Origin: Urechis unicinctus
Lineage: Eukaryota > Annelida > Polychaeta > Xenopneusta > Urechidae
Direction of reading: 5' to 3'
Assembly: GCA_034190875.2 (NCBI GenBank)
Contig: CM067348.1
Coordinates: 43,228,771 to 43,292,770, forward strand
Length of the DNA stretch: 64,000 nucleotides
The notes under the pieces are model-generated. The model saw only the letters and a program-made list of their open reading frames with translations, was not told the DNA's origin and made no database searches. A program made the translations under genes and the position numbers. How positions within the stretch are numbered: the first letter of the stretch is position 1; the number at the start of each line of letters is the position of its first letter. Shown here piece by piece: positions 1 through 64,000 of the stretch.

Positions 1-685
1 CACGTACTTGTGGGCTTCCTTTTGGAGTATCCATTCATTAAAGGAATCGGTCTGACGGCATTGTCATATAGAAAGCAGCTCATTGTCTGCCTCGTTTTAT
101 GCAATGTTCAAATCACGCACCCGGTTGGGATACCTGTTGATTGCTCGATCATATCATGGTGACGTAAGTTGCTCGCAAAAGGTACAGATTATATTTGACA
201 ATAACCCGAATATTACACATACCAAAGTGTCAACTTGTGCGGTTCTAGTTATTCGAAATACACTGGCTTGGCAATGACAACAAGATAATTGCCCCAGTTA
301 ATATGTGCCATATTACTTTTACTATATCATGCAATTTGCGACTACAGCCTCTTTAATAGCATTTGTGATGTGCGAAGAATCGAACCCTTTTGTTTATTAT
401 ACCAATACAATTTGAGTTTTGGCGGTATTTACAAATATACTGCTGTATATTATTGATATGATATTCCATGCGGGCGGTAGGGCTTGCTACAGAGGCATGG
501 GTATGCATATGCGTTTTAGAGTGCCCCGTCTGTAATGATTCCAGATAGTGGGCCACGCCAGTTCAATACAAAAAAACGGCTCTATTTAGTTACTGTAACA
601 TTTACATATATTACAGCGATCACTGAATAGAATCGACCATGCTACCTGATTGACCAATTGATTCAATATGCCATAATATAGACCT
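1..685. repeat. Old duplicated segment, copy of 11141-11852
   Basis: The first 685 bases align collinearly with 11141-11852. Shared landmarks are the block around aaaggaat..ggtct near 40 and 11166, the words near 225 and 11340 (caaagtgtcaac / caaaatgtccag), the ggccacgccagttcaatac motif near 551 and 11727, and ctga..gattgatt near 647 and 11835. Divergence is substantial, with many indels, so the duplication is old. The first 170 bases also match 12180-12345. No coding function is seen; open frames here are short and not shared between copies. Confidence 0.75.
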
Positions 686-2812
686 TTCTGATATAGGTTT
701 CGCAAAGTACATGCTATTGAAATGCACTTAATTCAGCACTGCATTAGTATATGTAGGATAACTACCCCTAATTCTAATCCAAAAAATAAGCTCCGCCCCT
801 CTGCTGCTGAAATGGACAGAACGCTTACACGAAAAAGAAACAAAAGGCTGCGTAACAATTATGCTATGTCATTGTTGTTTTAGATGAATAAGAATATTTG
901 GGGAATATGCGAAGTAAATACATTGAGATATACAAGGTATTCCATAACAAAACAAGTCTTAGACGATGCATTATAAAGCTTGCGATTCCTTGCTACGTGT
1001 TTGGGAGGTAATGTATATAATTTGCCTTACAATAATACTGCATGGCGCCGGCCCTGTGCCATATCATACCTATGGGTATTTCGATGCCGCATGTCTGAGT
1101 CATACAGACGTGATTTTGTAGATATTTGTATATTGTCCTTCAGTCATCAAAGCAACCTTATTCTGCATTATTCCCTCACGTTGATTTACTGTTTAAGAAT
1201 GCTCTGTCAATTCTGTGGACAAGAAGTTCATATCTAACAGCGCGCCCACGCAGCATATCAATCCACCACAAAGCGTAATACAAATTCAATATATTGTGTT
1301 TGGCTGCAGCTGATTGTACATGTATGCTTTAGCTTTGAAAGGCTGGTGCTTATGACTGGCTGATTAATCGAGCTGTGACACACCAGGTCTGTTTAAGCTG
1401 TGCGCTATAATTTTATGTATGAACGGACGCCATCAAGAAAGAACGAAATGGCCATAAGTGCAAGATAAAATGTGTTTATCAAATATTGCAATACAATTGA
1501 GAAGATGTTGACGATTGTGATATTGAACCACATTTCCTCTCCTGAGACGTGCGAGTGTGAATTTGATCAACACCACTACCATTGCTCATGCCGCACCGGC
1601 GACTTACCTTAGAGTCATTCCACTATATTTATAGATTTGCGTTTAATTAAATCATTGTTTTGCAACAAGGGTGATCAATTGGCAAACTACATTCAATCTC
1701 ATAAACCTAACAGACTATTTATAAACTCAGCGCAGCTTTACGCATTGTTAATATAGTACACCTGATGTTAGTAAAGCAGTTGAAAATAGCATCGTTTACT
1801 GACATGTAATGAGGCCTGTTGGAGAACTAATATCGGCCTTAATTGGGCTTTGCAACTTTCTGGTTGCCATTAATTCAGCATAAGTAAAGCAAAACGCAGA
1901 ACTATGCTTACCTTAAATAATGATTGATAGTGGGAAACTATAGATAATTTTACGAACAATCCAGAGAACATTGCATGAGAAATAATCATGCCCCAACTAA
2001 GGATTGATTAAGCGACACTAAGGATATTTTTACGAATATTCCAGTGAACATTCTATGTTCCTACTAGCAAATTATACTTTAACTATCAGGACAGTGACGA
2101 ACGAGTCGTCAATTAGTGCATCAAATACGTAGCACAATGTCGTAACGATAAGGCCACTGTGTCGTCCGAAAATGATTCTACGTGTAATAATATGTCATAT
2201 TGTAATATCGTGCTGTTGTAGAACCGTCTTGTAACGTTAGAGTGCTTAGCAATGCAGGGATGAATGTTATAATACGCCAGGACGCTTGAAACGAAAGACC
2301 TGTGCGTAATTTCGTTTTCATAACCGTTAATTAAAGTGACGTAATGCCTTACAATGTCATTGAGGAAGACAATTCCGCAGCATGATGCAGAGAGTAACAT
2401 AGGCGATACCTCATTGCAGTATTATTGCGTGTTTGCCTCCAAGGCAATGAATGGTAATGAATAATAATGAATGAGGTGTTTTCTGATTAGCCGGTAATTC
2501 ATGTATTGCAATGGAGTGATAGACAATGTAAAATAAATTACTTTTACCATGGCGATAGCTGGTTCGATACCACAACCGGCATTGGAATGACAAATGTCCG
2601 GGTGACGTTAGCTTATAATCTTGGACAACATATACATTTGACATTACGGAACGCCAGATATATTCTCACATGATGCCTCAAAAATCAGCATCGAATGTGT
2701 AGCCATGGTACTGATACCGCCGAACAAATCACAGTGTAACTGTGGCAACATGATAAGCTTTTGGTTAAATGCCTTTTATCTAGAAATCATCTTTGCTAGT
2801 GAAAAAAAATTA
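686..2812. other. Non-coding stretch with minor repeats
   Basis: No recognisable gene. Two points can be made. Bases 1500-1760 align with 14005-14275 (gagacgtgc.. followed by ..accattactcat..). An imperfect tandem pair of about 80 bases occupies roughly 1915-2065 (gattgata.. at 1922 and gattgatt.. at 2002, each ending in a ..cagtgaacatt-like word). The open frames at 2113-2400 and 2411-2644 on the minus strand resemble no protein I know. Confidence 0.5.
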
Positions 2813-2814
2813 CA

Positions 2815-3590
2815 CAAGGGTGCCAAACCAATAACACAAAGCAGCAGTGCCAGCTGCTGCGGTTTTGCATGTCTAGTTTCTTACATCAGGTAATTATGTC
2901 TATTCCTGTCATATATCAGTAGGTGATCGCACCATCCACAATTAATATATATCCTGTTGACGGATGCATATGTTTGGCAAATTGTGTTAATTTGGTAGCT
3001 GTCGGTGGCGGCGATATGTTTAGTATACTGGAGGATACAAGCTATTTCTGGGGTTGAAATGTGACGACTATTTACCGCATGCTTTTGGTACTGCGGTTAT
3101 GAGAGGAATAGCTGAACAAGGACTAATACACGAAATCCGATCCATTCGATCCATACAGCAACCAATTTCAATCAGCGTTAAGTAATTAAACAAGTGTGCC
3201 AAGCCAATAACACAAAACAACTGTGCCGGCTGCTGGTGTTTTGCATTTCTAGTTCACAACACCTGGTTATTATGTCTATTCCTGTCATATATCAGTGGGG
3301 GGTGGTCGCGCCATCCACAATTATATATATATATCCTGTTGACGGATGCGTATGTTTTGCACCATATAATTTAATAGATTCGTGTTAATTTGGTAGCTTT
3401 TGGGGCGGCGTTATGTATAGAATATCGGTGGATACATGCTATTTCTGGGGTTGAAATATGAAAACCATTCTCCGCACGTTATTTGTAGTGTGTGTAGGAG
3501 AGACATTGCTGAACAATGACTATAACATGAAATCCGATTCTAGTCGATCCATACCGTGACCAATATCAATCAGTGTTAAGTAATGTAATG
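2815..3590. repeat. Tandem duplication, two units of about 376-400 bp
   Basis: Unit 1 (2815-3190) and unit 2 (3191-3590) start with the same words (caagggtgccaaaccaataa and caagtgtgccaagccaataa). They stay collinear through tatgtctattcctgtcatat (2898 and 3272), atcctgttgacggatgc and ctatttctggggttgaaat to a shared end near gttaagtaat. Unit 2 carries small insertions. Identity is roughly 80-85% by eye. No gene is visible inside. Confidence 0.9.
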
Positions 3591-6318
3591 AAGGGTACCA
3601 GTATGAATGTGTTGTTTTACAATACAATTTGTTGTTTTATAAACAACATGAGGGTTTGCGAATGTAACTCTCTTGCAACACTATTGACACAGGTCTGTTG
3701 TGAATGACGGCGTCTACTGTCGTTTAACTTGCTCAAGAAATACGTCCTCTTGGACCATTTGCGCCAATTGTTTATCACCATTAACAATGCGCCACAAGAT
3801 AAAACTATCGGGCTGAGCATCTCACCGATAGTCGATAATTGCTTTAAGATGACATTTTAAAACAATACACGAAGCTGTCGTTTTCTGCTTCTCAATGCTT
3901 GTAATTATAAATCATGTCAAAAAGCTCGAAATCAAATGTGACCATAATCCAATGATTGCAGAACACAAGGGGCATTTAAAAATCGCAGATATCAAAACTG
4001 TTCATTTGAAATCGACTGTTAGTTTAAGATTAATTTGTGTTAAGAAAATCACCGGGAATAATGACAACTTCGCCTGTCAGTTATATTCAGCGGTTCCTAT
4101 CAGCCGTTTTTCATTATGGCTACGCGGCTATGAACACTGGTTGTATCATTGTTTGTAAACCGCCAAGAGACACCCATATTTCAGGTAGTCTCTTCAGACA
4201 TAGCTCTTTAAATTTGTTGTTCGTGGAACAATTAATATTCATTTTCCTATAATCTTTGTAATTATTGCTGTGTACCTCTTTGCTACTGATGGTGCGAATA
4301 ACATTATTAAGCACAATCATTCCACGCAGCAAACCTATCACCCTAACGAGTCATTGGCAAGACAAAAAGCCAGGCAAATTACTGCATATCGCAAATAACT
4401 ACCTTACTTTAGCACACTGAAATACGGTGACGAACCTGCAGCATACTCTGAAGCAAATTCGTTGGTTAAGCATTTGCAACGCTACAATATTTGTACAGTA
4501 TACAGATAGGTAAGGCTATACCTGTAACGATACAGGTCAGTTATTTATATGCATACTTATACGTTTCTTGAATTGCCTAATTTGGGTCATTATAATATCA
4601 ATGGATTTCTATGTTGTTGCCATGCTATACTTATATACAATATCGCTCCTAAATGAATGGTACAATATAGTCTACTTTACTTGTAAAACACAAGGCCAGG
4701 ACCCCGTTATAACAACCGCGCTTTTGCGAGGAACTACGATTGCTTCCACTGAATACACTAGTCGTTATGGGGTTGCTTCAGATATTATTCGCTTTGAATG
4801 TTAATATTGCTGTTAGAGACTCCGATTCATTGTTGCGAGAGGAAACCACGCACATAAGATCATGCTTGATAAATGATCGTGGACATAACAATAATAATAA
4901 CTGTGTATTTTGTGTTGGGATTGAGTCGATTATTTAAGTAAAGACACAGTCAAATATCTTCTCTCTGAAATCTTTTATATATATATGACGCAGACCATTC
5001 ATTGTGAGAAGCATATAATCTATTACGTGTTGCTGTCTGGATACAATGCAGGTAGAAAATAGAGCACTGGCAAGATTCCCTGCTGGTGCCCGCCGGTACT
5101 TATACCAAGAAGCGTGAACCAATTGCTATCCGTTAGTTTGTCAGGACAGGCCATGCATAATTGTTGAACACAGTCCGTGAAACGAGGCACACCATGTTTA
5201 GGATTCTTCAATTATGATCCATAGCAACACTTAATACTAGCGCCAATAGTACACAGCAAGTGAATGTGTTCTGATTGTAGTGTTGCTTTTCCCACCAGCG
5301 ATCTGACTTTGAGTTGCATTACATTGTACTGTTTAATGTGGCGAGCATTTGCGTTGCATATCGGCGGTTTGACTTGGCTTATATGATGTTATTAAAACGA
5401 CGCTGTTGATCCCAGACGGGTGCACTGATAAAGGGTCTGAGAGAACGGGTGAAGCTGCTACCCTTTTAAAATCACATTGCAGTTGTTATGGTGCAGGCTA
5501 GAATTAAAACACGTTTTATTGATTTACCACGATGCGTCGCTGACAAATGTCAAGGCCGTATGAATTTTAAAAAGTTAAACCCGTTGAGGCTTGACGACAT
5601 TCTTAAATGATTCATACAATCAACAGACCACGTAAACCGTGAGCATGCATGTAAGCGTGAATAAAACGGACTAAGTAGCAATTATATTGACACCGGATCT
5701 ATGCATATCCCTTATCATATTATTCATGCTATAACACATCTAAACTGGGTCAAATATCATCATCACATCATTGGTAATGACAAACAAAGATTATGATGCA
5801 TATAAATTGATTGATATTTGACCTCAACCTAAACCAAACACACACGTATTGATATCATTTCACGACCTGTGAATTCATCAATAGGTCAACCAGCCTTATC
5901 ACATATGCCATAAAGCATGATAAGAATAATTTTCAAGAATATCAGCGTCATCCACGCATTTAGCAAACTTACCATATCTAATGTAACTCTAATAATATTT
6001 ACGTCATTCTCTAGAATTTGGAAACCAAGGGCTTCATCTAGTCGATAAGCTTCACATCAAATAACATGAGGCTTGATGAAAGATAAATCACTACCGTCGT
6101 ACTCTTCCCCATAAAATGACCCACATGATACGTGGAGTGTACTTTGAAGCGAACCATTGAGCAAATATGAGCTTTTGCCGCCATGGGTCTTGCAACGAGT
6201 TATTGCAACCACCTTAACTATAAGGGAAATACTGCACTTATGGCTCTCCGTAGTTCCCGCACAGCATATACTAACAAATGCCGTATGGTAAATATGGGGT
6301 TTTAGCGTCGCGCTTCTG
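3591..6318. other. No recognisable feature
   Basis: Short open frames on both strands (for example 3895-4158 plus and 4120-4341 minus) overlap one another and look like chance frames. A 12-base inverted repeat at 5748-5759 and 5812-5823 could form a hairpin but is within chance expectation. Bases 6180-6320 resemble 6395-6500 loosely, apparently an eroded part of the repeat described next. Confidence 0.4.
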
Positions 6319-7033
6319 AGCTTTCTCTGCTTTCGTCATTATCCTATCATATTGTCAAGTAAGTGAAAATAGCAAATTATTATCCAGCAACCAAGCGCTG
6401 CAACAATGAGTTGTATCGACCACCTTCACTATAATCCTGGAAGTCAAATGCTTTACTTTTTCTAGTTCCGCCAAGCATATATTAATTAAGGCTGCAAGTT
6501 AGCAATTAAGCAGTATGAAAAACAATGGGTCTGATTATGGTTTCTTCAATGAGTTATATTAAAGCTATCTTAAAATAAAAATACAATGATAACAGAGGTT
6601 GTCTAGTCACCTTCATCCGATGGCTATTGGGACAACACAGTTGAGGAACAAATATCTAAAATAAGTATCCTTCAAGACCAGAGTTATCTTTCCTTGCGCA
6701 ACAATGCTGCCACAGTTGCACACTCACCTTTAATATTGCATTGCATGAAAAGACAACCATCAATAGTTGACGCCAGGGTCATGAATATGCAAACATAGTC
6801 TCGTCTTTATATATTTGCTTGAGCATAATAGTAAAGTATGCTACTTGGGTCTCCAATAATATCGCTGTTCACTTTATACACCATATATTACATAATAGAT
6901 GCGAATCATACCTCTGTGATTACAACACTTACTGGCACAGGCAATCAGAGCTTTCTCTGCTTTCATCATTATCCTATCATATTGTCAAGTAAGTGAAAAT
7001 AGCAATTTATTAACCAGCCACCAAGCGCTGCAA
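6319..7033. repeat. Direct repeat of 85 bp, 629 bases apart
   Basis: Bases 6319-6403 and 6948-7033 are almost identical (gagctttctctgctttc.., then ..gtcaagtaagtgaaaatagc.., then ..ccaagcgctgcaa), with only a handful of changes over 85 bases. The DNA between them is not visibly a transposon. This may be the ends of a duplicated block whose remainder has eroded, or gene conversion of a short segment. Confidence 0.85.
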
Positions 7034-9294
7034 TGAAAAAGAACTCTTTATCGACAGCGTGATATTGCGTGAATGGCGGTGACTGGGCATTGGCATAATT
7101 GGCTGTTGTCTGTCATTAGCCCCGGAAAAAAAAAAAATTAACGCAGATGCACACGATATGTACTCATTGGAGCGTATAGTTAGCATCGTCTCTTACTAGA
7201 TGTTCAGTACGTGGGTATTTAATGATGTGCACGAAGTAAAGGGTAGTACCGCGGTTGTATAATTGACATGGTACTTTATTACCAATTGTCTTAAACTTAC
7301 GGGTATATCAGGTCTCTGGCGAAAAGTGACATGCTAATAAGCTCGAGACTTGCCTCAAAGTACATCGTCTCTGTACCTAGAGTATGTTAATCAATTGCAA
7401 TTTCGCCTTTCTTCGTAACACTTTTTTGACATCCATTCCAACATAGACTGTACCTTCGTTTAATAGCGATACAAATGATCATTGACGTTATGCTTTATCA
7501 ATACAAAATCAATGAAGTTTATGTTCGTACCTATGCATCATAAACCGAACCGCGTAAAATAAAGCTTCTTCTATGCTGTTTTTTTACTCCCCATGCAGCT
7601 AGCCACTTTGGCGATTAAGCAGGGTTTTTAACACAGCCTGGTTCCAACAGATTAAACGGTCTTGGTAGCATTTGTTTGATAAACCAATTATGAAGACTCC
7701 TGCAGCCTGGACTTAACACAATGGCTAGTCAGTGTCCATGAATTCCCGCTTGGCAGCCTTTTGGACCCTGTTGGGTTTCTATTCATTCCCATAAATATTT
7801 ACGTCAATTGTATGGTATGATGCTATGTTATGTAGCAATTATATGGAGAAGAGAGATGCGACAGAACTACCTAATCAAGATGCCTTTAAGGGTACATACA
7901 CCATTTCAAGAAAGTAGTTGCATTACAATGCAAGGATGTTGCTTCAGTCGAGGCCAAGTTCGGGTCCCATGCGGAGATAAACTATCCAAAAATTTATGTA
8001 TTGGGGGTGGGGGGGAGTAGCTGTGGATCCTACATTTGGTCGTTATAAGCCTGGCAGCTTGTGTGACCTCCTTTTACTCCCCAGTTAAAAACAAATAAAG
8101 CATGCTTCAGAGACAATCGACTTTTAACCTTTCAACGATAACGAAACTTGTATGATTGATAAGAGAATAATATACATCCAGCAGTTTTGTTTATTGCCGT
8201 GATATTGATAATATTGTCATCAATTTCACCCGCCATATGGCAGAAAATATGTACACTTAATCTACAACATGTATCTTATGTATATCGTGTGTCTTATCCT
8301 GTGTTTGTATTTGAGGCAAGAGCTAAATGGCTGGGGGAGCGATTTAGTTTAGATAAAAAAACCATTTTGCTTTGAAATAGCTAATGGCTACTGGTGGGTT
8401 ATTTTCGAGGAGAAACGGTTTGTTGTGCATAATTCAGACTGTATCGAATTGCATAAACCGCCTGGTAGCATCATCTTGTGCTGTTTTCATTTCTCTCGAC
8501 TGCAGAAGGCTCCTACCGCATGGATAAACATACGAAATCAATTGTATACAGACAGTTGTTAGCATGTCTGATATAAAGCAATTATTTCGTCAGAACATCC
8601 TGTGACTCTGTAAGATATTTTGCAAGAGCATTAGCAACTTTTCAAGTGAATCATTTAAATAATATCGGTTTACAACATTATTCAAAGAAACATGCAAATC
8701 AACTTGAATTACGACATACATATCAAACATTTGCATATAAAGCCTTTCAATGAACACGTTCATATCTTTGGAACCAAATCCAGTGTTACAGCTCTACCTT
8801 GATGAGGAATGATAACCGTATTTAATACGCGTTGATCTGTGCAGAAAAGAGTAAACGTCAATGTTATTTGGTCTTTCGGTTCATATATTTAAGGATTGGT
8901 TCGACATCTGGTGCCTGTATATGTAATTGAAACCTAACGGATACCCCTAATTCTTACCTGAATGCGATTGACTTAATGTTATGAAGGCCTTATAACTATT
9001 TCCAACAAGGAGTCACTTCGCGTAAAGATCCGCTGGTAATGGCTAAGTGATACACGGCACTATGATTTTTAGCAAGCCTCTGACCAAAATAATTCGAGAG
9101 ACTTGTAATTTGACATAAGCATAAGTAAAAAAACAGTCGAGAGAAGGACATGTATGGTTGTGCTAATAAATAGCATATCACTTGAAGTTTTTATGTATCA
9201 ATGTAATTGACATCATCGACATCATTAACATCATGCACCTTCTCTTTCTGCAAAGAATATTTCACATACATACAGAGATAAAAGGAGAAGGAGA
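7034..9294. other. No recognisable feature
   Basis: No gene is supported. The frame at 7808-8020 on the plus strand is cysteine-bearing (70 residues) but ends in a glycine run coded by a G-rich simple repeat at about 8003-8018. No flanking splice structure convinced me. An A12 run lies near 7127-7139. Confidence 0.4.
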
Positions 9295-9315
9295 TAATTA
9301 TATATATATACATTC

Positions 9316-9349
<34 letters not shown>

Positions 9350-9510
9350 GTATGCATATATATATATATGTAGACATATATAGAGATAATAAATATATAT
9401 ATCTAGAAGAGAGATATATAGAGAGGATATATATATATATATATATAGAGATATAATATATAGATATAATATAGATAGAATAGATATATAGATATATATA
9501 GATATATATA

Positions 9511-9550
<40 letters not shown>

Positions 9551-9725
9551 CTCTCTATATATATAGATATCTCTATATATATATATATAAAGATATATAT
9601 ATATATATCTATATATATCTCTATATATATAGATATATCTATATATATATATATATATATCCTCTCTCTCTATATCTATATCTCTATATATATATCTATA
9701 TCTCTATATATATATAGATATATGC
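9295..9725. repeat. AT/GA low-complexity tract with palindromic layout
   Basis: About 430 bases of TA repeats are interspersed with GA words on the left half (agagagatata, atagagaggatata near 9410-9435) and their complements on the right half (tatatcctctctctctata near 9657-9677, tatctctctctctata near 9543-9558). The tract is therefore a large imperfect inverted repeat centred near 9530. No coding content; the local open frame at 9182-9373 is made of the repeat. Confidence 0.9.
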
Positions 9726-9979
9726 CATAATCCTCATATTTTATTATCATTCTCCACCGAGTGTTTTATAGCAACATCCATAGTACGTGGTAAACACTAT
9801 ACAGGTTTCAGGAACGTCCACGTGTTAACGACAATGTATCGCATTTGCGTGCATATGTATCATCAATTGTAAAGACATTACTGGAAGATGCGAACTTCTT
9901 TAACAAGATCTAACCCTGATTTAAGTTGTTACTAGAACCCCTTCTACTCAGCAACATTTCGTTATACCTCACCTGCTCC
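9726..9979. other. Short unique spacer
   Basis: Unique sequence between the AT tract and the older duplicated segment; nothing recognised. Confidence 0.4.
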
Positions 9980-10470
9980 TAATGCAGTCTATCGTGATTA
10001 TCCCCATCTATATCAATAACGTCATCTTAAGCTTCGTTATCATCGTTTTAACTAACATTAACAGTATAAGCACCACAATTGTAGTTTTGAAATGCAACTG
10101 CACACATTATTAAAAGAAAATGCATTACACGTTGACACGATTAGCAATATGTATATATTTTGATTGACATTACCTTGCGGGAAAACATACAAATATGGAT
10201 GGCACATATATTTCAGCAAGTTTAGCCCTGCAGTGCAGTAATGAGTACTTTCTCTCCTCGGATTCTGACAGCAGGAAATAAAGTCTAGGCCATTCCTCTC
10301 TCATCGGAGGCTAATGCAATGCCAGGACATTAATACGTAATCCAGGGGTATAGAAATCGAAATATAGTACATATAACGTACTCGGATATACAGTAAGCAA
10401 TAGGAATGCCTTTCCATTATAGGCATCATGGCTAAACACAAGTGCGATATTTCGCGATCATATGTACCAA
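9980..10470. repeat. Old duplicated segment, copy of 63470-64000
   Basis: Collinear similarity to the right edge of the window. Shared words include ggccattcc.ctctcatcgga..ctaatg (near 10288 and 63839), cgaggacatt..-type text near 10322 and 63875, gaatgcc(t)..ccat..atcatgg.taaacacaag near 10404 and 63953, and the region ctaacattaacagtataa against ttaacaacatcgtcata. Divergence is high. The match probably continues beyond the window's right end. Confidence 0.65.
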
Positions 10471-10789
10471 TTATTAGCTGCTGCCCAAAGCCTTAAGTCA
10501 TAAATTAAACAAAGATTGTTATGGCTGCAACGTCACAAGCAACCACCTGATGCATTCATCATGCCGAAGCATCAATAGACCCTATGACGATAACTATTTC
10601 GTTGTATCAATCCATTCCACTAGTTACAGGGATAGATAATAAATGCACCTACGTATGTATCGTTGGATCGTTAGTTTAATGTATGGTAGTTTGACGGCGC
10701 ACTGCAGTTGTTGTTTTTAAAAGTTGCACTGTGACACAGCCTGTGAATTTATAATCTTAGCCATGTGTGATTGATATAGCCGAATTTTG

Positions 10790-12345
10790 ACAGTTCGAGC
10801 AATGCACATATGAGGCTTAAACTGAATAACATCGCATTGTAAGGAACAAGGATAATATTTAATGCAATGGACATAACCTCTGCGCCGAAGGTGCAGAAAC
10901 AAACATTGGAGTTTGATCAGTTATTGAGATAAGAATTTTATATGTTATTAAGCCCCATATCCGACACATAGGCTTATCAAGTATTTATTATTATGGTATC
11001 CTGTTCTATAAGTTTCTACCTCATGTATCAGCAAATAAAGTGGCATCATGGCTAAAATAAACCTTGGTTATGGTATGTTAATAATCTTGTTATAATTTTT
11101 GTCTTATGCTGCTTGGAATTAATATAGTTAATTATGGGCTACCCTTTCGTATTATTCATTCAGCAAAGGAATTGGTCTAAGGGCGTTTCCATATCAAGAG
11201 CAGCACATTATTTTATACTATATTTAAATCACGCTCTATGTAGTGATACCTGTTTATTATGCAGACGTTAGCTTTTGGTAACAAGGCATATGTTATATTT
11301 TACCATTAGCCGAATATTGCATACTAAACCTATACCAAAATGTCCAGTCGTGCGTAGTTAAGAATGCATTGTCTCGGCTATAATGAAAAGAAAATTACCA
11401 TGGTTAATTGATGCGATATAGCTTTTGATATAACGTGCCATTAGCGATCACAGAATCAGTCGCTACAATGGCAATGCCGAAATTCGCTAAATGCGCTGGC
11501 ATTAGTGCTTTGCGTAGAATCGAAGAATTGAGTTTAGATGGCATGTATGAGTATACTACACATTCGGAATGTATCATTATTTATATGATATTCCAAGCAC
11601 ATTAACATGAACGCATGCCTAATAGAAGCCAACAAAGATAGCGGTTTGGCTTGATTTTAAGGCCTGAGTATGCATATACGATGTGGGTGGTGTAAATATC
11701 CCACTTAAAATGATCTCATACTGTAGGCCACGCCAATTCAATACGATAAACGGCTATATTTTATATATATATACATATGCACATTGCAGCAGGCACTGAA
11801 TAAAAGTAACAATGTAACAAACCTGACCGATTGATTATATTTGCCATGCGGTAGCGTTTATGCTTACAATAGCTTACATCGCATTATATGGTACGAGGAT
11901 ACTATGTAATGCAATGAACATATCTTTCGCACCGTAGATTGAACATTGAAGTTTGTATCAGTTGCTGAGATTTTGAGCATTTTATATACTATTAATCCCG
12001 GTACCATTAACTTATTATTATCCTATTGTCTTTCTCTTAAGACAGAAAAGGTGGAAATATGGCTACAAATGTTGGTTTTGCCATATTATTAAACTTAACA
12101 TGCCTTATGTAGTATGTTACGTGACACTCTCCATGCCTTCTACAGCTTGGAATTAATTTGCTTAATTAATGGGCTACCCTTGTGAAATGGTTAATTGTGG
12201 CCTTCCCTTTGGAGCATCCATTAATTAAAGGAATCCGTCGTTGCCATTTACAGAGCAGCACAATGTCTGCCTCGTTTTATACAATGTTTAAATCACGCCA
12301 TAGGTTGAGATACCTGTAAATTATCACGGTGATGTTTTCTATGAG
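10790..12345. repeat. Old tandem duplication, unit about 1.04 kb
   Basis: Bases 10795-11140 match 11860-12175 (acatcgcatt.ta.gg.a..aggata.ta.ttaatgcaatg.acata, then a shared stretch from gaagtttg/gagtttg to ttat.ttaa). Bases 11141-11290 match 12175-12345 (gggctaccctt, ..gagcagcaca.., ttaaatcacgc). The unit is therefore about 1035-1060 bases, present once completely and once partly. The 11141-11852 part also matches 1-685, so at least three related copies exist in the window. The frame at 10717-10902 is not shared with the other copy. Confidence 0.7.
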
Positions 12346-14275
12346 CGTCTATGAAGCAAAAGCAATTGCGATTCATACAAAACCATGTAATGATATTTAA
12401 CTTTCCGTAAAACCTATCACTATGATTATAACGACACGTTCATACATTGCCAATATTGAGGTATATGCTACATTTAAATCATTAGCAATTATGCTCCTTA
12501 TAAAATGAATTTTGATGGCAGATTATCGATTAATACCACGATCAACTCAGGAAATACTATATGCAAAGCCAGGAGGTCAATCCATGATAAATATGTTCCG
12601 ACTAAGTTGTGCAACTGAAACAGTTTAGAGAGCCAGAATACAGAATATGCACTAAAACAATTTGCAAATACGTATGTTATTTAACAAGTATTTATGCTGT
12701 TAAGCTACAGATGAATATTCAAGAGACAATGAAAACAAGTTGGAATGCAGAGGTACGCAGCGTGTTTTCCTCGTCTATATATCTACCTCACCGGAATAAT
12801 ACAGTCTGACAATAGATTATTCGAATTTATTTGAAGGCCAGGGGAGCAATAAGTAGCAAATATTTGTTTGATTGTCACAAGCATGCGCCTGCGTATTCGA
12901 TTATGTCAAAGATTAGCTGAATCCTCGTTAATTGCAATTGTCTTCCCCTTCTACACAAACGTTACCATTACGAGAAGAAAAGCTTCTAATTAAAACCCGC
13001 ATCCAGCGGCTGCAAACCGCCCCACACAAAAACAACCCAATGATCTAGCCGCGTAATTTATTAAAAAGCCTTCAAATAACGAATATGTTTTTTGAAAATT
13101 ATTTTTTTGTCTTGATCAAACATCGTTCCATATAAATACCATGACCATGTCGATCGCAGTGAGGTTAACCAGAAGAGGTCAAACGCAATCACCGTCTCAA
13201 ACTTGTCGCAATTCATGATTTGATAATGTCGATAGATGGGTGCCCATTTTATGGCACCCATCACATGAACGACGTCTTGGGCAAGTAGATTAATTATAGA
13301 TCAGGGTGTAATCATCATTTCCCCTGTGTAATTCATACTACATCAGGTGGTATTATTTGATAGATGCTTCCTGGCATAATTGAAATACATTTGCATGACA
13401 ACTAATGACTACGTAATTGATTTATCGAATTGTACGACTGTGTACATGGGCCTCATATTCACTGAGACGTGCAAGCCTCAATGGAATTAGCCCCATTACC
13501 ATAACACACCGAGACCCTGGTTCTTGGTTATCATGATGATCGTATTGCAAATAAATAATGATAAATAATAAATAAATATAAATATGAACATGTTACCACA
13601 AATCAGGAAACAGTCATAGCACCAATGGTGATATACCAAACTAGAATGTATGGAAGGTTAAGACTATTTGACACAATTACACATTAGATGTCCCTATTAG
13701 TGTGAATGCTATGGATGCGATTCGAATCATATATTTGAGTTCGTGTCGCCAGCATTCGTCTGCGTAGTGAGATAAAAATAAAACGGAAGCAGAATTATCA
13801 CTTAATGCAGTTGCCTGTACGTTCTAGAAGTATATAGATTATTCCTGTTACGACGTCAGAAATACATTATATAAGCTAATAATGGAAACTCATATTAGTC
13901 GAGAACAATGCAGAATAGCCTGCGAATCGCCCCACATAAAACATTCCAAGTACATTATATTCTTGCAGCATTATTTGTTAAGAGGTTATATCTCTTCAAA
14001 ATTACAGAGATGCTGACGGTTGAGCTAAGGGGACCTCATTTTCACCAAGACGTGCAAGCATCGATGTAATTAACCCCTAACCATTACTCATCTACTCTTA
14101 CCGCATCACCGGATTCACCAACAGAGTTTTCATTATTCATAGCTTCGTGTTGAATTAAATCAATTTATTTGCGTCGCCAGGATAAAACTAAGAATAAGCA
14201 GATAGATTGGCAATCAACGTCCACCAATTGAACCGACCATTTATGTTTTCAGCGTAGATTACTGACTGATGTAAT
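12346..14275. repeat. Continuation of the old duplicated block, with internal repeats
   Basis: Bases 14005-14275 match 1500-1760 at the window's left end, in the same order and orientation as 11141-11852 matches 1-685, so both belong to one long ancient duplication. Within the block, 13435-13520 resembles 14020-14110 (cctcat.ttcac..gagacgtgcaagc), and 12996-13060 resembles 13920-13980 (aa.cgccccaca.aaaa). No gene is supported; the frames at 12609-12809 and 13061-13264 are unrecognised. Confidence 0.55.
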
Positions 14276-16439
14276 ACAGAGTAATGTACAGTCCCCGCTG
14301 ATAACGGGTGCGGATGGTTTATATATCGGAAAGATAATCAAATATACAGACAAGGATCTTGTCTGAAAAGAGGGTATATAATGGCAATCCAATGCGGAAG
14401 AATAATGGTGAATAATGAAGCCATTTATGTATGCTGCTGACATTTATTCAGCCCCGAGGTTTTGTGATAGCCAACTCGTCCACTGTAGGCGCTTATGCAT
14501 TCTATCGTTGGGTTATATCGCATAGTATAATAACGTCACGGACATTATATGCGATTACGTTAATGCGCGCCTATATTGCAGATACTTGGTAGCACACTCA
14601 CTACCTAGCTTATCGTGTATCATGTACGCTCATAATTGAAAGCATATCTGTGTATTTATATGTATGATTGCTTCATCTATCACTTGCCCACATTCAGTCA
14701 AGTTCAGGCTATTGTAAAGCGCTGTATACATCAGGTAAATGTACGTATTACTAAATTTCACCGACGTGGAAGGTTTTCGATGTCTCGAGTCATATATATC
14801 CATTGCTACTAAAGCAAATATCATACCGATAGAATATTGCCAGTATGAGGTGAATGGGTAAGGTGCATTGTTTTGTCTGTGGACATACGGGATTCATGTA
14901 TAATAATAGCTATAGGATTCTGTTGACGGGGTTCTGGTTCTAGGATTATGACAAAAGGAAATGTTGAGTACCGTAAAGTATGTACGAAGGGTTTCAAATA
15001 AAATTGTAATTTCCCACGAAGAAGGACATTTAGGTCTCTAGACATTAGTAGTCGGCAACTATCGCCTCTGAATCTTGCGTAAGCTACATGACCTTGGGCT
15101 TCATGATGTGAAAATGTGCTTTAATTAACTATGGAGTTTGAGGTTTATTGACGGAAACGGCTGCTAATTAATCAATTTAACTTAACCATAGTCGAATGTT
15201 ATCAAGGATAACATGAGAAGCACTGTTGTAATGTGGTATTGTGAAAATAACATATCATAGCTTATTGGCAACTAAGTCTAAGATTAATTAGTACACGATT
15301 AACAGCAGTAATAGCCTACAGGGCACAACATATCTGCTCATTCCCCTCCAATAGTTAGTGAAATCCTTTGGAAATATTGAAACGATGTTACTTAGACGCG
15401 ATGAGCTACGTGGTTGATATTGGAATTTTATTTAAACCTTTATGGCTAACTTCTTCTTTTACTACAAAATTAAGATCACATTTCGACAGTATATCAACTT
15501 TCTCTATTTTGATGCAAATAAGAGCTTGTTTGCCAGCCTACATCATTCAGACCAAATGATATGAATCAAGCCTCATAATCATCGAAGTAAAACACAACAG
15601 TGTTGTCGCTCGCATACGCACATCAAAATGCCATCGATTTCCGGTATATATCTTCCACAACTGACGAAAATACTCAGTTCGCTCCTTTTTCTCAAGTTAT
15701 AAATTAAAGCATAACATGGCATTGGCACACTCTATATACATAAATGGGGATATTTAAAAAATCATTTTACTCCTTGCTCGGACGGCTTTCGTTAGATCCG
15801 TCGCATTACGGGTGTAAGGTATTTGTACAGATATGTTGCGTAATCTGACGACTTTCCTATCGTTCTCGTTATTGGTAAGATACAAACAACTCTAAATCAA
15901 TACTCTTAATGCTGACATGGCTCATAAGGCATCAGGCAATGATTTAAATCGATGAACATACCATTAGCTTTATAGGTGCACAAACCCACTAAGGATCATT
16001 CATCTGCGATACGATAATTATACCGTAATCAGCCCTGAATGCGGTCACATAGGCACAATTAACATCCGTAACAGACTGGCATACCATATTATGTTGTTAA
16101 GGGTTTCTATGCCATTTATGTTCATCCCTTTGATGAGCAGGTATATGGCATAACTAATATGGCTTATCAATTATTTGGCGTGCTGCGGCAGGCTGGTAAT
16201 TAGAGTAAACAATATTTGAAACCCGCTGAAGAAACGAAATAGTTTATACCTGAGAGGTCATATCATTATCCAAAGCGCATTCTTTTTTGGCGAAATATAA
16301 TATATGCTAGCAGTTTATCAATTTAAATCAATCCTCCTATCGATTTACTTATGCCATATAGCAAGCATCGCCAGGAGGAATGTATGAATGCTACTATCGG
16401 TCTGTGTCAATGCAATATTCTGAGAGCTAAATCAGCTAA
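14276..16439. other. No recognisable feature
   Basis: Frames at 14249-14443, 14630-14824, 14821-15045 (minus) and 15368-15559 (plus) are short and overlap nothing conserved. No transposon ends, RNA genes or simple repeats of note. Confidence 0.4.
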
Positions 16440-16640
16440 TCATATTAATCATTCTTAGCCATTAATCTGTTTATTGCACGGTGTGTTTCTATATAATCAG
16501 CAAAAAGGAACTGATTCTGTTATAACCGTACACCGGAAAATGCATATTGAAGCTGCACCAAATTGTCCAGTTGTGCGTTGCATGCTAAATGTGTTTGAAA
16601 CGACGCGGCCTCGGTCATTGTAAAACGAAACTAGTCAATC
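16440..16640. repeat. Fragment of the 1-300 / 11290-11400 repeat family
   Basis: The block around caccaaattgtccagttgtgcgt (near 16557) matches taccaaaatgtccagtcgtgcgt near 11334 and ataccaaagtgtcaacttgtgcg near 219. Flanking words (ggttataac.. before, ctcggtcattgtaaaacgaaa after) align with the same positions in those copies. It is a short, diverged further copy. Confidence 0.55.
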
Positions 16641-16869
16641 TTAATAGATAAAGCATCACATATATTTTTAAATTCCGTTGCGAACACATAGCCTTTTGTA
16701 TGCTTGGGATTTTCACCAATCGCTTTAGGGGCTTGACCAAAAGTAGTCTGCCCGTTCCCTATTCGTTATCACATCTATAATATATTACGCACACGGACAT
16801 GAGCGTATAATGGCAGCTCGTTAAAGGAACATATTTATGGTTTATTCGTTTGACACGCGGGGCATTACT

Positions 16870-17100
16870 GCAATTCGACAATAGACTGTCACAAATGCAT
16901 ACACACCTTCATGTGTCATCAGTCCCTGTCGCATATGTCGTGCTGCTAATGAATGCTCCAGTTTGTATCTTTCTTTGAATTGAATTAAAGCCGTTAATTC
17001 ATACTGATATGGCATAGCAGATCAGCAATTGTCACGCACGCATACAAACCTACATATGGCATACATTTCATGACTTTCGCCGATGATGATGAATGCTCCT
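16870..17100. repeat. Imperfect tandem pair, period 142 bp
   Basis: Bases from 16888 (tgtcacaaatgcatacacac) and 17030 (tgtcacgcacgcatacaaac) align and end at the shared word aatgaatgctcc / gatgaatgctcc. Divergence is about 25% by eye. Nothing coding. Confidence 0.65.
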
Positions 17101-19132
17101 TGTGTTCTCACCATGGACTAGAAACGACTGCTCCTCTACATAAAGATATATAAATCATCAATATACCCTTTAATAGAATGTAAGTATTTGTTTTCAACTC
17201 TTGAACGTTTTACAGGTGTAAATCAGTTAATCTATGAGCACATCCAATCATGCATGTACTGTTAGTTTGTGTGCAAAACGTGCTGATAACGTAATCTTAT
17301 ATGTGATGTCTTACTCTTTGTTTATAGGACAATCTGATGCAAAATAAAACTCGTAACCTAAATCATTTTGATGTATCCGAATTCGGGTCGTTTGCATATT
17401 TGATAATCACCATTGAGTGGCATGCTCTCCTTTAACATTGATTGGGCGTTCTAATGATGACCGAGGTAAAAGCTTGAGGGACATTCAACCTGGTTGTGTT
17501 TTTGTTGCGGAGACCCCTGAACGCTTCTGTCACTTGCATGCGGTCATCTAACCGTCATCTAACCGACCTGTTTTAAAGGTCTCTTCAGGTGTTAGTCATA
17601 AAACATCGGTGAAATGTATCAGACAAAATAAAAGTACAAGTTCAAAACAATGCTTCTCACAAAGATGTCAAAAAAGATGGCCTGCCATGACCTATTAATA
17701 TTTGGGAAGAATATTAAGATATTACGCTTGATGTTATAGTGATGATTTGCATACAACAGTTATCATATTTACGAATGCCGTTACCGTCGCCATATGCTCG
17801 AGTTCGACTGTAGATGAAAAATCAATCGTCAAATGTAGTTTTTGATCGCGTCATTACTCTTACTCGTTACGTTATGATAACTCAGTTTTGTACTCGTTGA
17901 TTTCCTGTGGCGCTACTGATGCAGCAACACCGTGGTGCATTTGTATGCGGCAAAATTGATTGTATGAATCGGAATAGTTTTTTAAATGGCATTTTTGTTC
18001 AGAAATGTATCAGTAGCATGCAATATTAATTTATTCATTATCATAATCCGTTGTTTCCTCATATTTTGGTTTTACCGAAAATGTGATATAAGTGCTATCA
18101 AAGCCACAATTCACTGGGTGATTGCAAATTAACTTCAAAAGAGTCTGTTAATTTTACTTTTGCATGTGTAATTCAAAACTGTCATGTAAAAACCCGGCTC
18201 AGTACCTACGCCAATGGGTAAATGTGGATACATATCTATATTTTGGTAGTTATTAAAATATTTCTATTGGAATGACATTTAGGGAAATGATTTTGCCAGG
18301 TAGCATACTCTTGATTACATTTTGCACAAGCGGTATCGACAAGAAAACCCGTGTTATGCGATAATGCCTGTGTATGAACAAAATGTTACTGACCGTATGC
18401 CAAGACGTGTCTTGACGAATGGGATTCGACAGATACTATATGTGAATTGCCAGCGGCTGTATGAGCTTAATAAAAAATTATGATATCTTACGTCATATAT
18501 TTAATCCAAAGCCAAGACTAAGGCGCTAGTTCACGTGGAACATAGACATGGGCAACTTTATCCAACGTTTCTTCGTAATGTTCTCACATGAGTTTTGGTT
18601 TCATTGGTCATATTATAATGTATGATGTTTAGCTTAAGCCAGACATATTTCGATGGATATATACAAACACAATTTCATTCATCATTTTATGTTGCAATAG
18701 TTATAAGGTACGCAATGTTTTAAGATTATTCGGTTTCAGATTAGCCATTGCGCTCTTTGAAAGACACATTCAATGTAAGATTGCGGGCAATAGCTAATAC
18801 TGAAGATATGTCATTAACCTGAACTTAGCATCGTATGACCATCATATTGTAAAGTGTGGGAATATTTGTGATTGAACTGAAATACCTATTCTCTTTATAT
18901 GGAATATATGACGATAGCATATGAGATAATATCGCAAGGTACAATTCATTTACAGGATGACGGGCGGTCAGCATTTATTGCATGTTTAATGCAAGCCGTC
19001 ACAGAAGCATAAAGGTTAGTTATTCATAGAAACGACCGAAAAGCAAATACATTGTACCTTTCTTTATTTAAGTCCTCTAAATCTGTCACCAACCCCCACC
19101 ACCCCTTTAAATACACCCGATATATTATAACA
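17101..19132. other. No recognisable feature
   Basis: A two-kilobase unique stretch without convincing open frames, transposon ends or structured repeats. Confidence 0.4.
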
Positions 19133-21351
19133 CACATTTCAGGGAGGCAGAAAAGCGAAGCTTAACTGGGAAATATAAAAATGCTAACGGATGTGATATA
19201 ATCTGCACTTCAAAAGGCATTATCAAACATCAATACAATTAACTTCGCCAACATCACCTATATACTCGCATACGTGGATACGCATGGGAAGAAATGTCCT
19301 TGCTTTTCTAATTTAATTAAATCATACTATTTGTGTATCTAGGAGAGAGCAAACAGTGCTGATTAATTGCATTTATCTTGCAAGCCACATTAACTCTCAT
19401 AAGCGATGGCCCGAAATAAACCAAGTAGCCGCTTTCGACACTGCCCATACTATCTTCATCGCAGTTTTTGGAGCTGATGTTATGCAGTAAACATCATGAT
19501 TGTCTTTGGAATGCGTTTTCGGCAAGCACACCTGTAGTAGATGTTGACGCTTTTTTTCTGAAATTTTCATTCACTTCTATAGAACTTATGCAAAACAATC
19601 GCGTTTTTACAAATTCAACCTTAATGATTTAATATCATACAAATAAATATTTCACCAATTATCGCTATAATTATATACGATTACAGCGTCAACCAATTCC
19701 GAAACCGAATAGTAAATCACAGTATTGAACGCTAGGAGTGCAATGATTTTCTGCATTTTCAAAACAACTATATATATTAATTTACTATGACAATATACAA
19801 CACAAACCACGTTAATCACAGAATTAGCGATGCACGAATCTCCATTTTAAATAATAAAGTGTGGTTAAGGCAAAACGGGGATGGGGGGGGGGGGCAAGTT
19901 AATATGATTGATTTGCGAGTATTTATTTATTATTATATACTGCTTTACATGTTAACACCGTTTCGCATGTAGCAGAATGGCTCATCTTACCACGTAAGTG
20001 AAGCTGATCAAATTACGCAAGCGATTAATTTCGTACTAGAAGTCGCATGGCGTTATAGGTGACATTGTATGATGTTTAAAAGCTTAAACGTGTGAAGTTT
20101 GTTCAACGGGTATATCATGCATCTGCCACCAGTTGGCATGCTAACTTGAGTAGGAACATATCAATATTATCAAATATCTATTGTCAACCTATGACACTCG
20201 TAGCTTTATTAATAAACAAATTTTGATCGTTCCATTTTCTATTCATTGATTCATAATGGTAATGTTAAGTTCCTCAGGTATTATTTCCACACTTTTAAAA
20301 GTTAAGGTATATGACAACCGGACAATTCCTAAATATATGTTATTTATTGCAAATAGTTTAAAGCATCAATCTCACCAATTGCTGATTGTTGGTAAGACAG
20401 AGAGGTGGTGTGGCTTCTTACTGAGTGGCAAGGGGCACATAGTTGTGACCCAAGTTGGATACTTTCGTGGCACATGAAGTAAAGTGAATAGATATCGTCA
20501 GAAATGTACCCAAACTGTTTATTTATTTCTGTATTTACATCCATTCTAGTTGACCTGGAATTGCATCAAATATATAAGCGATAATTCAACCGAAAAGTTA
20601 CACTTTGTTCAACTATAATGTATTCCCGGACTGGATGACCGACACACTAAAACCGGTTGTTTCATCAAAATACCGATATTAGAAAAAAAACAAATGTAGG
20701 ACCTTTGTGAATTACAAGACCTAGGTATTTTCGCATTAAATAATGATGTTAAGGTATCATTAGACTGTAAAGTGCATTATCCAGACACACGAAGCGTTGT
20801 TTAATCCTTTATCAATTTTGTAAGCGAAGCAGTAAAAATATTCATTAATATGCGATGATTTGACATCCCACAATCGTCTGATTATGTTGTTCCTACTCTA
20901 ATATTCTGATTTGTAAGATTAACATCATCCTTTTGTACCGAATCGGTTCTTCTAAGAGCATTAGGGTGTATGCTATATCGGTTGTAACACGCTGTCGCAT
21001 CAAGTAACGAACTTATTTGCCGAATGTTTCTCTCTGGCTCTATGTAAAGAAAAGCAGTTCGAATACAGACCGAATAAATGCTATCCCTGCATGAATAAAT
21101 GGTGTATGTATTGCCAGCAATATAGCTCCCATAATGTAGAGCTAGGGCTGCCATGTGATTAAACATACACTCGTTAACTTGTTTCTGCATCGATTATAGG
21201 ACATCGCAGGTCTGCACACATGACAGGTTTATTAGTCAAATATGACTTTCATGTAAATATCATCGGCTCAACCAGTTGGACTTGAGTGCAATCCAAACGT
21301 GTTAGTTTGTGGCAGCGTTCACACTTTTACATAGATACAAAGTGATTCAAA
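19133..21351. repeat. Tandem triplication A, copy 1 (2219 bp)
   Basis: First of three head-to-tail copies starting with cacatttca.ggaggcagaaa. Relative to copies 2 and 3 it lacks a segment of about 65-90 bases near 20085 (the words before and after, tgatgtttaaaa and gtttgttcaac, are joined). It carries the open frames 19787-19972 (plus) and 20882-21190 (minus), both repeated in the other copies and neither recognised. Their preservation can be explained by the young age of the duplication alone. Confidence 0.95.
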
Positions 21352-23655
21352 CACATTTCACGGAGGCAGAAAAGCGAAGCTTAACTGGGAAATATAAAAA
21401 TGCTAACGAATGAGATATAATCTGCACTACAAAGGACATTATCAAACATCAATACAATGAACTTCGCCAACATCACCTATATACTCGCATACGTGGATAC
21501 GCATGGGAAGAAATGTCCTTGCTTTTCTAGTTTAATTAAATCATACTATTTATGTATCTAGGAGAGAGCAAACAGTGCTAATTAATTGCATTTATCTTGC
21601 AAGCCACATTAACTCTCATAAGCGATGGCCCGAAATAAACCAAGTAGCCGCTTTCGACACTGCCCATACTATCTTCATCGCAGTTTTTGGAGCTGATGTT
21701 ATGCAGTAAAACATCATGATTGTCTTTGGAATGCGTTTTTGGCAACCTCACCTGTAGTAGATGTTGACGCTTTTTTCTGACATTTTCATTCACTTCTATA
21801 GAACTTATGCAAAACAATCGCGTTTTTACAAATTCAATCTTAATGATTTAATATCATACAAATACATATTTTACCAATTATCGCTATAATTATATACGAT
21901 TACAGCGTCAACCAATTGCGAAACCGAATAGTAAATCACAGTATTGAACGCTAGGAGTGCAATGATTTTCTGCATTTTCAAAACAACTATATATATTAAT
22001 TTACTATGACAATATACAACACAAACCACGTTAATCACAGAATTAGCGATGCACAAATCTCCATTTTAAATAATAAAGTGTGGTTAAGGCAAAACGGGGA
22101 TGGGGGGGGGGCAAGTTAATATGATTGATTTGCGAGTATTTATTTATTATTATATACTGCTTTACATGTTAACACCGTTTCGCATGTAGCAGAATGGCTC
22201 ATCTTACCACGTAAGTGAAGCTGATCAAATCACGCAAGCGATTAATTTCGTACTAGAAGTCGCATGGCGTTATAGGTGACATTGTATGATGTTTAAAATG
22301 CAGATCATTTAACGCAAAAGTGTACCAGTATTGTTAATCAAGTTCGTGTAGAATCTCAAAGCTGCAGCTTAAAATGTGTTTGTTCAACGAGTATATTATA
22401 TATCTGCCACCAGTTGGCATGCTAACTTGAGTAGGAACATATCAATATTATCAAGTATCTATTGTCAACCTATGACACTCGTAGCTTCAATGATAAACAA
22501 ATTTTGATCGTTCCATTTTCTATTCATTTATTCATAATTGTAATGTTAAGTTCCTCAGGTAAGTTCATTGATTTTAGCGGGTTTAGTACGAAATTATTTC
22601 CACACTTTTAAAAGTTAAGGTATATGACAACCGGACAATTCCTAAATATATGTTATTTATTGCAAATAGTTTAAAGCATCAATCTCACCAATTGCTGATT
22701 GTTGGTAAGACAGAGAGGTGGTGTGGCTTCTTACTGAGTGGCAAGGGCACATAGTTGTGACCCAAGTTGGATACTTTCGTGGCACATGAAGTAAAGTGAA
22801 TAGATATCGTCAGAAATGTACCCAAACTGTTTATTTATTTCTGTATTTACATCCATTCTAGTTGACCTGGAATTGCATCAAATATATAAGCGATAAATTC
22901 AACCGAAAAGTTACACTTTGTTCAACTATAATGTATTCCCGGACTGGATGACCGACACACTAAAACCGGTTGTTTCATCAAAATACCGATATTAGAAAAA
23001 AAACAAATGTAGGACCTTTGTGAATTACAAGACCTAGGTATTTTCGCATTAAATAATGATGTTAAGGTATCATTAGACTGTAAAGTGCATTATCCAGACA
23101 CACGAAGCGTTGTTTAATCCTTTATCAATTTTGTAAGCGAAGCAGTAAAAATATTCATTAATATGCGATGATTTGACATCCCACAATCGTCTGATTATGT
23201 TGTTCCTACTCTAATATTCTGATTTGTAAGATTAACATCCTTTGTACCGAATCGGTTCTTCTAAGAGCATTAGGGTGTATGCTATATCGGTTGTAACACG
23301 CTGTCGCATCAAGTAACGAACTTATTTGCCGAATGTTTCTCTCTGGCTCTATGTAAAGAAAAGCAGTTCGAATACAGACCGAATAAATGCTATCCCTGCA
23401 TGAATAAATGGTGTATGTATTGCCAGCAATATAGCTCCCATAATGTAGAGCTAGGGCTGCCATGTGATTAAACATACACTCGTTAACTTGTTTCTGCATC
23501 GATTATAGGACATCGCAGGTCTGCACACATGACAGGTTTATCAGTCAAATATGACTTTCATGTAAATATCATCGGCTCAACCAGTTGGAGTGCAATCCAA
23601 ACGTGTTAGTTTGTGGCAGCGTTCACACTTTTACATAGATACAAAGTGATTCAAA
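21352..23655. repeat. Tandem triplication A, copy 2 (2304 bp)
   Basis: Nearly identical to copy 1 over its length (a few changes per 100 bases by eye), plus the 65-90 base segment missing there and a short insert near 22560. The minus-strand frame 21578-21817 differs between copies by single-base indels that change its tail, which argues against it being a functional gene. A run of about nine G residues near 22102 varies in length between copies. Confidence 0.95.
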
Positions 23656-25648
23656 CACATTTCACGGAGGCAGAAAAGCGAAGCTTAACTGGGAAATATA
23701 AAAATGCTAACGAATGAGATATAATCTGCACTACAAAGGACATTATCAAACATCAATACAATGAACTTCGCCAACATCACCTATATACTCGCATACGTGG
23801 ATACGCATGGGAAGAAATGTCCTTGCTTTTCTAGTTTAATTAAATCATACTATTTATGTATCTAGGAGAGAGCAAACAGTGCTAATTAATTGCATTTATC
23901 TTGCAAGCCACATTAACTCTCATAAGCGATGGCCCGAAATAAACCAAGTAGCCGCTTTCGACACTGCCCATACTATCTTCATCGCAGTTTTTGGAGCTGA
24001 TGTTATGCAGTAAACATCATGATTGTCTTTGGAATGCGTTTTTGGCAACCTCACCTGTAGTAGATGTTGACGCTTTTTTCTGACATTTTCATTCACTTCT
24101 ATAGAACTTATGCAAAACAATCGCGTTTTTACAAATTCAATCTTAATGATTTAATATCATACAAATAAATATTTTACCAATTATCGCTATAATTATATAC
24201 GATTACAGCGTCAACCAATTGCGAAACCGAATAGTAAATCACAGTATTGAACGCTAGGAGTGCAATGATTTTCAGCATTTTCAAAACAAACTATATATAT
24301 TAATTTACTATGACAATATACAACACAAACCACGTTAATCACAGAATTAGCGATGCACAAATCTCCATTTTAAATAATAAAGTGTGGTTAAGGCAAAACG
24401 GGGATGGGGGGGGGGGGCAAGTTAATATGATTGATTTGCGTGTATGTATTTATTATTATATACTGCTTTACATGTTAACACCGTTTCGCATGTAGCAGAA
24501 TGGCTCATCTTACCACGTAAGTGAAGCTGATCAAATCACGCAAGCGATTAATTTCGTACTAGAAGTCGCATGGCGTTATAGGTGACATTGTATAATGTTT
24601 AAAATGCAGATCATTTAGACGCAAAAGCTGTACCAGTATTATAATCAAGTTCGTGCTAGAATCTCAAAGCTGCAGCTTAAACGTGTGAAGTTTGTTCAAC
24701 GAGTATAATATATCATCTGCCACCAGTTGGCATGCTAACTTGAGTAGGAACATATCAATATTATCAAGTATCTATTGTCAACCTATGACACTCGTAGCTT
24801 CAATGATAAACAAATTTTGATCGTTCCATTTTCTATTCATTTATTCATAATGGTAATGTTAAGTTCCTCAGGTAATGTTCATTGATTTTAGCGGGTTTAG
24901 TACGAAATTATTTCCACACTTTTAAAAGTTAAGGTATATGACAACCGGACAATTCCTAAATATATGTTATTTATTGCAAATAGTTTAAAGCATCAATCTC
25001 ACCAATTGCTGACTGTTGGTAAGACAGAGAGGTGGTGTGGCTTCTTACTGAGTGGCAAGGGCACATAATTGTGACCCAAGTTGGGTACTTTCGTGGCACA
25101 TGAAGTCAAGTGAATAGATATCGTCAGAAATGTACCCAAACTGTTTATTTATTTCTGCATTTACATCAATTTTAGTTGACCTGGAATTGCATCAGATATA
25201 TAAGCGATAATTCATCCGAAAGGTTACACTTTGTTCAACTATAATGTATTCCCGGACTTGATGACCGACACACTAAAACTTGTTTGATCAAAATACCGAT
25301 ATTAGAAAAAAACAAATGTAGGACCTTTGTGAATTACAAGACCAAGGTATTTTCGCATTAAATAATGATGTTAAGGTATCATTAGACTGTAAAGTGCATT
25401 ATCTAGACACACGAAGTATCCAGACACACGAAGCGTTGTTAAATCCTTTATCAATTTTGTAAGCGAAGCAGTAAAAATATTCATTAATATGCGATGATTT
25501 GACATCCCACAATCGTCTGATTATGTTGTTCCTACTCTAATATTCTGATTTGTAAGATTAACATCCTTTGTACCGAATCAGTTCTTCTACGAGCATTAGG
25601 GTGTGGCAGCGTTCACACTTTTACATAGATACAAAGTGATTCAAACGA
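23656..25648. repeat. Tandem triplication A, copy 3 (truncated, 1993 bp)
   Basis: It shares the copy-2-specific segments, so copies 2 and 3 are the closer pair. Towards its end about 340 bases present in copies 1 and 2 are deleted (cattagggtgt is joined directly to ggcagcgttcacac near 25602). It also has its own 20-base internal duplication near 25412-25430 (cagacacacgaag words). Similarity stops after caaagtgattcaaac at 25648. Confidence 0.93.
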
Positions 25649-29042
<3,394 letters not shown>

Positions 29043-29273
29043 TCAGCCATCTTTATCAAGATAAGGAATCCAAATATAATTCATAGACTGTGTCAACTTT
29101 GATAAACGAAGAATGGTACCTTCACTTAAATATATGGATTGCAGTAAACATTCGTCACGCTCAGTCACGGAAAGATTGTTTGCATACTTATCTTTAATCG
29201 TAAACTTCGATGAAATAAAGCGAAGGATAAATTCCTGTCCCATCCGCATTTCACAACAAACGTCAAACGTCAA
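29043..29273 (-). pseudogene. Possible decayed CUB-like exon
   Basis: A single open frame of about 76 residues whose pattern fits the second half of a CUB domain. It has a Cys-containing start, GQEFILRFISSKFTI (like the EG-x-x-I-x-L-x-F-x-x-F-x-I strand), then NNLSVTE (like D-Y-L-E-I), and near the end SMNYIWIPYLDKDG (like S-x-N-x-L-W-I-x-F-x-S-D-G). CUB domains are extracellular protein- or glycan-binding modules of about 110 residues. Here the first strands and their cysteines are absent and no convincing splice acceptor is seen. The likeness is judged by eye and could be chance; if real, it is an isolated relic of a host gene. Confidence 0.3.
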
Positions 29274-30339
29274 TTAATCTACTTGTAGACATACACAAGT
29301 GTGATATCGGCTGGTGACTGGCGTTTTGGACGATATCAACTCTTGTAACTAATTTGCAATTGCAATTATTGGAATGTCATCATCAACAATAAGTGCGCCA
29401 CACAGGTTTTGAAATGTAACCTATTTGTTTAAATCAGCTCATTGGGTGATAAGTTGCTCCATCGGCGATGATATGCATAACATCTCCAGAAAGTTATGAA
29501 TAAATTGCAAAATATTCTGCATCGGGCAACGAGCCTTATATATGTAACTCAGTGGTATTCACCAAAGACAATCATGTTGTATTTTGGCCAAAGCTTCTCT
29601 TTCGAATGAAGCAACGCTTGACTTATTTCGATATACAATTGAAGCAGTACAGTCCACTGAACATTGTCTCCTACGACTACCGAGCATTAATGCTTCGTCA
29701 ATCACTGACAACAGTTTTCGTAAACAAACCGCCCTTTGCGCTGATTAGCCTGAAAAGTTCCACATCACAATGAGCGTGATTGATAATTTGTACATAGCAT
29801 ACGTTTCAACTCTGCACTTGCAAGTGCGCTCATGACCCTAGACACAATTTGCAGACACAGTCTCTGCATCGCAACATACATCTTGTGATATCATGCGTGG
29901 TGCTGGCAATGCAAGCAGTTCTTCATATAAATGGTCCGATGACATACGCCCAGATTTTGCGACGTAGGGAAAGTACACATGCCTTACCAATCGGCTTAAA
30001 GAGCTCAAACATTTTCCGATCATAAAATTCACATCATAGGCGACTCGATATGAAATGGAAACGGTTAATGGATGTTTATCATATCAAAGAGCACGAATGA
30101 ACTACCGCTCCACAAACATTTATTATGCGACCTGCAAACAAACACTTATGCATAGTTATTTAGTATCATGGTATAAGCAGCGATTCTAATAGTCGCGTTA
30201 TATCTTGTTATATCTTCACATCTTATGTTACTTGGGCATTATGTACAGTGATGGGTAAATGGCGGTTTGTTATATACTGCGATAAACGAGAACATTCAAA
30301 CCAGGTCGAAACGGTGCTTTGTGCTAATTATTGCCACTT
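29274..30339. other. No recognisable feature
   Basis: The plus frame 29552-29773 has a YFDIQL..SYDYRAL stretch faintly like a CUB core, too weak to call. The minus frame 29838-30032 is unrecognised. Confidence 0.35.
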
Positions 30340-30689
30340 GAATGCAAACCCTAGGCACTCATCTAATACATTACAACACTGTGTTCTTAGAAAATTGCTT
30401 CTGTATGTTAGACTGGTCGGGACACTGTAACAGATCCAGATACATTAACTACAACTGATATTTTTGTAGATGCTGACCTCGAAAGATAGTGATTCAAACA
30501 AGATAGCATATAATATAATATGCTATAGCCTACTCACTGACTGTTGGGTGTCTATATCATCCATCTTGTCCGTTGTATGCAATTCAACGTCTTAAGTTTT
30601 GTACGCCATACTGGCCGCGAGAGATGTTTTCTCCTTCTGTTAATACATCTAGTAACTTCAACTGTCTTCAGCTGTCGAGATATATTGCA

Positions 30690-30756
30690 ACATTTCCATA
30701 TCGATGAATTGCCTGTAATGCAGCACAAGGAGTGTATGCTGTACGCTGATGATTTG
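30690..30756 (+). pseudogene. Possible LINE reverse-transcriptase fragment (YADD region)
   Basis: The frame ends in HIDELPVMQHKECMLYADDL. In CR1/Jockey-type LINE reverse transcriptases an INDLP-like word precedes the catalytic Y-A-D-D by about a dozen residues, and both appear here at the right distance. The usual G-x-P-Q-G-S block just upstream is not recognisable and the frame stops two codons after the motif. If real, it is a short, badly decayed relic; a chance match cannot be excluded. Confidence 0.35.
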
Positions 30757-32194
30757 TAAATAACGCTACGCAGTTAAGGGAAATCTCATAAAATACAACT
30801 ACTCTGGTATTTAAATATACTCCATACGGAATCTTTTAATAGCACACGGCGAAATAGATCAAACGCTCGTTAGTAAAGATGCTAGTATATGATAACATTT
30901 CACTTCTGTTAATGTGAAAAAACATCCATAGGGCGTGTTATCATTTATTTTATTAAATCAGATCGCCCGGAAATCCGAATTGACGAGGTGATCAAATGCC
31001 AGTAATGATAAAGACAATACAGTTTGTAAAAATGTAAACTACAATTTAATGGGAGCAAGCTAGACAATCGTGGCACTTATAATCCGCAACGGAAATAATA
31101 CCAGAATGTTTACTCCTTATTTCATCGCGTATAATGTATCATAGCAAGAGCCCTACCATTCTATAGTAGCGGATTGAATAATTATGTTTTATGGATCCCA
31201 AGAGATTGACCATCCCGCATGTAACGAATTTTATAAGCGGATGATATAAAGACGTATGTATATCCTTGCGATTACCTATATAGCCAATATGCATACCCTA
31301 TAGCTTTTCATACAATACCAAGGTTGTTGCTTCCTCAATATGTATAGTAAGAAGGGTAGAATAGAGGTATGCATTTAAAAACTTTGATAGAATATGCGCC
31401 CGTCACCGCGACACTTTTCCAGCCTTCGTTATCTGTTTAGCGCACGATTGTCAACGCATTTAAGGTTATTTTCGCTAAGAAGACATGAAAAACTAACATT
31501 TAAGGAAGCGCAATTATTCGCCAGCAATATATATGATATCTTTAATAATCTCGATCATTTCATATGAAGTTATTATTAAATTAGTCTCTTGTTATGGCTC
31601 ATGGATGTAACCCCTATTGGCCGTAGAGAATGTTTAAGATTGCCGCATTTCTAATCTAAAAAAACTACTCCAAATAATCCTGAAAAATGATAATACAGGC
31701 TGTGTGTAGAGTTTAAACATACCCAGTATTATAACCATTTGGAGCCGCGATGCATTTATCATAACGACACATTGTCCTATCAGGTAAAAGAGTATCACAC
31801 ATTTAATCCCTGCGCATGTCGACCTGTATATATAGCTAGCCTTTAGTATCACATTGTGTGTGGCAGTAGAGTGTGATATAGCCAAGTTCGGTCAGAGCAG
31901 GATTTGCATATTTATTCCAGTATAACAGGTGTATTATAAATTCGGTGCAAGACGCGGCAGAAAACGCGAATGCAGCATTCTCACAGCATCCGCTGAAAGT
32001 AGGTAGTGATATACCATATGTGCTATGTCTTATGATCAACGTTTGACCAGATTAACAACCCTAAAATGTATGCTTTAAACTCTCTCACTTATAGAGAGGA
32101 CGAGGCACACGCGAGCTTTCGAGTCATATTGTCTCTTGTATCTTATATGTAATCGCAGTGATTGAAGTTTTATCTGCGGCAATTTGTATGTAAA

Positions 32195-32326
32195 AAAGCC
32201 TTTATGATGGGCCCTATCTGGTTTCAATCGTATAAGCTGTTGATAAGTTGTCCCGTTGGCGGAAATATGCAAGGTTGCGATAAGCAAATTTGACCCAAGA
32301 GCGACGAATAAACCATATAGCAGCAT
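32195..32326 (-). CDS. Duplicated signal-peptide-like start, copy A (unknown product)
   Basis: The frame opens with an ATG at 32326 followed by LLYGLFVALGSNLLIATLHI, a hydrophobic run typical of a signal peptide, then SANGTTYQQLIRLKPDRAHH. The related copy at 36424 starts at the same ATG and keeps the same frame over about 42 codons (MTRYGLFVALGSYLLIATL..SGTTYQQ..RLKP). At the DNA level this piece is about 88% identical while the surrounding duplicate is clearly more diverged. That is the pattern expected of a conserved first coding exon. The frame continues open to 32075 in this copy. No splice donor convinced me and no protein family is recognised, so it may be a gene fragment. Confidence 0.35.
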
Positions 32327-32860
32327 ATGCTTTGGACAAGGGATGCCACATATGGGAATATGCTCAGATGCAAGGTCGATCTATTAGACTATTCGCGAGA
32401 ATAATATCGCATAGCCGAATGTCCGTTTCTTTCCCCTGCTTGGCAAATGTACAAGACCACAACGTTTACCAACAATATTCCGGTCAAACTTATAAAAGTG
32501 TTGTCGTACACTAAATACCATTCAAATCGCTCGGCTTAGAAACAAAGATACAAAACCACAACTGTTGCACAAAATACAATAGTAGGTGTTTAAAGTCTGA
32601 ATCAATAACCCAATTGATGGTCTCATGCGAATGGCATGTATTTATTCAGAACTGTTATTGAGGCATATTTCCCAGAAAATTAATAACTTTTGCACCATGA
32701 CTACCGAATTATTTGCTCAATTGTTTGAAATCGTGAGTAACATTAAAAGATATTGTGCAACGATTGTCTTTTTGTGTTGACAACAGATTTCCGCGCAGCC
32801 TTTTACCTAATTTATCCAGTACACAATAGCAAACCCATTTAATATGTCATGTTATTCTTC

Positions 32861-33849
32861 ATAATCTGTGTGCCGCTCAATCAATTGTAAACACCTATAA
32901 TATTATCATATATTAACACGACGAAGTCATTGCGATGGAGACAAATGCACGGCAGAAATAACTTTAAAGTTTATTTCTGACAATACTGTCTATTGCCAAA
33001 ATGTTTGCGCTTATTGCATTGAAATTACAAGTAAAACTATTTACCGGGATAAAATCTAGTAAAACTAGCCCGCTTCGGAATGAAAATACAATGGCAGCAT
33101 GCTCATTAACGAGCTATGATATTGCGGCTTTCTGTCTTTAAAATAAATTGCATTAATAGGTATATTAGAAATTGTCAGGGCAGATGGTTCTGTTCCGATA
33201 CATCATGATGTACGGTTATTTAAATGCATAATGACGGAACAGAATGATTAATGTCCCTTGTGACGCTAACCTGCACCCGTGCTTACGGCTAACAAATAGA
33301 TTGCAGAGACTGCCGGCGAGATCAATCATGAATCCAATTCCGGCAGAGTTAACCTTTTGGACATGTGTAATATCCTTGCTTGATTTAATTATATTCTTGT
33401 TTGCAGGCTCCTATTGTTTTCCCCGTGGATGATTTCTTATATTTCCTTGTAGGTCTGACATTTGTCATTGTACAGATAGAGGCATTATCGACCATCACTG
33501 GCGTTAGACTGAAATAATTTTCAGATCAAAAATCTACGTCTTTATGTTGAATGCAATTTCTTACAATTACTTACAATATGATTTTTAAACCTGGTTCACC
33601 TGGAAAATCAGACTTAGACTATTGAAACATAAACGTGTGTCAAAAAGCACCGCTTTTCCTTCAAAAAGTAGTAAAAATTCACAAACAAAAATGTTAACTT
33701 AAGTTATTTGCACTGGTGAGATTGGAGCACCATCAACAATCGTCCATCAACAGCAGGTTCAAGAACACAAAAAAGCGCATGCAAGCAAATATATTCAAAC
33801 AATGTTGCAAAAGTCATTTTTGCCTATAATTGCCGCATAAGTGTATATC
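32861..33849. other. No recognisable feature
   Basis: Spacer between the two old duplicates. A splice-acceptor-like stretch (tattcttgtttgcag, ending near 33406) and another (ttccttgtag near 33452) occur, but no exon after either is recognisable. Confidence 0.35.
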
Positions 33850-36810
33850 ATTTAAACTTAAGGCACAAACCTATTACATTACAACGCTTTCCTAAGTTGC
33901 TTCTGTATGTTAGACGGATCGGGATAAGTAAATAGATGCATTATCTACAACGGATATTTTTGTGGCAGCAGTTTTCCCCGTGGAAAAAGTACAACTACTC
34001 CGGTAGTAAATATATTTCATTAAAGACGATAAAAACATTGAACGTATTGTATAGTATCGAGTAAGCCTGTCATAAGCTATTTGCGCGGCAAGCTGTGAAG
34101 GAGTGTTCAACGAGCTCCAGATATGTCCACATTGACTTGATTCCTATATAATGCACATGCTTATTATGATAATTTAAACAACCCTTTGCGCATAGATCAA
34201 CATACATAAATATAATGATTTCATTTTTACGGTTATCTGGCCACCGAGAGCATGCTGTAGATGGCGCTGTAGGATTGTCAACATGTTTTTGCCGGAAGAT
34301 TATAATGGCTTGCAGCTGCTCTCGTACGTTTGTTTTTGAGTGTTTTGTGCATTGAAGCATTCCGCCTTACATTAGGCAGGCTTTCAAGAGAGGACTGAGC
34401 GTCATTTGTTTCGCCGGGAAAAGTAATTTTAATAATTTGTCTCACCTAGGTATAATTTCCATGAGGCAAACTTTGAACATTTTCGTCAGTCGGTTTATTT
34501 TACATTTGCGCTCGAGGCTTTTACATCGTTTCACAACTTCATTCCTATTTCGCCATCTGTTATTATGTAGCAAATACATGTAGTGTGGTTAGTTGATGTC
34601 ACTATTTATCACGTGATTGTCTGTGTTGTCTGCAATTCCGGATCTGAGCGAGTATGTACACAGCAAATATAAACATGGTCATAGATCGATGTTAAACAGT
34701 TTATCAGCCAGTTTATCAGCTAGGCAAAAGATCATGTAATATAAAGTGTGAGCGATGAGGGAAAACTACCATGTCATACATGCTATGATATGCACAATTC
34801 TCTTCGTAGCAAATACCTTCAGCCAATACGTTTGCTAATATGGTTGAACGAAAATTCTAGAAAATTATGCCCCTTAATATGGATTATATTTTATTATATT
34901 TTCTATGAACTCATCTTTTGATTACAAACAACGAAATAATTTATACATTCGCAAAAGGTATGCCATTAAAGATGAAAGTTGATGATAATATTTTACCTCT
35001 GCTAATGTGAAAAGATCCATGTGACGTGCAATCATTCAAATTATCAAATCAGGCCACCCGGAAGACCTAAATACCGAGGCGATCAATTCAGCCTTGAATC
35101 TTATTCGATTCAGTTTGTGTGTTTTCGTTTCTCCTTGAATGGCATTTAAAAGCCAGTAATGATAATGAAAACACATTGTGTAAATATTTAAGCTACAATT
35201 TTATTGGAGCAAGCGAGACAATCGTGGCACGTATAATCTACAATGGAAGACAAAATCAGTGTGAATTTGTGTCGCTGCTTCAAATCGGAATTCTCAGAGA
35301 TATATATCTACTTCTTTTATAAAGCATTCAATTACAAAGCGTTACTGCCTATCCACCTAAAAATGAATAGCTGTATTGCGCAAAAGTACAAACAATCAGA
35401 GCAAGTGCCCTACACTCGCTTCCCAGTGGATTGAATAATAATTAGTCATGGATCCCATGAGATTTTGCACGTAACGCAAGTTGTAAGGCGAAGATATATA
35501 GCTGATATATATGCATATTCTAACGTTTAGATTAGATAATTTGCATACCCCATAGCTTTTCCTAAAACGTTGCTGCTGCCTCGAGGTGTAAAGTAGTAAG
35601 GGCAAAATATAGGTATACATTTGACCGCTATTATTGAACAGGCGCTCGTCGCTGCAGCATTAATCCAGCCTTCGTTATCTGTTTAGTGCGAGATTGCCAA
35701 AGCATTTAGCGGTTATTTTCGCCGAGAAGACATGCAAAACTGACATTTAGCATTCAGGAGAGATGTGTCCTGGTTGGTGCACGCTAAGATAAAAGCTTTA
35801 AATGTCCTGAGATTTCATACGAAGTTATTATTAAATTAGACTCTTTTCAGAGCTCATGGATACCACCCTTATTATCCGTAGAGTAGATTGCAAATTCCCG
35901 CTTACTAATCTAGAACGAGTGCACAAAACGAACCCCGATATATGACAATACAGGCTGTTATGACCGTTTAAGCATACGTAGTATTTAAACCATATGGTTC
36001 CGCGATGTATTTGTCATAGCGACCCATTTTCTTATCAGGTGAAAAAGAATCACACATCGTAAACGCGAATGCAGCATTCTCCCAGCATCCGTTTAAAGTC
36101 TGCAGTGATATGCACATATGTGCTGCGTCTTGTGATCATCGTTTGACCAAACCAATATCCTAAAATGTCCATGCATGCTATGAGCTCTCTCACTTATACA
36201 GAGGATAAGGCACACACGAGCTTTCTAGTCATGTTGTCTCGTGTATCTTATATGCATTTGCAGTCATAAAAGTTTTACAATTTGTGTGTCACCATAGCTT
36301 TAGAATGGGTCATATTTGGTTTCAATCGGGTGAACTGTTGATAAGTTGTCCCGCTGGCAGAAATACACAAGGTTGCGATAAGCAAATATGACCCAAGAGC
36401 GACGAATAAACCATATCGCGTCATATGGTTTTAACAAAGGATAACACATATGGGAATATGGATAAATGTTTGGTCGATATGTTTGACTATTTGAGACAAT
36501 AATATCGTATTGCCGTTTAACCGTTCTGTCCACCTGCTTGGCAAATGTTCAGCATCGCAACCTTTACAAACATTTTACCAGTTGCACTCATAAAGGAGAA
36601 ATCGCACAAAATACATCTTTAATCGCTAGGCTTAGAAACACATGATAGAAGCATAATTTTGGAAAGCATAATACGAAGTAAATTGTCTACCATTGCAAAC
36701 ATCTGCCTGGCGTTTTGGGACCTATTTTGTGTTGGTAGCTGATTGCCGTGCAGCCCTTTCACTTAATTCATCCAGTATATGAAAATATACCTATTTAATA
36801 TTTCATATAA
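33850..36810. repeat. Old segmental duplication, copy B
   Basis: Partner of 30340-32860 (anchors given there). It contains about 580 additional bases around 34060-34980 with no recognisable transposon signature. The minus frame 34070-34360 inside this extra piece is unrecognised. Frames at 35119-35322, 35243-35434 and 35396-35620 are not conserved between the duplicates and are probably not coding. Confidence 0.85.
36275..36424 (-). CDS. Duplicated signal-peptide-like start, copy B (unknown product)
   Basis: A frame of 49 codons from ATG 36424, beginning MTRYGLFVALGSYLLIATL, the counterpart of the frame at 32326. The two share reading frame and start codon, and most differences leave residues similar. 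This copy stops after THKL, earlier than copy A, so at least one copy is probably non-functional. No family is recognised. Confidence 0.3.
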   Translation of the reverse strand: MTRYGLFVALGSYLLIATLCISASGTTYQQFTRLKPNMTHSKAMVTHKL

Positions 36811-37310
36811 TATCTCATGTAACCCAGATAAGTCACCGGAGGCAAATGTGATGATGAAAATGGCCTATTTACTGAACAATGAAATTATATAAAAATAATT
36901 GGCAACCAATTGATCAAGTCAGTTAGTTCATTCATTGTCTAATGTCTGCTATTTTTCGTTGCGCATGCACGCGATGCTCACATAATTTGATGCTTTGTAC
37001 CTTAACCCACAAATAGACAAATTCTCAGCTCGCCCATAAATGTACTTAACACAAATGAAAAAGGTAAAAAGAGCGTTCCGCAGAATAACATTTAGCGTTG
37101 AACAATATTAGATGGCTCGAGATATAGCTCCCTAGTTAAATATGAGTGGTGAGTGCCAAATTCGTTTGATACAATGTCGAACCATATCTGCGTGACATCA
37201 AGATAAGTTTATAGAATTTTCCATTCCACCACAAATCGCGCTAACGTAATAATTAACACTGATGCTGTGTTTATAATTCAGCAAGGTAATCGGGTCTTAG
37301 AGAAACTTAC
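36811..37310. other. Spacer or possible intron
   Basis: If the exon at 37311-37543 is real, this stretch is the beginning of its downstream intron on the minus strand. No next exon was identified. Confidence 0.3.
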
Positions 37311-37543
37311 CTGTTAATAACTTTGTTAAGAACATTGATAAAAGGCCAACTGTATAAACAACGATAAAGGGAATAAGACAAAGGAATAAACTCCCTGCTT
37401 GAATATTTATTATACTGCGGACTATGAGGAACGCAAGAAGCAGGGCTCGATATGGTGCTAGGAATATACCTACTGGAGAATACGTGTTGAATAACAACAT
37501 GCCTACGACATAGTTGAACAGAGCGGCAGTCACTCCTAAATCA
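37311..37543 (-). pseudogene. Possible hydrophobic membrane-protein exon
   Basis: The minus strand has an open stretch of about 75 residues rich in membrane-like segments (ALFNYVVGMLLF, then ALLLAFLIVRSI, then SLFLCLIPFIVVYTVGLLSM). It ends exactly at a consensus splice donor, CAG|GTAAGT, with the GT at 37310-37309. Upstream there are a weak acceptor (gatttag near 37545) and a strong polypyrimidine acceptor (gctcccgtttgcag near 37570); the frame from the strong one meets a stop or shifts. It could be one exon of a multi-pass receptor or transporter. The tail faintly resembles the third membrane segment of class C receptors (SMF-x-K-x), which I do not regard as identification. Confidence 0.3.
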
Positions 37544-38383
37544 TATACGCATATTGTTCAACAAGCCTGCAAACGGGAGCAAGAGTTGTAATAAAATGAC
37601 TATTTTGATTGTCTTGCACCAACCACAATCCATGCAGTATGAGAGTATGTGTGTATCGTATGTCATTAAGCGTCAGGGTGAACATGATTGAAATTTAAGC
37701 CAAAAAATGATTGATATCTGTGTGTAAGGAATACCTGGGGGTTGTGTTTTCAAAGCGCTGATAACTACGAAGGCATGAGACTTCAGTTCGGCCTAATGTT
37801 ATTTAAACTGACACAGGAAGTTTTACGGTGCCAACCGAATAGGCTTCCAATTGAGCAAATAAAGCCAATGCACCTGCCCCAGTGGTAACCTATTCGAGCG
37901 CTTGTATCCACTAATTCAATCTAGTGCAAGCACTATACAGATCATCTTTAGCCTATATATGCATTTGGTTTCTAGGAATTTCTTTTATCATTGTTATTCA
38001 AATGTGGTTACCGTCACTCGATATGTGTGTAATACACACAACTATCTCATGAAGTCGGTAGGGGTTGATGCGAGTTGATGGAATAAATCTTGCGTGCTCA
38101 ATTTAATTCAGAGTAACAATAAATCCCATTTCTAATTTATTATGATACTGTATGCCTAGATTGTGTCGCGTATGACAGCGCCGTTAGGTAAATCGGTATT
38201 CCGGTTTAAAAGTGTGCAGTATAGGTATCCATGTCCAAAAACTTCGATTTATTTTAAGCCGTAAGATGCAAGAAACGAGGATAAGTACTTCGTATGATCC
38301 TGTTTAGAAATCATGCTGATTTGGCCGCGCCCGTGCTATTCCTCTTCAAAATATATTTGGCTGTTCGTGATCTTAACACTGAT
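37544..38383. other. Spacer containing one arm of an old repeat
   Basis: Bases 37780-38000 match 44540-44760: both contain taatgtt.tttaaactgacacag, aataggctt, gcacctgcccca and agca ctac/tata..gatcatcttt-like words in the same order. Nothing else is recognised. A short palindromic acaca/tgtgt region lies near 38020. Confidence 0.6.
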
Positions 38384-38691
38384 TCAGAAAGAAATAATAA
38401 AGCAACCATTTTGTATTTTCCATCCATTTTGCTGAGGGAATTTCTCATCACTACCCGAGTAGGTCGCATGCACTGTCTTAACCAAAGCATTTTCTGAGAT
38501 CCGTGGATCGTAAATGGCTATTTGTGTCAATTTTGTTAAGTTTAGAACATATATATGTCCGAATGTTTGATACGTTACCGTGAATTGAAGGGTTGGGTGA
38601 TTGATAACAATAAGTAAACGAATGACATAATTACTCGGAAACTTGGGCCTATAATACGTGTTCCTTAGTGCATAGGTAATGTTCTCTCCGT
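38384..38691 (-). pseudogene. Possible CUB-like exon
   Basis: An open frame of about 100 codons begins just after a good splice acceptor (ttttctcctgtcag, AG at 38692-38693). It contains PKFPSNYVI, then LLIVINHPTLQFTVTYQTF, then IAIYDPR and finally NGWKIQNGCFIISF. This order resembles a CUB domain (P-x-F/Y-P-x-N-Y; hydrophobic strand with F-x-V-T-F-x-x-F; I-Y-D; closing aromatic strand), an extracellular interaction module. The four canonical cysteines are not in place and no clear donor follows before the stop at 38384. It lies between two other membrane-like frames on the same strand, but no gene model joins them convincingly. Confidence 0.33.
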
Positions 38692-38755
38692 CTGACAGGA
38701 GAAAATCCATTTTAACCAATAATGTACATATACTGTGTCGTCTCGTATTCACCAT

Positions 38756-39061
38756 TATTCCCTTACCGTTTAACTATTTATCAGAGCCGTAGCTGTTTAC
38801 TGCGTGACTTAATGTAACTGATGCTGTTACCTGACACCTTATGCTCACATTAAATTTTCAATTCATGATAGTCAATGTATTTGTAGCTCCCGTCGTTAGT
38901 TCCACATTTGGTGGTTCGTTTTGCGTTAATCACCTTGAGTTTATTAACTCAGCTGGAAGGCACACGTCAAACATGTCGATGCTAAAATATCCTAAAAATA
39001 TCTGTGTTATATAGAGCAAAGGAAATACACATATACGCTGTGCATACTATATACAAATCTA
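38756..39061. other. No recognisable feature
   Basis: Unique spacer; nothing recognised. Confidence 0.35.
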
Positions 39062-39190
39062 ATTGAGACATATTTGTTATATTGTTGTAAAATATGGGGA
39101 ACAGAACTAGAATGAATAACTTATATCATCTGAAAAAGAAATGCATTAGACGAATAAAAAAATCACAATCCCACGCTCAAATGTCACTGC
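39062..39190 (+). pseudogene. LINE fragment, C-terminal end of a reverse-transcriptase protein
   Basis: The first frame reads ETYLLYCCKIWG and the next frame continues GN..MNNLYHLKKKCIRRI. Together they match the well-known L-x-Y-C-x-x-x-W-G-N..L-x-x-L-Q-K-K-x-I-R-x-I signature found after the RT domain of CR1/L2/Rex-type LINEs. One base seems to be missing in the GGGG run at about 39096-39100, which shifts the frame. The similarity fades after about 39190, although the frame stays open to 39315. This is a short dead remnant inserted in intergenic DNA. Confidence 0.55.
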
Positions 39191-39315
39191 CAGGGATCCA
39201 TCCATGCTTGTCAGAGGGTAAATTAGGTATAACAATCACATCGAAGAATTCAAACTTTACTCGTCGAGCTTTTACAAAACACCATAGATATCATATGCTT
39301 TCAATGTATCAATAA

Positions 39316-39811
39316 CTGCTTCATTATACAGTTTATATATTTATGTTTGTTATTATACCAAGTAAGAATTAATCTGGAATAATGTCCCCGTTGAACTTGC
39401 TTAAAGTACTGTATATATTACAGGTATATCAATATTATCATGTTGTTGTTTATTGTATGTATTGTGGATGGTGGTTGTGCGCAAATGACGGGGCAATGCC
39501 TTGCAAAATTCCCCAGACTCGTGCCTTGTCCCTTAAAATGTTTCTTATCCTTCTTATAAACCTGTATGGTCGAATATTAACCTATGAAAATGGTGCCTCA
39601 CATAGCCCTTACTGTTTGAATGGATAGCTTTGTCACTAGAGCCGCAATATCTATGCTGTGTTTACTTGGATTACAATGACATGATAAAAAGCCATTATGC
39701 AATACATATCTATAAGCGTCAGTAGATGCTGACGCATGCGTACATTAAAAATGTATTACGTCAATGTCAGAGCACCACCTGGTAGCATATTTGGAGTCCT
39801 AAACTACTCAA
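39316..39811. other. No recognisable feature
   Basis: The plus frame 39382-39627 (81 residues) has no recognisable domain. Confidence 0.35.
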
Positions 39812-40012
39812 TCATAATACCAAAAATAAGTAGAGAGATTGGGTACGAAATTTAATACTGAGGATAAACATGCTCATCACAAAACCCAATGAACAGAACG
39901 TAATTACCATTGTTCCAGCAAATGTGACAACATTGTGGATAGTTGTATCCGGGGAAATTAAATTAATCAAACACAGGTCTCTCGAGCAATCGTAAATGTT
40001 AACAGTTGCCAT
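39812..40012 (-). pseudogene. Possible exon with one membrane segment (unknown)
   Basis: A 66-codon frame with an ATG in good context (accATGG at 40012). It reads MATVNIYDCSRDLCLINLIS, then one hydrophobic segment (VVTFAGTMVITFCSLGFVMSMFILSI) ending in the basic KFRTQS. That layout suits a first membrane pass of a receptor, but the frame stops soon afterwards and no clear donor was found. Unidentified; chance is possible. Confidence 0.2.
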
Positions 40013-41504
40013 GGTATTTATTTATTGATCACGGCAGCCGGTTCTGTGGTCTAGCACTATCTTGTGGGATAAGCGCATTACATTCCCGCCCACAGACACA
40101 GGTAATTTAATATAACACTTTTATACAACGTTAAGAAATGTAGAATTGTCGCCTACCTACATGGCAATCTAGCAGCATAGGTAGCCACACTAGCAACGGC
40201 AAAATAAAAAAAATATTGAGTGTGATATAAATTAAAAGCTCTCGCCGAAATACAGCTATGATTGTAACACCTTTGGTCACTGACAAATGAAACTGACGAG
40301 AGTAGATTAGAACATCACAGAGCCGTGCGCACTAGAATACCACTGCACGCTTTCGGGACGTTTGTCTAATCCGTTCTCAACGACAGGCGATGTTGGGTAT
40401 TTTAAGCAATCACTCATATAATTGTTTGTGCAAGATGCTGACATTTCACTACATCATTTTGAAGTTGGTCTTATGCGCAAGTAAATGAAAAACAATATCA
40501 GTTAGCGGAGCAAACTGACGGAACCGCTCATCTACTGAGTCTGTTCGTGTACTCAACCAAAACATTAAATCAGAAATTACAATGATAACGGATGCAACAT
40601 TTTCACATAACAAGGGAGAAGTTTCTTTATTTACGGATTGGTCTTTGGTATTGTCTCGTTAGCATTACTATATGATTGAATGTCTGGTAACTCGTGTGCT
40701 CGACCAACATATTTGGCAATAACGTTTAGTGGATGTATATTGGTCCCATTCGCAGGTCATCGATCCATCGGCAAGTTGACACTTACTTTATGGTTGATTG
40801 AGGTCGCTCGTCAGCCGTTTTCGATCGCTTTTCTTTCCTATCTTAGCTAATACCCTTAGTCAATAAGTCTCCGATCATTCAAAATCTTAAAGGGTGTGTG
40901 TGCATAGCTGGATCATCATAAAAATCATAACACCCCAACGAGCCAGTCATAACGGTATTAACAGTAGCCGCTGCAGCTGGACATCAAATAATCCCCAAAT
41001 ACTTGGTTAAGGTACCCGTTATATATCAAGGACAGAATAAAATTTACTTGTTCATATACAACGGCAGAATATGAGATGGCACAAAATGTAGCGCGAATTT
41101 GCTAATAATGAGTGAGTGTCTCACCATTCATATGGACATGATTCTGTGTAAAATATGAGTCCACGCGTGCCCACTTGAATTAGGCTCTTTGAAATGAACA
41201 TTTCATAGCAGAATCGAATGACTTCTGCCGTAAGGATGCATGCTCACATACCTGTTGAAAGCACACACTTTAAATCACTTTGATGCTCACATTATCTGCT
41301 GTGCTTCCTGATTGAAAGTTTTATTGTAATAACTAATAAGCTTTATGAGCAGACAATTCACTATTGCCTCCGTCTCTTATTATACAATATTCTAAGGAAT
41401 TCAAGAGCATGATGATCCCTTGTCAGTGCATTTTGATTTGTAATATCATGCATTAAATCGCTTAGCAGTTTTGCTCTGCGCCTTTCTCTCAACCACGGCG
41501 TTGT
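40013..41504. other. No recognisable feature
   Basis: A 1.5-kb stretch without convincing frames or repeats. Confidence 0.4.
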
Positions 41505-41506
41505 TA

Positions 41507-41533
41507 TACCCCTATTCCACACAGACCACGAAT
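41507..41533 (+). repeat. Left terminal inverted repeat of the Harbinger element
   Basis: It begins TACCCCTATTCC and continues to CCACGAAT. It pairs with the right end 42585-42611 with two mismatches, at bases 5-6. Confidence 0.85.
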
Positions 41534-41848
41534 CCCACGAACTGATAAATTATAGGATTCTTAGCTGAATCGTAACCACTTCGTGAAGCTTTTGCAATTC
41601 TTGAGCAATCGGGAATTCGTGGCAAAAATTTTGAGCTGTTCAAAATATTGGCCACGAACTCCCGATTCCAAAATATTTTTGAAATAAATTAGTTGTGCAG
41701 TGTTAAGTATTCTTAACTCACTCGGGGATTCGTGCATTCGAGGCTCGACCAAGAATCAGCTACTAATCTACCAAGAATATTACGAAAACACACCGAAGCC
41801 GATACGAGGCAAGTAAGAACCATCTACGAATCCACGATATCGTACGAA

Positions 41849-42423
41849 TCAGCTGTAGCCACATCGGAAGTCATACTGGAGAATGTGATACCTGTTTCCT
41901 GTAACCAGGTGTCTGAGGGTCGTGGCCAGCTTCATTTCGGCGTTTAGGGCTGGTCTCATGTCGGTGTCCCTCCTCTGGATGACTGTAGCTCATCAAACAT
42001 GTGGGGTGGCATTTGCACTTAGTTGGTAAAGGCATTCACATCTTCCACCTGCATCAGTCTGTCGTAGTGACAATATTCTAGACTTGTAGCTATTGTAATC
42101 CACGGTCTAACCCACCACTCGAGGGCTCTTCTAATTCTTCGAAGCAGTCTTCTTCTAGTTATCAGCAGATGATGTTCTAGGGCCAATACTACAGCTGCTC
42201 TACGTTGAACATTCGTTTTGTATCTGATGCCAAAGCATGGCATGATGGCCTCTTTATACCTGTGTTGAGGAAAAATCCCAAGAAATGTCAAAAATAGACA
42301 CGAATTCATTTTTATTCGAACATAATTCGTAAACGCATTCGGCGTATTCTTAGCTAATTTCTGATTCCTAACGTTGGTGCAGTATTCATAATATATTCTT
42401 GTTAATCGCAGTGAATTCTTCAC
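41849..42423 (-). pseudogene. Harbinger transposase (nuclease) remnant, N-terminal part
   Basis: The frame from 42423 to 42019 contains RRRLLRRIRRALEWWVRPWI, the arginine-rich start followed by W-W-V-R-P-W. That word is diagnostic of HARBI1-like nucleases, and it is followed by EYCHYDRLMQ..EDVNAFTN. A stop (TAA 42019-42021) falls where an aromatic residue is normally found. The sequence then continues VQMPPHMFDELQ, and in another frame (41962-41849) DMRPALNAEMKLATTLRHL..YHILQYDFR, matching the conserved L-A-x-T-L-R-x-L-A-T-G..S-L-x-Y-x-F-R helix region. The family acts as a DDE endonuclease that cuts and pastes the element, usually together with a Myb-like partner. Everything downstream of the YDFR region, including the catalytic acids, is missing. 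The copy is inactive. Confidence 0.82.
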
Positions 42424-42584
42424 AATATTCGTGCGAATCTAGCCGAATCCCACGACTATTTTTAACTTTATCGTACCTGCATCGTTACTGGACAGTAGAG
42501 CGTCACGAATTAGTCCCAAATATTTGCAAAATTCCACGAATCCTCACAAATCCTAAAATTAAAAATTCGTGGCGATTCGTGGCC

Positions 42585-42611
42585 ATTCGTGGTCTGTGTG
42601 GAATATTGGTA
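42585..42611 (-). repeat. Right terminal inverted repeat of the Harbinger element
   Basis: It reads ATTCGTGGTCTGTGTGGAAT then ATTGGTA, the complement of the left end. Two further ATTCGTGG words lie immediately inside it. Confidence 0.85.
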
Positions 42612-42733
42612 TAACCTATTTATCGTAGTCCTGTCATGTTCGTCATTGGCGTGTCGTTTATGGTGAGGCATTAAACGTTAAGAGAAAAACGTACATTAAT
42701 GTATACAGATACACATACACATCCACACACACA

Positions 42734-42881
<148 letters not shown>

Positions 42882-42911
42882 GCGTGTGTGTGTGAGAGAG
42901 AATGTGTGTGT

Positions 42912-43117
42912 GTCCTCGGTTAGATAGTGTAAAACATATGATGTGCGTGTCCTCTTTTGGATAGAGTAAAACATATCATGTGCTTGTCCTCGGTTAGATA
43001 GTGTTAAACATATGATGTGTGTGTCCTCGGTTGGATAGAGTAAAACATATGATGTGCGTGTCCTCGGTTAGATAGAATAAAGCATACGATGTATGTGTCC
43101 TCGGTTTGATAGGATAT
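42912..43117. repeat. 37-bp minisatellite, six units
   Basis: Units start with gtcctcggtt at 42912, 42949, 42986, 43023, 43060 and 43097, an exact 37-base period. They read gtcctcggttagatag.gta then aaacatatgatgtgcgt with scattered changes; the last unit is cut short. Two degenerate starts (gtcctcgtttgaatag at about 43230 and gtcctccgttgg at about 43259) suggest the array once reached the TG microsatellite to its right. Confidence 0.95.
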
Positions 43118-43282
43118 TTCTCTCAATTAATTACTAGTATTAAATGAGTTTTTAGTAGCTTAACTAAATTACATATTACATTCAGATGCATATCTGTTGT
43201 TGTCATGTTCAACAAAGGCAATTATAAATTGTCCTCGTTTGAATAGCAAAATTTCACTGTCCTCCGTTGGCACCTTACCCAG

Positions 43283-43285
<3 letters not shown>

Positions 43286-43342
<57 letters not shown>
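43286..43342. repeat. (TG)n microsatellite, about 28 units
   Basis: An uninterrupted TG dinucleotide run of about 57 bases. The Cys-Val repeats in the plus frame around it are artefacts. Confidence 0.97.
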
Positions 43343-43345
<3 letters not shown>

Positions 43346-44029
43346 TATACGCCATTACAGATATGTAAATATGTATAGATTAATAAATATTAAGGTGTAC
43401 GTAAACGGCATCCCATGCAGACAAAGCATTGTTTTGCATTGATCCGAATGTGTTCATTAACAGGCGCTACCTAGAGTCTCCTTTAATTCTTTAGATCATG
43501 CTTGTTACTTGCTTTCGGAACATTGACTGCATGATTTATTGATGGCACAAAAATACCACATTGAACGTGTCGCATTGAAAGTGTTGTTTTATTGTTAGAG
43601 CCGCAAGATAAGACGTAAAGCTCTTACTGGTGACTAGGCTGGTTACCTGCAAATGTAATTTACTTGTAGACATATTCGGTACAAATGCCAAGGTCACGCA
43701 AAATCAGCATGTTCGTTACAAGATATCTGCCACAAAAGCAGATTTCTCCCAAACTCAACGGTTTACGAAATAATAGCCCGCTTCGTAAAAAAGCCTGAAG
43801 TAGGTGTGCAGACGACATCGGTTGCTCATAACAATTTAAACAGAGTTATGTTTCTTGGCTTTTGTGGTTTATATAATGTGGACTCTTGCATCAGGAAATT
43901 TGTCCTAGCTCAAGCAACTATAAGTTAATAATGATAGGTAAGACACTGGATACTCATAATACGAGTCTATAGCCTCGCTGGCAGCCTGATTTATGATATA
44001 AGCGATGGTTGCAGGGTTGCATAATATAA
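43343..44029. other. No recognisable feature
   Basis: Unique sequence without convincing frames. Confidence 0.35.
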
Positions 44030-45420
44030 TGTAGCTAAGGTCTATGAATAAGCTGTGTAAATGAATCCATCACACTTGGGCCTAATTAACTGGAACGACA
44101 CACTGTATTTTGTTTAAATTAAGGTAAACATGCAGTGCAGGGGTACAGCCTGCACCAGATAGAAGTGTTAGGTCCATGAAGTTATTTCCTTGCCAAATGT
44201 TTTCGATGATGGTTTACAGGTGACCACCGCCACTTGTTCCAAGATACATGTTTGAATATATTTTAGCAGAGCGTTTAAAACATTCTGCATAATACCCTTT
44301 TACGTTTTTAGGCTTTGAAAAGGATATCGTGCAGCTTGCGGTGGATTTGATAAATTGTTGTACTACGATGCAAAACATCAATTAGTGTGGACCACACCAT
44401 CATAAACACACAGGGAAAGGTGTGGAAGGTGAAACGCAGTGACTAATATAAAATTAATCGATTTATTTGCTATCTACGCGTTGAGTTGTTTGCACTGTTG
44501 TCCATGTGCCTCTCTGTAAGCACGATGCTTCGAAATTTCACTTCGCTTAATGTTGTTTAAACTGACACAGAAAGCTTTCGGAAGCCACGTAAATAGGCTT
44601 TTAAATTGAATAAGTAACACTAATATCTGTGCACCTGCCCCAGAAGTAGCCTCTTGAGGCGCTAATAAGCACAATTCAAGCGGTTGGAAGCACTACGCCG
44701 ACCATCTTTGACCCATATGTGAAGTCACAATTTAACTACATCGTTGCATTTGGTGTCCATGCTAAACAAAAGCTCTGAAAAAGCTCGGCCAGCTACCATT
44801 GACACTGCAGCTGCAGGGCCATAGAGCCCGTACCAAGCTACATTTTACATGACATATTTTATCAATTTGCCTACGAAGTTAAATTCAATCAATGTACATT
44901 TTCCACCGGGTCATTGCAGCGATACTTTTTGAAACATTTATCGCTGCTTCTTTTGTTCACACCACCATCATTAACATGAAACAAAGCATATACACAGAGG
45001 AAAACTTTGTGTGGCCGTCAAAACATATATGTTGTTGGCCCTATTGGCTGCGGTCATGCATCAAAAGCATCCGGCGTGATTCGTGCGATGCTAAATTGCA
45101 TCGGATAATTATATGAGTGTTACAAAACGATAAACCGCATGTGTCCGCATAGTTATACATTTATTCTGTATGCTAATTAGATACTTGCCGAGTTGTACAG
45201 AATAGCTATGTAAATGAATCAATCACACTTGGTCTAAAATAACCGAAATGACACACTGTATTGTTGTTTTATTCGTAAATAATGGCAAATATGCAGTGCA
45301 GGTGTTCAATCTACGACGCATAAGAAGTGCACGGTCCATGAAAAGTTATTTTATGGCAAACATATATATCTTGAAGGTTAGCAGGTGGCCATCGCTACTT
45401 ATTCCAAGACACTAACCCAA
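44030..45420. repeat. Old duplication, arms 44030-44240 and 45188-45420
   Basis: The arms share agct.tgtaaatgaatc.atcacacttgg, acgacacactgtatt, a.gcagtgcaggg/tgt, ggtccatgaa.agttatt and caggtg.cca.cgc.acttgttccaaga in the same order, with a period of about 1155 bases. Between them, 44540-44760 matches 37780-38000, so part of this unit has a third relative 6.8 kb away. Frames at 44474-44674 (minus) and 44892-45116 (plus) are unrecognised. Confidence 0.7.
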
Positions 45421-45675
45421 TTCCTCACTTGTTAACTCACTCAGCGAACGAAAAAAAGGCAAGCTGCAAACCAGCATGAGTTTTTATGTTGGCGATGATA
45501 TTTCTTGTATAGCCCTTGTAACTGTCGCCATTTGAGCAATGCCATACATATATTTCTCAAGATTACGTCATCAGCTGTCATCACAACACATAATTCTTGC
45601 ACAAGTACTGTATAATATATAGTGCAGTCGTATTTGCTGAGCGCTCGGTGTGCGGTAAAATCCGCCGCTAGAGAC

Positions 45676-45850
45676 TAGGAATGTATTTACATTGCACTGT
45701 GGAATACCTTGAGCTACGTTGTATGCACGTTAGTGCCATAAATGTTTAAATTTATTTTCGATAGGAATGTATTTGCATTACACAGGGAATACCTTGAGCC
45801 ACGTTGTATGCATGTTATTGTCATAAATGTTTAAATATATTTTCGATACA
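45676..45850. repeat. Tandem pair, unit about 86-89 bp
   Basis: Two adjacent copies begin taggaatgtattt.catt and end aaatgtttaaat.tattttcga. They are about 88% identical by eye. Nothing else is present. Confidence 0.9.
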
Positions 45851-47934
45851 ACAAAATTAACCCTCACGCAATAAAATACATCAAATAAGGCTGAGCCTCA
45901 TAATATTTATATTAAACCAACACTCCCATATAATGCAGAAGAGAGGAATTGGTACACTCAACAATTGGAACCACACTTTTTACCCCTCATCGGATGCAAA
46001 TCGGCCAAATTTATTCTCATGATAAGAAATACTCGATAGCAATGTTATGTCATTAATTACGTATACTCGTAATTAAGCAAGGGGTTAGATTCAAGAATAA
46101 TGTGTTACGAAAACTCCATGATAGAGTTTGCAATACGGTTCGCATTGCCCCTATTATGTTTAAATTGGTTTGGTTAAATCTGTTAGAAAGGTTTAATACA
46201 CTGTGTCGTTTTGTGGTAACACACTTTAAGCAGAATATTTAAAAGATAATGGTGACTTAGATCTGCTCTAACAATCGTAACTAATAACCATGCATTGGGT
46301 AGCGTTTGCTCAGCGACTTATAACAAATAGATACCGATTGTTTTATGCAATAGTGATATTATAGCGTCTTCTTCATCCGCATGAACACAGAATATTATAT
46401 GTCATGGTAACATTTTGGCGGCATTAATATTAATGGGTGTGCATTAAGTATCGGTATTAATTATTGTCTAACAAATAGCAAGCGGATCTGAGTCTAGCGC
46501 ATCGTTGCCATGCACAATTGCTACTAAACTAATAATCATCAACGCAAATCAGGCTTCATGTGTATGTGAAAGTGGTTTAATGAGCTTCAAATTTATAAAT
46601 CCACGAACCCAGGGGTTATATGCGTATTTATATACACTGGTAAAATTAACAGGTAATACACGTGTTACCACCCGTACGATTATTCTACCATAGTGATCTA
46701 ATGGCGTTGGTTATAGATCACTTAATTTGTACAAGTTCATTAAAATTAGTTGCTAGATCATTTTTCTCATCGTTCACAGCTGTGTCAAGAACTGATATTA
46801 CTGATTAAGATTTTTTACCTTGTAACCATAGAACCAACCCATTCTATTTTGTAACGTAGCATTGTTTTTAGTTTGAACTTGCCCATGGTGTTAGGCATAG
46901 CTCGCATAAGCCAACCATTAAATGCGGATTGACCAGCGTGCAATCGCATACTTAAATTCATAAATATCCATAGTGATTGCTAATTCTTAATAACGCGGAT
47001 TATTCATCAACTGTATAAGGATGAAAAGTAAGTGCATGAAACGTAAAGGTTAATTGGTGTCCAGCGAAAAGCAAATCGATCGGTGTCAGGTGCGTTTTTG
47101 CTGCGCATTCACCCGCATGCATGTCAACAGGTGGGCCCACACACGAACTGCAAGGCATGGCATGGCTAGTGCTGAGACGCAAATCCAATAACACATACCT
47201 CGTACAACACATACAAATATACGATTATTTATGAGCGATGTTGCACCAAAGTAATCGTTAAATATGTGGCAACTGCACACGCTATGAGCTCTGTAGCCAC
47301 ATATTACGCCAACAACAATGTTTCTAACAATGTAGATGCAGCAAGTATATTGATGCAATTCATAACATCTGATATGTCTCTTAGGCACTGCAATATCTTA
47401 TTACAACGCGCGGTGACAACTAGTGTGTACATTTATATAATGATACATGAAGATTGTAGCTTTTTTATTTGAACTGCTAAACGTTCTTGGCAAACCATTA
47501 GTGCTCTGTCGCATTGATTTATCCTTGCCAATCCAAGCTTTTCCCTTTGATATGTCGTTACATAGCCAAGAGTTACGTTTTAAGTCCATCTTCAACGACC
47601 AGCTTTTTAACGATCAACAAATATCTGTCTGGGGTAATATGTTGAAGGTAATCCACTTAAATATTAATAACCGTACTAATCATGACACGCTATCTCAGTA
47701 ATTGTGGAGTTTGCCAATTAGCAGGGCCCACATTACATTCTCAGAGGTACTCAATATCACATTGTCACTATAGGCGCGGCATGTCATATGGTGTGATGGT
47801 GAATATCTGCAATGAATATGAGAGCGCGAACTTGGCATTGACATGCAGGCCGGGAGAACTCGCTTGACTAGCGCATGATTAGGCACGTATGCAGGCACCG
47901 GAAGCTCTTCTTGAGCACATATGAACAGCAAATG
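45851..47934. other. No recognisable feature
   Basis: Overlapping frames at 47000-47212 and 47086-47388 (minus), 47266-47472 and 47447-47701 (plus) and 47401-47595 (minus) contradict one another and show no known domain. No repeats of note. Confidence 0.4.
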
Positions 47935-49130
47935 TGTATTCAGTCTGAGCTATACATCTGGTGTTACATTGCATGCCGAGCCGATACTAGACAGGCCGAC
48001 TAAATTATAAAGTCAATGCATCAATCAAACAATAATGCGATGACTATACTTAGAATTTGCCGTCTGGGAAGTGAATTAATTGGATTGCGTTTTATCATGA
48101 TGTATGTGTGTTTTGATACGTACATTCTATGACCTAGATTATGCGGTCGAGCATGTGACTTACACTCAAAAACTATATTTAGACAAGAAACAAAAACACG
48201 TTTAAAAAGCGAACTAATCTACTTTGTCTTGCTGAGTACTGGGAAAATGAAAATGTGTACTTAGTGTGAGCTATACCACTAAAATCAAGTTGAATTATAA
48301 TGCGTGCCGAACGGATACTAGAAAGGCCGAAACCACGACATCTATCACCCCCCACAAACGCGCTCATACACGTGCACACACCATCTGCTCGCACTCACGC
48401 TCATAATAAAGGCACGCTACAGTTCAGATACCTTTATTTACAACCTCTGTTTTCGGCACGTTGGGAGAAGCAAAATTGACCCTCATTCAGACCCGCATGT
48501 TCGGTGGCCCTTATTCCAAATTAACACTCTACCTTGTCAACAAGTCCCACATTTATAGCGCTTGTCAACAGATACCGCTTTCGTTACATAATCCAATCAG
48601 CGATAAATACAGGAAAATGCCAACATGTTCAGATACGCACAAGCTGCCCCCAAACCACTCGAAATTGGCTACCAATGCCTTACATCCATTGCCCTATAAA
48701 TATCAGGCTCCGCTCACACACAACACAATCGAACTCAGCCAAGACACTACGACACTACGAAGCACTCACGAAGAAGAAAAGGAACTCACGAGCGTGCAAG
48801 AATATCATATAGAATAAAGAAAGGTCGTCGATATAAAGTTAACGTGTCTCATTCTTAATCAAACGGTACCTCGAAATAACCCCCGAAGTGACCAAAGGCA
48901 AGAGACAAGCAATAACACAAGAAACTACGGGCACACATCAATCAAAACTTAATGAGGTGACTATACTTATAATCTGCCATCTGGATTGCGTTTTGTCAGA
49001 ATGTATGCGTGTTAAAATACAACTAAACCTTAGAAATAGAATATGCTATCGTGCATATAACTTCCACTCAAAACAGATATTTAGTCGCGGAAATCAATTT
49101 TGTCTTGCTGAGTAGTGACATATCGTTCCT
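47935..49130. repeat. Old tandem duplication (unit about 320 bp), second copy interrupted
   Basis: Copy 1 (47935-48250) and copy 2 (48253-49130) share gtgta.t.agt.tgagctatac, gccga.c.gatactaga.aggccga, catcaatcaaa, ..tgactatactta.aat.tgcc.tctgg, ttgcgttttgtcat/ag.atgtatg and tttgtcttgctgagta.tg. Copy 2 is longer by about 550 bases because of an inserted element (next entry). Confidence 0.85.
48386..48935 (+). mobile_element. Probable solo LTR of an LTR retrotransposon
   Basis: A block of about 550 bases begins TG and ends CA and is flanked on both sides by CATC (48382-48385 and 48936-48939). The paralogous copy near 48025 has a single CATC followed by aatcaaa, i.e. an empty site. Inside are a TATA box (tataaata, 48695-48702) and a polyadenylation signal (aataaa, 48813-48818) about 115 bases downstream, the layout of U3-R-U5. 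Base composition is richer in C and CA than the surroundings. The 4-base flank fits Gypsy-type insertion, but the family is not proven. It appears to be a single LTR left by recombination; no internal genes are present. Insertion was later than the local 320-bp duplication. Confidence 0.55.
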
Positions 49131-50220
49131 TATTAACCTAACCAGATACCTATAGATGAACGTTTCCCAGTGAACATTTACATAATAGACTATTTAGTCT
49201 AATTGAACATTGTATACTGTGATTCTCCAGATATTATACACAAGGGGTAAAATAAGAATTATCGCTGGTCAATTCGGGCACTTTTGATGTGCTACATGTG
49301 GCATGTAGAAAAGTGGCATCCCTTCAATGTTTATTTACTCTTGAGACATTATGTTACACTCCAGCTGATTGTAGTGTATTGTATTGAAATGTTAATGAAT
49401 TCAAATTAGAAATTAAATACCTCGGTTTTATTCATTGTCTAGGAAAGGGCCAACGTCTCTTTCTCATCCGCCCTTTGTTGTTAAATGTGTACGGTACTAT
49501 GTGTTGCCGATTTCAGGAATATTTCACGCAAATGATGCACGCCCTAAGAAAGAATAAACGTATAAATGTGTGTGCCTAGTTCTGAAAGGAATCAACAAAG
49601 ATCATGGTTAAGGAAACAATAACCTCGCTAGTCAACAATCATCAGGTTTTTAACGTACAAACCAATAATAGTCTGAGGTTGTGTGATTTCAAGCGTGCCA
49701 TAGTGTTTCCGGTGGTAATTAAATGTCGTTCACTATAGATCAATTCCTTTTTTTCTCATGCTTTAATTTAGTGTTCAACAAATGTATGTGGGAGGTTGCA
49801 TGCAACTCACGTATTTGAAATTACTAACCGATGTAAAGTCCAGTCAATCGTGACGACAGCCAGAGATTACGCATCATTTGTGGCAGAGGTGGTTGCTTTA
49901 ATATCCGGCCGAGGTCCATAAAAGGCAATGTATAGCGGAAATTAATGATGAATTATTAACAACCCAGTGCAAAGGAACATCTCTCAGCGATTCGAGAGTA
50001 ATCATACATATAATATGAATATAGGGTGATGTGTATAAGCCACTCATTTGACATAAACATCAACTAGCATATGTAGCCCAGAACTAATACTTATACTGGC
50101 GCTGAATTACAATCTATGTAGCGTTGTCACGAACTAATTTCGAAAGCTTGGTGATGGCAGCATGGTGTTTAGCTATCCCCTTATGCACAGTTTTGCATCG
50201 TCGCTCTTACAAATTCAATT
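49131..50220. other. No recognisable feature
   Basis: Unique DNA with no convincing frames. Confidence 0.4.
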
Positions 50221-52138
50221 ACATTATCTTAATTTGTGAACTTACCTGTGGCTGGATCTCTTAATTTAACTTGGATAGATTTTCATGTACATTTGTAATC
50301 ACGTGATTCTAACGTTTGTAACATACCAGTCGAATATGTATCCACCATGTATTTCTTACCTGCCGGATTTGATCGTTAATCTACACATATGAGCCTCTCA
50401 CGAACTGTCTGCATTCCTACCCAATAAGTATGATATCAAGGATCAAGCAACGTGTGTTTTGGCAAACGGTAGAATTTATGCCACGCGTGGCATGATTCAA
50501 TAGCAATAGTCCATGTTTGCATACACTGAGGCATGATATTCTTTTCTTCTTGCCAATAAACTAACTCGTTCCCGGGGTTATTCAGTGCATCGGTATATGC
50601 TGTGCACGTTACACTATCCGTCGTAGTTCTATTATTACCACACCTAGATATTTGATGTGAGATTGATTGCTCCTCTCGTAGAAAAGCAGTTTACACGCCC
50701 TGAAGCACGTAATGAGGTAATCGATTGCACAATTATATATATATATATATATATATCATTTATTTCGTTGTTTGTCGGCGAAAAGTTTTGTATGTGATGG
50801 TGTTCATCAATTATTTTACCCTAGAATCATAGTCACAATTATAATGTGTCGCCAAAAGGTTTCTACTGTTGTTTAGAATCGGGTTTTTGTACCATAACAT
50901 CGGAAACAAATTACACACGAGGCAGTGTAATCATCAACATATCAGTAAAGCGAAGGGAATGCATGAAAAATCACTCCCTGAATTCATTTTGCATTTAAGT
51001 TTGCAAGCAGTATATAATCCTATAACATTATTTCCATGTCGCAAATGTACCCGCCAAACGCCAGTATGATTACGGGTGGCACATGTAACATCGGGGTTAT
51101 AAAAATGGTCGCTGTGCAATCACCATCGTGAATAGCCCATAATTGACTGGCCAAAGGAACGCTGCCTGTCGGCCTATAATCCTGCGGATGAAGTATCTGA
51201 CGCGTTAAATGCTACTGCTTCCCGAGATGCACATATCAATGAAAGCTATATATTGCACCACAAGTAAATTAATATTTAGGTTTTTATGAATTGCCCTCTA
51301 GCATCGCTGCAGTCTACAACGCAAAACCCCTACTGCCAAAAAAATGGACTAGAAATGCACTTAGTCCATTTTTGACTGTTGTGGCCTTTACTTTGAACGT
51401 TTACATCGTTTTCGCTATGTCGTTAACAGGCCAAGACCCAAAAGGGTTTAGGATGTCACGCAGATCTAGTGACCTGCGTAGTGGCTTCAATTATATGCCA
51501 TTGTCATCCTTAGCATTTTGCAGCGTTTCTATCAAGTTTGTGCTCTCTGCGTGTCGTTTAGTAGATGTTAATATTCAACCCGATTCCGACACACTAGGAT
51601 TGATTTTCAGGCTATTGAATCAGGATGCGTAATAATCACACGCAAAACTGAATAAAGTTATTGAGGCAACAACATCGACGTCGCATTTCCGTCTACCTAC
51701 AGACAACATCACAAACGGGGCTCGGCGTCCGTTAACGATAAAGTGCCATTTGATAGGTCGAGGCTACCACGCCTCCGAATTGATCAGATAATTTCAAGTG
51801 GTTTCAAGAGACGCTTTGACAAAGCAACACGCGGATCACAGGTGGCGTCGTCACATATTATCTCAGGCGGAGGCACAAATAAACAATCTCCGCTTAAGTA
51901 TAAACTCTTGGATCTGACTACAATATGCACAATGTCAGGGATGTAACATGGAACGCAAAGAATGCCGTAAATTGCGGCCCACATCTGCGCCCTTATACTA
52001 AATGCCGTGTCAACGATTGCTTCAAGGATGAGCATTGTCATCAGTGGAATGTTGGTGAAATCTGTTATCGATGATGTAAGCATTCCGAAACACTGAAATC
52101 TCTTTGAAAATGCAAGCATTCGCCAAATGAATGAGGCA
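50221..52138. repeat. Tandem triplication B, copy 1 (about 1.92 kb)
   Basis: First of three head-to-tail units. It contains a (TA)n run of about 23 bases at 50734-50756 that is absent from copy 2. On the plus strand is a frame at 51291-51632 with a hydrophobic stretch (FLTVVAFTLNVYIVFAMSL). On the minus strand is a frame at 52119-51784 reading FTNIPLMTMLILEAIVDTAF and then AAIYGILCVPCYIPDIVHIV. Neither is recognised. Splice-donor-like words on the minus strand (CAG|GTAAGTT at about 50244, CAG|GTAAGAA at about 50358) are conserved between copies, so a minus-strand exon family is conceivable. Confidence 0.95.
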
Positions 52139-54041
52139 TTACATTATCTTAATTTGTGAACTTACCTGTGGCTGGATCTCTTTATTTAACTAAGGTAGAT
52201 TTTCATGTACATTTGTAATCACGTGATTCTAACGTTTGTAACATACCAGTCGAATATGTATCCACCATGTATTTCTTACCTGCCGGATTTGATCGTTAAT
52301 CTACACATATGAGCCTCTCACGAACTGTCTGCATTCCTACCCAATAAGTATGATATCAAGGATCAAGCAAGGTGTGTTTTGGCAAACGGTAGAATTTATG
52401 CCACGCGTGGCATGATTCAATAGCAATAGTCCATGTTTGCATACACTGAGGCATGATATTCTTTTCTTCTTGCCAATAAACTAACTCGTTCCCGGGGTTA
52501 TTCAGTGCAACGGTTTATGCTGTGCACGTTACACTATCCGTAATAGTTCTATTATTACCACACCTAGATATTTGATGTGAGATTGATTGCTCCTCTCGTA
52601 GAAAAGCAGTTTACATGCCCTGAAGCACGTAATGAGGTAATCGATTGCACGGCGGATTGTTTGTCGGCGAAAAGTTTTGTATATGATGGTGTGCATCAAT
52701 TATTTTACCTCAATGCTTTGTCTAGAATCATAGTCACAATTATAATGTGTCGCCAAAAGGTTTCTACTGTTGTTTAGAATCGGGTTTTTGTACCATAACA
52801 TCGGAAACAAATTACACACGAGGCAGTGTTATCATCAACATATCAGTAAAGAGAAGGGAATGCATGAAAAATCACTCCCTGAATTCATTTTGCATTAAGT
52901 TTGCAAGCAGTATATAATCCTATAACATTATTTCCATGTCGCAAATGTACCCGCCAAACGCCAGTATGATTACGGGTGGCACATGTAACATCGGGGTTAT
53001 AAAAATGGTCGCTGTGCAATCACCATCGTGAATAGCCCATAATTGACTGGCCAAAGGAACGCTGCCTGTCGGCCTATAATCCTGCGGATGAAGTATCTGA
53101 CGCGTTAAATGCTACTGCTTCCCGAGATGCACATATCAATGAAAGCTATATATTGCACCACAAGTAAATGAATATTTAGGTTTTTATGAATTGCCCTCTA
53201 GCATCGCTGCAGTCTACAACGCAAAACCCCTACTGCCAAAAAAAATGGACTAGAAATGCACTTAGTCCATTTTTGACTGTTGTGGCCTTTACTTTGAACG
53301 TTTACATCGTTTTCGCTATGTCGTTAGCAGGCCAAGACCCAAAAGGGTTTAGGATGTCACGCAGTTCTAGTGACCTGCGTAGTGGCTTCAATTATATGCC
53401 ATTGTCATCCTTAGCATTTTGCAGCGTTTCTATCAAGTTTGTGCTCTCTGCGTGTCGTTTAGTAGATGTTAATATTCAACCCGATTCCGACACACTAGGA
53501 TTGATTTTCAGGCTATTGAATCAGGATGCGTAATAATCACACGCAAAACTGAATAAAGTTATTGAGGCAACAACATCGACGTCGCATTTCCGTCTACCTA
53601 CAGACAACATCACAAACGGGGCTCGGCGTCCGTTAACGATAAAGTGCCATTTGATAGGTCGAGGCTACCACGCCTCCGAATTGATCAGATAAGTACAAGT
53701 GGTTTCAAGAGACGCTTTGACTAAGCAACACGCGGATCACAGGTGGCGTCGTCACATATTATCTCAGGCGGAGGCACAAATAAACAATCTCCGCTTAAGT
53801 ATAAACTCTTGGATCTGACTACAATATGCACAATGTCAGGGATGTAACATGGAACGCAAAGAATGCCGTAAATTGCGGCCCACATCTGCGCCCTTATACT
53901 AAATGCTGTGTCAACGATTGCTTCAAGGATGAGCATCGTCATCAGTGGAATGTTGGTGAAATCTGTTATCGATGATGTAAGCATTCCGAAACACTAAAAT
54001 CTATTTGAAAAGGGAAGCATTCGCCAAATGAATGAGGCATT
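52139..54041. repeat. Tandem triplication B, copy 2 (about 1.9 kb)
   Basis: Roughly 98-99% identical to copy 1 by eye. It lacks the TA run and has a few extra bases near 52712. The plus frame 53186-53533 and minus frame 53984-53721 repeat those of copy 1. The minus frame is ended early by one substitution at the codon matching gcttTGTC of copy 1 (TAG here), so that frame is not conserved in length. Confidence 0.95.
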
Positions 54042-56060
54042 CCGCGTTTTTATTTTTTTGAACTTACCTGTGGCTGGATCTCTTTTTTTAACTAAGATAG
54101 AATGTATCAAAATGTACATTTGTAATCGAGTGTTTCTAATGTTTGTAACATACCATCGAATATGTATCCACCTTATTTTCTTACCTGCCGGATTTGATGC
54201 TTAATCTCCACATATGAGTGATGATCTGTCTGCATTCCTACCCATTAAGTATGATATCAAGGATCAACCTGCGGGTGGAAAGGCAAACCATGATTTTATG
54301 CCAGGCGTGGCATCATCAATAGCAATTCATGTTTGCATACACTGAGGCATCGCCATCTTTCTTTTCCGATCCAATAAATTAACTCGTTTTAGACATTGCA
54401 TTATATCATTACAATGTCGACGGTTCTATTATTACCAACCTAGATAAGGTAAATGTAAGATTGATTGAAGGCTCTCGTAGAAAAGCAGTTTGTACGCCCT
54501 GAAGCACGTTTTGTACCGATAGTTCATCAATATTTTAAGCTAACAATATAACCAACAGAGGAAGAGAGAAGCATTACAAATGACACAAATGTTTATGTTT
54601 GCGATAATAGACCTCATATAGTTTAATGGAAAATATCGTGAGATAAGGGTCAATCATCCTTAGTTTTGAAATTATTTCGCCCATCCCGTGTCGCACTTAC
54701 TACTAGCGCTATTGCTGCACAATTTGTATGCATTTGAAAGGAGTTGAGCGTGTTTGTGTTATTCGAAACAACAGGTGTATTGGCTATTTTACTAATTTGT
54801 TTTTCACAATCATTGTCAAATTAAAATCTGACTGTAACCATCAACATATCAGTAAAGCGAAGGGTGCATGAAAAATTGCTCCCTGAATTCATCATTTAAG
54901 TTTGCAAAGCAGTATATAATCCTGATATAACATTATTTCCATGTCGCAAATGTACCCGCCAAAGGCCAGTATGATTACGGGTGGCACATGTAACATAAAT
55001 GCGGGTTATAAAAATCGTCAGGTGCATTCACCATCGTGAATACGGTTAATTGACTGGCGAACCGAACGCTATTTGAGGCCTATAATCCTGCGGATGATAT
55101 CTGACGCGTTAAATGCTACTGCTTCCCGAGATGCATATCAATGAAAGCTATCTATTGCACCACAAGTAAATGAATATTTAGGTTTTTATGAATTGCCCTG
55201 CGGCATCGTTGCAGTCTACAACGCAAAACCCCTTTGTCAAAGAAAATGGACTAGAAATGCACTTAGTCATTTTCGCTGTTGTGGCCTTTACTTTGAACGT
55301 TGCATGTTTTCGCAAGTGTCGTTAACAGGCCAAGAGCTGAAAAGGGTTTCTGTCACGCAGATCGATGGCCTATCGTAGTGGCTTCAATTATCCTACCATT
55401 GTCATCCTTAGCATTTTGAAGGGTTTCTATCAAGTTTGTTGAAATGGCTCTCTCTGCGTGTCGTTTAGTAGATGTTAATATCAAACCCGATTCCGACACA
55501 CTAGGATTGATTTTCAGACTATTGAATCAGGATCCGTAATCATCACACGCAAAACTGAATAAAGCTATTGAGGCAACAACATCGACGTCGCATTTCCGTC
55601 TACCTACAGACATTGTCACCATTTGTCATGAATTTCCGTTAACGATAAAGTGCCATTTGATAGGTATAGCAATCACGGATCCTTGATCAGATAAGCAAGT
55701 GGTTTAAGAGACGCTTTGAGAAGCAGAACGCGGCTCACAGGTGGCGTCGTCACATATTTTTTCAGGCGGAGGCAAGTTTAAACAATCTCCGCTTAAGTAT
55801 AAACTCTTGGAGTGACAACAAAATGCGTGTTGTCAGGGAAAACGATGGAACGCAAAGAATGCCGTGAAAATGCGGAAAGCATCTGCGCCCTTATACTAAA
55901 TGCTGTGTCAGCGATTGCTAAAGGATGAGCATCGTCATCAGTGGAAATGTTGGTGGTGAAATCTGTTATCGATGATGTAAGCATTCCGAAACACTAAAAT
56001 CTATTTGAAAAGGGAAGCATTCGACAAATGAATGAGCGAAATCCGAGTTTTCATTTTTTT
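54042..56060. repeat. Tandem triplication B, copy 3 (diverged)
   Basis: Collinear with copies 1 and 2 but with many small indels and substitutions, and a central block (about 54500-54840) that does not align. Both unit frames are broken here (pieces at 55193-55378 plus and 55793-55984 minus). Its end (ccgagttttcattttttt near 56043) matches the sequence just after copy 2 (ccgcgtttttattttttt near 54043), giving the unit boundary. Confidence 0.93.
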
Positions 56061-58668
56061 AGCAGTTTGAAAAATTGTGTTTTATGAATGTATCACAATT
56101 ACTAGTTCTTATTTGGAGCTTTAGCTTAATGCGACAATATTGAGAGATGAATCGCTGCCTATAGCTGCGGGTAGTTTCACCATGATTTATAGCCTTACGC
56201 TTCGTTTTCAAATTTTGATGTCGCCTTCTATTATTGATCCCATTGGGTATACTTGAGATATTTATCTATTCATGACATGTCGACGTTAAAGACAAAGCAT
56301 ATATACCGTGCTGCTGCTGCTGGACCACTAGCGTCTGCTTTAATATAACACCGGCATGTAATATGACCCCATTAGTACCTGCCGAGTTCTAAGAAATGCA
56401 ATCATGAATAATGCAATAAGAGAGACGGCTTTGAGCTGGAATATTAGGATGTGGTTCTGAGCAACCATATGGAGTAAGAGCACACGCAACGCGACGCCAT
56501 TCAGCCAGAGTATGTGACAGTGGAGTAGAGACGCAAATCGTGACGGTATGTAACAGAGTTGAGTTTATTACCATTCCAAGGAGCGTTTAAAAGATGGGTA
56601 ATAATATGCAATCCCAGCGTTAGTCACTAATAATAATAAAGTGATCGATCAGGTCACTGGAGCAACTATTGTAATGCCATATGCTCCCTGGATACGACGA
56701 CAGGTTATGTGGGCCAGTCAAATCCTGTGGGATGGACGCATTAATATTCAGTCGCTGGACATAGTTAATGTTACATAGCACATGACATGAATAATATTAA
56801 ATTGCTCTTCACAAATTGTGTAAAATACCGCCAAGCAGCATAAGTAACAACAGCACGGATGAGACGCAACGCAATACAGAATTAGGTTGACTCAGAAATG
56901 AAATATTTTCGACCGCTTACCTTGTATCTGACAAGTGTTCATCGAACAGACATCCCTGGCCACTGACAAATAATATTAACTGAGCGTTTAACACCATCGA
57001 ATGAGCTATGCATACGCAAAAATAACATTTGGCTCTTCTGTCATCGTAGTTTATAGTCGTGCCTTCTATGGAAACTGATATTCTGTTGAGCGACATAACA
57101 GTCTTGACATTTAGCTAGTTTTAATCCTGCTAAATTATTTATCGTATGTGTAAGCTTGGCATGTCGTATTTTACAGGATGAATGCTTTTTTTAGGTACAT
57201 ATATAGCTGCAAAAACTATTGTTCCGGCACCGACGAAACGATTACAATGGTGCAGAATAAATATAATTAATACAGCGTCCATTTTGAAAATGCACGTTTT
57301 ATATGTTTAAGGGCCGCAGCGTCAGGGAGTTGCATGAATTTATTATGCAATGTTTCGGGTTCCTTGCTTCACTGCTGCACACAATATCGCTTAGTTTCTA
57401 TTTTAATGATAAAATACAGCGTACCTAATTACGATCGGTGTCTCTCATCTAACTGATGGATAGTCGTAGCTTTTATGAGCGTTGTATATCAGGGGTTATG
57501 AGCATAAATAATAAAAAGAAATACTTCTGTATCATCTAGCATTTGAATTGCGCATGTTTAAATAAAGAAAAGTTGGTATTTTCAGTGAGCTAGCAGATTG
57601 TGGATTGTTTATTTATGGTCAGAGATACCATATAATAAGCGGTATAAAAGTCTTGTAATGCTACTGATGATGCTTTCTTGAAGGCGCTTAATCGTCTTAC
57701 TTTGTATGAGCATCTCAACTGCTGTATAAACAAAACAGTCGTTGCGCAGTACGGAGCCAAATGAGCTACACGGTGTTCCGATGGCAAGGCGAAACACATT
57801 AAGTTTAACTGTAGCTGATTTGCCAATTGCGAACGGTGGTGATAATGCCTTTGCTAAATGAACTATCGTTTTAATGCATAAATCATAACTTGTTTTGCGA
57901 ATCAGGCAGACAACGACTGCCGCATATAAGTCAGTTAGCCGTATCGAACAGTATATATCAAATAACATTTGGCATCCTTAAAACATGTTTAAATATGCAT
58001 TTGAATATCTATAATAATCAATCTAATGTTATGTGCTGTGTTTTCTTTGGTTGCAATAACAGGATACATAACATTGACAATTTCCATGGCAACAAGACGT
58101 GGATCCACAGGTGTTCTAGGGGTAGTATTTCAAATATCCGGCCGAGAACCTCTGACAGTCGTATACAATACATACTTGCAATTGTACAGTCAATTGAATA
58201 TCAAACTAGCCTGCATCAACTAGCCTGTGGCAAGGAGTACAGCCCTGAATCATGTATTCACTTATGTGCCCATGGCCATGACTAAAAGCACTGCGATTGC
58301 GACGCTGGGTGAGTAAGAATAATAAAAAAATCTGCGATTCTTGTCAGATAAAAATCGATGGTGGCAGCAGAGTACACAAAATATTACATTATTGATAATC
58401 ATAAGGTTGCAACGCAATTAACCATGACATTTATACATACATACATATGTTTAATGAGACTCAGGGAGTATGGCAGTAATATTGATAGCTTATTGATTTT
58501 GAACTCTACCAATGAGTGCATTTCTGCTGATGGAAGCATCACTCCAAAACTACAAAACTTCAGTAAATACATCAACTGAGTGGGTTAACCTTTCGTATAT
58601 ATCCCCTCTTAAAATGCATTAAGTGTTATTCTAAAATGCAGCAAAGGAAGAATTTAAGTTTGCTTTCA
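56061..58668. other. No recognisable feature
   Basis: The longest frames, 57609-57968 (minus, 119 residues) and 57890-58285 (plus, 131 residues), overlap each other and show no known domain. A second plus frame at 58026-58223 opens with a hydrophobic run (AVFSLVAITGYITLTISMA). None is supported as a gene. Confidence 0.35.
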
Positions 58669-58687
58669 TTAAAGTGCCTATCGCACG
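58669..58687 (+). repeat. Left TTAA target copy and terminal inverted repeat
   Basis: TTAA (58669-58672) is followed by AGTGCCTATCGCACG (58673-58687). This is a perfect inverted match to 61318-61336 including the target duplicate. Confidence 0.95.
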
Positions 58688-58855
58688 AAAAATCATGTCA
58701 TTTTTTTTCGCCAGATAACGGAAATATAACCCAGAAGTACCTATTCTGTCTATATGTCAATTGTTTTAGTACGCGCTTTCTGATCGAAATTCGACTTTAA
58801 AGATCAATTCGGCGTATCGAGCCGACAAGCTCATGAATAATTCATCACCTCCGCG

Positions 58856-58863
58856 TGACGTCA
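58856..58863 (+). promoter_or_regulatory. CRE-type site upstream of the zinc-domain gene
   Basis: The canonical cAMP-response palindrome TGACGTCA lies 54 bases before the ATG at 58917, inside GTGACGTCAGGT. The same 12-base word occurs in inverted position upstream of the THAP gene, so it may be a shared promoter element or a subterminal transposase site. Confidence 0.5.
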
Positions 58864-58916
58864 GGTCCGGGAATGTTTTCGTTGCGAGGCGCTATCTGCA
58901 CTACGATTAGCGAGAA

Positions 58917-60180
58917 ATGGCTGCTGGAAATTTCGTTATTTCATCACTTCAGGAGAGCGACTTAGAGACATGGTATGGCACAGGTCATTCTCATACTATC
59001 GTTGCTTCGGCAGAGCAAGTTTTGCCTTACAGTTTCGAACCAGAAATGAGCGAATCCGACGTCTCCGATGAAGAGAAAACAGACATTGGCGATGTAACTG
59101 CTGCATCTGGGTCTCACGCAGGTCATCCCGCCCAGGACATAGGGCGGCTACAGAAAAATGCTTTGTAAGCTTTGTCTGATCGTGCTTGTGCACCAGTTCA
59201 TCGTATATGTGTTGGCGTGTTACGAAATCAATCCATAAATTTCACCAACAAAATTTGTTACCTCTTTTCCTAACAGTATACAACAGAGCTTTGCAGCAAA
59301 TAATTCTTCCATATCAGACAGCAGACATGAGATACCACAAAGTTTTTATCGAATCAAATGGTTGCAAGGGTTCATGTTTACAAAGTTGTACCGTGTAAAT
59401 GTAAATGCTCCTCCACACGAATTGCAAACAAACTAATTTTGGACAGCTGTTAATAAATAGATATCCTCTTTTATTTAAAGTAGGCCTTATCAAAGCCTGA
59501 TTACAATATTTTAAAAAGTTGATGTAGATTGATTCTGAGGTAGAATATAGAGCAAGTATCAAAGCTGTTTTCTCATAGGATTGTCAGTTAGCCCATAAAT
59601 GAATGTATAAATGGACTTAAGGAGGTGAAGATTATGGTATTATATATTATCATCGTGGTCAGTGTTACATCACAGTTTCTATGAATGCAGAGGCTAAAAC
59701 ATATTTGCCATACAATATGTCATCCTTTATTACATACATTAATATTCCCATCATTACATCATGTTACAGGTGTTTGTGTGGCTACGGTCAACCAATGGCA
59801 GATGTGGAAGAATCTGTGTGCAGTGTGGAAATTCCTTGAGTCATGACCTCAATAGAGAACAGCCCCATTCCCATTGGTGGCATAACCCAGCATCCTGGCT
59901 TCAGCCCAATCTGTTTGAACCTTTAGGCCTTGCAAGTGGATTATTTCTCCTACGGACAACAGCACGAAGATTCTGGTCTCATCGCATCTGCACACATTGG
60001 AGGTGGTGCTTGTGTCTTTGGCAGGGTTGGCTCATAGCAAACTAGCAAGAACTCAGCCATCAGGCACTCGACATAATCTGAAACATAACAGGAATCAAGT
60101 CACAGCTTGCACACCAGACTGTCGCTTATTACCTTATATCCCCATGGTTATTGAATTTTTTGTTGTTTACATTTTATATA
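58917..60180 (+). pseudogene. P2X7 C-terminal-like zinc-domain gene of the transposon (decayed)
   Basis: Exon 1 (58917-59164) starts MAAGNFVISSLQESDLETWY and holds VLPYSFEPEMSESD, the Y-x-F-E-P word seen before this domain in transposon-linked proteins of cnidarians and other animals. A GTAAGC donor (59165) and a TTACAG acceptor (AG 59768-59769) remove about 605 bases and restore the frame. Exon 2 then reads LCLCGYGQPMADVEESVC..EIP, and later ITQHPGFSPICLNL and LQVDYFSYGQQ. This matches the Cys-rich zinc-binding region known from the intracellular end of P2X7 receptors (C-x-C-G-x-C-x-P-M-x-T..E..C-C; I-T-x-H-P-x-F..C-L-N). Two stops interrupt exon 2 (TGA 59837-59839, TAG 59924-59926), a glycine or tyrosine replaces one expected cysteine, and the distal part (after about 60040) no longer aligns. 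Function in the element is unknown; no channel domain is present. Confidence 0.72.
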
Positions 60181-60343
60181 TCAGTAAAAATATTCACCAA
60201 ATGTTGCCTTTGTTGCTACTTTAGTGACAACATGCCCCTGCTTAAACTTGGGGTATCTAAGCTTGAAGACTGAATCCCCAGCTTCTGTTGTCGCCTGTTT
60301 TCTTTCCCCATTTTCATTGTAATGGAGAGCAGCCAGTCTCAGT
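60181..60343 (-). pseudogene. Transposase final exon, Kolobok-like
   Basis: After an acceptor (ttgtatcacag, AG at 60345-60344) the frame reads RLAALHYNENGERKQATTEA, then VFKLRYPKFKQGHVVTKVAT and ends KATFGEYFY with a stop at 60183-60181. This resembles the conserved tail of THAP-containing Kolobok transposases from cnidarian-type elements (L-A-x-L-H-x-N-E-N-x-x-R-x-Q-A..F-P-K-x-K-x-G). It follows the THAP exon on the same strand after a gap of about 250 bases in which a catalytic core of several hundred residues would be expected. The core was deleted from this copy. The stop abuts the end of the convergent zinc-domain gene. Confidence 0.6.
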
Positions 60344-60591
60344 CTGTGATACAATGAACCAATTATACATGACCTACATATATTTGGCATATCAGTACAT
60401 GTGAACAAATTTAATGACTCGCAAATTTAATTCAGAATATACAAACATCACCATGAAGGAGCACTGTAAAAAGCAACAAATTATATCATAAGAATGGCAC
60501 TTGCCTGCCAACCATATCCTCAAAGAAGAAGACCAGCATCTTTGGGGCGAAGTGGTTGACCAAACAATGGAAGGCTTAACAAGATAATGGA

Positions 60592-61022
60592 CTATTTTTT
60601 CAATACTAATGGAACAAGAAAGTCATCGAGTCTCACCCTCTGCTTCTCGCTCTTCATAGAGGCAGGTCTGCTTTTCTTGGGCTGGGGTGGGAGGGGTTCG
60701 CTTGCCTCACCATCCTTTCTTGATTGCTTGACAGCAGAGGCCTTTGCAAAAAGAGTAGCCACATCAGCTTCCTTCAAAATCCGCTTACATCGTGGTATCC
60801 AACCAAGCTCTTCTCTGAGTTTCGGTGCCTCCTCAAAACATTCCTCAGTGAAATGAACCGAGCACACAAACGAGTACTTGCCCGGGCCCGGCCATTTGTC
60901 TCGCGATCGTAGTACCTGGCAAATCCATTGTTTTTTTAAATCGTCCTTCAAGGAAACCTAAACAAGCTCACGCCGTCCCGACTGGTACGCGAGCAGCCCC
61001 CAACACAACAACCATTAACCAT
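60592..61022 (-). pseudogene. THAP-domain transposase, N-terminal part (decayed)
   Basis: ATG at 61022 starts MVNGCCVGGCSRTSRDGVSL, then FRFP. A frameshift follows at about 60948-60951, after which the next frame reads KDDLKKQWICQVLRSRDKWP..YSFVCSVHF..CFEEAP..LKEADVATLF. The C-x(2-4)-C pair (C6, C10), the F-x-x-F-P word, the invariant W, the C-x-x-H pair about 43 residues on, and DVATLF in place of the usual A-V-P-T-I-F make a full C2CH THAP zinc finger of about 90 residues, which binds transposon ends. A basic tail (QPKKSRPASMKSEKQR) runs to the stop near 60592. No catalytic domain follows directly. Confidence 0.85.
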
Positions 61023-61141
61023 CCCGTTCAGGCGGTAACAAGCTGGCTAAAAACGATCCTAAATCCCAAAAACGAGAGACGAACTCCGACAATGTAAACA
61101 ACGGGGAACTCCATACGTCTCAGAGAACGGCCTCCCTTACC

Positions 61142-61149
61142 TGACGTCA
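61142..61149 (-). promoter_or_regulatory. CRE-type site upstream of the THAP gene
   Basis: TGACGTCA lies 120 bases before the THAP start. On the minus strand it continues TGACGTCAGGTAAGG, so the right side also looks like a splice donor (CAG|GTAAGG), possibly of a 5-prime untranslated exon. The core GTGACGTCAGGT is identical to the site near the opposite end. Confidence 0.45.
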
Positions 61150-61317
61150 CACGCATGGTTGACCTAGATAATGGCTGCCGCAACGTTTTGTCGGGCGCGT
61201 TAATTTGAACTGATATTTTATCCAATTTTGGCCTTAACTGATCAGATGCGACGGTTATTGGACCGGTTTGAGTTTATTGATCACATTATGAATTGATTTC
61301 AGCGAAGTACCTATAAC

Positions 61318-61336
61318 CGTGCGATAGGCACTTTAA
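61318..61336 (-). repeat. Right terminal inverted repeat and TTAA target copy
   Basis: CGTGCGATAGGCACT (61318-61332) is followed by TTAA (61333-61336). No similarity to the left end continues further inward. Confidence 0.95.
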
Positions 61337-61490
61337 ACATCAGTCAGTGTCTATAAGCCACATAACACAAAGAATGGTCGTATTTTAGAAACAGCAACCA
61401 AAATAGAGAACAAATGACAGACGTTTCAAATTGTGCAGAGGGACGCATCTCCACACTAATTTGGCGCATTGCTAGCACTGCGTACAGCAG
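61337..61490. other. Flank between transposon and possible exon
   Basis: Unique sequence; its end (cactgcgtacagcag, AG 61489-61490) can serve as a splice acceptor. Confidence 0.3.
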
Positions 61491-61680
61491 CTCCGGATGT
61501 GCCTCGCAGGGAGAGCAATATTTAATTGCACCGCATGATTGTAGCGCGTTGACGAAATGTTTGTATCACGGCCAACAGGAAAAGGCGGCTGTCAGGACAT
61601 ATCGTAAGTGGTTTGCTGATATACAAGTAGAACAATTTAATTGCATTAATAGCAGCAAGCTGCAAAGCATCGGCAAATAA
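61491..61680 (+). pseudogene. Possible decayed peritrophin-A (chitin-binding type 2) exon
   Basis: Following an acceptor-like cag, the frame reads SGCASQGEQYLIAPHDCSAL, then TKCLYHGQQEKAAVR, a WF pair and VEQFNC. The spacing fits C-x(n)-C-x(5)-C-x-x-x-G-x(7)-[C]-x(5)-F-x(8)-C of chitin-binding type 2 domains, which are secreted and bind cuticle, peritrophic or shell chitin. The fourth cysteine position is arginine (AGG), so one disulphide is lost, and a stop follows at 61678. Family members normally carry several such domains; only one is seen. It is likely a broken host exon, or a coincidence. Confidence 0.35.
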
Positions 61681-63469
61681 CCCAACGGCAAATAACACCG
61701 AGCAGTTCAAAGCCGGTACGACAAGCAGTTGACTTTATATGTCCCCTCGAATCGCAAAAAAACTACTATATCCATTGGACATGATTCCCGCAACGCCCGT
61801 CAAGACATTGATGGCCAAATTGGCACCATTACGTAACATACTGCCATTGTGAATGCTTGCAATAATATATACTACTATAATGTCAGAGACGTGCTGTCTG
61901 CATTTATGATTTACAGATTATTGGCCTGCACTACAAAATTGATAGTACGGACACTTCCTCATAACCCTCAAATTTTCAATGGCTTGATTAAGTCATTTGA
62001 AAAGCACGGCGCTTGCACCTTGCGTTTTTATGGACCAATTGTTTTTTTACTGCAACCAGTGATGCAGAAGTCAGGGAGAAGAGGCACCTTAAGTAGACTA
62101 CGAAAACACATGCTGGACTCTCAAAAACCTTGTGCAAGGCATCCCATGTATCTCGCCCTAACATAAATATCAACGGCTGGTAAGTGATAAGCTCAATCAA
62201 AAAATTGCGTTGCTTTATATGTCGATCGATTCCCACAATGACGTAATTTCCGTGCATATTTTAGATGACGTAACTTCTGATGAGTGTCTAAGTTTTCATT
62301 TGCGCCGATATTTCCTGCAGTCAGCTTATTGTTAGGCAGTCTTTTCATTCCGTTAAATATATGAGTTAAGTGTGGCTTTGGACAGACGACAATGGACATA
62401 AGCTGCGTGACTGAGAGAATAAAAGCATCAACTCGGAGTATTGCGATCGACATTTTGTGAGTGTCACATATATGACGCAGGCAATTTATCGCCACCCAAA
62501 GCAGCCAATCATTTAGCGAATCACGCAAGATGATACAATATTAGCACGAAAAGGAATAATGAAATATCTTGGGTGGCACTAATTTATTAGGGGAGCTCAT
62601 GGGTGATTGTTGAAATAAGTTGCATAGGTAATTCGTTTCGTTTGCTCATAAACTCAGATCACATTTTGATTAAGTCAACGGTTTATGACACAATCTGTTG
62701 TTATGGTAACGCTGTTATGCCTAATGTCCCAATTTCTTAGTATGCATATACGTATATATATACCATGATACAGCAAAATATATATCAGTCTTACCAAGTC
62801 GCCGGTTTACCCTCATAACGTACGCATAAAATGAACACCAGCATTTGTTTTCGCGAAAGGGCGCTGATCAAGCGCTAATTTCAAAATAACATTGATTGCA
62901 TAATTGCAATCAGTTAAGCAGTAAATCGGTCTCGAGCGCTGCTTCATTCCCGATGTATATTCCACGACATCTAACATGCTCTTATCGACACCCTGTGGTT
63001 ATGCTGGTCACTGTAAGAAAAGCACAACTAGCTGAGAGTCATGCGGGAATATTTGGACATCAACATTCAAACGTCACCGATGGTGCGACTAAGAGTGGCG
63101 GGACACATGGACTGATACAAATACATCCAGGTTGTCTTGGTCCTATCGATCAGCTACTCCCGTGTCAATATCTGGGGACATTTGATTTCTATTCTTCCGA
63201 GGGTCGGGTCTGCTTTTATAGGGCTGATGCTGATATATAGTTATAATTACATTCGTATTATATTTCTCTACCAAGTGATTTATAGGAAGGTCTTTGTATT
63301 TGCGAAATTCATATGCGTTTGTGAGCATTTATTTTAAAACATCCACACTGACGTTGAAATGTTTTTGAACTGCACAGCATTACGAACGATACACGAAAAT
63401 GCGCCTGACATGACAAAATCTAACTGTGATTGAAGTTGTAAATAAAATCCTCATCTGCATTGCAGCATA
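61681..63469. other. No recognisable feature
   Basis: Frames at 61849-62166 (plus), 61988-62257 and 62193-62528 (minus) and 62896-63240 (plus) are 89-114 residues long but overlap and match nothing I know. Confidence 0.4.
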
Positions 63470-64000
63470 TCTTTATACCTCACATGCATCTCATCGTTAA
63501 TATCGCCACCATTAACAACATCGTCATATTGAACCTCGTTAAGATCGTCATAACAGTCATTGGTTGTATTAACACCAGCAATGCGGATCAGGACTGTTAC
63601 TACTTACGCAATTAAGATAAATCGAATTAATATTTGCATTACATGTTGATCAATAACATTAGTGGCAGAATACGACCGGCAACACGTTGATATTTCAATG
63701 GACAAATTGATATATATATGGCTCATATTTTGCGATAAAATATGTCTCTGCAGGCTTAGAACAGTAGTGCAACTGTGCCCGCTGGGTCATCATTTAGAGT
63801 AGTTTCCTTTCATCGGAAATATGATAGCAGGCACTAAAGGCCATTCCGCTCTGATCGGAAGTTAATGATATGCGAGGACATTTATGCATGGCCAACGGGC
63901 ATAGATAAGTCAATTGAATAAATAAAATGTACTGAGGAGAGCAAGCAGTGAAAATGCCTATCCATCATATACATCATGGTTAAACACAAGAGCGATCGTT
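63470..64000. repeat. Old duplicated segment, copy of 9980-10470
   Basis: Partner of the block at 9980-10470 (landmarks given there), in the same orientation and running off the window. Its presence 53.5 kb from its relative suggests that the duplicated landscape continues beyond the window. Confidence 0.65.

Follow-up and report, generated by a model that had tools for sequence, protein, structure and literature searches.

The window (the whole 64-kb stretch of Urechis unicinctus DNA that was analysed) contains, at positions 58669-61336, a 2,668-bp element delimited on both sides by TTAA and perfect 15-bp inverted ends. Two convergent gene remnants lie inside it: a gene similar to the tail of P2X7 receptors (KolX, plus strand) and a THAP transposase gene (minus strand). 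The features are as follows.

58669..58672, no strand: left TTAA target-site copy
58673..58687, plus strand: left 15-bp terminal inverted repeat, starting 5'-AG (RR)
58856..58863, no strand: CRE-like palindrome TGACGTCA with the KolX ATG about 54 bp further on; any role is presumed
58917..59164, plus strand: KolX exon 1, containing YSFEPEMSESDVSDEE; splice donor GT at 59165, by inspection
59770..59971, plus strand: what remains of KolX exon 2, encoding the beginning of the zinc/ballast domain, with two in-frame stops
59966..59972: deletion junction, about 385 bp lost relative to relatives (end of KolX exon 2, intron 2, exon 3)
60181..60373, minus strand: final exon of the transposase gene, encoding the C-terminal tail (HYNENGERKQATTEAG...), uninterrupted up to the stop
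60501..60577, minus strand: remnant of the exon bearing the likely catalytic E in relatives (AFHCLVNHFAPKMLVFF...), by frame reading
60577..60579: deletion junction at which the core of the transposase, with both D, C/DxxH and E, has been lost
60637..61022, minus strand: transposase exon 1, THAP domain, with one frameshift near 60950
61142..61149, no strand: CRE-like palindrome TGACGTCA with the THAP ATG about 120 bp further on; any role is presumed
61318..61332, minus strand: right 15-bp terminal inverted repeat, finishing CT-3' (YY)
61333..61336, no strand: right TTAA target-site copy

The 19 nt at each border (58669-58687 and 61318-61336), made up of TTAA and the 15-bp end (AGTGCCTATCGCACG), show 100% complementarity, as described in an earlier note on this DNA, which had read perfect terminal repeats and TTAA duplicates as the borders of the element. 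When up to three mismatches were allowed, the 15-mer matched two places in the window, the two ends of the element, both exactly; at least two such loose matches occurred in 23 of 100 shuffles. Perfect inverted repeats of at least 19 nt and at most 10 kb apart (low-complexity words excluded) comprised the pair of the element and one other pair in the window, and none were found across 30 dinucleotide shuffles. Searches of viral contigs gave one match of the 15-mer in each of nine contigs, taken as chance, and 23 pattern stretches for the transposase tail, none of them a relative.

In the host genome (1.19 Gb in 926 contigs) the element forms a repeat family with at least 88 matching stretches (best 40 of 2367 candidates scored). 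We examined 45 distinct family loci (50 minus five repeating a place), many of them short of both ends; both ends were present at 20 of the 45, the window copy counted. TTAA on both sides, as expected of the 4-bp target duplication characteristic of Kolobok transposons, was found in 15/20 two-ended copies, the window copy among them; in the other five TTAA is altered on one side. The termini, AG...CT, have the 5'-RR...YY-3' form of Kolobok ends.

The left CRE-like TGACGTCA octamer is retained in 15/18 other copies and carries no special signal, because 703 of 2527 octamers are equally conserved; the right one is retained in 18/19 other copies, a level reached by 115 of the 2527. The sequence AGTACCTAT occurs at 58736-58744 and 61306-61314, near both ends of the element and nowhere else in the window. 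It is similar to the start of the terminal repeat (AGTGCCTAT), and its copies are possibly additional, putative transposase-binding sites.

The first exon of the transposase gene encodes the THAP DNA-binding domain of a Kolobok transposase: the minus-strand frame 60592-60951 matched the Pfam THAP profile with 25.5 bits, rising to 50.6 bits (E 3.4e-13) once the N-terminal piece from the next frame was joined, with X at the frameshift. A THAP finger had been proposed in the earlier note together with a Kolobok-like tail; the tail proved to be the last transposase exon (60373-60181, minus strand) by comparison with locus L044. The HYNENG frame, considered as an N-terminal part of the transposase, was rejected, as it is this same last exon. 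The codon for the likely catalytic E is itself gone at the junction bordering the 60501..60577 remnant, and the window element is absent from the core matches listed (best 150 of 688 candidates). Thus, with the core junction at 60577, the complete transposase of an autonomous transposon is missing here.

The KolX gene, as judged by frame reading, starts with MAAGNFVISSLQ, contains YSFEPEMSESDVSDEE, continues past the intron with LCLCGYGQPMADVEESVC and ITQHPGFSPICLN, and is interrupted by two stops. The motif Y-x-F-E-P lies in 58917-59164, C-x-C-G is read from 59770 on and I-T-x-H-P-x-F near 59882, all on the plus strand. In an alignment by eye with the P2X7 pattern (C-x-C-G-x-C, CC, C-I-T, LP-x-C), exon 2 of the window copy keeps three of the seven Cys, the zinc-binding positions. 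A further stretch, HRICTHWRWCLCLWQG (~59970-60040, plus strand), was considered as the end of the ballast domain and rejected, since in L020 it follows the stop codon of KolX. The KolX pieces of the window copy had no Pfam match above the cut-off (a sole chance match to HMBD, 12.3 bits against a cut-off of 23.6) and no P2X7 chain in PDB (one chance chain, E 0.48). The window copy is doubly defective: it has lost its transposase core as well as exon 3 of KolX, what remains of KolX carries stops, and the THAP exon has a frameshift. The missing core, the missing exon and the breakage of both genes had not been noticed in the earlier reading.

Kinship of the window KolX with P2X7 is demonstrated only via intact relatives, by profile and sequence matches. 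KolX exon 2 of loci L043, L044 and L056 contains C-x-C-G-x-C, CC and C-I-T, and exon 3 of the same loci reads RRYRYTAYRQFVRWCWGHLGQKIRV(P/T)LPACAVTTIRDSFPA.... Exons 2 and 3 of L043 matched Pfam P2RX7_C with 49.5 bits (E 6.4e-13; the human P2X7 tail as positive control gave 196.5 bits), and four PDB sequences, all P2X7 (best E 2.1e-5). The alignments share the Cys pattern and an A-Y-R...LP-x-C...I-R-x-x-F-P stretch; exon 2 of L046 alone had no Pfam match. Hence the resemblance to the zinc-binding C-terminus of P2X7, suggested from the window letters, holds through L043, which supplies the second protein of a Kol0 element, a KolX with the P2X7 ballast domain.

Relatives also supply what the window copy lacks in the transposase. 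Their core sits between the THAP exon and the tail, with GGDGRADSPGHS, ITDRH, DMWHVAK and SVEAFHS in this order. The Kolobok arrangement of DDD/E with C/DxxH between the second D and E is present in L044 and absent from the window copy; in L044 the order is GGDGRADS, ITDRH, DMWH, SVEAFHS, with catalytic residues assigned by inspection and not by a tree. As for the THAP domain, an AVPTLF box is found in relatives L020 and L090. A 233-residue stretch of the relatives' core gave sub-threshold Pfam matches only (the best to Mutator, with 16.9 bits where the cut-off is 26.5), and Pfam matches were absent for the L044 core piece, an L053 frame and the tails of L060 and L074.

One relative of about 5.5 kb (C12:58447405-58452861) contains KolX exons 1-3, the tail, the core and the THAP exon, with KolX convergent with the transposase. 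Its right end is perfect and followed by TTAA; 37 bp at the left tip, and about 80 bp close to the right end (element 2470-2550), have no match. Among the relatives examined, of which this one was followed in both directions, there was no intact autonomous copy having good ends on both sides. A search with the core gave at least 13 rows, corresponding to 11 places, at ≥84% identity (best 150 of 688 candidates); two of the 11 places are on C11, an apparent tandem duplication, and most other matches listed, at 35-77% identity, are more distant copies or families. At L089 (G000:C11:53529200-53531500) with L044 there are two copies of the core and tail, ~1.9 kb from one another, which looks like tandem duplication of part of a copy.

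Both genes accompany each other within the family. By tblastn, KolX exon 2 and THAP pieces were present in all 20 two-ended copies and the transposase tail in 17 (exceptions L030, L032 and L034); these copies were found with the window element as query and are thus biased towards retention of both genes. A search using just the transposase tail gave at least 150 matches (best 150 of 1800 candidates), and of 20 loci fetched (five being places already fetched) 19 had a KolX exon within 1.5 kb, the exception being L051, which has N stretches. The earlier note had set full-length relatives devoid of the zinc-domain gene as a test of its reading, and these counts do not refute it.

The pairing extends beyond the family. 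Pfam P2RX7_C as query gave at least 150 matches in the host genome (best 150 of 2592 candidates) and none in any of 14 control genomes. Among the 30 loci fetched, most of them from other subfamilies, 23 had a transposase-type frame downstream of KolX on the opposite strand; 22 of the 23 were judged by frames taken from L060 and L074, which had themselves been chosen for lying convergent with KolX. L062 alone was judged by the core and mid pieces of the window family (core 26% identity, E 7e-18). The L060- and L074-type frames are related to each other (hhalign 99.7%), and their comparison with the tail of the window family gave a BLASTP E of 0.001 for L074 and no match for L060, in a two-sequence search, with hhalign probabilities of 0.2% and <0.1%. 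L058 and L062 share 93-95% DNA identity, and L062 lacks exactly the stretch bearing the L074-type frame; therefore, within one element, this frame is flanked by a Kolobok-like core and by KolX, and it shares the strand of the core. The L060- and L074-type frames are tied to the transposase by position and not by similarity to the window family's tail.

Seven P2RX7_C loci were left uncounted: L064, where the tail is on the same strand as KolX; L066, where another element is inserted; and five with no tail found (L068, L077, L078, L081 and L083). A cluster at C17:63.87-63.98 Mb, with one KolX row and core rows on the same strand ~3.4 kb apart, speaks against a fixed layout. At L066 (G000:C15, ~1919-1923) a copy of the window family is inserted at TTAA at the 3' end of the KolX gene of another subfamily. 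Upstream of KolX in L060, L061, L065 and L079, and on the same strand, we observed an open frame that contains a stretch rich in Cys, similar to CRCKGQCVRRCPCKKNGTNCSTRCFCK. This frame may be a further KolX exon in that subfamily; the frames of L061 and L065 had no Pfam match.

These data bear on the possibility that KolX is a separate element or host gene, with the transposon inserted into or beside it. L066 shows that a copy of the window family can come to lie right behind a KolX gene of another subfamily. Still, KolX exon 2 is inside the ends of 20/20 two-ended copies, with the bias noted above, and the tail, used alone, retrieved a KolX exon at 19/20 loci; together with the 23/30 P2RX7_C loci this means that KolX is not a separate insert, the outcome that the earlier note had named as fatal to its reading. 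We regard a separate origin of KolX as very improbable.

The history of the window copy can be read from its two junctions. The core-deletion junction (window 60577) was found at 22 of the 45 loci, namely in the window copy and in L011-L019, L020-L028, L037, L042 and L052. The only loci to span the KolX-end junction (window 59966, ~385 bp) are the ten of window type, L010-L019; both junctions are common to the window copy and nine other loci. In a tree of the region common to all forms (31 rows, none dropped, midpoint root) the window-type copies constitute one group with support 0.878, and four core-bearing copies a separate group with support 0.999. Identity among seven window-type copies is 94.4-96.5%. 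The shared junctions, the grouping and this identity indicate that each shortened form spread after its origin; the window-type copies are a non-autonomous subfamily whose spread postdates the deletions. Further copies, among them loci L030-L035, L041, L055 and L088, have other deletions of the core region, and so the core was probably lost more than once.

We propose the following account, to which we assign a probability of about 0.95: the window element is a decayed non-autonomous member of a Kolobok (Kol0-type) DNA transposon family, twice deleted and spread. The parent would have been an element of ~5.5 kb with TTAA targets and 15-bp inverted ends, coding on opposite strands, tail to tail, for KolX (three exons, ballast/zinc domain) and for a THAP and DDD/E transposase. 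This transposase would cut DNA with the right ends and paste it into TTAA, as is known for Kolobok and presumed here. Loss of the transposase core would have come first, the shortened form being copied to many places; loss of the KolX end (intron 2 and exon 3) would have followed, and that form would have been copied again. The window holds one such twice-shortened copy, with stops and a frameshift. Core-less forms would have depended on a transposase encoded elsewhere, presumably acting in trans from core-bearing copies, with KolX as a likely helper in transposition.

The combination of genes is already in print. Kol0 Kolobok families are described as encoding the transposase and KolX, a protein with the P2X7 ballast fold and seven conserved Cys, in vertebrates, annelids, cnidarians and sponges (Kojima and Bao 2022, PMC9587614); the same paper proposes that P2X7 arose when a P2X4-like gene fused with KolX. 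The window element is therefore a further case, and a defective one, of a kind already described: the gene pairing is genuine, yet published, and the family is a host-specific one. It resembles Kol0 (Kolobok-1_XT type) as characterized there (PMC9587614) in its TTAA targets, RR/YY ends and DDD/E transposase with a ballast-fold KolX; the window copy itself is broken, with neither the transposase core nor exon 3 of KolX. Our assignment to Kol0 is by features and the P2RX7_C match. The statement of the earlier note that the second gene is not a standard transposase component is contradicted, since KolX is a standard part of the Kol0 lineage as that paper describes it (PMC9587614). Its observation of a two-gene, TTAA-flanked element is confirmed; as for its interpretation as a Kolobok-kind transposon, the two genes, THAP and TTAA stand, while this copy is twice deleted and non-autonomous, so that the interpretation overall is partly supported.

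Other known systems are similar in part. THAP, H2CH and DDE are listed as Kolobok transposase features in the Xenopus work (PMC6004289), and the XKol elements described there resemble the present family in THAP (C2CH, P/W/F, AVPTIF-like box), DDE, TTAA and AG ends (16 bp shown); they are 6.8-13.9 kb in full length, and a second gene goes unmentioned in the accessible part of that paper (PMC6004289). The P2X7 ballast domain and the ZCD/nanor proteins have a Cys pattern like that of KolX; the P2X7-tail domain was found across Metazoa in 2020, in a paper whose main text has no word starting 'transpos' (PMC7016195). KolobokP also joins a Kolobok element with an accessory gene, but differs in its His-Me nuclease and in the long direct repeats at its termini (PMC9587614). 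Terminal direct repeats of ~450 or 660 bp were not found here: the longest direct repeat in 58400-61700 has 19 nt at 79%. P2X7 is a cell-surface channel, while KolX is a stand-alone transposon protein.

We also considered a piggyBac-type element carrying a KolX-like gene, which the TTAA target would allow. The ends of piggyBac elements are of the CCY type; a DDD transposase with such ends was not found, the window element having AG...CT. Its transposase has a THAP domain, and no piggyBac Pfam match was seen among the transposase pieces scanned. According to the Kol0 paper, a few piggyBac families do have a KolX-like protein, but the AG...CT ends are Kolobok RR/YY and unlike piggyBac, and the DMWH in the core of the relatives is a C/DxxH string named for Kolobok (PMC9587614). 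Moreover, KolX of L043 has C-x-C-G-x-C, CC, C-I-T and LP-x-C like P2X7, whereas the piggyBac proteins are reported to lack most of the conserved Cys (PMC9587614). A piggyBac origin is accordingly very unlikely.

Least credible of all, and practically dismissed, is a working two-gene transposon with a newly captured P2X7-type zinc gene: both genes do lie between TTAA-flanked ends, but this copy has lost its core and exon 3 of KolX and its frames are broken, KolX is convergent with a transposase-type frame at 23/30 P2RX7_C loci, mostly of other subfamilies, and KolX is a published part of Kol0 elements (PMC9587614).

With the decayed Kol0-type element as the preferred reading, the function of KolX can be considered. 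In KolX frames of two other subfamilies dN/dS was 0.27-0.39 for seven pairs with dS of 0.09-0.31, frames having been chosen for being open, which biases the values. Six pairs with dS ≤0.06 were scattered between 0.26 and 1.13, one being undefined, and pairs between the two subfamilies were saturated. The range of 0.27-0.39 weakly suggests that KolX does something for the element, most likely as a helper of transposition. That KolX gives an advantage to its own copy, for example by protecting or guiding that copy or by curbing the transposase, rather than merely helping the transposase in trans, seems improbable; we consider it because copies devoid of transposase yet bearing KolX (the 3.05-kb form) have spread widely.

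The window element alone matters little. The host genome is rich in transposon-type P2X7-tail-like genes (the P2RX7_C matches above), which fits the published claim that the P2X7 tail descended from a transposon protein (PMC9587614). The convergent KolX-transposase layout is found in other subfamilies as well, 22 of its 23 loci being judged by the L060- and L074-type frames.

Two further repeats were observed in the window. A unit of ~1.7 kb occurs in several copies in 50218-56036: 50821-52490 is repeated at 52722-54388 (95%), part of the unit again at 54833-56036 (87%), and 52138-52600 matches 50218-50680 (98%). A perfect 21-nt inverted pair, TATTCCACACAGACCACGAAT, at 41513-41533 and 42585-42605, ~1.05 kb apart, lies beside ATTCGTGG repeats and perhaps represents the ends or subterminal repeats of another element.
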